This document shows positions 1 to 42,944 of a stretch of 42,944 bases of DNA, one piece after another. How positions within the stretch are numbered: position 1 is the stretch's first letter; each line of letters opens with the position of its first letter. Below the pieces are notes generated by a model. That model was given only the letters and a program-made list of their open reading frames with translations, searched no databases and had not been told where the DNA came from. The DNA comes from a virus, in IMG/VR virus record IMGVR_UViG_3300045118_000151, positions 1-42,944 of that record; one strand, 5' to 3'. The translations under genes were made by a program, and so were the position numbers.

Positions 1-998
1 CTTGAGAGGGTTATACCTGTCGCTTTTATTCCATTAATTATTGAGTTCATCCCTGTTGTATTATATCTACTTGTTGAATTTGTTCCTGTCAAAACCGCAC
101 CAGCAACACCAAAAATTATTCCAGTCACACATCCGTGAACTACATTATTAGTAAATGTTGAATTACAAACAGCATTAATGTAATATCCTGTGGCTGCGAT
201 TGTTTGAATTAAGCAGTGGTCTATTGTATGGCTTCCTGCTACATCTATTTGAATTGAGTTTCCTGCCTGTGAAGCAATATAAGCAGTATAGGTAATTGAA
301 TTGGCTATGTAAGCTGTTGTTGAAATGGGTTTCTGATAAGTATTGAAAGTTGAATAACTAATCACATTTGTGGTGGTTGAATAAGTAATCGCATATTGGG
401 TTTCCACTACATTCACTTTGTTGAGTGTTAATACAGTTGTTCCCCCGCAATAATAAAAAGTCCAAGTAGCAGTTCTGCTTGCGCCATTTCCTTTCATCCA
501 CGTTTCTCCGTCCTGGGTGGGTGTTCCTGATAAATTCCAACCACCAGAAACTGTGACGTTCTTTGAATTAATATAACAAGTATAGGTTGTAGCAGTCCAG
601 TTCCCTGTATCCGTAACTATATTTGCTTTCAATAAACTATTAACTGTTCCGCTTGTTCCATAGTATTTTTGTTCAAGTGTTAAGGAAGCTGCAACTACTG
701 CTTGAACTCTATAAAAAGTTTCCATAGAACCATTTCCAGTAGCAGAAGGCTTACCAATATAATCTCCTACAGCCACTGTGCCAACTAAACTGACAGAAGT
801 AGTGACTGTTGTAGAACCGTCTGTAAATACAATATTTCCAGAACCTACTGAACTTGGTGCGGAAGTCTTGGCTAATCTCAATTCATCTCCTGTTGACCAA
901 AGTGTTGCCACCTTATTGTGTGTTTTATAAGGATTTCCTGAACTGCCATCTCCTGTTGAATCGTTTCCACTAACTAAATCTACATAATAAATTGTCAT
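1..998 (-). CDS. Tail fibre/spike, beta-helix type (partial, runs off window start)
   Basis: Open reading frame from an ATG at 998 that stays open to base 1 (332 codons seen). The N-terminus MTIYYVDLVSGNDSTGDGSS resembles the opening of many right-handed parallel beta-helix (pectate-lyase-like) proteins. The rest is a Ser/Thr/Asn-rich beta-repeat sequence, as in fibres and tailspikes that bind or degrade host surface glycans. The ATG overlaps the stop of the preceding gene as ATGA, so translation is coupled. The C-terminal half is probably the partial gene at the other end of the window. The enzymatic or binding target cannot be read from the sequence. Confidence 0.75.
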   Translation of the reverse strand, partial: MTIYYVDLVSGNDSTGDGSSGNPYKTHNKVATLWSTGDELRLAKTSAPSSVGSGNIVFTDGSTTVTTSVSLVGTVAVGDYIGKPSATGNGSMETFYRVQAVVAASLTLEQKYYGTSGTVNSLLKANIVTDTGNWTATTYTCYINSKNVTVSGGWNLSGTPTQDGETWMKGNGASRTATWTFYYCGGTTVLTLNKVNVVETQYAITYSTTTNVISYSTFNTYQKPISTTAYIANSITYTAYIASQAGNSIQIDVAGSHTIDHCLIQTIAATGYYINAVCNSTFTNNVVHGCVTGIIFGVAGAVLTGTNSTSRYNTTGMNSIINGIKATGITLS

Positions 999-1423
999 TT
1001 GGTCACCTCTAAAATTAAGACTATTTGCCTAATTGTTGAACTGCTATCCACATTATAAGCTAAAACATCTCCGCTTGTAACAGAAGTAATCCAGCCAGTT
1101 AAATTATCCGACGAAGTAATTTGTGAAGAAGACAGACTTGGCTTTGTTCCAGATGTTATTATTGTATCAGTCACTGTTGGAATTGCATTTGCTTTTTTCC
1201 ATATATCAAAAACTATGCTTCCAGAAGTATCTCCTGTTAATCTCCATTTATTTATTGTGCAGGTGTATGGAGCAGTATAATATCCTTTCAAACCTGTTGT
1301 TAATGCATCTGTTCCATTATCTACAACTATTCCTAATGTAGATGATTGAGTTATAGGAGTTGAAGTTCCTCCTGCTCCGACCAAATCAAAGCGAGCCGTT
1401 AAAGGATTAAATTTAAATCCCAT
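995..1423 (-). CDS. Tail fibre-associated virion protein with KFNP N-terminus
   Basis: 142 residues. It begins MGFKFNPLTARFDLV, a short signature (x-KFNP-x-TG-x-x-D) seen at the N-terminus of many phage virion and fibre accessory proteins. The rest is a beta-rich Ser/Thr sequence that could form a jelly-roll-like domain. A paralogue with the same N-terminal signature lies at 41076-41453. In both places it follows a gene with an IGAVE(I/L)K motif and precedes a repeat-rich fibre, so the cassette is duplicated. It overlaps both neighbours by 1-4 bases. Likely role: fibre or adhesin component at the tail tip. Confidence 0.6.
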   Translation of the reverse strand: MGFKFNPLTARFDLVGAGGTSTPITQSSTLGIVVDNGTDALTTGLKGYYTAPYTCTINKWRLTGDTSGSIVFDIWKKANAIPTVTDTIITSGTKPSLSSSQITSSDNLTGWITSVTSGDVLAYNVDSSSTIRQIVLILEVTK

Positions 1424-2091
1424 TAAGATTTTGTAACAGACAATAAATTTCCAGCAGTATCATAAGCCATAGCTAAACTGCTGATAGTTGAACCTGTCGC
1501 ACCCCCCAATTTAAATATCGAACTCGTCAAATTATTTGATGTGTCATAAGAACAAGTAATGTAATCATATTGACTTGGAACTAAAGAATTAATTGTTTGC
1601 AACTGACTTTCAACTGAACTATCTGAAACAGATAAAATTGCATTAACCACATTAACACTTGCTGTATTTGAAACATTCACAGAGGCAGTATTTAATATGT
1701 TAACAGAACTCGTTCCAGTATATGTTACTGGAATGCTTGAATTTGTCACATTTACATCAAAACTTGAATTAGTTATCCCTATATTTCCTGAAATTACTTG
1801 AGAACCATCAGTGATAGCCTGTAGAATAGCTAAATTACTTGTTTCTGTGGCTACCCCTGTAAGATTTATAGTGCCTGCGACTATATTCACATCTAAAGCC
1901 CCAGAAGTGTCTATATGGGCTCTATTATCAGAACTTGCATCTTTTAACTCTACTGCGCCTATTTCAACATCTCCAGTTAAACTAATAGGCATAGGATCAG
2001 CAACATGAACATTAACAGCAACCTCTCCAGACCCGTCTGTTACAAATTTAAATCTTTCTAAATCTCCCCTTACTACGTTGTATATTGTCAT
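1423..2091 (-). CDS. Fibre protein with IGAVELK motif
   Basis: 222 residues, starting MTIYNVVRGD. It has a low-complexity Val/Asn/Ser beta-repeat centre (NVxNTASVNV) and a C-terminal domain ending in DYITCSYDTSNNLTSSIFKL. The IGAVELKDASSDNRA segment and the C-terminal domain match the paralogue at 41453-41881 (IGAVEIKSATTDARA; DYVALSYDGSGNLTSSVYKI). The 222-residue copy has an extra repeat-rich shaft between the two conserved parts. This suggests a modular trimeric fibre shaft. The ATG overlaps nothing upstream; the stop overlaps the next ATG. Confidence 0.6.
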   Translation of the reverse strand: MTIYNVVRGDLERFKFVTDGSGEVAVNVHVADPMPISLTGDVEIGAVELKDASSDNRAHIDTSGALDVNIVAGTINLTGVATETSNLAILQAITDGSQVISGNIGITNSSFDVNVTNSSIPVTYTGTSSVNILNTASVNVSNTASVNVVNAILSVSDSSVESQLQTINSLVPSQYDYITCSYDTSNNLTSSIFKLGGATGSTISSLAMAYDTAGNLLSVTKS

Positions 2092-2157
2092 TTTTCCTGT
2101 CTATGGTAGGATTTTTATTTTTGTAAGTTACGGAAACCACTCGCGCAACTAATGAAT

Positions 2158-2346
2158 TTATTTCTTGATAAAATATTCAACTATATCTAAAAGCGGTTTA
2201 GCAATTATTCCAGCAACAGTGCTGTCAATCCAATTATTTGTAACAGCAAATGTGATTAAAGCAGGAACAACCACTTTCAAAAGTTCCTTGTTTCCCTTTA
2301 TCCATTCGCCTACTTTCCAGCCTTCTAAATTAAATCTTGCCATCAT
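2158..2346 (-). CDS. Small membrane protein, holin-like candidate
   Basis: 62 residues. A basic/aromatic N-terminus (EGWKVGEWIKGNKE) is followed by a hydrophobic segment around residues 22-38 and a second amphipathic segment ending in KK. It overlaps the preceding membrane-protein gene. Size, topology and position beside the tail genes would suit a lysis or holin function, but archaeal virus lysis proteins are poorly known, so this is inference. No signal peptide or catalytic motif is visible. Confidence 0.5.
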   Translation of the reverse strand: MMARFNLEGWKVGEWIKGNKELLKVVVPALITFAVTNNWIDSTVAGIIAKPLLDIVEYFIKK

Positions 2347-2567
2347 AGTCCTCCAATTTTAAGTATATTGAGAATAAGATTTGTTGTTAAACTTGCTATT
2401 GCAACCCCGAGAATGGCCCATAAAATCTTCTTAGTCCAAGAAACATCAACAGAAATAGAAGCCATATGCATCTCTACCTTAGTCATCCTATGGTTAAGAA
2501 TATCTATTAGTTGCTTTTGATTTGAGCAAAAATCCTGAAATTCTCTGGGTTTTATATATTTTTCCAT
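2343..2567 (-). CDS. Coiled-coil plus C-terminal membrane-anchor protein
   Basis: 74 residues: about 45 N-terminal polar helical residues (KQLIDILNHRMTKVEMHMAS), then one clear transmembrane helix (about 47-69). This is the architecture of XhlA/haemolysin-type phage lysis accessory proteins. No sequence identity to that family is claimed. It heads a two-gene unit with the small membrane protein downstream, overlapping it by 4 bases, and has its own TATA-containing leader upstream. A lysis or envelope role is inferred. Confidence 0.5.
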   Translation of the reverse strand: MEKYIKPREFQDFCSNQKQLIDILNHRMTKVEMHMASISVDVSWTKKILWAILGVAIASLTTNLILNILKIGGL

Positions 2568-2589
2568 TTTATATATAGTTTTTTTTATC

Positions 2590-2619
2590 TTTTAAATATT
2601 TATTTTGTTTTATATAAAT
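2590..2619 (-). promoter_or_regulatory. Promoter/leader block for the membrane-protein pair
   Basis: On the minus strand TTTATATAAAACAAAA is followed by ATTTAAAAG, ending about 23 bases before the ATG at 2567. The same two-part block occurs before the portal gene (17.68 kb) and, less perfectly, at 16.03 and 41.93 kb, which marks it as a conserved late promoter element. Confidence 0.55.
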
Positions 2620-3617
2620 TATAATTCTATTACAGAAAGTGTTCTGTTAGAAGCAAAATTTTCTGTTTGTGTTCCCCCCCTTCTCCACTGTAATTTAACT
2701 GTATGTGCGTCTGCCGAAGCTGTTGTAACCCAATTAAAAGATAAACATAAATTAATACTATCGTCAGCATCTGGTTGTTCTACTGACCTTGAAGCGACAG
2801 CACTTCCATCAATTACTAATTGAGTATATAAAAGAGCCCCAACATCGGAAGAACCCCCCTCTACTGAAGCAAGAATTAAAATTGGTCTCCCGCTTGTAGT
2901 AATTGTAACTTCCATATTAGGCATATCTTCATAAGAAGAATTAGTTGTATAAACATAATCTGAAGCATTTGCTTGAATAATATTTTGTCCGATAGCATCA
3001 ACATAATTTTTAGTAGCGGCACAATCAGAGGAAGTGGGCTCGCCAACAGCCATTATTACAGCACTGGCGCACCTTAATTCTGTAATATTATCTCTTAATT
3101 GAACAAAATCTCCGCCAGTTGAATTATCCCAAGTATTCGCTCTAATTATTGAACCCTCATCATCATTTCCCACTGATAAAGCACCGACAGCTATTTCAGA
3201 ATTAGTTGAACCTGTGGGTCTTCCCCAAATAAGCATATCTCTCGAAGAGTCTGTGCTGGTAGTTAATTTAATTAATTCTAATTCGTCACTTCTGGTAACA
3301 GTAACATCTTTAGATATTAAAGTGTCAATATATCCAACACTACAAGTTATATCTCCCCCCGTAATATCGTTTGCGGAAACCCCGGTAGAAGCAGTTAAAA
3401 TATCACATAATATATTTGTTCCACAAGTTATATTCCCATCAACATTCATATTACCAGTTATATTTGCAGTTCCAGCGGTTAGAACGTTTATACTTGCTGT
3501 TCCTATTTGAGCATTATTAGCTATAATTGTTGAAGTAGAATAATAATCTACATCAAGGTTTCCGACATTTAAAATGTCTTTTCCTTTCATATCTAAATCT
3601 ACATATGTTTCTGCCAT
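2619..3617 (-). CDS. Tail fibre with C-terminal receptor-binding-like domain
   Basis: 332 residues. The N-terminal half is a beta-repeat shaft (short repeats such as ANITGNMNVDGNITC, GGDITC). About residue 200 there is an ATKNYVD motif, common in phage tail fibres just before a C-terminal domain. The last 120 residues (YTTNSSYEDMPN to LSVIEL) look like a compact jelly-roll head domain with a terminal hydrophobic strand, typical of trimeric tail tips. It sits directly after the tail hub gene (1-base overlap). Probable role: host recognition. Confidence 0.6.
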   Translation of the reverse strand: MAETYVDLDMKGKDILNVGNLDVDYYSTSTIIANNAQIGTASINVLTAGTANITGNMNVDGNITCGTNILCDILTASTGVSANDITGGDITCSVGYIDTLISKDVTVTRSDELELIKLTTSTDSSRDMLIWGRPTGSTNSEIAVGALSVGNDDEGSIIRANTWDNSTGGDFVQLRDNITELRCASAVIMAVGEPTSSDCAATKNYVDAIGQNIIQANASDYVYTTNSSYEDMPNMEVTITTSGRPILILASVEGGSSDVGALLYTQLVIDGSAVASRSVEQPDADDSINLCLSFNWVTTASADAHTVKLQWRRGGTQTENFASNRTLSVIEL

Positions 3618-6600
3618 TATTGACTTTTAACAAATTGTCTTTGGTAAACCTCTGCGTTTATTTTCATTCTGTTAATATCTGAACCAGTAGGAATTAATTT
3701 AATGCCAACCCAATTACCTACATCTACACCATTTACTTCATTAGTTAAATCTTTTGTTATCTCACTCCCATTTGTCACATTAAACGGGCTTCCGCTAATT
3801 GCTACTTCACTTCCATCTGGTCCCACTAATATGTGCATTTTAGGAGTAGTTGGAAACACATTATCAACAAAACTTACGCTTGTTCCAGAGTGTTCAATAT
3901 AATCTGTTGAAATGCTTGGAGTAAATTTTAAAACAACTTCGTTAACTGCGGCTACATTAGTTGGAAGATAATACTTGAATTGAATTGGGTTGCTAACTGA
4001 GAAATTCCCCGATTGGTCTAAGTGCATAGTATCTGAACTTCCTTGCATATATTTTGATAGGTCTTGATTTCTTTGCCTTTCTGCCTGCATTTGCTCAATA
4101 AATTCAAGAGAAACATTAGCACATTCAATCTCCATAGTAAGTGCACCATATTCATCACGATATTCTATTGAAACAATTCTATAATCTCCATTTATACTGG
4201 CTTCACTATCAACTATTGTAACAACATCTCCTATATCTAAATTAGCCGCATCAGTCATAGGCTCATCTGGAATTATTTTAATTCTCTCAATAGGGTCTGC
4301 GTGATCAACTAAGAAACCACTGGCAACCAATTCTGCTGTTTCTAAATCTGTTAAAGTCCTATCAATTTGCGTGCTTTCAACTAATCCATAAGTAGATATC
4401 GAACTTCCAGATTGAGGTGAACTTGATAAAAAATACCTTTCCACATAGTTGTCTTTCTTATGCGGATAGGCAGTTGAACTGCTAACTCCCCTTGAACAAC
4501 CTGTTAAATTATTTGAAGATTTTCCAGAATAATTGATAACTTCTTCTGCAATTCTAATAGTCCCTGAACTCGGAAAACTACTTGCATCCATTAAACCGAT
4601 GGTTGAATTAGTATCAGCAATATTTGCACTTAAAAAACTACTTTGTGTTGATGCCTGATAAGTTGAAGTTTTTAATTGGTTATCCCCATCTCCGAAGCCT
4701 AAGCAGTTGCCCGACCAGATACATTTATTATTTCTTCTAATAAAAAATACATGATTTGGAACAGTAATATCATAAATTTTTCCCTTATAATTTTCTTCTT
4801 TTTGATGTTTTGATTTTACTCTACATTTTAAATGGGATATATTTACACTTAAAGAATAAGCATTATTTCTTCTTAAATTAAAAGTAAAACCATATCCGCA
4901 TTTTAATAATAATTCAGATACATCTTCAATTAATTTTTTAGAGCAAGAATAATATATGGAAATATTTCCCTGTTTATTATGTGTTTCATCTCCTTCAAAT
5001 AAGATATCTAAAAAATGTTTTATCTGTTCTGTTGATAATTCTTTAATAAATTCTGGAATAAATTTGTCTTTTGCTTTTCCAAATTGTTCAAGATATTTAT
5101 ATAATTGTTTATCATAAAATTCAATTCTATCGGGATTTTTACAAATAAATGGTTTAAACCCCATATTTTGAATAAGGTTTATAATTTTATTAAGATTGGG
5201 ATAATTTTGTGTTATTCTTATCTTATGTCCTTTTTTGATATTCTTATGAAGATTTCCTTCGGATAAATACCAACCCAAAAATTCTAACCACAGTTTCATA
5301 GAAAATTTCTTTTCGGGGTATATTTTAATTTCGTCATGTCCTTTCCCTCTACCAGAATGCCAAGTATTAATTACTTGAGGGAGAATAAATTCCTCTTTAC
5401 CTTGTTTATTCCATTTACAATCCTTTTTAAAATTTAACCATTTTCCAAATATTTCTTTAGATTGTATTCTTTCAAAATTTTTACTCCATATTTTTTTACA
5501 ATAAAGGGCGTGTTCTGGAGTAACTAATAAATCCACATTATCATTTTTATAATGATGCATGATTCCATTATAATCATATTCCTGTTTCGCAATAGGTTTA
5601 TAGTATTCTAATTCTAATGTATTGGGATTTAATGTTGCAACATCGTCAAATAGAGTTAAATCTTTAAAAAATTTATAACCTTGTTTAGTTAAAACTTCAG
5701 TTTTATCATCATAGCAGGTTACATAATTAGACATATTGCTTACATCTTTTTCTCTTGAAGTCCTAACTGCATTTGCTCCTGTTCCAGTAATTGCGAAAGT
5801 TTTAACAGAACTTGTTGAACCTCTTATTGCTGCAAAATTAAAAGTGTCATTATCATAATTATCTGAACTTGATTGGCTTACCCACCATTCATAATTAATT
5901 GCATTAGCTAATGAACCAAGGCAATTCAATTTATTAGCATATTCGTATCTCGTGCTAATTGTTCCCCAGTCTGTTCCAAATATCCCGCCTGTATTTGGTG
6001 TCATAGTCCAAGGAGCTACCCCATTAGCATTAACACTTAAAATTTCTTTTGCTATCGTCTGTGCAGAAACATTATCATACTCAATTCTTTTATCTCCTGA
6101 TTTAATAAATTCTTTATCGAGTAGAATGGCTTCCATTCCAAATCCTTTAGCAGTGCATTCAAATTCTGTTCCATATTCTATAGTTTGTATTCTTCCTTTT
6201 AAAATCATAGAACTTCCCGCATAAAATAGAACTTCTGCCTGTTCTTTAAAATAAACCTTCTCGGCATCTTGTATATCATAGATTTTAATTTCAAATTCAC
6301 TTACTTGATTTTGCTTCTTTAGAATTCTAAAACTATCATAATGGTCAAATAATTCCCAAGTTCCAGCGTTATTTATATAAATTTTATTAGTTTCTATTGC
6401 ATCGAGAGAAACATCAAGTTTTATATTATCTATAATAATGTCGCCATTTGAAAAAGAACTTCCAGAAAATGTTTGAAAAACAATTTTAAACCACGAACAA
6501 CCAAATGAGGGAGACCCATAGGTTCCTCTAATTGATTTAGGGCAACGGAGAACATTCCAGCCAGTATGTAAATAATAATTATCCCAATAATAAAAATTGG

Positions 6601-7540
6601 AAGAATCCGATCCATATTGAATTTCTATTGAATTTATTTTATTAAGCGTGGTTGTGTCTTTTATATAAATACATAAATCTAATTGTTTATTTGTAATAGA
6701 ATAATTTGTAAAAGTTTTATCAAGACTTGAAACCATTCCCGCACTACTCTTAGAAAAAGTTATGGCTCCAGAGCCCTCTACACAAGTAGCAGATGTTGTT
6801 GGAATTAAAACAAAACTATTCCAGCCAGTCAAACTATCACAGGAATCTAATAAGGTATATGCCATATCGCTTGACCTTGTCTCTGCTGTCCCAAATTTAT
6901 CCACGACTGATAAAAACTCATTAATTAAAAGAGAACCTTTTTGAAAATCACTAATACAATAATTTGTATCAGACAAACCTAAAACATTATTATTATTTAC
7001 ATCATATATCCAAGGATTAAATGTTTGTTGGGTTATAACCGAAGGAATACCATAAACTCTAAATTGCATATCGCTTCCTGTTGTAGTGGTCCATGTGCTT
7101 CCACTATCTGAACTTTGTCTATAAATTCCTCCAGAATAACCACCCCCAACAAATTGAATATAATCTCTAATATAATTAAATGCATTTCCACCCGTAATTG
7201 AACAAATTAAATTATATTGGGTGTTTGGAGATAAGATATTGTTTGTTGAAGTAGTTGGCGCATAAGTATTTATCCAACTTGATGTTGATAAAGTCGTTCC
7301 TCCAACAAAGGAAGAAATAGCTGTTCCTCCAGAAAGTTGTTCTTGTGTTCTAATTTGAATATTTAATTCTCCAGGAGAACCTTCTATTTCTCCATAAATA
7401 TCTATTCTTGTAGGATAAAAGGCCTCATTTGTTCCTGTTGACCCAATAGTAAATCCTTGCGCTCTCCAATTCCCCGCATAAAAAGCATCAGAAGTGCTTC
7501 CTGTTTCATAATATTCATATTTTTTTAAAATTGAAGTCAT
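3617..7540 (-). CDS. Tail hub/tip protein (siphovirus Gp37/Tal-like) interrupted by an intein
   Basis: 1307 residues encoded; about 970 after removal of a 337-residue intein (residues 609-945). The N-terminal ~380 residues are beta-sandwich modules. The centre (about 390-608, DHYDSFRILKKQNQVSEFEI onward, and EKDVSNMSNYVT) and the part after the intein (CLGFGDGDNQLKTS, then ERYFLSSSPQ and TDLETAELVASGFLVDH) resemble siphovirus ReqiPepy6 Gp37-like/tail-associated hub proteins. The intein sits exactly in the conserved YVxxLGxGxGxNQL stretch. The gene follows the Dit-position gene (ATGA overlap). Role: baseplate hub closing the tail tube and holding the fibres. Confidence 0.7.
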   Translation of the reverse strand: MTSILKKYEYYETGSTSDAFYAGNWRAQGFTIGSTGTNEAFYPTRIDIYGEIEGSPGELNIQIRTQEQLSGGTAISSFVGGTTLSTSSWINTYAPTTSTNNILSPNTQYNLICSITGGNAFNYIRDYIQFVGGGYSGGIYRQSSDSGSTWTTTTGSDMQFRVYGIPSVITQQTFNPWIYDVNNNNVLGLSDTNYCISDFQKGSLLINEFLSVVDKFGTAETRSSDMAYTLLDSCDSLTGWNSFVLIPTTSATCVEGSGAITFSKSSAGMVSSLDKTFTNYSITNKQLDLCIYIKDTTTLNKINSIEIQYGSDSSNFYYWDNYYLHTGWNVLRCPKSIRGTYGSPSFGCSWFKIVFQTFSGSSFSNGDIIIDNIKLDVSLDAIETNKIYINNAGTWELFDHYDSFRILKKQNQVSEFEIKIYDIQDAEKVYFKEQAEVLFYAGSSMILKGRIQTIEYGTEFECTAKGFGMEAILLDKEFIKSGDKRIEYDNVSAQTIAKEILSVNANGVAPWTMTPNTGGIFGTDWGTISTRYEYANKLNCLGSLANAINYEWWVSQSSSDNYDNDTFNFAAIRGSTSSVKTFAITGTGANAVRTSREKDVSNMSNYVTCYDDKTEVLTKQGYKFFKDLTLFDDVATLNPNTLELEYYKPIAKQEYDYNGIMHHYKNDNVDLLVTPEHALYCKKIWSKNFERIQSKEIFGKWLNFKKDCKWNKQGKEEFILPQVINTWHSGRGKGHDEIKIYPEKKFSMKLWLEFLGWYLSEGNLHKNIKKGHKIRITQNYPNLNKIINLIQNMGFKPFICKNPDRIEFYDKQLYKYLEQFGKAKDKFIPEFIKELSTEQIKHFLDILFEGDETHNKQGNISIYYSCSKKLIEDVSELLLKCGYGFTFNLRRNNAYSLSVNISHLKCRVKSKHQKEENYKGKIYDITVPNHVFFIRRNNKCIWSGNCLGFGDGDNQLKTSTYQASTQSSFLSANIADTNSTIGLMDASSFPSSGTIRIAEEVINYSGKSSNNLTGCSRGVSSSTAYPHKKDNYVERYFLSSSPQSGSSISTYGLVESTQIDRTLTDLETAELVASGFLVDHADPIERIKIIPDEPMTDAANLDIGDVVTIVDSEASINGDYRIVSIEYRDEYGALTMEIECANVSLEFIEQMQAERQRNQDLSKYMQGSSDTMHLDQSGNFSVSNPIQFKYYLPTNVAAVNEVVLKFTPSISTDYIEHSGTSVSFVDNVFPTTPKMHILVGPDGSEVAISGSPFNVTNGSEITKDLTNEVNGVDVGNWVGIKLIPTGSDINRMKINAEVYQRQFVKSQ
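4706..5716 (-). mobile_element. In-frame intein with LAGLIDADG homing endonuclease
   Basis: 337 residues. The first residue is Cys (CYDDKTEVLTKQGYKFF, block A). Block B is NVDLLVTPEHALYC (T-x-x-H). Two LAGLIDADG motifs follow, LEFLGWYLSEGN and FLDILFEGDE. Block F is IYDITVPNHVFFI, and the terminus is KCIWSGN followed by Cys as the +1 extein residue. All splicing and endonuclease blocks look intact, so it should both splice and home. The penultimate residue is Gly rather than the usual His, a known but uncommon variant. Confidence 0.92.
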
Positions 7541-8058
7541 CTTGGATTTCCAACATAAATAGACAAATCAACCTGAATTTTTGCTATTCCTGTATTGCCT
7601 GTCTGACTTATGTTGCCCCAGTTGTCTAAATTCTTGCTTCCAGCAATAAAACTTACTTCTTCTAAAAAACACTGTGTTGTTGAACTACTCATCGTTATAT
7701 TATCAATAGTTAAACTATTTAATGCTCCCTTATCTCCACCAACATTTCCTGAACTGCACATACTTCTTAATTGCCAAGCTCTATTCCAAGCAGATTGATT
7801 AGAACCTGTTCCGTCTGCAAGCCAACCCCTTATTTTAATTGTATCTTCAACTCTCTTTAAATCCATTATAAAAGATTTTCCAACATCTGAACCAGAACCC
7901 AACTGAGTATTTGGAGATTGAGGAATTGCTGTTTTAATTAAACTTTTTTTTGTATTTACTGTTATTTCTTCCGCATTTATTGGAATTGATGTGCTTCCTG
8001 TTCCTGAATACCAAGAACTACTCGGTATTGATTTTACTAACACTATTTGATTTGTCAT
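7537..8058 (-). CDS. Distal tail/baseplate protein (Dit position)
   Basis: 173 residues between the tape measure and the hub gene, where siphoviruses encode Dit. Beta-rich, with MDLKRVEDTIKIRGWLADG then AWNRAWQLRSMCSS, a pattern seen in uncharacterised archaeal and phage tail proteins that define an adapter ring. I recognise no catalytic motif. The stop overlaps the hub ATG. A TATA-like AAATATAAAAAGAT precedes it, so an internal promoter is possible. Confidence 0.5.
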   Translation of the reverse strand: MTNQIVLVKSIPSSSWYSGTGSTSIPINAEEITVNTKKSLIKTAIPQSPNTQLGSGSDVGKSFIMDLKRVEDTIKIRGWLADGTGSNQSAWNRAWQLRSMCSSGNVGGDKGALNSLTIDNITMSSSTTQCFLEEVSFIAGSKNLDNWGNISQTGNTGIAKIQVDLSIYVGNPR

Positions 8059-8087
8059 ATTTTAATTAGTTTTCTATCTTTTTATAT

Positions 8088-10148
8088 TTATCTCCTGGCC
8101 ATTCTTTGAAATTTAATCGCCCATTCACGATTTAATGTTTCTGATACTCTTCTTGCTATTTCATCTCCATTCACAGGACCATTTCCCGTAGCATAAACAG
8201 TTACTATTGGTTGAAATGCTATATTTGAACTAACTTCTTTTTTTGGAACAACATATTCTCCTGCATGAAGTAAATAAGGACCTGTTTCTGGAACTAATCC
8301 ACCTGTTTGGAAACTTCCGAATATTTTGGAAAACAATCCTTTTAATCCTGCTTTGGAAGATTTATTTTCCAATTTAATTACTTCATCTCCGAATTTATCT
8401 GTTTTTTTAGTTAAATCTATCACTTTATCTGATGTAACAACTATACTTTTAGATAAATTATCAAATCCTTTTTTAACAGGGTCTATACTTTTAGCAGAAT
8501 TTCCCAATTTTATTATATTATCTGTTCCTGTTTTTACTTCGGTATTTAATGTTTTTGCAGTTGAGGCTAATCCCGCAAATTCAAGTGCAGCCACTGTAAC
8601 TCCCAATTTAGACCCTATAACCGCCCCTACTGCTGCTCCTATCGGTCCTCCAAATACAGCCCCGATAGCCGTTGATAAGAGAACAATTAGAAAACCAGTT
8701 ACAATAGGCAATAAGAACTGAGGATTTTGAATGAACCAAGAGCCAATTCCTTTAGCTATAGCTAAAGCAATAGTTATACCCATATCAATCATATCAGGCA
8801 AGAAAGTAATAATAGCATCACCTATAAATTTAATTACTTCTTTGACTACTGGTGTTATTTTATCTTTATTATCCTTTAATCCTTGCAAAAGAGCCCTAAG
8901 TAGTTTTATACCCATATCAATTAAAAGAGGAAGAAAAATTATGAAAAAATCAATCAACCAACCCATTACTTTTTGAGCAATCTCGTATAACTTATCTTTA
9001 TGTGTTTCAAAAAAGGTTTTCAAAGTTTTAATAAAAGAGGTGACAAAAGGATCTATTTTAATTATTAAATTATATAATCCATTTAGAAGGGTTTCCATAA
9101 TTCTATTTGCCATTTCAAGAATTTTTCCTTTATTATTATTAAAGAAAATAACAAGTTTATCTATTAAAGTTCCTAAGAAATCAAACATTTTTCCCATTAA
9201 ATCTACAACACGATTTACTAAATTTTCCACTGTCTTCTCGCCATCTTTTCCCATTATTAGAAATGCTGCGGTTACTGTTCCAAGAACTCCTGCGAATGGA
9301 GCAATAATCATAAGAAGTGTTCCAAATCCTACACCAAGCGAACCAATAAGAAGCATAAATTGTGAGAAAACATTTATAACCATTAATATTGCTCCCCCAA
9401 ATAAGATTAAACCACCTATAACTTTTTGAATATCCTCAGGAAGATTAAGAAAAGCATCAAACAAAGTATAAAGCATATTAATTAAAGGCTCAATTACGGG
9501 CAATAATACAACTAAGATTACTGTATTCAAATAATCAAATACCCCGAATAATTCTAAAATGGGGTTAATCATTCCTTTAAAAACCCTTGATAAAGAAGCA
9601 GCTATAAATAACAAAGATAACCACGCAGGATTAAATCTCTTTAATTGTTGTAGGGTTTTTCTAAAAAAATTAAATGTTTTAGCAAAAACTTTTCCAATAG
9701 AACTGAAATATTTAGTAATCCCCGAACCCATAGATAATAAAATAGAACCGGTTTCTCCAAATTGATTAATTATTCCACCTTTTAATAAATCTCCAAAAGA
9801 TATATTTTCTACACTTTGTGTAAATTTTTTACCAACAGCAATTAAATTATTAAAAAGTCCGAGTGTTTGTTCTTGAGCAGGTTTCATTTTTCTATATTGC
9901 TCCACAACCCTCATAGTTCCATCTTTTAATTTTTCTGTTTTTATACCTGCTAATTCTAAATCTTTTGGAACTTTAAATTGTGAAAAAGATTCCGCCATTT
10001 CATTGGCAGAACCCGAAGCTTCTTTTCCTACTTGTGCTACTTCTTTTCCTGTATTAGAAAGAATTTCTAATTCTTTATTTACTGTTGCAAGTTTCTCAGC
10101 AGCATCACCAAAAACATTTATTAGAATTTTAATTTCAGTATCTGTCAT
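8088..10148 (-). CDS. Tail tape measure protein
   Basis: 686 residues. The N-terminal helical/coiled-coil region (to about 110) is followed by long hydrophobic helical stretches and repeated amphipathic units (FLPLLIDMGIKLLRALLQG / FLPDMIDMGITIALAIAKG). The C-terminus has GGLVPETGPYLLHAGEYVVP, the G-E-Y-V-V-P signature common at tape-measure C-termini. It is the longest tail gene after the intein-bearing hub. By the usual scale of about 0.15 nm per residue, a tail near 100 nm is expected. It sits directly after the tail assembly pair (4-base overlap). Confidence 0.88.
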   Translation of the reverse strand: MTDTEIKILINVFGDAAEKLATVNKELEILSNTGKEVAQVGKEASGSANEMAESFSQFKVPKDLELAGIKTEKLKDGTMRVVEQYRKMKPAQEQTLGLFNNLIAVGKKFTQSVENISFGDLLKGGIINQFGETGSILLSMGSGITKYFSSIGKVFAKTFNFFRKTLQQLKRFNPAWLSLLFIAASLSRVFKGMINPILELFGVFDYLNTVILVVLLPVIEPLINMLYTLFDAFLNLPEDIQKVIGGLILFGGAILMVINVFSQFMLLIGSLGVGFGTLLMIIAPFAGVLGTVTAAFLIMGKDGEKTVENLVNRVVDLMGKMFDFLGTLIDKLVIFFNNNKGKILEMANRIMETLLNGLYNLIIKIDPFVTSFIKTLKTFFETHKDKLYEIAQKVMGWLIDFFIIFLPLLIDMGIKLLRALLQGLKDNKDKITPVVKEVIKFIGDAIITFLPDMIDMGITIALAIAKGIGSWFIQNPQFLLPIVTGFLIVLLSTAIGAVFGGPIGAAVGAVIGSKLGVTVAALEFAGLASTAKTLNTEVKTGTDNIIKLGNSAKSIDPVKKGFDNLSKSIVVTSDKVIDLTKKTDKFGDEVIKLENKSSKAGLKGLFSKIFGSFQTGGLVPETGPYLLHAGEYVVPKKEVSSNIAFQPIVTVYATGNGPVNGDEIARRVSETLNREWAIKFQRMARR

Positions 10149-10351
10149 TTTTTAATCCTCTTATTTTCTTTTTCAATATTTTTATTTTCCTTATCAAGTC
10201 GTTTTAACATTTCCAAAGCCACGGGCATAGGAATTCTCATTATCTCTGAATATGGCTGATGAAAATGAACCATAAAATTGTAAATTATATTTCCAGCAGC
10301 ATCGCTATGCTCTTTTCTCTTCATCAATTTTTGAATTTCAAGCGGCAGCAT
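10145..10351 (-). CDS. Tail assembly chaperone, second component (T-like)
   Basis: 68 residues, highly charged and helical (KRLDKENKNIEKENKRIKK). It lies immediately before the tape measure and overlaps the preceding gene by 14 bases. In many siphoviruses the two genes at this place are joined by programmed frameshifting. Here the downstream frame is +1 (or -2) relative to the upstream one and has its own ATG inside the overlap (GAAAATG). Independent initiation is therefore as likely as frameshifting. Confidence 0.5.
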   Translation of the reverse strand: MLPLEIQKLMKRKEHSDAAGNIIYNFMVHFHQPYSEIMRIPMPVALEMLKRLDKENKNIEKENKRIKK

Positions 10352-10625
10352 TTTCTGGTTTCAATCCGTTAATCTCAACTATGGCTTCAGATATAGGTTT
10401 AAAATGTTCAAGCCCTATTTTGTCTATTTCTTCATCGGTTGCATCAGGAACAGCATCTTTTAATGTTCTTCGAACAAGCTCTTTCATAGCTTTCCCTTTT
10501 TTATCATCAGTTCCCATATCAACAAATAATTCAACATCTGCTAATGTTCTTGCCTTTATATCTAATTCTATATTACCAATTTTGACTTTCTTCGATTGTC
10601 CAGATAAGTTTGATAAAATACTCAT
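10338..10625 (-). CDS. Tail assembly chaperone, first component (G-like)
   Basis: 95 residues: a short beta N-terminus (KVKIGNIELDIKARTLAD), then helices with EELVRR-type charged segments (GKAMKELVRRTLKDAVPD). This fits small tail assembly chaperones encoded between the major tail protein and the tape measure. Its 3' end (ENAAA) overlaps the next ORF by 14 bases. The function is assigned from position and size, not from a diagnostic motif. Confidence 0.5.
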   Translation of the reverse strand: MSILSNLSGQSKKVKIGNIELDIKARTLADVELFVDMGTDDKKGKAMKELVRRTLKDAVPDATDEEIDKIGLEHFKPISEAIVEINGLKPENAAA

Positions 10626-10897
10626 TTTGTTTGGAATGTCTTTATTTCTCCTCCCGACTTTTTATTTAATTGAATTTTCAATTCATCTATTTCTTTTTTT
10701 AAGGAATTAAAAAGCGTGAGGAAATCCTCGTATTTGGCTTTCATCTTTAATAGTTGATAAATGCCAACCCAGTAGATATCCCCACACTCTTCTTTACAAA
10801 ATAATTTAAATTGTTTTAAGGTTGCGACAGGAATTTTCGTTACTTTGAAACTTGTTCTTGTCAAGTCCTCAATTTGTTCTACGAAGTTTTCTGTCAT
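10622..10897 (-). CDS. Small tail-module protein of unknown function
   Basis: 91 residues. A mixed N-terminal part (FKVTKIPVATLKQFKLFCKE) is followed by a C-terminal coiled coil (LFNSLKKEIDELKIQLNKK). It sits between the major tail protein and the tail assembly pair, overlapping the latter by 4 bases. It could be an additional chaperone. No family recognised. Confidence 0.6.
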   Translation of the reverse strand: MTENFVEQIEDLTRTSFKVTKIPVATLKQFKLFCKEECGDIYWVGIYQLLKMKAKYEDFLTLFNSLKKEIDELKIQLNKKSGGEIKTFQTK

Positions 10898-10907
10898 TTA
10901 TTCACCT

Positions 10908-11474
10908 CTAAAATTTGTTGCTTGCGGTGTATGCACCAACAGCAGCGAGAGCACTTGTAGTGTCGCAACATTCCATTTTATAGTTAAGTGCGCCATTAGC
11001 ATCCTCAGCAGCCAACTTAAATCCTAAAGAACAAACAAGATGTTCTCCTGCGTCCATAGAGTATTCAAGCTTAGTGCAATAAGACTCTGCATAAATTCTT
11101 CTGTAAGCTTCGCTTGCTGTTAAGATTGCTTGACCAGCAGCAGTTATTCCTGTCTGGTCAGTCCATAGCATAGTTACTCTTTCTTTTACAGCAGTAGAAG
11201 TTGTAATTGAAGTTGATGTGTTGGAAACTCCGTGAAATATCCAATCGAAATCAGCATTTGAAACAGGAATACCGTCAAAAGATATTTCTATATCATCTTG
11301 AGCAGTAACTCTTGTAACTTCTCCACAGAAAGTATTTATTCCTTCTATGTCTCTATTTCCGCCTGATATTTCCATAGTAGTTGTCTTTGAACACATTTGA
11401 ACTTCACTTCCGCCTACTTGCGAAACTGAGATATATGCATCTTCATACCATGTTTTTGCGTTAAAATTTACCAT
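10908..11474 (-). CDS. Major tail (tube) protein
   Basis: 188 residues, beta-rich, single-domain, ending AVGAYTASNKF. Size, position (head-tail joining genes before it, chaperones and tape measure after it) and a strong Shine-Dalgarno (AAGGAGGATAAAAATG), which suggests high expression, support a tube protein. Several cysteines (residues 28, 50, about 132, 147 and the pair MECCDT) are present. The sequence itself has no motif that I recognise beyond this. Confidence 0.65.
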   Translation of the reverse strand: MVNFNAKTWYEDAYISVSQVGGSEVQMCSKTTTMEISGGNRDIEGINTFCGEVTRVTAQDDIEISFDGIPVSNADFDWIFHGVSNTSTSITTSTAVKERVTMLWTDQTGITAAGQAILTASEAYRRIYAESYCTKLEYSMDAGEHLVCSLGFKLAAEDANGALNYKMECCDTTSALAAVGAYTASNKF

Positions 11475-11507
11475 TTTTATCCTCCTTGATTTTTTACCTA
11501 CCTTTTT

Positions 11508-11906
11508 CTATACATTCTCCACAATAAGTTTATTTACTTGGAGATTAAGTTCTTCTTCCATTATAAATCCTGCTTCTTTCATAAAAAAGAAATGTTTTCC
11601 ATGTCTTGGCTCTGTTCTATCGCCCCATTTTAATCCAATTATATTGCCTTCATTTATATAAACATTAACTGGTTTATCATCGTGAGATGCTTTTCTTGAA
11701 ATTATCATCCATCCATTTACATCTGGTTGTTTAATTATTGCCTGTTGTGTTTCTCCACTCCATACTGGAACAACTTCTTTAGAGTATTCAAAGCCCATCT
11801 GCGCTACATTTTCCACTACCTGAGGAATATCTACTTTTATTGCTTTTGATAAATTATTTATCTTGTTGATTACTAAATCTGCCCCGATTATCTCTATTGA
11901 TGTCAT
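11508..11906 (-). CDS. HK97 gp10-like head-tail joining/tail completion protein
   Basis: 132 residues. N-terminal helix with I-x-KINNLSKAIKVDIPQVVENVAQ, then SKEVVPVWSGETQQAI and an E-P-RHGKHFFFMK segment near residue 102. This is the pattern of HK97 gp10-like proteins (helix, then a G-x-L-rxSi-type strand, then a short loop, then a helix). It is encoded after the terminator-like gene and before the major tail protein, as expected. Confidence 0.65.
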   Translation of the reverse strand: MTSIEIIGADLVINKINNLSKAIKVDIPQVVENVAQMGFEYSKEVVPVWSGETQQAIIKQPDVNGWMIISRKASHDDKPVNVYINEGNIIGLKWGDRTEPRHGKHFFFMKEAGFIMEEELNLQVNKLIVENV

Positions 11907-12349
11907 ATTCTTTTATGCCCCCTGAAATTTACAATTCTTGAATATATTTTTAATCCGTTTATTATGCTTGTTGATAAGGGACTTGCTGTTACGGATTTCG
12001 CCTTGAACTCATTAAGATTATTTGTAAGAGTTTTAGTTCTAAACTTGTTTACTAATTCATCAGCAAGAGTATCTACTTCTGTTGGTTCATTTGAATAAAT
12101 ACTAAGAGTTATCCTAAAAGTCTTATCCGAGATATTTAAATCAAAAGAATGCTCATCTTCGTTTAATCCCATATTGATTACAACAAAAGGATAGCCGTCA
12201 AAGCCTTTATTGGTTAAATCGGGAAGACTTGCATGAACCCACTGTTTCTTAAATCTATTTCTTGGGTCAGTTAAATTAGTATTTATAAAATTCTTTAAGA
12301 TTGTGTAACTTTCACTATACAAATTGTTATTTGTTATTGTCATGTTCAC
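11903..12349 (-). CDS. Tail terminator-like protein
   Basis: 148 residues. The pattern is an N-terminal helix, a strand with GYPFVVINMG, then ISDKTFRITLSIYS, a helix of LADELVNKFRTKTL, and a final strand IYSRIVNFRG. This alpha/beta order matches phage tail terminator/gp17-like completion proteins. Four-base overlap with the next gene. Just upstream of its ATG is a small hairpin (CACC-GAA-GGTG) whose 3' arm contains the likely ribosome binding site. Confidence 0.55.
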   Translation of the reverse strand: MNMTITNNNLYSESYTILKNFINTNLTDPRNRFKKQWVHASLPDLTNKGFDGYPFVVINMGLNEDEHSFDLNISDKTFRITLSIYSNEPTEVDTLADELVNKFRTKTLTNNLNEFKAKSVTASPLSTSIINGLKIYSRIVNFRGHKRI

Positions 12350-12360
12350 CTTCGGTGTTA
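12350..12360 (-). promoter_or_regulatory. Hairpin CACC-GAA-GGTG overlapping the ribosome binding site
   Basis: On the minus strand CACCGAAGGTG directly precedes AACATG. The 3' arm GGTG is the only Shine-Dalgarno-like sequence for the terminator gene, so pairing would hide it. A similar GAA-loop hairpin precedes the connector gene. Confidence 0.35.
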
Positions 12361-13473
12361 TATCAGGCTAATATTTTGCTTCCTGAGTATGTTTGTCAGT
12401 TGAATAATTCTGACTTCTATCTCATCCAACCTCGCTGGAGAGAAAGCATCTCTACCCTTGAATATTGCTTTATAGACTGCTGAATTAATCATTTTTCTAA
12501 GAGTTAAGAGTGTTGCTAATTCTTTAACATCATCAGGGATAGTTGAATATCCATAAGTATAATTGAGTTTTAATTTCTTTAATCCTTCGTAAGGACAATT
12601 ATCTATATATTCTAATTTTCCAATTAATTTATCATTTGTATCCATTAGATAATCATTTCCTAATCCTTCAACGCTTGTAGTCCAACTTGGACTATCCACA
12701 ACAGAATTAACATTATGGCTTGCGGTTAAATTGATAACTGGATAATTTTTTGTATAGAATACTTTTTGTTCATCGCCTACATCTTGATATTCGTCTGAGG
12801 TGGTCTGCACATTAAAGCTTCTCCCAGTCATATTCTCCAAATCTTTTTCTGCTTCATTAATAAACTGAACCATTTCACTATCTGGAATATCTGCATAAAA
12901 ATAATCTGCCACTATTGAGCCACTAATTCCTGGAGCAGAAGAATAAATCAATTCTCCATCATCTAAATCTATTATGGGGGAAGGAGTTGTTGTAAATATT
13001 GGATAATAAGTAGAACCTGTATATGCTAAACCAAAAGCAGAACCTGTTGTTGTTGCTGAACCTGATGGGTTGAGAACAGATATAAATTCAGTTCCTATAA
13101 CTCCTGTATTATTTCCCCTCCAGAAATATTCTCCTGATGGAGAAACTTTAGTTAGCCAATAATCCCCTCCTCCATTATCATATAAATCATAGGCCTTATC
13201 TATTCTAAAATAATGAAGCCTATTAAATTGGTCATTACCTGAAACCTGATAATCTCCTATGCAACTTGGGGAAGGTGAACCTGTTAAAGAATAAGTTGGC
13301 TTTACAACTTCGCCTGTTAAACTAATTGTTGTTGAGCCTGAAACTATATTATCATGGTCTAAAGAAAAAACTGTTGTTGAAGCATCACCTGTTCCAACTA
13401 TTTCATCTCTAACTTTTGTGTATGCGTCGGTTCCCAACGCTTTCCATACGCTTAATTGATTTGTGTATTTCAT
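12358..13473 (-). CDS. Head-tail connector (gp6-like) with inserted beta domain
   Basis: 371 residues. The C-terminal part is a typical helical connector: VQFINEAEKDLENMTGRSFN near residue 205, then strands, and IPDDVKELATLLTLRKMINSAV near the end. The first ~190 residues are an unusual Ser/Gly/Thr-rich beta region (GDASTTVFSLDHDNI, SLTGEVVKPTYSLTG) that resembles decoration or fibre domains, so the protein may carry a surface-exposed beta domain at the connector ring. The start has a good Shine-Dalgarno (AAGGAG, 6 bases before ATG) preceded by a hairpin. Confidence 0.65.
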   Translation of the reverse strand: MKYTNQLSVWKALGTDAYTKVRDEIVGTGDASTTVFSLDHDNIVSGSTTISLTGEVVKPTYSLTGSPSPSCIGDYQVSGNDQFNRLHYFRIDKAYDLYDNGGGDYWLTKVSPSGEYFWRGNNTGVIGTEFISVLNPSGSATTTGSAFGLAYTGSTYYPIFTTTPSPIIDLDDGELIYSSAPGISGSIVADYFYADIPDSEMVQFINEAEKDLENMTGRSFNVQTTSDEYQDVGDEQKVFYTKNYPVINLTASHNVNSVVDSPSWTTSVEGLGNDYLMDTNDKLIGKLEYIDNCPYEGLKKLKLNYTYGYSTIPDDVKELATLLTLRKMINSAVYKAIFKGRDAFSPARLDEIEVRIIQLTNILRKQNISLI

Positions 13474-13483
13474 TATGTCTCCT

Positions 13484-13496
13484 TAGCCTTCGGCTA
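13484..13496 (-). promoter_or_regulatory. Hairpin TAGCC-GAA-GGCTA before the connector ribosome binding site
   Basis: A perfect 5-bp inverted repeat with a GAA loop, immediately followed on the minus strand by AGGAGACATAATG. It may modulate translation, or mark the 5' end of a processed transcript after the T-rich terminator. Confidence 0.4.
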
Positions 13497-13503
13497 TTCT
13501 AAC

Positions 13504-13527
13504 TAAAAAATAAAAATAAAAAATAAA
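13504..13527 (-). terminator. T-rich archaeal terminator after the capsid gene
   Basis: Directly after the capsid stop, the minus strand reads three T runs (ATTTATTTTTTATTTTTATTTT). Oligo-T without a required hairpin is the standard archaeal terminator. It would make the capsid mRNA more abundant than downstream tail mRNAs. Confidence 0.6.
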
Positions 13528-13532
13528 TGTGT

Positions 13533-14456
13533 TTAATCCTGAATAGCTCTGATTACGCAGTAGCTGTCTGGATATTTAACACTGAAAGCACCCCTCATAG
13601 TAACTTGATACTGGTTGTAATCATTTGCTATGGCATAGTCTTGCTTGAATGTAAGTCCTCTTCTGTTTCCGAAGATACCGAATTGTTTACTTACACCGAC
13701 TATTGCATCTGCGCATGTTGTCTGAGCAGAAGCTGTTCCATAAGACAAATTGATTGGCAACTGTGTTGAAGGTTTAACTCCCATTCCATACACTGTTCCT
13801 ACTACTCCTGTTTTCAATAATGGACTTCCGAATGTTTCTTGATTGAACATAGGTCTTCCTGTTGAGTCTGTTAAAACTCTAAGTGAGCCTACTGTTCTTG
13901 GGTTCCAATATGATACATCAGGCATAGTGTGATTATCAGCAAGGATCGTGTCAACTGCCTTCGATATTGCAGTAAGTCCTATATTACCTGAGGTTGTTCC
14001 ATTTCCAGCTGAATAACTATTAGTGAATGATGCTGTGTCCCTTAATCCTACAAAAGCTGCACCTGTTCCATTCAATATTTCATTATCAATACTCAAAGCC
14101 AAATCTCTTGACATTTGTTCGACAATCAAATTTGCAACAGAAACATTAGCGTCTTCAAGGATTTCAGTTGAAGCATTAATCAAAGCTGCTACTTTCTTAG
14201 CAGTAAGAGTTATTCTTCCATAGCCCGGTGTGCTTGCTGTGATAGCACCTGTTTCAGCTACCCAATAAGCAGTAGAGCCATTTGTTGTTTTAGGAATATA
14301 CATAACATCAGAGTTCATCTGAACTGTTTCTAAATCAGGTAAAACTATTGTCTTAGCCTGAATTAATTCGTATACTCTTGCAGCAAATTCATCTGGAACT
14401 AAAAAACCTCCAGCGGCATTAGTGCCTTCTACTAAAATCTTGTTTATGTCTGCCAT
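13533..14456 (-). CDS. Major capsid protein, HK97 fold
   Basis: 307 residues from the ATG at 14456 (MADINKILVEG), which lies one base after the stop of the scaffold gene. A start 10 codons upstream at 14486 would overlap that gene and is less likely. The sequence GGFLVPDEFAARVYELIQAK, then IPKTTNGSTAYWVAETG, and a long helix (VSVANLIVEQMSRDLALSIDNEI) leading to a GTG, is classic for phage HK97-type capsid proteins (N-arm, E-loop, spine helix). The C-terminal A domain (GIFGNRRGLTFKQDYAIAND) also matches. No long N-terminal delta domain is present, fitting a separate scaffold gene. Confidence 0.92.
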   Translation of the reverse strand: MADINKILVEGTNAAGGFLVPDEFAARVYELIQAKTIVLPDLETVQMNSDVMYIPKTTNGSTAYWVAETGAITASTPGYGRITLTAKKVAALINASTEILEDANVSVANLIVEQMSRDLALSIDNEILNGTGAAFVGLRDTASFTNSYSAGNGTTSGNIGLTAISKAVDTILADNHTMPDVSYWNPRTVGSLRVLTDSTGRPMFNQETFGSPLLKTGVVGTVYGMGVKPSTQLPINLSYGTASAQTTCADAIVGVSKQFGIFGNRRGLTFKQDYAIANDYNQYQVTMRGAFSVKYPDSYCVIRAIQD

Positions 14457-14457
14457 A

Positions 14458-14973
14458 TTATCTTTTAAGCCAAGTCTGTAAAGCAATTTCTCCTAAAGGA
14501 GCGGTTTTAGCCCACTCACTTTTGGATTTCTTTTCCTCTACAAGTCCTTGTCTTTCCACAGACAGTTTATCTAAAACTTCTTTGAGAGAAGCACTTACTA
14601 TTTCCTTAACCTTTGCTTCGTCAATTTTTACTTCTTTTGCTTCTATAACTTCTTTAACTATTTCAGCTTCTTTAGTTTCTATTGCAACTGGAGCTTCCTT
14701 AACTTCTACAACGGCTTCGGATTTTTCAGTTTTTATACTGTCTTCCGGCATTTTTTCAACTTCCCTCCTTTCAATATTTTTAACATCCTCGTCATTTTCC
14801 TCTACTTCTTCCATATCATCTTCAATATCTGGAATATAATCGTCTTCTGCATCTTTTAAGGCCTTCATAAAACTACAATCATAGTTAAAATGAGCATCAG
14901 CATAAGCAGGAGTTCCCACTGCGCTTGTTTCAAATAATTCTATTTTCATAAATCTCTTTCTTTTCTTTGCCAT
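14458..14973 (-). CDS. C-terminal piece of prohead protease fused to acidic scaffold
   Basis: 171 residues. Residues 9-30 (MKIELFETSAVGTPAYADAH) are the last conserved strand of the HK97 prohead protease domain (typically ELxExSxVxxPAxPxA). The rest is an extremely acidic/lysine-rich helical region ending in a coiled coil, typical of scaffolding or delta domains. The ATG overlaps the protease stop as TAATG. Thus the usual protease-scaffold fusion is split into two reading frames, with the split in the loop before the last strand. The pieces may assemble, or be joined by -1 frameshifting. Confidence 0.65.
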   Translation of the reverse strand: MAKKRKRFMKIELFETSAVGTPAYADAHFNYDCSFMKALKDAEDDYIPDIEDDMEEVEENDEDVKNIERREVEKMPEDSIKTEKSEAVVEVKEAPVAIETKEAEIVKEVIEAKEVKIDEAKVKEIVSASLKEVLDKLSVERQGLVEEKKSKSEWAKTAPLGEIALQTWLKR

Positions 14974-15521
14974 TATTTTGTTTTCTCCATATCTGCTTCC
15001 GTGTCTTCTAATATTTCTTCCCTTACTTCAACAGTTCTTCCACCTATTGAAAATCCAACAGGCATTCCTTCTTGCATGAAATTCCAAAGAGTTTCCGCAT
15101 CTGGATGTGCTTTATTTAATCTTGCAACAGCCAATAAATTATTTCCGTCTCTTTTAGCATCAACCCAAACACCCATTATGTCTTTCCAAGAATAATGCCT
15201 ATCTCCGTTTGATTTCTTTCCATGATCAGGCATTAAAGGTATTTTTCCAGATTTAAATTGAAGTATCATATCTTCAATCGCCTTATCATCCATAATCTCT
15301 CCATCTCTATCTTCTTTGACTCCGCTAACAACTACTTCAAAAAATCTCTGGTCGTTTGTTTCAGAAACCTTATCAGTCCAAGATTTAACTACTGGCATAA
15401 AGACTTCAAATGATTTCTTTTCAGATTTATTATATTGTGCTCTTGCCATAGCCCATAGTTCGTCATCTGTGTAAGGCTTTTTGGTTCTTGGATTAATTTT
15501 TCCTTTCATTTCCCTGACCAT
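14973..15521 (-). CDS. Prohead maturation protease, catalytic part
   Basis: 182 residues of an HK97-family (U35) serine protease. The domain begins at FEVVVSGVKEDRDGEIMD; the catalytic His is at about residue 100 (MPDHG) and the Ser at about 158 (MPVGFSIGG). The final protease strand is absent and is encoded by the next gene. In-frame codons reading PKKLDEIHDA lie directly upstream of the ATG at 15521 but are cut off by a TGA near the end of the HNH gene, so insertion of that gene may have removed the original start. The portal lies upstream of the HNH gene. Confidence 0.8.
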   Translation of the reverse strand: MVREMKGKINPRTKKPYTDDELWAMARAQYNKSEKKSFEVFMPVVKSWTDKVSETNDQRFFEVVVSGVKEDRDGEIMDDKAIEDMILQFKSGKIPLMPDHGKKSNGDRHYSWKDIMGVWVDAKRDGNNLLAVARLNKAHPDAETLWNFMQEGMPVGFSIGGRTVEVREEILEDTEADMEKTK

Positions 15522-15538
15522 AGCGTCGTGGATTTCAT

Positions 15539-15976
15539 CTAATTTTTTAGGAATTGTTCACCCCTCCTTAGATGTATATACCTATGACAATAGGAACATA
15601 ACACTACAAGATTATTTAATTGATTATTAAGTCTATTTCCATCTATATGATGAACTTGTAATTTTTCATTAGATTTACAGAAAGAGCATTCAGAAGATTG
15701 ATTTAAAGCAAGATTTCTATACATATGAATTCCATGAGTGTATCTTGGATTTCCTTCTCCTTTAAAATTAATTTTTGCTTTATCTGCCATTTTTATTTTG
15801 GCTTCTTCACTATGATGTTTTCCAGCCATACCTATTTCTCCTTTATTTAAATAATATAGAGTAGAACATCTCCGACAACAAAAATTTTTTCTTATTATAT
15901 CCCTTGAATTATTAAGTTTAAGAAATCTTCCACAGTTCAAACATTCCTTATTTATTTCTCTGAATTTTTTTGGCAT
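15539..15976 (-). CDS. Free-standing HNH homing endonuclease (NUMOD3-like)
   Basis: About 145 residues. An N-terminal zinc module (CLNCGRF...CCRRC) is followed by a NUMOD3-like DNA-binding segment (GKHHSEEAKIKMADKAK) and a C-terminal HNH (SECSFCKSNEKLQVHHIDGN, then NNLVVLCSYCHRYIH). The ATG at 15976 is used here; a TTG six bases upstream sits at ideal spacing from AGGAG and may be the true start. It is inserted between portal and protease, with its own promoter-like leader, and it is typical of homing endonucleases that invade virus head modules. Confidence 0.85.
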   Translation of the reverse strand: MPKKFREINKECLNCGRFLKLNNSRDIIRKNFCCRRCSTLYYLNKGEIGMAGKHHSEEAKIKMADKAKINFKGEGNPRYTHGIHMYRNLALNQSSECSFCKSNEKLQVHHIDGNRLNNQLNNLVVLCSYCHRYIHLRRGEQFLKN

Positions 15977-16024
15977 TTTCAATAACTCCTGAATAAATTA
16001 GAAAACTTCATTTAATAAAGCTTA

Positions 16025-16045
16025 TTTTTGTTTTATATAAAATTA
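16025..16045 (-). promoter_or_regulatory. Late-type promoter before the HNH gene
   Basis: Minus strand TTTTATATAAAACAAAAATAAG about 50 bases upstream of the HNH start; a copy of the portal and membrane-protein leader block. It overlaps the portal stop codon. Confidence 0.5.
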
Positions 16046-17629
16046 GGACTTCATTCTAACTGCTCTACTTAGATACTCAATTCTAAATTTATTGACATCT
16101 AAGGTAGTTTTATCTATTAAACATCTGTATTTCCAAGAACCATCATTAAAGAAAAGAGTGAAATATTCATCTGTTTCCCTATAAATGATTTTAGCTGTAT
16201 CGAAGTTTCCTTCTCCTACAAATTTCTCAACTATCAACTGAAATGTTCCCCAGCTTACATCTACTTCTTCATTAATTGACTTAATCTTATTATCTAATTG
16301 CGCGTCTGGTTGTTTAGGATTATTGTCTTGTCCTTCATCTGTTTTCTTTTGTTCTGCGAAGTTAATATTGTTCTGGTCTCCTGTCTTAGTTGGCTCTGTT
16401 CCTTTTGGTTTCTCGGGATCCATGCCCATCATGTCTCTTGCTTCTTCTATTGTAATTGCACCAACTTGGGTAAGTATTTGAATAATTTGCGCTTCTCTCA
16501 TTTCATCAATCTTATATGCCCTATTGAAAACCATCTCCACTAAGAAATTACTGAACAATTCTTTATTCAACTGATGTTCTAAAAGATTTTGAATAAATCC
16601 AATTTTCTTATAATATCCTTCATAAGCACGATTAACTTGGCTTCCTTGCTGCTGATTTGAAATAGTGTAATTAATTCTATATGTTGGAACACCCATTCCT
16701 ATTAAGACAACTTGTGTGAAATGTTCAATTAACTTGGCAAATTCCATATCCTTATTGAACTTCTGCAACTGCTGAACATCTATCTTTCCAGTCAAGGCAA
16801 GATTTCTAAACTTATCTCCTTTCTTTTTTAATTCTTTTAATTCTGTTTTCAATAATTCATAGTTTCTGCTGTCAGGGTTATCTTCGGGCATCAAGAATAA
16901 AAAGTTAGGAACACCATCATTCTCAAAATATCTTCCTACATAATCCTTAGCAAATAAGAGGGTTGCTATATCTGAAAGCAGGGGTTCAAGAGGAGTAAAA
17001 CCATAGGGCTCTCCGCCAATATTAATTAGACTTAAATGAATAACATCCTTAGGAAGATAAGCTCTTGTTTCTCCTTTTACATTCTGTTGATAGCTTAAAA
17101 CTTTTCCAGTCTTATCATAATTAATTTTTACTGTTGAACTTTTTATTAATTGTAAATCCTTTATAGATTTAGTTAATTCCTGAGTTAAAAGCATGACTTC
17201 TTCTTTCTTCATTTGAATTCCAAATTCTTTAGCTAAACTTTTATCAAGTTGTGTAAGAATTTCTTTTATCTGATCTTCCTTAACACTCAATTTCAAAATA
17301 TAAGCATTTCCTGTAATTAATAAATCATAAATAGCATTAGATAATATTTTATAAAAATTGCTTGCAAGAACAAATTTCTTAGTTTTTTCTATTGCTGACT
17401 TACTTCCGATATATTTCCATTCATCGGCCATTATATCTTCAACTATTGCTTCTATACATGCAGTTACTTCTGGAGATTGTTTAAGAACATTATAAAGCGT
17501 ATCTACTGAAACATTCTTCTCGTTTGTGAATAAATCCTTAGCAATTCCTTGACTTGTTGCTGTTGGGATATATTCTTCGTCAAGGGCCCTTATGCTTGCT
17601 TTTATAACTTTATCATCAGATTTTGCCAT
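16043..17629 (-). CDS. Portal protein
   Basis: 528 residues. The portal signature runs from YNVLKQSPEVTACIEAIVEDIM (about 46) through NAIYDLLITGNAYILKL (about 98-114), DVIHLSLINIGGEPYGFTPL (about 195) and the helical stem/wing to about 395 (EAREAQIIQILTQVGAITIEE), as in HK97/SPP1-type portals. The last ~75 residues after a Gln/Asn/Pro-rich linker form a separate small beta domain (VDVSWGTFQLIVEKFVGEGN). Downstream of TerL with a promoter of its own. It forms the dodecameric DNA entry ring. Confidence 0.85.
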   Translation of the reverse strand: MAKSDDKVIKASIRALDEEYIPTATSQGIAKDLFTNEKNVSVDTLYNVLKQSPEVTACIEAIVEDIMADEWKYIGSKSAIEKTKKFVLASNFYKILSNAIYDLLITGNAYILKLSVKEDQIKEILTQLDKSLAKEFGIQMKKEEVMLLTQELTKSIKDLQLIKSSTVKINYDKTGKVLSYQQNVKGETRAYLPKDVIHLSLINIGGEPYGFTPLEPLLSDIATLLFAKDYVGRYFENDGVPNFLFLMPEDNPDSRNYELLKTELKELKKKGDKFRNLALTGKIDVQQLQKFNKDMEFAKLIEHFTQVVLIGMGVPTYRINYTISNQQQGSQVNRAYEGYYKKIGFIQNLLEHQLNKELFSNFLVEMVFNRAYKIDEMREAQIIQILTQVGAITIEEARDMMGMDPEKPKGTEPTKTGDQNNINFAEQKKTDEGQDNNPKQPDAQLDNKIKSINEEVDVSWGTFQLIVEKFVGEGNFDTAKIIYRETDEYFTLFFNDGSWKYRCLIDKTTLDVNKFRIEYLSRAVRMKS

Positions 17630-17655
17630 TTTTAACGATTTTTAATGAATTTTCA

Positions 17656-17690
17656 GACTTTTAAGTCTTATCTTTGTTTTATATAAAAAG
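17656..17690 (-). promoter_or_regulatory. Portal operon promoter with inverted repeat
   Basis: Minus strand TTTTTATATAAAACAAAG, then GACTTAAAAGTC, an imperfect palindrome (AGACTT-TT-AAGTCT on the plus strand), 27-60 bases before the portal ATG. The TATA element fits archaeal TBP. The palindrome could be an operator for the regulator encoded divergently at 17727. Confidence 0.55.
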
Positions 17691-17691
17691 A

Positions 17692-17706
17692 GAAAGATTT
17701 AAATAG
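17692..17706 (+). promoter_or_regulatory. BRE/TATA promoter of the 17727 gene
   Basis: GAAAGATTTAAATAG, with the TATA centre about 25 bases before the ATG at 17727, so the transcript should be leaderless. It lies back-to-back with the portal promoter. Confidence 0.6.
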
Positions 17707-17726
17707 TTTAATTATTATATAAAACT

Positions 17727-18041
17727 ATGGTCACAATTAAATCAAGAGGACATAATTACGCATATCCTGATAAAGCTTTTGATTTAGTCTTATTGGATAA
17801 GACCTTGAAAAGTGATTTCGCAAGATTATGTAAAGTGAAGAAGATTTCTAAATCTAAACTTCTTGAGGAATTTTACAAACTTATTCTTTTGAAATTTCGT
17901 TCAGGAACATTAACATCTGGCTATATAACTATTGATATTTTCAATTCTTTAAAGAGCGCGAATAGAAACCGTTCCAAAGGAATTTTGAGAAGCTCTATTA
18001 GCCAAAGCAAGACTAATGACACAATCATCGTATCTTCCTGA
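17727..18041 (+). CDS. Candidate DNA-binding regulator antisense to the late operon
   Basis: 104 residues, basic. The middle (KTLKSDFARLCKVKKISKSKLLEEFYKLIL) resembles a ribbon-helix-helix or helix-turn-helix core. It is the only plus-strand gene in the 24-kb late region, has its own BRE/TATA promoter, and faces the portal promoter, so it may regulate late transcription. Its last 31 codons overlap the 3' end of the terminase gene on the other strand. This Ser-rich tail may be fortuitous translation of antisense terminase sequence. Confidence 0.6.
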   Translation: MVTIKSRGHNYAYPDKAFDLVLLDKTLKSDFARLCKVKKISKSKLLEEFYKLILLKFRSGTLTSGYITIDIFNSLKSANRNRSKGILRSSISQSKTNDTIIVSS

Positions 18042-19364
18042 ACCGAACTTAGTTTTTGTCTTTGTTCTATTTTCTAAATCAACTTTTAAAATAAAATCGC
18101 TTAATTCTTTGATTAATTCTTGTGTAAAGCCATAGCACTTTAAATCTTCTTTTGAGTTAGGAAGTCTTAATCTAAACTTCTCAAATTCCAATCTTAAATC
18201 CATTATTAACTTATATTTCTCCTCATAAGTAAAATGAACTGGTTCAATTCCTGGTATAATCTCTGCTAAATCTCTGAAAATCTGTTCTCCGCATCCTGTT
18301 TTGTCTATGCAAATCTTTACGGGTCTGAACATATCAAATATCTGTTTTAGTTTCCTTTTCTGTTCTTCAAAACTATCTCTAAATCTTTCAGCATAAACTA
18401 ATTCCTTTCCATCATTATTTGATTTAATAACAGTATAAACTGTATAATCCCCTGATTGAGTTATTGCTAAATCAACACCAACATAATATTTATCATCGGA
18501 TTTCCCATAAGTTAGAAATCCTTTTGAATTGTCAATAGATTTCATAATCATCTCTATTGGAAAGATTGAGTTAGCTGAACTAATTGGAATAAGAAGATAT
18601 TCCTGCATATAATACAATTCCCCCATGCCTTTCTCAATTAATCTAAGGCTTCTTTTATCCTCTAAGTCGCCGAGAGCAGTTGTATATCTCTGGGGCCATA
18701 GGGGCTTATTATTTACTTCTGCTGGATATTTTCTGCAAAAATATTGATCGTTTTCAAAAAGTTCTGCCAATAAATCTATATGCGTTTTGGGTGTTCCAGT
18801 CACAATAACTCTGCCCATATTTAATTCTACAACTGGTTGAATGGCTTTCCAGAAAATAGACTTATCTTCGTATTGCTGTGCTTCATCGCATAACAAATAA
18901 TCAATTCTCAGGCCCCTCACGTTCTCCCCATAAGTCCGACAAATAAACCAACCGCCTGTTTTTAAATTTAATTCAGTGGCTTTCCAAGTCAATTCTCTTG
19001 ATTGCGGTGCGAATTGATTAAGCAATTCATTATCCATGATCATATCTCTGATTAATTTGAGAACTAATTTAGATTGGTCTAAGGAACTTGATACTATCAA
19101 AAAATGCTTGTTTTCAGAGAATATTGCCTTCCAGATGAAATAAGCAGCGAAAAAACTGGTTTTGCCTGAGCCCCTAAAAGCGATAACACACATTCTATTG
19201 TATCTCTCAACTAAATCAAACCACTCTCTATGATAATCCGCTATTTGAAAACCGAAACAATTTTCAGCAAAATAAATGAAATCCGCGTAACATTCTGTAA
19301 GAAAAAGTTCGACATTATGCTCATTATACTTCGTGTTTTTGAGTATTTCATTAAGTGACCTCAT
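17949..19364 (-). CDS. terL: Terminase large subunit (TerL)
   Basis: 471 residues. ATPase domain: Walker A AFRGSGKTS (62-70), Walker B LLCDEAQ (157-163), and the coupling motif VTGTP near 188. RNase H-like nuclease domain: acidic strands GVDLAITQSGDYT (296-308), ICIDKTG (351-357) and GRYDDCVISLALA near 445. All catalytic groups appear present, so this is a functional DNA packaging motor. No small terminase is recognised nearby. It overlaps the upstream glycosyltransferase by 14 bases. Confidence 0.95.
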   Translation of the reverse strand: MRSLNEILKNTKYNEHNVELFLTECYADFIYFAENCFGFQIADYHREWFDLVERYNRMCVIAFRGSGKTSFFAAYFIWKAIFSENKHFLIVSSSLDQSKLVLKLIRDMIMDNELLNQFAPQSRELTWKATELNLKTGGWFICRTYGENVRGLRIDYLLCDEAQQYEDKSIFWKAIQPVVELNMGRVIVTGTPKTHIDLLAELFENDQYFCRKYPAEVNNKPLWPQRYTTALGDLEDKRSLRLIEKGMGELYYMQEYLLIPISSANSIFPIEMIMKSIDNSKGFLTYGKSDDKYYVGVDLAITQSGDYTVYTVIKSNNDGKELVYAERFRDSFEEQKRKLKQIFDMFRPVKICIDKTGCGEQIFRDLAEIIPGIEPVHFTYEEKYKLIMDLRLEFEKFRLRLPNSKEDLKCYGFTQELIKELSDFILKVDLENRTKTKTKFGSGRYDDCVISLALANRASQNSFGTVSIRAL

Positions 19365-20592
19365 GCTGTTCTTCCATTAGTTCTATAAATTTCGGTGCTA
19401 TTAAATCCCAGTCATATTTCAGACTAAACTCTCTGGCTTCTTTTCTCCTGTCTTCTAATTTTCCAGCTTTCCACTCATCATAAAATTGATTAAGAAGTCT
19501 TGTTATCTCAACATCATCAGGATATTCAAAATGAACACCATTTGTTCCTATCATTTCAACATTTCTTCCATACTTATCTTTTAAAATAGGTATTCTTAAT
19601 TCTGGTCTGCATAGTTCATCAGCAGTTGTGCAATCTGTCATTATTAAAGGAACCCCGCAAGATTGGCATTCAAGAGCAGGTATTCCGAAGCCCTCTCCTC
19701 CTGTTCCAAAACAGAAGACATCCATCAGGTTATAAATCTCATTCATATTCTCTGGTTGAATTGTCTGCCTTACATTTATATTCAGATTTGGTCTTGTGAG
19801 TTTAAGTTTATCTGCTATTTTATATTTCCACTGCATATATTTTAAACTCCAGCCTTGTTGGGGGGGTTCTAAGTCTGTATGAAGCAATAATTGAACATCA
19901 TTCTTGTCCTTAGCAAAATTAGTAAATCCTATAATTATTCTATCCAACATTTTTCTTGTTTGATTTCTTCCTACAAAACCCACAACAAATTGCTTTCCTA
20001 ATCTGAATTTAGTTTTTAATTCTTCTCTATTCAAGAGGGGATAATAAGCTTTAGTATCTGTTCCGCATTTAATCAATTTAATTCTTGGAACATTATTATT
20101 CTTCATATGCTTTTCTCCGAATTCAGCCATAGCTAAGTTAATATCTGGCTCTTGAAATATTTCAGTCCAAGTCATAGCCCAATCATCATTATCTAAGGGT
20201 GTATAAGCAATCCATTTTCCTTTCCAACCATTAATTCTTGCTCTTTTTACTCCATCGACAAATCCCGACTGCCAGCCAACATCAGCCATAGTTATCAAGT
20301 AATCTGGATTATATTGAGTTAAATATCCTTCAACAGTATCAAATCCATATTCAACATTACCCATAGGCAGTCTAATAACTCCAGGCAGACTTTCTATTGG
20401 TTTGCCTATGTCTTCTTGTTTTATAACATATCCGCTTACATTTGCTTTATGAGGTCTATCTCTCGATTGCCAGCCAACATGATAAAAAGTCCAGTCTGGT
20501 TTTAATTTAGCCCAACGGCTAATTAGATTATTCCACATAGTTCCATATCCCGTCGACGTAAATTCGTTATCTCCGTAACTTAAAACTTTCAT
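19351..20592 (-). CDS. Glycosyltransferase, GT4/GT-B fold
   Basis: 413 residues. An N-terminal Rossmann domain (GYGTMWNNLISRWAKL) is followed by a nucleotide-sugar binding domain with GFVGRNQTRKMLDRII (205-220) and the retaining-enzyme E-x7-E motif GEGFGIPALE (299-308). It would transfer a sugar from a nucleotide donor. Acceptors could be virion proteins, hypermodified DNA or host glycans; the sequence does not decide. It sits with a second GT gene between the chaperonin and terminase, arguing for a role in virion maturation or disguise. Confidence 0.85.
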   Translation of the reverse strand: MKVLSYGDNEFTSTGYGTMWNNLISRWAKLKPDWTFYHVGWQSRDRPHKANVSGYVIKQEDIGKPIESLPGVIRLPMGNVEYGFDTVEGYLTQYNPDYLITMADVGWQSGFVDGVKRARINGWKGKWIAYTPLDNDDWAMTWTEIFQEPDINLAMAEFGEKHMKNNNVPRIKLIKCGTDTKAYYPLLNREELKTKFRLGKQFVVGFVGRNQTRKMLDRIIIGFTNFAKDKNDVQLLLHTDLEPPQQGWSLKYMQWKYKIADKLKLTRPNLNINVRQTIQPENMNEIYNLMDVFCFGTGGEGFGIPALECQSCGVPLIMTDCTTADELCRPELRIPILKDKYGRNVEMIGTNGVHFEYPDDVEITRLLNQFYDEWKAGKLEDRRKEAREFSLKYDWDLIAPKFIELMEEQHEVT

Positions 20593-20741
20593 TTTTTGTT
20601 TTCTAATAATTTAGGATGAACTTGATTAATTGGAACCTGCTTAAAGCATCTGCAACAATAAAAATTATCGTTTCTATCTGTCATAGCTTCTTGTAGTTTC
20701 CCCCTTTTAAACTCACATACATGTATTTCATCCTTTAACAT
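20589..20741 (-). CDS. Small zinc-binding protein
   Basis: 50 residues beginning MLKDEIHVCEFKRGKL. It has potential ligands H-x-C near the N-terminus and YCCRCF near residue 28-33, suggesting a single zinc knuckle. The ATG lies within the end of the GT2-GT4 gene, and the stop overlaps the GT4 ATG as ATGA, so it is tightly coupled with both glycosyltransferases. Confidence 0.6.
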   Translation of the reverse strand: MLKDEIHVCEFKRGKLQEAMTDRNDNFYCCRCFKQVPINQVHPKLLENKK

Positions 20742-22494
20742 ATTTAATTATTTCATCTGCGCACTTATCCCAAGTCAAATCTTTGATAAATTCATATCCT
20801 TCTTTACCCATTTCGGTTAATTCTTTTCGGTGTTCGAAAGCCCATCTCATTTGTTTTTTTAAAGAATTAATGTCTGGTTCCGCAAGCATATTTCCCTGCG
20901 CATAAAATCTTAAATCCCCTTGTTTAACACTTGGAACATCAATCCATAGAACCCCTTTATTTCCTTTGCAGAAATCATAATAACCTGCATTAATATCTTT
21001 TGGAACTATTACAGGGCATCCACTTGCAAGAGAATTTAAAATAGTCAATCCAAAGCCTTCCCCCCTTGTCGGTGAAACAAAACAATCAGATTTCTGATAA
21101 TAACCTGCTAATTCTTCCTCTTTGATATACTTATCATTAATCAAAATATTTGGATTAGTGTGCCCTATTAATTGAATAACTTTCTTTTGATAAAATAAGG
21201 GGTCTTCTATTCTCTGCCAAAATGTTGAAATCTTCAAAAGAAGCCTGACATCTTCGTTTTTAAATTCTTCATCAAAAGCCTTGATTAATAAATCTGTTCC
21301 CTTTCTATCTCCTGCTTCGCCAGTCCAGCTGTTTACTGATAAAAATATGAATGTTCCTGTTTTCTCATTAAAGTTTGGTTTATACATCTCTGGATTATAT
21401 CCATAGGAAATGGTCTTAATCGGTTTATTTATTCCATTCCAATTAAACATTTTCCTATTTGCTTCGCTTGCTACGAACATTTTTTCAACTCTATTCATCA
21501 AATGAGCCCAGCCGTCAAATAGTTTAGTTCCTTCATGAATGAAGTGACCTATGTATCTGCCATATATCTTATTTGGCATAAATTGGGGGTAATCAAAAAC
21601 AATCGTAGCATCGCAATCTTTCACATCTATCTGGTTGTTTAACTCCTTTAAATCTTTATTGAATTCAAAAATTGACTGATATGGGTCCATAACCTGAACT
21701 TGACATTTTTTAGAGAGTGCCTTAACCATTTCCCTTCCAGCAGTGCTTATTCCTGTTGGGTTCATTACTGGACCATACCAAAGTATTTTCATTCTTTTTA
21801 AACTGACAAAGTTCCAAGAGAATGTTTTTGGTCCAATTTCCAAGTGATATCCGTTCGTTAAAAGGTCTTTCATAATTCCTATAAAATTAAAGTCTTTTGG
21901 TATGCCTTCCCCTATATGTTCTGCGCCAACTTTAATAATAGGGGTATCGAGAACCTTGATGCGCTTACAAGACGTATTAGCCCAAGCATGGCCAAATCTT
22001 GTTTCCAAGTGATTGTTTGCTTCTGTCAGATTAAGGCTTGAACGCCTTAATACATTAGCTGTGATAAGTGTTGCAGCCACAGGAAGTCCAGGGTCTAATT
22101 TAGCTATCTCACTAATTGAACCCGATGCACCTGCTGCTTCTCTTGGGCTGTTTTGAGATAATAAAATAATCCTATCTGCGTCATCCTGTTTAATTGCCTT
22201 TAAAACTTGATTAATTCCATTTGGAAGAATTTCATCATCATCGCCAATTAACCATATCCAATCACCTGTTCCTGCTGTAAATCCTCTTAAAATGTTTAAA
22301 TCTCCGCCTATATCTGTCTGATTTTTAATATATTCAATCTTTCCCTCTGTTTTCATTTGCTCAACTATTTGCTGGCTGTTATTATTATCACTAATTACTA
22401 ATTCTACTTCACTTGTAAGCTGACCAGCCAGACTTGAAAGAAATTTGCTAAGTTCACTGGGTCTTGCGGTTGGCACGTAAATAGTTAATTTCAT
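20728..22494 (-). CDS. Two-domain glycosyltransferase (GT2-like + GT4 fusion)
   Basis: 588 residues. Residues 1-230 are GT-A/GT2-like: TIYVPTARPSELSKFLSSL, ISDNNNS (36-42), and the metal-binding acidic motif GDDDE (84-88). From residue 235 (MKILWYGPVMNPTGISTAGR) a complete GT-B/GT4 domain follows, with SVNSWTGEAGDRKGTDLLI and the E-x7-E motif RGEGFGLTILNS. Fused dual transferases usually add two consecutive sugars. Together with the 413-residue GT4 the virus has at least three transferase domains. Acceptor unknown. Confidence 0.85.
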   Translation of the reverse strand: MKLTIYVPTARPSELSKFLSSLAGQLTSEVELVISDNNNSQQIVEQMKTEGKIEYIKNQTDIGGDLNILRGFTAGTGDWIWLIGDDDEILPNGINQVLKAIKQDDADRIILLSQNSPREAAGASGSISEIAKLDPGLPVAATLITANVLRRSSLNLTEANNHLETRFGHAWANTSCKRIKVLDTPIIKVGAEHIGEGIPKDFNFIGIMKDLLTNGYHLEIGPKTFSWNFVSLKRMKILWYGPVMNPTGISTAGREMVKALSKKCQVQVMDPYQSIFEFNKDLKELNNQIDVKDCDATIVFDYPQFMPNKIYGRYIGHFIHEGTKLFDGWAHLMNRVEKMFVASEANRKMFNWNGINKPIKTISYGYNPEMYKPNFNEKTGTFIFLSVNSWTGEAGDRKGTDLLIKAFDEEFKNEDVRLLLKISTFWQRIEDPLFYQKKVIQLIGHTNPNILINDKYIKEEELAGYYQKSDCFVSPTRGEGFGLTILNSLASGCPVIVPKDINAGYYDFCKGNKGVLWIDVPSVKQGDLRFYAQGNMLAEPDINSLKKQMRWAFEHRKELTEMGKEGYEFIKDLTWDKCADEIIKYVKG

Positions 22495-22664
22495 TCTATT
22501 AAACCCCTATATCTTTTTATAAATCTTTTTATTTTTTCAATATCATAAGGAAGCTTATTTCTTAACTGGGAGGCATAGGTAACTGCCAGATAGGCCTCGC
22601 TTCTGTTTAATAATCTGCTGTCTGCAAGACGTTCTAATAATTGAATTTCTTCTCTATTTTTCAT
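22491..22664 (-). CDS. Small basic helical protein
   Basis: 57 residues (MKNREEIQLLERLADSRLL...), helical and basic, ending KIKRFIKRYRGLIE. Both ends overlap neighbours (ATGA with the chaperonin stop; ATGA with the GT ATG). No family is recognised. A small-terminase or DNA-binding role is possible but unsupported. Confidence 0.6.
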   Translation of the reverse strand: MKNREEIQLLERLADSRLLNRSEAYLAVTYASQLRNKLPYDIEKIKRFIKRYRGLIE

Positions 22665-24076
22665 CCTGCATATATGTCATCTAATTTAAGTATTAAATTG
22701 GCCACTTCTGTAGAACTATTAATTGCGTGCATTTTTAGGCTTGCTAATTCAAATATCCCTCTCTCTCTCGCATCACTAATCACTTTAACAGCATCAACTC
22801 CCAAATCTTTTTTCCCAAGAGTATGCTGATTTTTCAATAAAGTGAGCACTTCCAACGCATTATGTCCGCAGTTTTCAGCTAAAATTAAGGGGATTGCTTC
22901 AATACTCTCTGCAAATTTCTCTATGGCTATTTGTTCAACTCCGCCTATCTTCTTGCTAAATTCCCTCAAATGGTTAGACAATTCAATTTCTATGGCTCCT
23001 GCGCCAACTACACTCTTTCCATAGTTTCTCATCACATTGACAACATCATCTATACTTCTTTCAATTTCATCGAGTATTTGTTTGGTTGGTGCATTAATGA
23101 CTAATGTCTTAATATCACTCTTTTCATTCAATATTTGGATTATTCCTGTTTGTCCTGAGTAAGAAATATCTCCAAATCCCAAATGGTCTTTAAATTCAAT
23201 AGTTGGATCCCCTATCACTCTTGCCTTTGTTGCCCTGCAAATGTTATCAAGTAGGTCTCTTTTATATACAACTATCGTCATCAAATTGGCTTCTGTCAAG
23301 TAGTTTTCAAATTGGGGGTTTGTATCAGATGTGAACACGCAACCCACATCTAATTCTTTTAACTTATCTACTATTTGTTTTTTAAAATCCCTCTGTCTTT
23401 GTTCAATTTTGTTTAATTCATCAGTAGATGTGACTTGAAATTTAGCCAACTCTAAATTAGATTGTAAATCGAGAACCGCTATGTCTCCAATAGTTGACTT
23501 GGGTGTTCTATCATTCAGCGTATGCCCTTCAAAAGTAAATCCTTTTATTAATTCAATTTTCTCTGAGGAATTATCAAATTTTGCAATTTTTAAATTAGTT
23601 ACATCCTCATTTTTCAGTAAATTAGTTAATTTTTCAGAAAGTTGATTGTTTAATTTGCTGCCAAATGTAGACCGAATTATCTTTTCTATGTCTACAGTTT
23701 CTCCAATCTGGCTTAAATATCTTAAACACTCAACTCTCGCCAAATTATATCCGCTCATTATAATGGTTGGATGAACTCTTTTATTTAATAAATCCAAAGA
23801 ATTAGTCAATAATTGTCCTGCCAAGATAACAGCTGTAGTGGTTCCATCGCCTATTACTCGTTCTTGGCTTTCTGCTAATCTTTTAAATATGTCTGCTATT
23901 GGATTAGTGAACTTAATTGACTTAATAATAGTTGCTCCGTCATTAGTCAATATAGTCTCATCTCCCTTAATAATCATCTTATTCATTCCCTTAATTCCTA
24001 ACGTAGACCTAACAGTATCAGAAATCTGAATTCCCAAGTTAATGTAGTCTATTTTATTCTTCTTGTCTTCTGTCAT
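22661..24076 (-). CDS. Group II chaperonin (thermosome-like)
   Basis: 471 residues. Equatorial ATP-binding motifs LTNDGATI (43-50) and GDGTTTAVILAG (76-87), the apical segment KGFTFEGH, ERSIDDVVNV with the catalytic Asp region, and VVGAGAIEIEL and AENCGHNALEVL near the C-terminus are all as in archaeal thermosomes. It is about 70 residues shorter than typical cellular subunits (about 540) yet keeps all three domains. It probably forms its own ring, or mixes with the host complex, to fold virion proteins. It sits at the start of the late operon. Confidence 0.93.
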   Translation of the reverse strand: MTEDKKNKIDYINLGIQISDTVRSTLGIKGMNKMIIKGDETILTNDGATIIKSIKFTNPIADIFKRLAESQERVIGDGTTTAVILAGQLLTNSLDLLNKRVHPTIIMSGYNLARVECLRYLSQIGETVDIEKIIRSTFGSKLNNQLSEKLTNLLKNEDVTNLKIAKFDNSSEKIELIKGFTFEGHTLNDRTPKSTIGDIAVLDLQSNLELAKFQVTSTDELNKIEQRQRDFKKQIVDKLKELDVGCVFTSDTNPQFENYLTEANLMTIVVYKRDLLDNICRATKARVIGDPTIEFKDHLGFGDISYSGQTGIIQILNEKSDIKTLVINAPTKQILDEIERSIDDVVNVMRNYGKSVVGAGAIEIELSNHLREFSKKIGGVEQIAIEKFAESIEAIPLILAENCGHNALEVLTLLKNQHTLGKKDLGVDAVKVISDARERGIFELASLKMHAINSSTEVANLILKLDDIYAG

Positions 24077-24284
24077 GATAACTTTTATTATATTTTACAA
24101 ATTTCCTAAATATTCTATCCCCATATTTAATGTGCTTTATAGATTCTATAATACCCGATTTTGCCATTTCAAATGCTTGTTCAGCAGAAAGTTTACTAAA
24201 AACCCCCTCTACTTCAACTTCTGCAAACATCCTATTTAGAATAAATGTATACAATATAAATTGTTTATTTTTTTTCTTTTTCAT
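24054..24284 (-). CDS. Small protein of unknown function
   Basis: 76 residues from the ATG at 24284 (a TTG at 24293 is an alternative). Lysine-rich N-terminus, then a hydrophobic stretch (QFILYTFILNRMFAEVEVEG) and an amphipathic helix (SAEQAFEMAKSGIIESIK). It overlaps the RHH gene upstream and the chaperonin downstream, so it is in the same operon. Confidence 0.55.
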   Translation of the reverse strand: MKKKKNKQFILYTFILNRMFAEVEVEGVFSKLSAEQAFEMAKSGIIESIKHIKYGDRIFRKFVKYNKSYHDRRQEE

Positions 24285-24405
24285 AGTTTTCAATTATAAA
24301 ATTTAGTGCTTTTGAAAAGTTATGCTGTCCTCGTCGTGTGATTTTCTTAGCTAAATTCATCACTATCTCTATATTACTCGGAGAAAGGCTTACCAGCTTT
24401 TTCAT
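24265..24405 (-). CDS. Ribbon-helix-helix (Arc/CopG-like) DNA-binding protein
   Basis: 46 residues, too short for many gene finders. The order is a short strand (KKLVSLSP), helix (SNIEIVMNLAKKITR), turn (RGQHN) and helix (FSKALNFIIENYEK), which is the classic RHH fold. It overlaps the AbrB gene (32 bases) and the next gene. Likely co-regulator of the late or control region. Confidence 0.65.
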   Translation of the reverse strand: MKKLVSLSPSNIEIVMNLAKKITRRGQHNFSKALNFIIENYEKEKK

Positions 24406-24622
24406 TTCTTTTTACCTCTCCATCGAATTTTCTTATAATTATCTGATTATTTAAAACATCAAAACCCATAATAAGCGCTTTATTATCCCAGCCAAGTGTT
24501 TCTAACCAACTTCCTGGAATAATTATTGCTTTAGAACTGCCTGCAAAATTTTGTAGAAATTTAATTTTATTTACTTCATTCCATAATTTTGTCTTATCTC
24601 TTCGTAGATATGTATTAGGCAT
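24374..24622 (-). CDS. AbrB/SpoVT-type DNA-binding regulator
   Basis: 82 residues. A swapped-hairpin AbrB domain is visible: NFAGSSKAIIIPGSWLETLG, then W-DNKALIMGFDVLNNQIIIRKF. These proteins dimerise through interleaved hairpins and bind DNA. It is the first gene after the control region, with a leaderless BRE/TATA promoter, so it is likely an early repressor or activator that also binds the repeats upstream. Confidence 0.75.
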   Translation of the reverse strand: MPNTYLRRDKTKLWNEVNKIKFLQNFAGSSKAIIIPGSWLETLGWDNKALIMGFDVLNNQIIIRKFDGEVKRNEKAGKPFSE

Positions 24623-24643
24623 GATTTATCTACATATTAGGAG

Positions 24644-24659
24644 TATATAAACCTTTCGC
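24644..24659 (-). promoter_or_regulatory. Leaderless BRE/TATA promoter of the AbrB operon
   Basis: Minus strand GCGAAAGGTTTATATA, with the TATA about 25 bases before the ATG at 24622, giving a leaderless transcript. Nearly identical elements lie at 25.08 and 37.32 kb. Confidence 0.75.
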
Positions 24660-24688
24660 TTTCTATTACTTAACTAAATAACTTTTAA

Positions 24689-24707
24689 CCGAAAAGTATT
24701 TAAATAG
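24689..24707 (+). promoter_or_regulatory. Plus-strand BRE/TATA overlapping iterons
   Basis: CCGAAAAGTATTTAAATAG reads as BRE plus TATA toward the plus strand and runs straight into the repeat TAGGCACTAC. Transcription would start near 24730 and run antisense to the RHH gene at 24797-25033. TTTAAATA is near-palindromic, so either direction is possible. Confidence 0.4.
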
Positions 24708-24734
24708 GCACTACGTTACTTATTTAGGCACTAC
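24705..24734. repeat. Two TAGGCACTAC direct repeats (iterons)
   Basis: TAGGCACTAC occurs at 24705-24714 and 24725-24734, exactly 20 bases apart (two helical turns). The reverse complement occurs twice more at 25468 and 25491. Likely binding sites for a viral regulator or initiator. Confidence 0.6.
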
Positions 24735-24750
24735 AAGTTTAGTGCTTCTT

Positions 24751-24770
24751 GGGTGGGGGGTAGCCCACCC
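24751..24770. terminator. GC-rich hairpin GGGTGGG / CCCACCC
   Basis: A perfect 7-bp stem with a 6-base loop (GGGTAG) in an AT-rich region, downstream of the RHH gene stop. It could end the leftward RHH transcript, insulate the divergent units, or be part of an origin. Confidence 0.5.
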
Positions 24771-24796
24771 TTCTACCAATTACTTCATCCGAAAAA

Positions 24797-25033
24797 TTAA
24801 AGTCTCACTTTAAGAAGAATCCTATTCAAGACTTCTTCAATCTTCTCAAGCCTTTCAGAATGCTCATTAATAGACCTCTTAACAGATAAGTCAGCATTAT
24901 TTTCTAAAAGACCTAATATCGCCTGATTATAAGACTTCTTCTTCAAAGCAGCCAACTTATTAGCCAAAGACTTACTAATAGAAATCTGTATAAAGTCTTT
25001 CTCCTTCTTCACATTAGCCATTATATCTTCCAT
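24797..25033 (-). CDS. RHH-like regulator with coiled coil
   Basis: 78 residues (internal Met at residue 5 is an alternative start). FIQISISKSLANKLAALKKKSYNQAILGLLEN has the strand-helix-turn-helix pattern of RHH proteins. The C-terminus (ERLEKIEEVLNRILLKV) is a coiled coil. A strong Shine-Dalgarno AGGAGGT lies before it and a BRE/TATA at 25076. Transcribed alone and flanked by repeats, it is probably an autoregulated control protein. Confidence 0.65.
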   Translation of the reverse strand: MEDIMANVKKEKDFIQISISKSLANKLAALKKKSYNQAILGLLENNADLSVKRSINEHSERLEKIEEVLNRILLKVRL

Positions 25034-25075
25034 ATTGACCTCCTAATATTTATATAATAAAACTATAATATTTCT

Positions 25076-25092
25076 ATTATATAAACCTTTCT
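25076..25092 (-). promoter_or_regulatory. BRE/TATA promoter of the RHH gene
   Basis: Minus strand AGAAAGGTTTATATAAT. Start expected near 25055, leaving a leader of about 20 bases with AGGAGGTC. A second TATA (TTATTATATAAATATT) lies just downstream. Confidence 0.65.
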
Positions 25093-25300
25093 ATATTTCA
25101 AAATTACCTGAGAATATTTTTTTTCTAATTTAGACTTTTCAATTTGGCTGGGAATATTTTTGACTTTAAGTAAATTATCTCTCTCTCTTTCTAACTCTAA
25201 GCCATACCCTAAGTAATGCCTAATAACATAAGATATACCCTATTAGTTAATTAAGTTATAAACATTCGCATAATCAGTATTATACGAACTTCTAATCTAT

Positions 25301-25336
25301 GCACTAAGCTACCTAAGTGCATGCACTAAGGTTACC
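25301..25336. repeat. GCACTAAG direct repeats and palindrome
   Basis: GCACTAAGCTACC (25301) and GCACTAAGGTTACC (25323) form a near-perfect direct repeat. The intervening CTAAGTGC makes an inverted copy, so three half-sites are packed in 36 bases. Confidence 0.55.
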
Positions 25337-25467
25337 TTTGTTAATAGTAGTATTCTGTAAACGAATATATATCTAATTCCTTTATGTTATGCTATTGTAG
25401 TATTGTAGTATACTGTATCTTATTGCTCTCCTTATGGAAGTTTCCATAACCTCACGACAGCTTGGGT

Positions 25468-25502
25468 GTAGTGCCTAAGGGAGAAGAATAGTAGTGCCTA
25501 AG
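25468..25502. repeat. Two GTAGTGCCTAAG repeats
   Basis: GTAGTGCCTAAG at 25468-25479 and 25491-25502, 23 bases apart. These are the inverse of the TAGGCACTAC iterons on the other side of the region, so the control region is symmetrically flanked. Confidence 0.6.
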
Positions 25503-25583
25503 TAAAGAATTAAGTTATAAGTATATGTTGCTACTAAATAATACAACATACTTAACTAATAGATATAATAGTAACTTAACTCC

Positions 25584-25602
25584 AATAGAAAGATTTATAA
25601 AC
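25584..25602 (+). promoter_or_regulatory. Promoter of the plus-strand operon
   Basis: AATAGAAAGATTTATAAAC matches the viral BRE/TATA form and should start transcription near 25623. A second TATA (TTTTTATATAAAAATA, about 25628) would start closer to the first ORF. Confidence 0.55.
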
Positions 25603-25673
25603 TCTATATGTGTGTATTTATTGTAAGTTTTTATATAAAAATAATACTTACAAAAACTTAGTAATTCCCTAAT

Positions 25674-25727
25674 ATGGAAAAAAATGAGTTATTTGTGAAA
25701 GGAGGAGGTATAAAACAAAATGGTTAA
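25674..25727 (+). CDS. Possible 17-residue leader peptide
   Basis: MEKNELFVKGGGIKQNG. The strong Shine-Dalgarno of the next gene (GGAGGAGG) lies inside it as Lys-Gly-Gly-Gly codons, and its stop is 5 bases past the next ATG. It may couple or control translation of the next gene; it may also be fortuitous. Confidence 0.3.
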   Translation: MEKNELFVKGGGIKQNG

Positions 25728-25833
25728 ATCATTAAGAGATTACGCAAAAAGCAAGAAAGGAATTTGTTATGTCTTAGGCAAGAAGAAAGGCAAGAGTTTA
25801 GAGTATGTGCGAGTTTTGTTTGTTGGCTTATAA
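25720..25833 (+). CDS. Small basic protein at the head of the operon
   Basis: 37 residues (MVKSLRDYAKSKKGIC...), lysine-rich, ending VRVLFVGL. A near-perfect Shine-Dalgarno (AAAGGAGGAGGT) lies 9 bases before the ATG, which strongly supports translation in spite of the length. Function unknown. Confidence 0.6.
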   Translation: MVKSLRDYAKSKKGICYVLGKKKGKSLEYVRVLFVGL

Positions 25834-25839
25834 TATTTA

Positions 25840-25932
25840 GTAATTTTTTCATTAGGTTTATGCTTTCCTAAAAAAAGCAAGTGAAGAAAACACTTAAAAA
25901 TTACAATTCGCAACAGCGTAAAAACCTGTTGC
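25840..25932 (+). ncRNA. Multi-hairpin leader structure
   Basis: GTAATTTTT (25840) pairs with AAAAATTAC (25896) over 9 bp and encloses two 5-bp hairpins with 7-base loops (GCTTT/AAAGC at 25862-25878; AAGTG/CACTT at 25879-25895). A 7-bp hairpin GCAACAG/CTGTTGC (25910-25932) follows. It looks like a cloverleaf but has no T-loop or anticodon signature, so it is not a tRNA. It lies between two small genes and could be a cis-regulatory RNA. Confidence 0.35.
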
Positions 25933-25984
25933 TTTCATATTCAAAAAATGGAAATCAAGAAAACTGAAAGGGGGTTAAATTCAA

Positions 25985-26140
25985 ATGGAAGTTAATCCAA
26001 TACAAAGAATAGCAACGCTTCACGAGTTAATCAATTTAACAGAAGGAAGTGGTTTGAGTTGTGAGCAGGAGCTTATTAAAAGCTGTAAGCAGGAGATTAA
26101 CTCTATTGTTGATAGTTTTACAAATGAAAGCAACGAATAG
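25985..26140 (+). CDS. Small acidic helical protein upstream of Ku
   Basis: 51 residues (MEVNPIQRIATLHELINLTE...), with a good Shine-Dalgarno (AAAGGGGG). Its last 5 codons overlap the Ku start at 26124, so the two are translationally coupled. Two Cys in the centre. No family recognised. Confidence 0.6.
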   Translation: MEVNPIQRIATLHELINLTEGSGLSCEQELIKSCKQEINSIVDSFTNESNE

Positions 26141-26864
26141 TGTGGATATTTTAATCGGAAATACAGAAATCCCTATTAACATTTATTCAGCTATTGAAAG
26201 CGAAACACACTTTAAACAGATTAGCGTCTGTTGTAATGCTTCTGTTAATTATAGGAAGATATGTTCAAATTGTGAGCAAATCCTTTCAAGCGAAGAAATC
26301 AAGAAGGCATTAGAAGTTGGAGATACTTTAAAGGAAATTGATGCTGGAAAAGTGAAAGTTGAAAATTCTTCTTTAAAGATACTTGGCTTAATTGATTTTG
26401 ATGTTGAGAATGGTGTTATTCCTAATGGAGATGTCTGGTTTATTGGCTTCAAGTCTGATAAAAGTAAGGACAAAGCAAGAAGAAATTTAATGAAGTTTTC
26501 TTATTTAAGGGAAACTCTAAAAGAAAGTGGAGTTAATCTTCTTGGCTTGGTTAATGTGCGAGGAAAAGAGCATATTGTAGTTTTGAAAAGCTATTTTAAT
26601 GCTTTAATCGGCTTGGGTGTCTATAATTTTAGTTCGGTTAGAGATGTTAGAGAAATCGGGGGATATAGCGAAGAATTTAGCTGTGTTCCTGAAACTCTTA
26701 ATCAAATGGTAGAGCAGATTAAACTAAAAGAGAAAGTAGCTATAAAATCTATTGAGAACACGAGAGAGAAACTAATTGAATTAGAAATGACTAAAAAAGA
26801 AATGGGCGACAAATTGGAATATGCTAAAAAAGAAGAAAATCCACTTGAAATAATATCTTTCTAA
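26124..26864 (+). CDS. ku: Ku-like DNA end-binding protein
   Basis: 246 residues from the ATG at 26124 (a frame-open start at 26061 would run through the previous gene). The prokaryotic Ku core is recognisable: IGNTEIPINIYSAIE (11-25; bacterial consensus FGLVNVPVKLYSATE), a Cys-rich SVCCNAS...YRKICSNCEQ (35-51), a conserved VGDTLKEID and LKILGLIDFDVEN segment (84-96), and LRETLKESGVNLLGLVNVRGKEHIVVL (128-154) matching the K-YaLLreaL...-AIar-vlRnrehLaaL core. The C-terminus is coiled coil. Homodimeric Ku rings bind broken ends and recruit LigD. The ligase lies three genes downstream, which fits a viral NHEJ pair. Confidence 0.82.
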   Translation: MKATNSVDILIGNTEIPINIYSAIESETHFKQISVCCNASVNYRKICSNCEQILSSEEIKKALEVGDTLKEIDAGKVKVENSSLKILGLIDFDVENGVIPNGDVWFIGFKSDKSKDKARRNLMKFSYLRETLKESGVNLLGLVNVRGKEHIVVLKSYFNALIGLGVYNFSSVRDVREIGGYSEEFSCVPETLNQMVEQIKLKEKVAIKSIENTREKLIELEMTKKEMGDKLEYAKKEENPLEIISF

Positions 26865-27223
26865 TGGGATACAACATTTATGATGAACTTAGTGAAATTA
26901 TAGAAGAAAAGGCAGAAGCAGATTTAGAAATAGCAAAGGAATTTGTTAGAGATGTTGAAATCTTTATGCGAAAGTGCCTTAATGAACAAGAAGAACAACA
27001 AGATTTGCCTATAATAACAGAATTAAGTAAAAAAGAGTGTAACATATTTAAAGAAACTTCTGGGGAAAAAGAGGAAGAAATAGAAATGTCTGATGAGGAA
27101 AGAAAAGAGTGTCTGGCTTCTGAGGTTTGTAGGTGTGGTGGAAAGATAGTAACAAACTCCTATGGTGAGTGTTCCTATTCTGTTGAGTGTAATAAATGTG
27201 GTTATCTATTTGATGAGGACTAA
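26864..27223 (+). CDS. Acidic zinc-ribbon protein
   Basis: 119 residues. N-terminal two-thirds acidic and helical; the C-terminus has C-R-C-GG and YSVECNKCGYLF (a Cys4 zinc ribbon). It starts one base after the Ku stop (overlapping TAATG), so it is probably a partner of Ku or an adaptor for DNA ends. Function unknown. Confidence 0.65.
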   Translation: MGYNIYDELSEIIEEKAEADLEIAKEFVRDVEIFMRKCLNEQEEQQDLPIITELSKKECNIFKETSGEKEEEIEMSDEERKECLASEVCRCGGKIVTNSYGECSYSVECNKCGYLFDED

Positions 27224-27381
27224 TGAAAGAACAGACAAATAATTTAATCGGTGTATTGCTGGGCTTAATTGTTTTTCTTTTCTTATTTAGGTTTAACCTA
27301 TGGTTTGCTATTCTTATGTTTTTTGTAGCTACGGGCTTATGGGTTACTATTAGTAAATCCATAGATAAATTAAACAAATAA
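27223..27381 (+). CDS. Small two-helix membrane protein
   Basis: 52 residues (MKEQTNNLIGVLLGLIVFLF...). Two hydrophobic helices (about 8-22 and 25-43) separated by RFN. Starts in TAATG with the previous gene. It ends just before the hammerhead ribozyme. Why a membrane protein sits in a DNA-repair operon is unclear. Confidence 0.6.
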   Translation: MKEQTNNLIGVLLGLIVFLFLFRFNLWFAILMFFVATGLWVTISKSIDKLNK

Positions 27382-27387
27382 TTTTTT

Positions 27388-27470
27388 ATTTTTTATTTGT
27401 CGGGTTGTGGGGTAGTGGCGAATTACTCCATAACTCCTGATGAGCCGAAGGGCGAAACAAAAAAGAAATG
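27388..27470 (+). ncRNA. Hammerhead ribozyme, type III
   Basis: All conserved core nucleotides are present. Cleavage triplet GTC (27399-27401). Stem I: 15 consecutive pairs, 27402-27416 with 27422-27436, closed by a 5-base loop. Core CTGATGA (27437-27443). Stem II GCC-GAAG-GGC with the conserved G10.1-C11.1 pair (27444-27453). GAAA (27454-27457). Stem III C27458-G27399 then an A/U helix (27459-27469 with 27388-27398, one mismatch), open at its ends. The unusual point is the long unbroken stem I, without an internal loop for tertiary contacts. The cut after C27401 separates the Ku side from the ligase/RuvB side of the transcript. Confidence 0.9.
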
Positions 27471-27611
27471 GAACAACAAAATAGTTTATTTGGAATAGAA
27501 ATTGAAAAACCTAAAATAGAAAATAGTAAGAAGCTAAAAGAACTCTTGACTAAGAAATATGGCTTTCCAATTAAAATTCAGGTGTTGAAAGATGAAGTTA
27601 AGTCTGTGTGA
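27468..27611 (+). CDS. Small protein between ribozyme and ligase
   Basis: 47 residues (MEQQNSLFGIEIEKP...). Its start codon lies in the 3' arm of the ribozyme stem III, so folding of the ribozyme may limit initiation. It overlaps the ligase start by 20 bases. The N-terminus (QQNSLFGI) faintly recalls a sliding-clamp binding motif; this is weak. Confidence 0.5.
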   Translation: MEQQNSLFGIEIEKPKIENSKKLKELLTKKYGFPIKIQVLKDEVKSV

Positions 27612-28374
27612 GAGTGGAACAGAAAAAGATATAGAGAAATATCATTTAAAGGGCTGGATAGCCCAACATAAAATAGATGGGTGTAGATGTTTAGCTGTTT
27701 GTTTAAACGGGCAAGTTAATCTACTTGGAAGAAGTGGAAGTGATTACACAAGAAAGTTTAATGAAGTTGTTGAAGAACTTAAATCCTTTAATGGAATTTT
27801 TGACGGGGAGATAGTCTGTGATACTTTTGAGCATACTCAAAGTAGAGTTCATACTGAAAATAGTTTAAAATTAAAGTTGCTTGAAAAGGAATATCCTGCT
27901 ATATTTTATGTATTTGATGTGCTTTCTTATGAAAATAGGGATTTAAGATGTGAAATGCTTTCTAAAAGGTTGAAAATCCTTGCGGAAATGCCTTTAAAAT
28001 CGCTTAAATCGGTTAAGATGCTGGATTACACCCCCGATTTAATAAATTGCTGGGAAAGGGCGAAAGAATTGAAATGGGAAGGAATTATCATTAAACGACT
28101 TAATAGCAAATATGCTGGAAAAAGAACTTATGATTGGCTTAAAATCAAATTGACTAAAAGTAAGGATATTCTGGTTAAATCTTATGAAGTTAATCCAGCA
28201 GGAATAAGAGTTGAAGATGAAAATGGAATAGCTGTTCAGATTACAGGAAGTCAGAATATTTCAGTTAAAAAAGAGTTAGATGAAAGAGGTGAGTGCTTAA
28301 TTGAGGTTAATTATCTGAATGAAACAGATAATGGAAAACTAAGACAGCCAACATTTAAATGCAAAAAAGAGTAA
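27592..28374 (+). CDS. lig: ATP-dependent DNA ligase, compact LigD-like
   Basis: 260 residues: an adenylation domain with motif I HKIDGCR (Lys27), motif III FDGEIV (70-75), IIIa FDVLSYENRDLR, motif IV EGIIIKR (163-169), motif V DWLKIKL (181-187), followed by an OB domain ending KLRQPTFK (motif VI-like). It lacks the N-terminal DNA-binding domain of replicative archaeal ligases (about 550-600 residues), and is like the ligase domain of bacterial LigD/LigC. It probably seals nicks or ends held by Ku. It overlaps the RuvB-like gene by 16 bases. Confidence 0.88.
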   Translation: MKLSLCESGTEKDIEKYHLKGWIAQHKIDGCRCLAVCLNGQVNLLGRSGSDYTRKFNEVVEELKSFNGIFDGEIVCDTFEHTQSRVHTENSLKLKLLEKEYPAIFYVFDVLSYENRDLRCEMLSKRLKILAEMPLKSLKSVKMLDYTPDLINCWERAKELKWEGIIIKRLNSKYAGKRTYDWLKIKLTKSKDILVKSYEVNPAGIRVEDENGIAVQITGSQNISVKKELDERGECLIEVNYLNETDNGKLRQPTFKCKKE

Positions 28375-28892
28375 TTGATAAAGTTGATAGGCTATGGAAA
28401 AACGGAGAACTAATAGCAATTAAAACTTATTCTCATATTGAGAATGAGGAGAAAGATTGTTTAAAAGGCGAAATGCTTGATGCTCCTAAGTTTGAGGAAT
28501 TAGTTTATACTGAAAAGCAGGAAGAATTTATGAAGTTAGTTTTAAAGAAACTAAAAGAAGAAAAGCTGCATTTATTGTTTGCAGGCCCAGCAGGAACAGG
28601 AAAGACATATTGTATGCCAAAAGGAACTTTAATCAAGACGCCAAATGGAATAAAACCTATTGAAGATGTAGAGGAGGTTTTAAGTTACAATTTTAAGAAA
28701 AAGAAGATAGAACCAAAAAAAGCAATAATTATTCCTTCTGGAAAAAAAAGAGTTTTTTATATTCATACTAAAAAAGGAATAATGAAATGTAGCCCAGAAC
28801 ATAGATGGTTTGTAATTAGAGATAATAAAAGACAGATTATAGAAACAAAAGATTTAAAAACAAGCGACTATTTATTATATATCAAATGTTAG
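28359..28892 (+). CDS. RuvB-like helicase, N-terminal part + split intein N-half
   Basis: 177 residues. The first 84 belong to the ATPase (N-extein) and end in Walker A GPAGTGKTY (76-84). Cys85 starts the N-intein (CMPKGTLIKTPNGIKPI, block A; MKCSPEHRWF, block B), which runs 93 residues to the stop. The stop overlaps the HNH ATG (ATGTTAG). The protein cannot be an ATPase alone; it must trans-splice with the product of the 29311 gene to restore GPAGTGKTY-SAKMLACEL. Confidence 0.87.
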   Translation: MQKRVIDKVDRLWKNGELIAIKTYSHIENEEKDCLKGEMLDAPKFEELVYTEKQEEFMKLVLKKLKEEKLHLLFAGPAGTGKTYCMPKGTLIKTPNGIKPIEDVEEVLSYNFKKKKIEPKKAIIIPSGKKRVFYIHTKKGIMKCSPEHRWFVIRDNKRQIIETKDLKTSDYLLYIKC

Positions 28893-29430
28893 CAAGAAAT
28901 CCAAAATCAAAAAAAGGAAATAGAAAGAATTATTTAGAAATAGCCAAAAAAAACTTTAATTGGAAATGTATGAACTGCGGGAAAAAAAGAACAAATACCG
29001 CCTTTGATTTAATTGTCCATCATAAAGATAAAAATCCATTTAATAATTCTATTAATAATCTTTTAATTTTGTGCCAAAATTGCCATTTAAAGGAACATAA
29101 AAAAGATTTGGCAGATAGAACCCAAATAAGCAAAATTATGAAAGAAAAATGGGAAAATTATCGTGAAAGTAAAAAGAAATTTTGCCCTATTTGTAAAAGA
29201 GAATTTTATGCCATTAAAGGAAAGAAAATTTATTGCTCTCAAAAATGTTGGCTAAATTGTTATAATTCAAATAGAGACTTAAATCCATTATATAAAAAAG
29301 GAAGAAAACCATGGAACAAAGGATTAAAATTGAAAAAATAAGAGAAACAATAGAAGAAAAAAACATGTATGATTTATCTGTTGAAGATAATGAGAACTTC
29401 ATCTTGGCAAATGGAATTATCACTCATAAT
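28611..29430 (+). mobile_element. Fractured (split) intein with free-standing HNH gene
   Basis: N-intein 28611-28889 (93 residues), separate HNH gene 28886-29341 in another frame, C-intein 29311-29430 (40 residues, with block F MYDLSVEDNENFILANG and terminal ITHN, +1 Ser). The insertion point is the P-loop of the ATPase. This is the known fractured-gene layout (a split intein around a homing endonuclease gene), here in a RuvB-like gene. Confidence 0.88.
28886..29341 (+). CDS. HNH homing endonuclease within the fractured intein
   Basis: 151 residues. HNH motif FDLIVHHKDKNPFNNSINNL followed by LCQNCHLKEHK; N-terminal zinc CMNCGKKR; C-terminal second zinc module (FCPICKRE...YCSQKCW) and a NUMOD3-like end (KPWNKGLK). 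It starts inside the stop region of the N-intein gene and overlaps the C-intein gene by 31 bases. It should cut intein-less RuvB-like genes and spread the element. Confidence 0.85.
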   Translation: MLARNPKSKKGNRKNYLEIAKKNFNWKCMNCGKKRTNTAFDLIVHHKDKNPFNNSINNLLILCQNCHLKEHKKDLADRTQISKIMKEKWENYRESKKKFCPICKREFYAIKGKKIYCSQKCWLNCYNSNRDLNPLYKKGRKPWNKGLKLKK

Positions 29431-30390
29431 TCAGCTAAGATGTTGGCTTGTGAGTTGAAAAAACCTTTTATTTATCTCAACGGACAGATGAGCCAGAAGA
29501 AAATAGCTGAAACCATTTTAAATGCCGAAAAAAATTCAATTATTTTGATAGATGAAATTCATAATCTTCCAGAAAGAGTAAGTGAAACAATATATCCAGC
29601 TATTGAGTATAATGAGATTAGTCGAGGAAGTCAGGCAGTTAAATTGACTAATGATTTAATTTTTATTGGAACAACAACAGAACCAGAAAAGTTGCCTAAG
29701 CCTTTGCTTGATAGACTTTTTAGAGTTGAGTTTGATGAACCCGATGAGTTAATGGCTAAGAAAATACTTTTAAAAATGCAGATAAGTGAAGAAGTAGCCG
29801 ATAAGTTGCTTAATCATACTCTTAATATTAGAATTTTGAAAAAGTTTGTTAAGTTAATTGGAATGTATGGTGGTGGAATGAATGGATTAGTTAAATTATT
29901 CAGGTTAATGAAGATAAATCTCTATTCAGGACTTAGTGATATTCAAGATAATTATATCAATTACTTGAGAAGAATAGGAAAGCCAGTGAGTTTGAGAAGT
30001 TTGAGTTTAGTCTTGCGACTTAGTGAGGAAAGAATAAAATATGAGATAGAAAGTGAATTAATTAGAAAAGGTTTAATCACAATAACCAGCAAGGGCAGGG
30101 AGTTAAATCCAGAACTAAGTGATTATACTTATGAAGATTTAAATAAGGCAAAAGAAAAGGTTGATGAAGCTCCTAAATTTCATCAGGATAGTCGTGAAAC
30201 AGCAAGGATTTATTTAAAAGAACATCCCGAAATAAGAGAAAAGTTTGGAAAGAAAATCTTTGAACTAATAAACTTTATGAGTGAAAAGATTGAGAACGGG
30301 ATAGAGTGTGACCTCATCGATTTTAATAGTTTCGGTGCAGATAAACCTATTAAAGATAGCTTTACAGACAATTATCTTGAAGAATTATAA
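29311..30390 (+). CDS. RuvB-like helicase, C-terminal part preceded by split intein C-half
   Basis: 359 residues. Residues 1-40 are the C-intein, ending in ITHN; Ser41 is the +1 extein residue. Then the AAA+ core: Walker B IILIDEIHNLPERVSETIYP, sensor 1 FIGTTTEPEKLP and the Arg finger LLDRLFRVEF, and a C-terminal winged helix (RSLSLVLRLSEERIKYEIES, KGLITITSKGREL) like that of RuvB. Spliced length about 403. RuvB is normally bacterial; in this archaeal virus it may drive branch migration during recombination or end processing. No RuvA-like gene seen. Confidence 0.85.
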   Translation: MEQRIKIEKIRETIEEKNMYDLSVEDNENFILANGIITHNSAKMLACELKKPFIYLNGQMSQKKIAETILNAEKNSIILIDEIHNLPERVSETIYPAIEYNEISRGSQAVKLTNDLIFIGTTTEPEKLPKPLLDRLFRVEFDEPDELMAKKILLKMQISEEVADKLLNHTLNIRILKKFVKLIGMYGGGMNGLVKLFRLMKINLYSGLSDIQDNYINYLRRIGKPVSLRSLSLVLRLSEERIKYEIESELIRKGLITITSKGRELNPELSDYTYEDLNKAKEKVDEAPKFHQDSRETARIYLKEHPEIREKFGKKIFELINFMSEKIENGIECDLIDFNSFGADKPIKDSFTDNYLEEL

Positions 30391-30392
30391 AA

Positions 30393-30569
30393 ATGGAAAA
30401 ACCCATAATAAAAAAGATAAAATGCCACTTGTGTGAAAAAGAAATCGTAGTTAAAAGAGAAAGAGTTAGATTTGCTTTTGGAAATCAATTTAAATATTTT
30501 TCAGCAACAGGAGTTTGTTTTAAAAGGGTTTGGTTTTGTAATTCTTGTTTTAAACAGCTTCTCCAATAA
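30393..30569 (+). CDS. Small zinc-finger protein
   Basis: 58 residues. Two CxxC pairs (CHLCEK near 11-14 and FCNSCF near 48-51) with a basic middle (VKRERVRFAFG). It closes the plus-strand operon, and its last 20 bases overlap the 3' end of the oppositely directed gene at 30550. Confidence 0.6.
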   Translation: MEKPIIKKIKCHLCEKEIVVKRERVRFAFGNQFKYFSATGVCFKRVWFCNSCFKQLLQ

Positions 30570-31140
30570 TCAATTCTTTCTTCTTTCTAATCTTCTTGAT
30601 TAAACCTCGTCTTTCAAATTTATCCAGAACATCAGGCATTATTTTGTTAATCTTCTGAGCCATATCTACAAAATTATAAGTTACTGAAATGGATTGCTTA
30701 GAAAGTCTGCCTAATACTTCATCAACATGACTTATTTGTTTTAAAAGGACTTCGCTTGCTCTCATTAAACTTTCATGATTTTTAAAGCGAATTTTCATTT
30801 GACGATTGCATTCAGGACAACTAATTGTTCTCTCTGAATAGTCTGGATCTGATTTAATTTTATAGAACAAATCCCACATTTCTTTATTTAACTCATTTAA
30901 TTGCCCTATTGTTGAAAAGTATTTCTTGGCTATTTCTCCGCTTAATTTTCCTTCCTTATGCAGTAATTTAATTGCTTCATCTTTCTTTTTAAAGGCGAAA
31001 TTCTTAATATCCTGCTCACTTAAATCTAAAAACCATTTGTTATTAATCTCTTTAGAAATGTCTTGATTAGACAGGCCTTTTCCTTTTAAGTCAATCAAGT
31101 CATTTTGTATCTTTTCATCTAATTCCTCTATTTTAACCAT
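30550..31140 (-). CDS. Helix-turn-helix/zinc protein of unknown function
   Basis: 196 residues. The N-terminus has a HTH-like KGLSNQDISKEINNKWFLDL; the centre has CPECNRQMKIRF (zinc) and a long helical part (SLMRASEVLLKQISHVDEVL). The C-terminus ends in a winged-helix-like KFERRGLIKKIRKKKEL. It could be a small terminase or regulator, but it is the last gene of the leftward accessory operon, and I cannot choose. Confidence 0.6.
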   Translation of the reverse strand: MVKIEELDEKIQNDLIDLKGKGLSNQDISKEINNKWFLDLSEQDIKNFAFKKKDEAIKLLHKEGKLSGEIAKKYFSTIGQLNELNKEMWDLFYKIKSDPDYSERTISCPECNRQMKIRFKNHESLMRASEVLLKQISHVDEVLGRLSKQSISVTYNFVDMAQKINKIMPDVLDKFERRGLIKKIRKKKELIIGEAV

Positions 31141-31144
31141 AATT

Positions 31145-31288
31145 TTAATTGTTTTTAGTATTTTTATAGTTTTCTAATTCTTTTTCAATTTCCTCTATTC
31201 TAAGTTTAATCATGCATCCGCGCTTTGTAATTTTAAGCGTTTCTTTTAACTGATTTAGCCTTCTTTCCAGTTCTTCTCTTTTTTCCAT
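31145..31288 (-). CDS. Small coiled-coil protein
   Basis: 47 residues, almost entirely charged helix (MEKREELERRLNQLKETLKI...). Overlaps the previous gene by 56 bases in another frame. No family recognised. Confidence 0.45.
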   Translation of the reverse strand: MEKREELERRLNQLKETLKITKRGCMIKLRIEEIEKELENYKNTKNN

Positions 31289-31421
31289 TTTCCAGAATAG
31301 AAATTCTCTTTTCTAAATCTACTATTGCATTCAATAACTTCCAAACATAATCCATCATCTGGATATTAAAATTAGTCATCAAAGCTAAACTTTCTCGGAC
31401 TTGTCGTCTGAATTTGAACAT
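31233..31421 (-). CDS. Small basic protein
   Basis: 62 residues. Helical N-terminal half (VWKLLNAIVDLEKRISILEN) and a strongly basic tail (KKRRTGKKAKSVKRNA) that could bind nucleic acid. Shine-Dalgarno AGGAGGTGC is present before the ATG, which supports it over overlapping alternatives. Confidence 0.6.
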   Translation of the reverse strand: MFKFRRQVRESLALMTNFNIQMMDYVWKLLNAIVDLEKRISILENGKKRRTGKKAKSVKRNA

Positions 31422-31584
31422 TTTGCACCTCCTTTTTTATTTGATATTTCTTACAAAAATTTGTCATGTATTGAGCAATAGCTATCTCTATTGGACTAAA
31501 GGATTTACTTAATTCCTCTACTTTTGTATCATCAAATAAGAGCAAAGTTGCTTGCATTACATTCATAAATTCATCTTTATTCAT
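31372..31584 (-). CDS. Small protein of unknown function
   Basis: 70 residues from the ATG at 31584 (a GTG at 31593 is possible). Mostly helical (SPIEIAIAQYMTNFCKKYQIK) with a polar tail. It overlaps both neighbours, consistent with coupled translation. Confidence 0.5.
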   Translation of the reverse strand: MNKDEFMNVMQATLLLFDDTKVEELSKSFSPIEIAIAQYMTNFCKKYQIKKEVQNVQIQTTSPRKFSFDD

Positions 31585-31796
31585 TTGTAGCACCTTTTTG
31601 TTCCTCTTGCATATTTTCCATGAGGTCTGGATTGAATAGGTTTAATGCCGTGTCTTTTATCGTGGCATAGTCTACATATCCAAATAAACGGGGGTCTATG
31701 ATGTCCTATTTTGCTATGCTTGGTTAATAATTTCCAACCACCGCAATCCTTACAAATTCCCCAACGATTGCTAATTGTTAATCCTGAGCGCCCCAT
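31581..31796 (-). CDS. Zinc-binding HNH-like small protein
   Basis: 71 residues: CKDCGGWKLLTKHSKIGHHR, then WICRLCHDKRHG. The ligand arrangement (CxxC...H-H...CxxC-H) is that of small HNH-type zinc proteins, but a complete catalytic motif is not clear. It overlaps the nuclease gene upstream, so it may be an accessory subunit. Confidence 0.6.
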   Translation of the reverse strand: MGRSGLTISNRWGICKDCGGWKLLTKHSKIGHHRPPFIWICRLCHDKRHGIKPIQSRPHGKYARGTKRCYK

Positions 31797-32302
31797 TCTT
31801 TGTATTCAATTTCTCCTCTTTTTTTTCCTTTTGAAGCAATAATTACTGGAATTTTTAAATTCGTTTTAATCCATTCAACTTTTTGTTTTTCAATTTTATC
31901 AAGATAACCATTCATTTTACATTCAACAAATTTAACCTCAAATTCGGGTTCCATTCCAGCCAAAATTATAAAATCAGGAAATCCACTTTGTGTCATCATA
32001 GGGCATTTCTTAAATGGGTTCCACTTACTTTTTGCCTGTTTAAATGTTGCTTTAAATGGGGGATTTACTTCTATTTCTCCAATTAGTTTGCATCCTGCAT
32101 TTTCAACCTGTCTTTTAATTTCTTTTTTAATTCTGTCTTCATTTATTTCAATTTCCACATCATTTGTATTTCTAAAAACAATCCAACCTTTCTTTTCTAA
32201 ATCTTCTCGGACTTTCGATTCAAAACGTTTTCCAGCTGCTCTTGATTTTCTTCCTAATTCTCTCTTATTACTCTTCTCCATTTGCTTTTTTAGGTCCTCC
32301 AT
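31778..32302 (-). CDS. PD-(D/E)xK nuclease (Hjc/VRR-like)
   Basis: 174 residues. Basic N-terminal helix with KSRAAGKRFESKVREDLEKK, then GWIVFRN, the nuclease core SGFPDFIIL (Asp), KFVECKMNGYLDKIEKQK (E-x-K) and a final helix with W. The R-x-x-G-x-x-FE...PDxxx...ECK order is that of archaeal Holliday junction resolvases and VRR-NUC enzymes. A long insert between the first and second motif (about 50 residues) is unusual. A junction-cutting enzyme would complement the RuvB-like motor. Confidence 0.7.
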   Translation of the reverse strand: MEDLKKQMEKSNKRELGRKSRAAGKRFESKVREDLEKKGWIVFRNTNDVEIEINEDRIKKEIKRQVENAGCKLIGEIEVNPPFKATFKQAKSKWNPFKKCPMMTQSGFPDFIILAGMEPEFEVKFVECKMNGYLDKIEKQKVEWIKTNLKIPVIIASKGKKRGEIEYKEWGAQD

Positions 32303-32414
32303 TTGTAAATTTGGGTGCCCATTTGTTGTATTTCTTTAAATGGCAAAAAGCACATAGTCCTTCTTTTGTTAGACTATTAAATCTGTTTCTACACCCTTCA
32401 CATTCCGTTGTCAT
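32268..32414 (-). CDS. Small zinc-finger protein
   Basis: 48 residues with two Cys pairs, ECEGCRNRF and CAFCHLKKYNKW. It overlaps the methyltransferase end and the nuclease start. Confidence 0.55.
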   Translation of the reverse strand: MTTECEGCRNRFNSLTKEGLCAFCHLKKYNKWAPKFTNGGPKKANGEE

Positions 32415-33150
32415 TCCATTCATTTTCCTCCAAATCTTTATTATGAATAGTGTCAGGAGTTTTGTTCGTTTCTGCCTTATCCCTATTTAAAGAGTTCCTA
32501 ACTTTACCGACATTAAAGCCGATAACTTTTTCTGGGGCATTAACTTTTGTTTCCTGACTTAAATCTATTCCTAAATCTTCTTTTGCTATTTTGTTTATAA
32601 TTCCTTTTACCCAATCTTCATATTTGGGATTTCCTTCTGCAAATAAAAAATCTTTTATGTTATCTAACATTTCTTTCATCTTCAAGAGAGATTCTTTGAC
32701 TGCTTGTTGCGATTGTTTCTTCTTGCTAAATATACAAAGCATACTTGGAAATGGTGCAGAACCCGAACCTTTCTGGTTTCCTATAAACTTTATTCTTCCT
32801 TTTATAAATCTAATCTCTGCATTATTATAGACATATTTATGAAAATATGTTGTATCCGTTCTTGCTGGAATTAACATTACAATTATATTATTATTTGAAA
32901 GTTCATAACATTTCTTAACAAAATCCTTAATCTTATTTCCATAAGGAGGATTACACCATATAATCTCATTTATTGGAAATTGTTTTAAAGCATCATCTTT
33001 TTCTGAATAAAACCTATTTACCTTCTTATTTTTATCTGTTGCACAAAAATCCAATGTAAAACCAAATTCCTTATTAATTTCATTAAATAACTCCTTTGGA
33101 GTTTCCCAATCCATTTTAATACTGCTTAACATCGTTTTAATATTTCTCAT
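32398..33150 (-). CDS. Phage-type N6-adenine DNA methyltransferase
   Basis: 250 residues. DWETPKELFNEINKEFGFTLD opening, DFCATDKNKKVNRFY, catalytic motif CNPPYG (66-71), and the terminal strand with LIPARTDTTYFHKYV and GSGSAPFPSMLCIF match the Dam family of phages (pfam05869-type). The last ~95 residues are a helical extension not typical of the family. No cognate restriction enzyme is seen, so it is likely protective against host restriction. Confidence 0.88.
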   Translation of the reverse strand: MRNIKTMLSSIKMDWETPKELFNEINKEFGFTLDFCATDKNKKVNRFYSEKDDALKQFPINEIIWCNPPYGNKIKDFVKKCYELSNNNIIVMLIPARTDTTYFHKYVYNNAEIRFIKGRIKFIGNQKGSGSAPFPSMLCIFSKKKQSQQAVKESLLKMKEMLDNIKDFLFAEGNPKYEDWVKGIINKIAKEDLGIDLSQETKVNAPEKVIGFNVGKVRNSLNRDKAETNKTPDTIHNKDLEENEWNDNGM

Positions 33151-33199
33151 TTCTCTCGGCTTCTTCTATTTTTGTTTTGAAAAATTGTTTGTTTGTCAT
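33137..33199 (-). CDS. Possible 20-residue ORF between coupled genes
   Basis: MTNKQFFKTKIEEAERNEKY, starting in ATGA with the previous stop and ending past the methyltransferase ATG. It fills the only gap in a chain of coupled genes, but its length leaves it uncertain. Confidence 0.3.
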   Translation of the reverse strand: MTNKQFFKTKIEEAERNEKY

Positions 33200-33522
33200 T
33201 TGTTCTCCAGAATTTTAATCGCTTGTTGAAGGTCTGAAATCTTTTTAACAATACTTGGAAATTCTACCTCTAAATCCTTAGAAATATTCTCATAACCTAC
33301 TCCAACCTCTTTCATTTTCTCTTTAGTAAATACATCTCTCAAAAACTCTAAAAATCTCTTGTTGGCTTCAAGTTGTGTGGATATTTTTGCTTGACATTCT
33401 TTACAAAAAATCTTCTCTTGGCAGATAGAACAAAAATCGCCATTCTCCTTATATTCCCAATTAAATTTCTTTCCACATCCTTTCATCAGTTCGTTTGCTA
33501 TGTCTACTTCTGCTTCTGTCAT
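33196..33522 (-). CDS. Zinc-module protein, paralogue of the 33668 gene
   Basis: 108 residues. N-terminal module GCGKKFNWEY...CSICQEKIFCKECQAKI, matching GCGKTICDD...CNYCGHSIKCVECQGKA of the 33668 gene, followed by helical sequence. Shared zinc modules suggest a duplicated family. Function unknown. Confidence 0.6.
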   Translation of the reverse strand: MTEAEVDIANELMKGCGKKFNWEYKENGDFCSICQEKIFCKECQAKISTQLEANKRFLEFLRDVFTKEKMKEVGVGYENISKDLEVEFPSIVKKISDLQQAIKILENK

Positions 33523-33671
33523 ATTTCCTCAGCATTCTTTAGTTTTTTTATAATCTTATCATAATTTAAAAATCTGTAAATATTGTTTGGAGCTCTTTCT
33601 AATTCTTCTATGATATTTTCTATTTCAGCTGAATTTAATTTCACTATTTTATTTGTTAGCTTGATTATCAT
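33519..33671 (-). CDS. Small helical protein
   Basis: 50 residues (MIIKLTNKIVKLNSAEIENI...), overlapping both neighbours by 4 bases. Unknown function. Confidence 0.5.
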   Translation of the reverse strand: MIIKLTNKIVKLNSAEIENIIEELERAPNNIYRFLNYDKIIKKLKNAEEI

Positions 33672-34225
33672 TTTTCTCCGAGTTGGTTTATTTTTTGCTT
33701 TAATTCTTTTAATTTATTCATTACTCCTTCTTTATGAACATACACTTTATCATCTTCATATGTTATCTTTAAATGGTTTATTACACTACTACTTTCATCA
33801 ATTATCTTCAAAATCTCTTCCTTTGTCAGTCTTGCTCCTTCCTCAAATCCAGCAATATAACAAACTTTCCTATTCATAGAAGTTGTAAACTTCCCCTTAT
33901 TCATTAAATCTTTTTCTTTTAATTTTGCTCCTTCTTGGAGACCTCTCTCAAAACAATCTTCTCCGAAATCTATCCACCAAAGATTACTTTTTAAGATATA
34001 GTTTTTTATTTGCCACTGTTTTCCTCTACTTTTAATTAAATCTTCACACGATTTTCTAAACTCAATATGCTTTTTGATTATATCTGCTTTACCTTGACAT
34101 TCTACACATTTAATACTATGTCCGCAATAGTTACAAGTTCCTTCATCTTTATCATCACAAATAGTTTTTCCACATCCTTTCTCTATCTCTTTCAATTCTT
34201 GTTTAAATTTGTTTAGTAGGCTCAT
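33668..34225 (-). CDS. Zinc-module protein of unknown function
   Basis: 185 residues. N-terminal zinc module (GCGKTICDDKDEGTCNYCG, KCVECQG), a middle containing NLWWIDFGEDCFERGLQEG and a C-terminal coiled coil (KLKELKQKINQLGEK). Related in its module to the 33196 gene. No known family. Confidence 0.6.
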   Translation of the reverse strand: MSLLNKFKQELKEIEKGCGKTICDDKDEGTCNYCGHSIKCVECQGKADIIKKHIEFRKSCEDLIKSRGKQWQIKNYILKSNLWWIDFGEDCFERGLQEGAKLKEKDLMNKGKFTTSMNRKVCYIAGFEEGARLTKEEILKIIDESSSVINHLKITYEDDKVYVHKEGVMNKLKELKQKINQLGEK

Positions 34226-34226
34226 T

Positions 34227-34451
34227 TTAGCACCAAGTCTTTTTAATTTGTAATCCTCTTAATAACCCATTTAAAAAATAAAAAATATCGTTCAAACTTC
34301 TTAATTCTTTTTCTTTATCTAAATTACCAAAAGGTCTACTCCAATCTTCTCTATAACTAACCATTTCATGAACTGTTTTAAGTTCTTTTAAGTTCCCTTC
34401 CTTAGCTAAAAGCTCAATCATTTCTCTTATTTTTGTTATATCTTCTGTCAT
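34227..34451 (-). CDS. Small acidic helical protein
   Basis: 74 residues (MTEDITKIREMIELLAKEGN...), with overlap of 4 bases with the preceding gene. No family recognised. Confidence 0.55.
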   Translation of the reverse strand: MTEDITKIREMIELLAKEGNLKELKTVHEMVSYREDWSRPFGNLDKEKELRSLNDIFYFLNGLLRGLQIKKTWC

Positions 34452-34861
34452 TTTTTCCTCAAAACCACCCTGCCGCCGCCGTAGGAAACCGCGAGGCTAC
34501 CACCACCCGCGCACCAACGGCTGTCCCAGCTGAGACAAGCCCAGAACAATTCCCAATAACTATCTTTAAATAATTTAATTGCATAATAAGATACAGGGTA
34601 ATCTTCAAATTCAAATGCTTTATCGTTTATCATATTGATTAAATCTATTGCAGGACACCATTCAAAACCTTCAGGAACTTTAAAATCTTTAAATGGTTTG
34701 TCCCATTTATATATTCTATATTTTCTTTTTTTGTAGATTACTTTTTGGTATTCTAAGTCTTTAGTTTGGTTTCTCTTAATTAAAACTTCCTTTTGATTTT
34801 CTAACTCTTGCTTTTTCTTATTTAGTTCTTCAAGTTGTTTGTCTATTTGTTGTAAGTTCAT
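34448..34861 (-). CDS. Coiled-coil protein with GC-rich, possibly diversified C-terminus
   Basis: 137 residues: an N-terminal coiled coil (to about 40), a conserved-looking middle (VPEGFEWCPAIDLINMIN) and a Trp/Gly/Cys/Ser-rich end (WACLSWDSRWCAGGGSLAVS, then YGGGRVVLRKK). The last ~100 bases are strikingly GC-rich in an AT-rich gene. The neighbour at 34858 has the same layout and shares W-A-x-L...SWD...SL-x-V. This is the pattern of C-type-lectin-like variable proteins of diversity-generating retroelements, but no reverse transcriptase or template repeat is in the window. Alternatively these are simple paralogues. Confidence 0.6.
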   Translation of the reverse strand: MNLQQIDKQLEELNKKKQELENQKEVLIKRNQTKDLEYQKVIYKKRKYRIYKWDKPFKDFKVPEGFEWCPAIDLINMINDKAFEFEDYPVSYYAIKLFKDSYWELFWACLSWDSRWCAGGGSLAVSYGGGRVVLRKK

Positions 34862-35292
34862 TTTAAGCTCCTAAACAGTATTACTCCGAGAGAAGGACTC
34901 CCGCAATTAGGATCCCAGCTGCAGTAGAGGTCAGCCCAATTCGAATTCGCGTCGAAACTCGTGACATAATTATTATCTTTACTAATTTTATCAGGATTAG
35001 GAACAAATGCCAAAAAATCTTTAAATTGAGGATATTTATTTAAGTCTAAGTTTCTGCATTTTTGCAAGATTTCATAAGTTGCTATTTGTTCTTCTTTTAC
35101 TAATTTTAGTATTTCAGAGTAAGTTTTTCCATTATAAATTTGTTGGCTTATTTTTATATTTAGTTCTGGTATTTTTGTATAAATTGGCTTATATTTATTT
35201 CTATCTAATTCTATCTTCTCCTGTTCTTCTATTTTGTTTAAACTTTCTTGAAGCTTTGCTATTTCGCTTTTAATTTGTTCTTTGGATTTCAT
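34858..35292 (-). CDS. Coiled-coil protein with second, possibly diversified C-terminus
   Basis: 144 residues. Coiled coil at 1-35, middle similar in length to the neighbour's, end NWADLYCSWDPNCGSPSLGV then ILFRSLK. The last ~100 bases are richer in GC than the rest and hold several rare-looking codons (TCG, GCG, ACG). Four-base overlap with its paralogue. See the 34448 entry for the retroelement-target hypothesis. Confidence 0.6.
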   Translation of the reverse strand: MKSKEQIKSEIAKLQESLNKIEEQEKIELDRNKYKPIYTKIPELNIKISQQIYNGKTYSEILKLVKEEQIATYEILQKCRNLDLNKYPQFKDFLAFVPNPDKISKDNNYVTSFDANSNWADLYCSWDPNCGSPSLGVILFRSLK

Positions 35293-35672
35293 ATTAAATA
35301 TTTCTCCAGTTGTTTTTTTAATTCATCAATATTTTTGGATAAATCATTTAAAGAAACTATTGTTAATTCTGAAATGTTTTCATAATGTTTGGAAATTGAT
35401 TTCTGCCATTCTTTGCTTATCTTATTTTGAATTTCCCAAACATAAATATCTCCATGTTCGTCTTTCATCCAAATATCGGGATAATTTTCATTAATCTCTT
35501 CGGGATTAAATTCTGTATATATTGGAACTTTGCAACTATCTTTATGCTTTCTTCTTAACATTCTAACTAATAAAGTTTTAACTATATCGTGAAAATCAAC
35601 ATTCTCACTAAAATTTCTTAAAGCGATTTTGTTATTTCTCTTCCAATCAATTAGTCTTAATAGCTTCCTCAT
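35289..35672 (-). CDS. Possible PD-(D/E)xK-fold nuclease
   Basis: 127 residues. NENYPDIWMKDEHGDIYVWEIQNK has the spacing of a restriction-endonuclease-like core (D...E-x-Q/K), preceded by a basic helical region (LVRMLRRKHKDSC). Without a clear catalytic Lys the activity is uncertain. Overlaps both neighbours. Confidence 0.45.
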   Translation of the reverse strand: MRKLLRLIDWKRNNKIALRNFSENVDFHDIVKTLLVRMLRRKHKDSCKVPIYTEFNPEEINENYPDIWMKDEHGDIYVWEIQNKISKEWQKSISKHYENISELTIVSLNDLSKNIDELKKQLEKYLI

Positions 35673-35934
35673 CTGTTATGTAATTTATACATGCTATTTT
35701 ATGTGAACATAGATTGGTTGGTTGAGAACTTGACATATTCTTGCAGGTGCAGGAGTGCTTTAAACAGAAGTCTTGATATTGGAACATAACTTGATACATT
35801 TCTTCTGGAAGTAAATCTGCTGTCTTTCCGCTTGGAATTACTTTAAAGAAGATCGCTGTATCTGTCTCACTTTCCAAAATAATTCTATTCTCTTTCAAAA
35901 CTATTGCTGCTTTTTTAAATAGACTTTTTCTCAT
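35647..35934 (-). CDS. SWIM-type zinc-finger protein
   Basis: 95 residues from the ATG at 35934 (MRKSLFKKAAIVLKENRI); an upstream in-frame start at 35991 lies inside the previous gene. The C-terminal SWIM motif is CTCKN...NLCSHKIAC (CxCx(n)CxH). SWIM domains bind nucleic acid or partner proteins; a second SWIM gene lies at 36368. Confidence 0.65.
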   Translation of the reverse strand: MRKSLFKKAAIVLKENRIILESETDTAIFFKVIPSGKTADLLPEEMYQVMFQYQDFCLKHSCTCKNMSSSQPTNLCSHKIACINYITDEEAIKTN

Positions 35935-36253
35935 TTTTTTCAATTTTATCAAGACATTTTCCACAAGGTATCCCATAAAAATATATTTCATAAATAGATT
36001 GTAAAAAGGTTTCTCCCCAACATTCTTTTCCTATTATTATTGTTTTTGTTTTGCCACATTCTCTGCAAGGAACTTTTATTTCTACATCACATAAATCAAA
36101 TAACCATTTTCCTCTTTCTAAAAAAACTAATAAATCTGGAAAATCTTTTCTTGCTTTTCTTCTTGCATTACAAAATATTTTATTATATCTATCAAAATTT
36201 CCTTTTCGTCCTTTTCCGATAAAACGTGTCAATAGTCTTTTTTCTTCTTTCAT
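35915..36253 (-). CDS. Zinc-binding protein
   Basis: 112 residues, basic N-terminus (RLLTRFIGKGRKGNFDRYNK), then CRECGKTKT and PCGKCLDKIE (two CxxC pairs). No family recognised. The stop overlaps the SWIM gene start. Confidence 0.6.
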   Translation of the reverse strand: MKEEKRLLTRFIGKGRKGNFDRYNKIFCNARRKARKDFPDLLVFLERGKWLFDLCDVEIKVPCRECGKTKTIIIGKECWGETFLQSIYEIYFYGIPCGKCLDKIEKNEKKSI

Positions 36254-36254
36254 T

Positions 36255-36380
36255 TTAGCTCCATTTTACATAAACTCCTGATTTAAGTAAGATTATCTGA
36301 GTAATCTCATTACACCTTACTGAACTAAGAAAGTCTATTAAACTTCTTAATTTTATTTCTGATTTAATTAATGTCCACAT
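36255..36380 (-). CDS. Small protein of unknown function
   Basis: 41 residues (MWTLIKSEIKLRSLIDFLSS...), overlapping the SWIM gene end by 13 bases. Reading frame is supported mainly by its place in a chain of coupled genes. Confidence 0.45.
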   Translation of the reverse strand: MWTLIKSEIKLRSLIDFLSSVRCNEITQIILLKSGVYVKWS

Positions 36381-36700
36381 TTTATAAATTTGAATTGTTT
36401 AACTGCTATTGTATGAGAGCAAAAGCCCAAACCTCTTGCAAAGCCCTGACAGTTGCATTCTCCATTTTTTATCTTATATGTTGTTTTATTATATCCCTTA
36501 ATTGGCTTACAGATGAACTCTCCAAAACCAATCTCCACTATGCAATCATTCCTTAGAAAGTCTTCTGCTTTCGTTAGGATTGTTGACACTTCCTTTACCC
36601 CGCTATTTTTAAGCCGCAATAATTCCTTGCTTTCTGGCTCCCAAAACATTACATTTCTAAAAGTAATCTCTCTTGGAGGCTCATAAGTTTCAGCTAACAT
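36368..36700 (-). CDS. SWIM-type zinc-finger protein
   Basis: 110 residues. The C-terminal SWIM motif is YKIKNGECNCQGFARGLGFC followed by SHTIAVKQ (CxCx(n)CxH complete). The N-terminal ~65 residues (REITFRNVMFWEPESKEL) are unassigned. Virus SWIM proteins are usually of unknown role; two in one operon suggests a functional pair. Confidence 0.7.
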   Translation of the reverse strand: MLAETYEPPREITFRNVMFWEPESKELLRLKNSGVKEVSTILTKAEDFLRNDCIVEIGFGEFICKPIKGYNKTTYKIKNGECNCQGFARGLGFCSHTIAVKQFKFIKCGH

Positions 36701-37136
36701 TCTTTAAATCATCTCGTATTTTTAATAAAATAGTTGCGAAATCTCTTATTCTTAATTCTGTAATTGTTAATCTATCTGCATCTTTGCAGGTTTGATTATG
36801 GTCTTTTATCCATTCAATAGCAGCATTAATAGCCCACTGACAGCTGACTACTTTCTGATTTTCCAGATAACTTTGTTCTTTCTTCTCATAAAAATTATCT
36901 TTTGGATTTGAATAGCTTTTTGCCTGAGTTGGAGCCTGACTTGAACTTTCTCCAAATGCCTTCTTTATGAAATTAACAATCCTCTTTTTTCCTTCCTGAT
37001 TAAATGTGAATTCTACTTCCTTATGAAGAAGCGGCGGAATATATTGCGGATCTATGACTTCTGCTAAATGATACCATGTTTCCCCTATTTTAACGAGGTT
37101 TTTTTCTTCCCAATAGCTTTCTAATGTTCCGTTCAT
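36690..37136 (-). CDS. Conserved-looking protein, possible ssDNA-binding role
   Basis: 148 residues. N-terminal beta part (LVKIGETWYHLAEVID, KEVEFTFNQEGKKRIVNFIK) of the kind used in small OB folds, a flexible polar linker (SSSQAPTQAKSYSNPKD) and a helical C-terminus (WAINAAIEWIKDH). The order resembles phage single-strand binding or annealing partners, but I see no diagnostic motif. It sits in the early operon directly behind the RHH gene. Confidence 0.5.
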   Translation of the reverse strand: MNGTLESYWEEKNLVKIGETWYHLAEVIDPQYIPPLLHKEVEFTFNQEGKKRIVNFIKKAFGESSSQAPTQAKSYSNPKDNFYEKKEQSYLENQKVVSCQWAINAAIEWIKDHNQTCKDADRLTITELRIRDFATILLKIRDDLKNVS

Positions 37137-37291
37137 TTTTGTCCTCCTTTCAAATGTTTAAATTTTGAAAGCATTAAAAGCGCACCCGCTTCATAGAAAT
37201 TGGAAATCTTTATAAAATTTTCTTTAGATACCTTTTTAACCTGCTTAATAATTTCTTCCTCGACGGTTATTGTTATCTTTTTACAGGCCAT
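37133..37291 (-). CDS. Ribbon-helix-helix regulator
   Basis: 52 residues from the ATG at 37291, which is the leaderless start for the promoter at 37311; an upstream in-frame start would include that promoter. KKITITVEEEIIKQVKKVSKE (strand-helix) and SNFYEAGALLMLSKF (second helix) fit the RHH fold. It is the first gene of its unit, so it is likely self-regulated. Confidence 0.65.
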   Translation of the reverse strand: MACKKITITVEEEIIKQVKKVSKENFIKISNFYEAGALLMLSKFKHLKGGQK

Positions 37292-37310
37292 AGGTATATG
37301 TAGTAATAGG

Positions 37311-37328
37311 TATTTATAAACCTTTCGG
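37311..37328 (-). promoter_or_regulatory. Leaderless BRE/TATA promoter
   Basis: Minus strand CCGAAAGGTTTATAAATA with its TATA centre 25 bases before the ATG at 37291. Nearly the same as the AbrB operon promoter (24644). Confidence 0.75.
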
Positions 37329-37360
37329 TTCGGAGAAAAGGCGAGCAGCAGACAAAACAT

Positions 37361-37379
37361 CGCCTGAAAAAAAGAGGCG
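37361..37379 (-). terminator. Hairpin CGCCT-(T-rich loop)-AGGCG
   Basis: 5-bp GC stem with a loop of T7 on the minus strand, between the 37433 gene and the promoter of the RHH gene. Likely terminates the upstream unit. Confidence 0.45.
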
Positions 37380-37432
37380 AAATGAAATTCACCAGTTAAA
37401 GATTTGTAGTCTGTTATTTTGCATTTTTGCTT

Positions 37433-37579
37433 TTAGTTTCTCCGAATAATAGATTTGATATTTACTTTAATCCTCTTTCCGCAATAGGGACATAAAGTTG
37501 TTGCCTCATATCTCCCGATAAATCTTTTTCTATTCCCGCACTTGTTGCATCCCACTATTACATCTATTTTTAAGTTCAT
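37433..37579 (-). CDS. Small zinc-ribbon protein
   Basis: 48 residues with CNKCGN and CPYCGKR pairs (a Cys4 ribbon) and basic tail. Its start overlaps the end of the previous gene by 50 bases. Confidence 0.6.
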   Translation of the reverse strand: MNLKIDVIVGCNKCGNRKRFIGRYEATTLCPYCGKRIKVNIKSIIRRN

Positions 37580-37811
37580 TTATATAAGTAAAGAAATCTA
37601 TTTTCCCTTTGTTGAATTTTTCAAAATATTCTGCTATCTCTTTATGAGTTGGTGGCCTGTTCATTTCTTCAAAAAAGTTCTTTTTAAAATTGCTTTTCTG
37701 GCAAATTCTCTTAGCCATTTCCCTATTAGCCATTTTATCTAAGTCCTCTTGAGAAAATTCTGGTTCAGGACATTCTTCTATTTCAATCGTTCTTTCTGCA
37801 AATTCTGCCAT
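37530..37811 (-). CDS. Acidic protein of unknown function
   Basis: 93 residues; acidic N-terminus (IEIEECPEPEFSQEDLDKMA) and a helical middle with RPPTHKEIAEYFEKFNK. No known family. Overlaps the HTH gene upstream. Confidence 0.55.
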   Translation of the reverse strand: MAEFAERTIEIEECPEPEFSQEDLDKMANREMAKRICQKSNFKKNFFEEMNRPPTHKEIAEYFEKFNKGKIDFFTYINELKNRCNSGMQQVRE

Positions 37812-37986
37812 CTTTCACGGTTAAGTCAAAATTTATTAAAATCAAATCAATATATTCTTTGGCTGTTCTTCGAGCTAAATTCTTCTTTAAACAAACCTCT
37901 GCAATCAATCTTTCATAAATGATTTCATTAATTCCTTTCTCAATAACTAACTTTAATTCTTCTATTGTTTTTTGTCTATTTGACAT
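37783..37986 (-). CDS. Small HTH-like protein
   Basis: 67 residues. AEVCLKKNLARRTAKEYIDLILI looks like a helix-turn-helix with a following wing (LTVKDGRICRK). First gene after the 38-kb non-coding region, with a leaderless TATA promoter. Confidence 0.55.
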   Translation of the reverse strand: MSNRQKTIEELKLVIEKGINEIIYERLIAEVCLKKNLARRTAKEYIDLILINFDLTVKDGRICRKND

Positions 37987-38004
37987 ATGTTTTATAAGAA
38001 AACA

Positions 38005-38017
38005 GACTATTTAAATG
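38005..38017 (-). promoter_or_regulatory. Leaderless TATA promoter of the 37986 unit
   Basis: Minus strand CATTTAAATAGTC centred 25 bases before the ATG. It shares TTTAAATAGTC with the promoter at 38345-38364. Confidence 0.6.
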
Positions 38018-38039
38018 TTTGGTTTGGTGTGTGTGCCAT

Positions 38040-38330
38040 GCCTTTCCCAGACATAAGGACCTATGTATTTTTAATATATATAATTTAATTTATATATAAA
38101 TGCTAACAGAGTTATCACTCGCTTCCTGTGGTTAGCCATTCGATCCTTTTTGTTCCAAGTCGGTATAACTTGAGAGGCTAACAATTTTGATCCAACACGC
38201 ACACATAAGGTTAAAAGCCAATCCTCATCAAATAAACAGCCTTGTAGACTTCAGAAAACAAGGAAGTTTTCTCTGATTATCTATTGGAAATATGTGTAAT
38301 GAGCTCACAGGTTAGTATCCTGTCGTAGAA
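38040..38330 (-). ncRNA. Candidate structured non-coding RNA
   Basis: About 370 bases (37987-38360) with no credible gene, downstream of a promoter matching that of the 40152 gene (17 identical bases). A transcript from about 38326 would fold ACAGG/CCTGT, AGAAAAC/GTTTTCT or CCTTGT/ACAAGG (alternative), and GTTAGCC (38176-38182 reversed) with GGCTAAC (38131-38137), a 7-bp stem enclosing CAAGT/ACTTG. The 38131 arm could instead pair with 38102-38107 (GTTAGC), so two states are possible. It would end near the AT-rich stretch at 38060-38100. Not a tRNA; I cannot match it to SRP or RNase P RNA. Confidence 0.5.
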
Positions 38331-38344
38331 TTAATAAATAATTG

Positions 38345-38364
38345 GACTATTTAAAGATTTCTAT
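38345..38364 (-). promoter_or_regulatory. Promoter of the candidate ncRNA
   Basis: Minus strand ATAGAAATCTTTAAATAGTC; the first 17 bases are identical to the promoter of the membrane-protein gene (40215-40231). It overlaps the stop of the 38361 gene, and no gene follows for 370 bases. Confidence 0.6.
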
Positions 38365-38552
38365 AGTGGAGTTATCTTTCTTTCAGCATATCCTGTTGCT
38401 ATAAAATATCTTATCTTGACTGGAACATAGCCTTTACATTCTTTATTTTTATCGTCGGGGATGCAAATTGAACAATCTCCCCAGCCCTCTAAATCATGTT
38501 TTCTTTTACTCCTCGCAAAGACCTGATTGATGCATCTGATTTCTTCTCTCAT
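38361..38552 (-). CDS. Small zinc-binding protein
   Basis: 63 residues: GWGDCSICIPDD, KECKGYVP (Cys ligands), basic N-terminus. Overlaps the previous gene by 47 bases. Unknown function. Confidence 0.55.
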   Translation of the reverse strand: MREEIRCINQVFARSKRKHDLEGWGDCSICIPDDKNKECKGYVPVKIRYFIATGYAERKITPL

Positions 38553-38871
38553 TTTTCAACGTATCGTTCCATTTTTGATGTATTACTGCTTGTATTCTAT
38601 CATAACTAAATTCAATCTTACACTTTCCTCTCGGATATAAATTATTTAATTTTTTAACCAATTCATATGCATCATTAATTCCCTCGCTTCTCACTGCCTT
38701 ACACATTATTCTCAGCGAATTAGAATATTCTTCAGCCGATTGACATTTAGTTCTTAATTGAAAGAACTCACTCTCTTGAACAGCATATTCAAATAAATAT
38801 TCAAGAAATCTGTCTATATTTTCTTCTCCGTAATATTTTCTTAACTCTCTTTCTTTTTCTTGAATATTCAT
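38506..38871 (-). CDS. Helical protein of unknown function
   Basis: 121 residues, acidic to neutral helices (RELRKYYGEENIDRFLEYLF), with a C-terminal basic part. Four-base overlap with the phosphoesterase gene, so probably a partner of it. Confidence 0.55.
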   Translation of the reverse strand: MNIQEKERELRKYYGEENIDRFLEYLFEYAVQESEFFQLRTKCQSAEEYSNSLRIMCKAVRSEGINDAYELVKKLNNLYPRGKCKIEFSYDRIQAVIHQKWNDTLKNERRNQMHQSGLCEE

Positions 38872-39632
38872 AATACAAATTGAAAAGCCTGAGGTTTAAT
38901 TTTTTTTAATGCTCTATGTCTGTCTAAATTTAATTCAACAATCCAGCCACCTCTTACTGGCTGAATTCCTTTTCTTTTCAAGTAATCGTTCTGTTTCTGA
39001 AATGCCCCACACATAAATAAATGTATATTTCGATAAACCATATACATCATCCTATGTAAATGCCCGAATAAAAGAATATCTGGTTTCTGGCCACCTTCTA
39101 ATTCATTTATATATTTTTGAGGCGAATAACTAATTGCATAAGCAAAACCATAATCAGGATGAGCCAAGTCTATATTCACATTATTCCATTTAACTCTTGC
39201 ATAATATCTACCCAAATAAATTATATCTTTCCTTCCTTCAAAATCCTGTTTTTCGCTTCCATCTTTAGGGATTGCTCCGCCGTGAACAATTAAATTGCCT
39301 ACATCTATTCCGCTTCTTCTATAAGCTTTTAAATCGTGATTTCCTGTTATGACCATAGTTTCAATCCCTTCAATCTTTGGATAATTTCTGTTAAAATATT
39401 CTGCCTGTCTTTCTGTGCCGATTACTTTTAAATCATTCTCCTGCCCCATATAGACACCATTTCCGTCAGTTAAATCTCCTGAATGAAAAACTCTGGTTAT
39501 CCCTTCTCTTTTAAAAATATCATACATTTCGTGCAAATGCTCCAAATCCTCACTTTCTGTTCCCAAATGAGTATCACTCACAATACCAAACCTTATTACT
39601 CTATCAGGTGTTTGTATTCTTTTGTGTATCAT
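38868..39632 (-). CDS. Calcineurin-like metallophosphoesterase
   Basis: 254 residues. Complete metal-binding set: VSDTHLG (18-24), HSGDLTDG (50-57), TGNHD (96-100), DLAHPDYG (155-162) and GHLH (190-193). Family members include Mre11-type nucleases and phosphatases; the absence of a capping domain speaks for a plain phosphoesterase or simple nuclease. In a virus with Ku, ligase and RuvB-like genes, DNA end processing is an attractive but unproven role. Leaderless promoter with an operator-like repeat. Confidence 0.85.
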   Translation of the reverse strand: MIHKRIQTPDRVIRFGIVSDTHLGTESEDLEHLHEMYDIFKREGITRVFHSGDLTDGNGVYMGQENDLKVIGTERQAEYFNRNYPKIEGIETMVITGNHDLKAYRRSGIDVGNLIVHGGAIPKDGSEKQDFEGRKDIIYLGRYYARVKWNNVNIDLAHPDYGFAYAISYSPQKYINELEGGQKPDILLFGHLHRMMYMVYRNIHLFMCGAFQKQNDYLKRKGIQPVRGGWIVELNLDRHRALKKIKPQAFQFVL

Positions 39633-39637
39633 AATTT

Positions 39638-39665
39638 AGTAAGTTTCCTTACTTTATAAATTTAT
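39638..39665 (-). promoter_or_regulatory. TATA promoter with operator palindrome
   Basis: AAATTTATAAAG (minus strand) centred about 25 bases before the ATG at 39632. Between them lies the inverted repeat AGTAAG-TTTC-CTTACT (39638-39653), positioned to block initiation. Confidence 0.6.
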
Positions 39666-39666
39666 T

Positions 39667-39701
39667 GAAAAATAAAAATTAAATAAAAATAAAAAATTAA
39701 A
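39667..39701 (-). terminator. T-rich terminator after the membrane-protein gene
   Basis: Minus strand with successive runs of T (TTTTTTATTTTTATTTAATT and more) directly after the stop at 39706, as in archaeal termination. Confidence 0.55.
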
Positions 39702-39705
39702 GAAG

Positions 39706-40152
39706 TTAATAAGAAACAACTGGTTTCTCGCCTTCTTCATATGTTACTTCAACATCAAATGTTTTGTAACATTGTTTGATGTCATCCTGCTTGTATTTAA
39801 GTTTTACCTCAAATCCAATAGTCTGAGTATCATCATCATTATCTATAGAGACATCCTCACCGATTTTATTAACTGAAATCTGACTCCAGTCATATTCATT
39901 TCCCGAACAAATATAAGGATCATCTTTCTTCAAGTCTTTAAGGAAGTCTTTTAATGCGTTCTCTTTTAGAACAGCTATTTTGTCGACTTCAACAGTTATG
40001 TTTTTCTCTACAGTTACCTGAACTGGCACCTCTTTAATTACTTCTTTTTCGACAACTTCAACATCTGGATGTATAGCATATCCTAACAGCAAAGCTGCTG
40101 CGAAAAGAACTACTCCTAAGATGGCCAATCCTGCAATAGATTTTCCGTTCAT
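39706..40152 (-). CDS. N-terminally anchored exported protein
   Basis: 148 residues. One transmembrane helix (residues 6-26, IAGLAILGVVLFAAALLLGY) after a short basic start, then an acidic/lysine stalk (EVVEKEVIKEVPVQVTVEKN) and an acidic globular end with two Cys (DPYICSGNEY; IKQCYKTF) that could form a disulphide. It has strong Shine-Dalgarno (AAAGGAGGGAG), so it is well expressed. Possibly a host-membrane-attached superinfection exclusion or surface protein; inference. Confidence 0.6.
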   Translation of the reverse strand: MNGKSIAGLAILGVVLFAAALLLGYAIHPDVEVVEKEVIKEVPVQVTVEKNITVEVDKIAVLKENALKDFLKDLKKDDPYICSGNEYDWSQISVNKIGEDVSIDNDDDTQTIGFEVKLKYKQDDIKQCYKTFDVEVTYEEGEKPVVSY

Positions 40153-40214
40153 TTTAACTCCCTCCTTTCAGTTTTTGAAATGTGAGACTTCATATTCTTA
40201 GTAGGCTAAATAGG

Positions 40215-40231
40215 TATTTAAAGATTTCTAT
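40215..40231 (-). promoter_or_regulatory. Promoter of the membrane-protein gene
   Basis: Minus strand ATAGAAATCTTTAAATA, about 65 bases before the ATG, giving a leader of about 40 bases that contains the Shine-Dalgarno. Same 17 bases as at 38348-38364. Confidence 0.6.
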
Positions 40232-41074
40232 TTACATAATACCCAAAATACTTGAGCCATTTACTCCGATTTGAACATTAGTAATTTGGCAGTTATCCGT
40301 ATTATTCAATTTTAAAGGAATTTCCCATATCCCATTTCCTATAAAAGTTCCGGGCATTTGAAATATTCCCCCTGAAATATGGCCCCCAATATTATCCAAA
40401 GAGACTGTGAAAGTTCCCCCAGAAATCTGTCCGGGCTGATTTGTCACAGGGCAATTGAATGTTCCTCCAGTGATTGTAGCTGGATTACTAACTGCATAAT
40501 TGAATGTTCCTCCCGAGATAATTGCTCCATTTGTAACATTTGAATTGAAAGTTCCATTACTTATTTTAGCCCCGTTATTATTATTTACTACGGCATTAAA
40601 AGTTCCTCCATCAATAACTCCTCCCGAATTATTCTCACAATAATTAAAAGTTCCCGCACTTATTGTTCCTGTATTATTAACAACAGCATTAAAAGTTCCA
40701 CCAAGAATATTATGAGTATTAGTCACTTGAGCAAAAAAAGAACCATTAATAATAGTTGTTGATGAACCTGAAGTTGTAACTGTTCCATTATAATTGCCTG
40801 TTACTATTTGTCCCGTTCCCGATAAACTCACAGCCCCATTAAAAGTCCCATTAAGCATTCCGCCATTAGTTGATACACTTCCATTATAAGTTCCTCCCTC
40901 TATTGTTGCTCCGTCATAAGTCCAATTAGCGTCAGAAGTCCCTGTGCTTGGATTATTTGTTACGACAACCCCCTTAGTTACTGTATCTCCTGTTGTAGGT
41001 ATTCCTTCTGGAATATAATTACTTGCTACATCTAAATCACCAGAACTTGTTCCAGACCATATATAGCTTGTCAT
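40232..41074 (-). CDS. Repeat-rich adhesin/fibre (GGTFN repeats)
   Basis: 280 residues built of about ten 18-20-residue repeats around I-x-GGTFN-x-x-V-x-N, which probably form a beta-solenoid. Short N-terminal domain (MTSYIWSGTSSGDLDVASNY) and a C-terminal cap. It is the last gene of the second fibre cassette, in the place held by the beta-helix fibre in the first. Confidence 0.65.
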   Translation of the reverse strand: MTSYIWSGTSSGDLDVASNYIPEGIPTTGDTVTKGVVVTNNPSTGTSDANWTYDGATIEGGTYNGSVSTNGGMLNGTFNGAVSLSGTGQIVTGNYNGTVTTSGSSTTIINGSFFAQVTNTHNILGGTFNAVVNNTGTISAGTFNYCENNSGGVIDGGTFNAVVNNNNGAKISNGTFNSNVTNGAIISGGTFNYAVSNPATITGGTFNCPVTNQPGQISGGTFTVSLDNIGGHISGGIFQMPGTFIGNGIWEIPLKLNNTDNCQITNVQIGVNGSSILGIM

Positions 41075-41075
41075 T

Positions 41076-41453
41076 TTAGTATCCCGGTATAAAACTTACC
41101 ACATAGAATTTATCTGCACTTGTATCAGCAACAACACAGAGCATATCCATTTGATTTGAGCCTGTGCTAAAAGGAAGTGGTGTAGTTGCACTTGAAGGAA
41201 TTGAAAATTTATTGCCAAGAGTGACTGTTCTATTTCCAGAACCATCTTGTTTTATAAACCAAACATAATTTTCTGCATCTATGGGATTGGTTGGATTTCC
41301 AAGAATTGTATTCCCTGTAAGTGTGACTGTGAAAATATCTCCTAAACTTAAATTAGTAGAAGTCGTAGTAGAACAAGTTAAAGCAATTTTAACAGGTGTT
41401 GTATCTTCATAATAATCTAACTGCCCTGAAATCGGGTTAAATTTATATGACAT
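41076..41453 (-). CDS. Fibre-associated protein with KFNP N-terminus (paralogue)
   Basis: 125 residues starting MSYKFNPISGQLDYYED, paralogous in its N-terminus to the 995 gene. The rest is a beta-sandwich-like sequence (KIALTCSTTTSTNLSLGDIF, GNRTVTLGNKFSI). ATGA-type overlap with the upstream gene. Confidence 0.6.
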   Translation of the reverse strand: MSYKFNPISGQLDYYEDTTPVKIALTCSTTTSTNLSLGDIFTVTLTGNTILGNPTNPIDAENYVWFIKQDGSGNRTVTLGNKFSIPSSATTPLPFSTGSNQMDMLCVVADTSADKFYVVSFIPGY

Positions 41454-41881
41454 TATTTAGAAATAGAAACTAAATCAGACCCAGAATATTCAAAACTTAT
41501 AGTGGCTGTTGTAGTTCCTGCACTTCCCCCTATTTTGTAAACTGAACTTGTCAAATTTCCAGAACCATCATAGGAGAGAGCAACATAATCATAATTACTT
41601 GGAGCCAAACTATTTCCAACATTAACAGCTAATTGACCAACTGAATTAACATCTGCTCTTGCATCTGTTGTAGCACTCTTAATCTCAACAGCACCTATCT
41701 GAATATCAGAGGTTGTTAATGTAACTCCTGAAAAATCAGCATCTATTCTTAATTTCCCCTCTGGAGTAAAATTAGCAGCTACTGATTCTCCTTGTCCTCT
41801 TGCCGCAGGGCTTCCTGTTTCAACAATTCCCCCTATATTAGTAATCAAAGGATATGGAATTTCATCTCTTGGATTTGTCAT
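41453..41881 (-). CDS. Fibre protein with IGAVEIK motif (paralogue)
   Basis: 142 residues; IQIGAVEIKSATTDARADVN and YDYVALSYDGSGNLTSSVYK match the 1423 gene, without its repeat-rich shaft. First gene of the second cassette; two possible TATA elements lie upstream. Confidence 0.6.
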   Translation of the reverse strand: MTNPRDEIPYPLITNIGGIVETGSPAARGQGESVAANFTPEGKLRIDADFSGVTLTTSDIQIGAVEIKSATTDARADVNSVGQLAVNVGNSLAPSNYDYVALSYDGSGNLTSSVYKIGGSAGTTTATISFEYSGSDLVSISK

Positions 41882-41904
41882 AAGTTCTTTAATAAAAATT
41901 GCTT

Positions 41905-41934
41905 TAAATAGTTTTTTAAAGTTTTATATAAACT
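41905..41934 (-). promoter_or_regulatory. Late-type promoter/leader of the second fibre cassette
   Basis: Minus strand TTTATATAAAACTTT then CTATTTAAAGC, the same two-part order as at 2.6 and 17.7 kb, ending about 25 bases before the ATG at 41881. Confidence 0.5.
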
Positions 41935-42130
41935 CCTTTTTTAGTTCATTAAACACTTCCTCGTCTGTCTTCCAGTCTGCATAAAAATTGCTTGCTCTCT
42001 CTCCATTTAAATGTAGACCGAATTTTGAAGAATTGTCTACAATAAACTCCATATAAACTTCTAATCCATTTGGTCCGAAGATATCTACATTAACTTTATT
42101 TATTTCATAATTTTGATTATTTATTAACAT
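41924..42130 (-). CDS. Small tail-module protein
   Basis: 68 residues (MLINNQNYEINKVNVDIFGP...), mixed alpha/beta, overlapping the previous ORF by 7 bases. Could be a chaperone of the fibre gene; unknown family. Confidence 0.5.
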   Translation of the reverse strand: MLINNQNYEINKVNVDIFGPNGLEVYMEFIVDNSSKFGLHLNGERASNFYADWKTDEEVFNELKKEFI

Positions 42131-42282
42131 CCGAATGGGTAACTCCTTTCAGTTGAACTTTCTACAACAGGATAAACAAAAGTTCCTATTAATGGATAAA
42201 ATAAAGTTTTATCACACCAAAAGGTAGGTTTTGTTCCTTCATCAAATTTAACTGGATTTGCATAAACTGAATAAATTGTCAT
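42124..42282 (-). CDS. Small fibre-module protein with MTIY start
   Basis: 52 residues beginning MTIYSVYANPVKFDEG, sharing its first residues with the fibres at 998 and 2091 (MTIYxV). It starts in ATGA with the partial gene upstream. Unknown function. Confidence 0.5.
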   Translation of the reverse strand: MTIYSVYANPVKFDEGTKPTFWCDKTLFYPLIGTFVYPVVESSTERSYPFGC

Positions 42283-42944
42283 GTTATTGTAAAGTCATCA
42301 AAGTAAAATGCGTGAGTTGTTGAGTTTGGAATTATCTCAAAACTCAATTCTCCGTTACTTGTAACATCTCCTGAATTTGCTGTATATGAATATTGAACCC
42401 AACTGGTTGTTAAACTGCTGATAGTTGCTCCAGTGGTTATTGTCTTTCCATTTAATCTTAATATAGGCACAATAGTCCCAGCCCAGCCAGCATTTGCTTT
42501 AATGTAAACACTTACCGTATATCCTGTTCCACTTGTTGCTTTAAAAGACATTAATTTAATTGGACTAACTTGAATTGCCATAGTTGATTTAAAAGTAAAT
42601 TGCCAACAAGGCGGAGTAGTTCTATAAGTGGCTGAGGATTTTTGTATTGATTGATTAGCCCAATATTGTCCATCTACAGGTCCATTAGTCCAGTTTTCTA
42701 TTTGGTATCTTGGCCTTAAATAATTTGCTCCTGCTACATCATTTATTGATTTGGCAGTTGAAGGTGCATCAATCGTGCAATCATTTACAAAAACAGTATC
42801 GCAATTTAAAACTGTATTGATAGCTGTTGTAGTTGGTGTTGTAAATGTTCTTCCCGTAATTCGGATATTTCTTGAATATTGGTCTATATCTATTCCATAT
42901 TTGTCGCTTGTTGAACTTCCGCCAGTAATCTCACATCCCATACA
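42279..42944 (-). CDS. Beta-helix fibre, C-terminal part (partial, runs off window end)
   Basis: The frame is open to the window edge, so the Met at 42941 is probably internal. Residues 1-75 look like the last beta-helix rungs (RNIRITGRTFTTPTTTAINT). The final ~150 residues are a beta-sandwich (WQFTFKSTMAIQVSPIKL..., SFEIIPNSTTHAFYFDDFTI) like carbohydrate-binding modules at fibre ends. It fits as the missing C-terminus of the fibre at 1-998. Confidence 0.65.
   Translation of the reverse strand, partial: CMGCEITGGSSTSDKYGIDIDQYSRNIRITGRTFTTPTTTAINTVLNCDTVFVNDCTIDAPSTAKSINDVAGANYLRPRYQIENWTNGPVDGQYWANQSIQKSSATYRTTPPCWQFTFKSTMAIQVSPIKLMSFKATSGTGYTVSVYIKANAGWAGTIVPILRLNGKTITTGATISSLTTSWVQYSYTANSGDVTSNGELSFEIIPNSTTHAFYFDDFTIT

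Follow-up and report, generated by a model that had tools for sequence, protein, structure and literature searches.

What might a predicted self-cleaving RNA do in the middle of a viral gene row, where it separates a Ku gene from the genes for a DNA ligase and a RuvB-like protein? This question is raised by a 42.9-kb IMG/VR record (42,944 nucleotides, analysed over its whole length and referred to below as the window), which carries the capsid, portal and terminase genes of a tailed virus. The initial annotation of this DNA had described a canonical type III hammerhead ribozyme inside an archaeal virus operon, so both the nature of the virus and the nature of the element are considered here before a function is proposed.

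The window virus probably infects archaea, as had been suggested. An archaeal host is supported by the presence on the contig of genes for a thermosome-like group II chaperonin (470 aa; 22661-24076, minus strand) and for a phosphoesterase that is closest to the archaeal PolD small subunit (DP1-like; 38868-39632, minus strand), each of which scores below its NCBIfam cut-off. No tRNA genes were found in the window. The chaperonin, used to scan genomes, matched one Nitrososphaerota MAG at 28% identity; a capsid protein search of 398 genomes of this one archaeal phylum gave 0 matches. When 300 Nitrososphaerota genomes were searched with a hammerhead model (R1), there was one weak match (28.6 bits), at a locus that is without a hammerhead core in a forward-strand scan.

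The ribozyme is part of a plus-strand row that contains, in order, a 51-aa ORF, Ku, a 119-aa ORF, a 52-aa hydrophobic ORF, the ribozyme itself, a 47-aa ORF, the ligase and the RuvB-like gene. The genes on its two sides are as follows.

26124-26864, plus strand: Ku gene, its start set by alignment to Ku of the related contig G001 (PF02735, E 1e-12; 56% identity to G001)
26864-27223, plus strand: 119-aa ORF with a CxCG motif, no family
27223-27381, plus strand: 52-aa hydrophobic ORF, directly upstream of the ribozyme
27468-27611, plus strand: 47-aa ORF with its AUG within stem III of the ribozyme, a shortened homologue of a 165-aa gene of G001
27592-28374, plus strand: ATP-dependent DNA ligase, nearest to NHEJ ligases (PF01068, E 5e-24; TIGR02779, E 2e-35, below its cut-off)
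28359-30390, plus strand: RuvB-like gene, intein-interrupted, in three overlapping ORFs with HNH in the middle one (uninterrupted in G001)

Adjacent genes of this row abut or overlap, and the ribozyme fills an 86-nt gap (27382-27467) between them, which agrees with the position between Ku-side and ligase/RuvB-side genes that had been claimed for it. Two other features of the row can be recorded. A Ku gene and a gene for an NHEJ-like ATP-dependent ligase share one gene row (26124-28374, plus strand) in a probable archaeal virus, and likewise in G001. The intein lies in the P-loop of the RuvB-like protein, and the three ORFs encode the N-extein with the N part of the intein, an HNH endonuclease, and the C part of the intein with the C-extein, an arrangement suggestive of a split intein whose HNH gene stands apart.

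The hammerhead consensus comprises CUGANGA, GAAA, an NUH cleavage triplet and the A15.1-U16.1 pair. Judged by sequence and fold, positions 27384-27473 (plus strand) form a complete type III hammerhead ribozyme for which self-cleavage is predicted, confirming the original observation. Its parts, together with the U-tract that it overlaps, are listed below.

27382-27394, plus strand: U-tract TTTTTTATTTTTT, which supplies the 5' strand of distal stem III and is probably an archaeal terminator (sequence)
27384-27400, plus strand: 5' strand of stem III, up to U16.1 (MFE fold)
27399-27401, plus strand: GUC, with the predicted cut after C17, which is C27401 (sequence and hammerhead consensus)
27402-27436, plus strand: stem I of 15 bp, in which 27402-27416 pairs to 27422-27436 around the loop GGCGA at 27417-27421 (sequence, fold)
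27437-27443, plus strand: core CUGAUGA (sequence)
27444-27453, plus strand: stem II, 3 bp GCC/GGC, loop GAAG (sequence, fold)
27454-27457, plus strand: core GAAA, with A15.1 at 27457 (sequence)
27457-27473, plus strand: 3' strand of stem III, A-rich, holding the AUG at 27468-27470 (MFE fold)

Inspection of the sequence found all core positions intact, including CUGAUGA, GAAA, GUC and A27457-U27400 as the A15.1-U16.1 pair, and the pair G16.2-C15.2 is formed by 27399 and 27458. Stems I and II are closed by loops (GGCGA and GAAG) and the open ends lie in stem III, as in the type III permutation. Folding of 27380-27480 gives precisely this hammerhead as the MFE structure (-32.8 kcal/mol, z -4.7, a value equalled by 0 of 200 shuffles), and in sequence and fold alike the core elements, the 15-bp stem I (15 of 15 pairs, uninterrupted, four of them G-U) and the 3-bp stem II are where the initial annotation had placed them. 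Its description of the ribozyme as canonical holds for the core but not for the stems around it, since no loop interrupts stem I close to the core and stem II is closed by GAAG instead of a GNRA loop. Similarly, stem III is present and open as described, but in the MFE fold its supposed 11-12 bp are 5 pairs, an A-A mismatch and 11 pairs (27384-27400 with 27457-27473), nearly all of them A-U or G-U; the distal part, in which the AUG of the next gene (27468) sits, is low-complexity U/A pairing.

A tertiary contact between stems I and II is common among hammerheads and speeds cleavage, and it is not universal. In the window, stem I is without a loop or bulge across its first 15 bp, and inspection revealed no convincing partner for a contact between stem I and stem II. 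Given the role of this loop contact in the hammerhead cleavage rate (PMC6155905), the window ribozyme may cleave slowly, because its stem I offers no core-near loop for the contact. Above 50 C, the fold model leaves the stem III pairs at the core largely unformed. Self-cleavage of the element is nevertheless judged very probable. As a separate candidate, an intrinsic terminator on the minus strand was ruled out by reading, as the hairpin there has no U-run after it.

The window hammerhead is far beyond what chance produces. The window has a single copy of the pattern CTGATGAG-N-CGAAAC, which is present in 0 of 100 shuffles, and 2.8e9 simulated strand-bases yielded 215 matches to a loose type III descriptor, with 0 of these having a stem I of at least 12 bp. 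A covariance model trained on 23 viral type III hammerheads from IMG/VR contigs, with the window sequence left out, matched the element at 31.6 bits (E 1.6e-6 in a search of 98.7 kb, comprising the window and its relatives); the score was the same with the search filters off, and the window contained no second match. The strong covariation among the 23 model sequences is partly built in, because they were chosen by pattern and pairing. The Rfam covariance search that had been proposed as a check gave a different result from this independent viral model: Rfam, including Hammerhead_3 (RF00008), reported no hammerhead in the region in gathering or permissive mode, even at E 10. This silence is weak evidence, because Rfam also misses clear hammerheads in phage contigs.

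A relative with the same gene row provides a view of the junction in another genome. A capsid protein search yielded two related contigs, one of which was recovered by Ku and ligase alignments; single-protein searches of IMG/VR with ligase, RuvB and terminase, and megablast against phage records, returned no relatives. The nearest relative, G001 (39.4 kb), shares this gene row, at identities of 56% for Ku, 58% for ligase and 53% for RuvB. At the junction, its gene encodes 165 aa and starts MGQETLFGIEIEK, and the window counterpart starts MEQQNSLFGIEIEK; the matching LFGIEIEK stretch at the beginning of the G001 homologue indicates that the start codon at 27468 is real, and thereby backs the earlier claim that the next start codon lies within stem III. 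This gene, which follows the ribozyme in the window, encodes 47 aa there (27468-27611) and 165 aa in G001 (L181, 3893-4390, minus strand), with both ends conserved; the window gene lacks an internal part of the G001 gene, as the result of an internal deletion or insertion. Close to its beginning, the G001 ligase frame splits into two frames that overlap (L181, 3100-3848, minus strand), which reflects a frameshift or an assembly error.

The conservation that the initial annotation implied was not borne out, as the element is absent from the orthologous junction of G001: there is no hammerhead and no hairpin there, and TTTTTTTTCTTTTTTTTTAAA stands directly before the ATG (a U-tract, then AAAATG). 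Because G001, the sole relative with this junction, is without the element, there are no compensatory changes to count, and its absence there also indicates that the operon works without a ribozyme. The U-tract is common to both junctions and the ribozyme is found in the window only, a pattern that in two genomes fits gain and loss alike.

In the window, the U-tract (27382-27394) is a coding-strand oligo-T run directly after the TAA of the 52-aa ORF, and G001 has U-tracts at the ribozyme-equivalent junction and at two other junctions of the same gene row. U-tracts act as archaeal terminators, and internal termination is frequent in the operons of one methanogen (PMC8716108, PMC10450193).

Type III hammerheads for comparison were gathered from IMG/VR contigs by pattern. 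Among the matches listed, hammerheads are plentiful in these contigs, as type I and type III, and of the 40 type III hammerheads from other viral contigs, 31 have an ATG at most 36 nt downstream. The long stem I that had been called atypical is so by this comparison, with 15 bp in the window and 5-8 bp in the 40 other type III candidates among the matches listed. In several contigs (L086, L112, L138, L139, L151 and G401, which contains L068), hammerheads stand in rows between genes over a few kilobases and are of type I or mixed with type III. Among the matches listed, the T fraction of the 30 nt before the cut is 0.45-0.69 in the window and L068 only, and 0.07-0.31 elsewhere. G401 is a 68-kb contig that encodes replication factor C subunits of archaeal type and a family B polymerase (PolB), and the half of it that was compared has no protein matches to the window. 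It contains five covariance-model matches, each before a gene, with a U-tract immediately in front of four; one element is weak (23.7 bits) and another has an irregular core. The arrangement is thus seen in a second archaeal-type contig.

The reading of the locus that we lean towards is that a cis-acting, self-cleaving type III hammerhead serves as an mRNA-processing element at the Ku / ligase-RuvB boundary and is coupled to a U-tract terminator; for the terminator-coupled role taken by itself, we put the chances at about even. Here, we infer the cleavage, the termination and any effect on translation or stability. RNA polymerase would stop at the U-tract in some rounds and read through in others, so that only read-through transcripts would contain the whole ribozyme. 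In the folded ribozyme, pairing of the U-tract with the A-rich leader (stem III) would hide the next AUG. The cut after C27401 would then leave a Ku mRNA whose U-rich end bears a 2',3'-cyclic phosphate, and a ligase-RuvB mRNA with a 5' end of its own, a 5'-hydroxyl at a stable 15-bp hairpin. After the cut, the weak A-U stem III would fall apart and free the AUG of the ligase-RuvB leader. At 37 C, the AUG region has a computed openness of 0.11-0.19 in the uncut RNA and of 0.39-0.43 once the RNA is cleaved, with values that vary with the flanking RNA folded, so the predicted effect of cleavage on AUG openness is modest.

It is possible, though doubtful, that this arrangement is general, in that archaeal tailed viruses use a recurring composite in which a U-tract terminator is joined to a type III hammerhead, with the U-tract and the leader of the next gene as stem III. 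Transcripts that escape termination would be cut there and their start codon released, and the two activities would jointly set the ratio of upstream to downstream expression.

Other explanations of the same locus have to be weighed against a processing role. The ribozyme could cleave and still be a recently acquired or selfish element, like those in many viral intergenic gaps, that has no regulatory role here and is tolerated because a cut at this place does little harm. Its absence from the orthologous G001 junction fits such an origin, as does the fact that hammerheads of viral contigs are very frequent and clustered among the matches listed; however, the single copy in the window gives no sign of spread, and an element of this kind would not be expected to show the precise placement between U-tract and start codon that is repeated in the unrelated contig G401, so we regard this explanation as rather unlikely. 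Alternatively, the work could be done by the U-tract as terminator and by the 15-bp hairpin as a protective 5' hairpin or a host-nuclease processing site, with a hammerhead core that is inactive or decaying as stem I overgrew the loop contact. The missing loop contact, the 15-bp stem I (against 5-8 bp in 40 others among the matches listed) and the U-tract common to the window and G001 could all be read in this way. Decay, however, would not keep every core position intact, and G001 is without a hairpin at the junction, which makes an inactive core quite improbable.

That a hairpin and short motifs merely happen to fit the hammerhead consensus would be easier to accept given the low complexity of distal stem III and given L161, a probable chance match that scores nearly as high with the same covariance model (29.5 bits). 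L161, however, came from millions of contigs and the window did not, and neither the E value of about 1e-6, nor the 0 simulated matches with a stem I of at least 12 bp in 2.8e9 strand-bases, nor the exact fit of the element into the intergenic gap is what coincidence would produce; such a resemblance is extremely improbable.

The locus offers a clean test of hammerhead function in bacterial and archaeal viruses, in that G001 combines this operon and a U-tract with no ribozyme and the unrelated G401, with its archaeal-type replication genes, repeats the order of U-tract, ribozyme and gene start. It would likewise test if a natural hammerhead can be active when the usual loop contact is missing.

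Several known systems can be compared with the window element. The lack of precedent implied by the initial annotation does not hold, since the haloviruses HF1 and HF2 have a published hammerhead (HHphage) before a replication gene, just upstream of the helicase gene, and a transcript 5' end within three nucleotides of the hammerhead cut (PMC3088659). Bacterial hammerheads of all three types are also known, many of them in prophages, and bacterial and prophage type III hammerheads have already been reported (PMC3088659, PMC6155905). With the HF1/HF2 element already published, a hammerhead in an archaeal virus is not unprecedented. Like the window element, HHphage lies on the coding strand of a tailed archaeal virus and fills the gap before a gene of DNA metabolism, the helicase. 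It is annotated as type II (NC_003345, 10292-10359, in HF2), in contrast to type III in the window, and, unlike the window element, it has a short core insertion and no U-tract stem III; in addition, HHphage precedes the first gene of a major transcript, whereas the window element is in the middle of a gene row.

Type III hammerheads of IMG/VR tailed viruses share the permutation, the core and an intergenic position shortly upstream of a start codon. Among the matches listed, they differ in having a stem I of 5-8 bp rather than 15 bp, most often of 7 bp and closed by a TGTG-like loop, and a stem II that is usually 4 bp with GAAA rather than 3 bp with GAAG. Rfam Hammerhead_3 (RF00008) likewise has the permutation and core found in the window, although the model itself gives no match at E 10. 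The U-tract type III hammerheads of G401 (L068), on a contig with archaeal-type virus genes, resemble the window element in the U-tract directly before GTC, the A-rich 3' strand of stem III and the gene start that comes next, and differ in a 7-bp stem I with a loop and a Shine-Dalgarno-like motif before the gene. By an open-access literature search, this recurring coupling of U-tract and hammerhead may be new, and the window hammerhead is unusual for its long stem I, for the U-tract that forms part of stem III and for a start codon enclosed in that stem.
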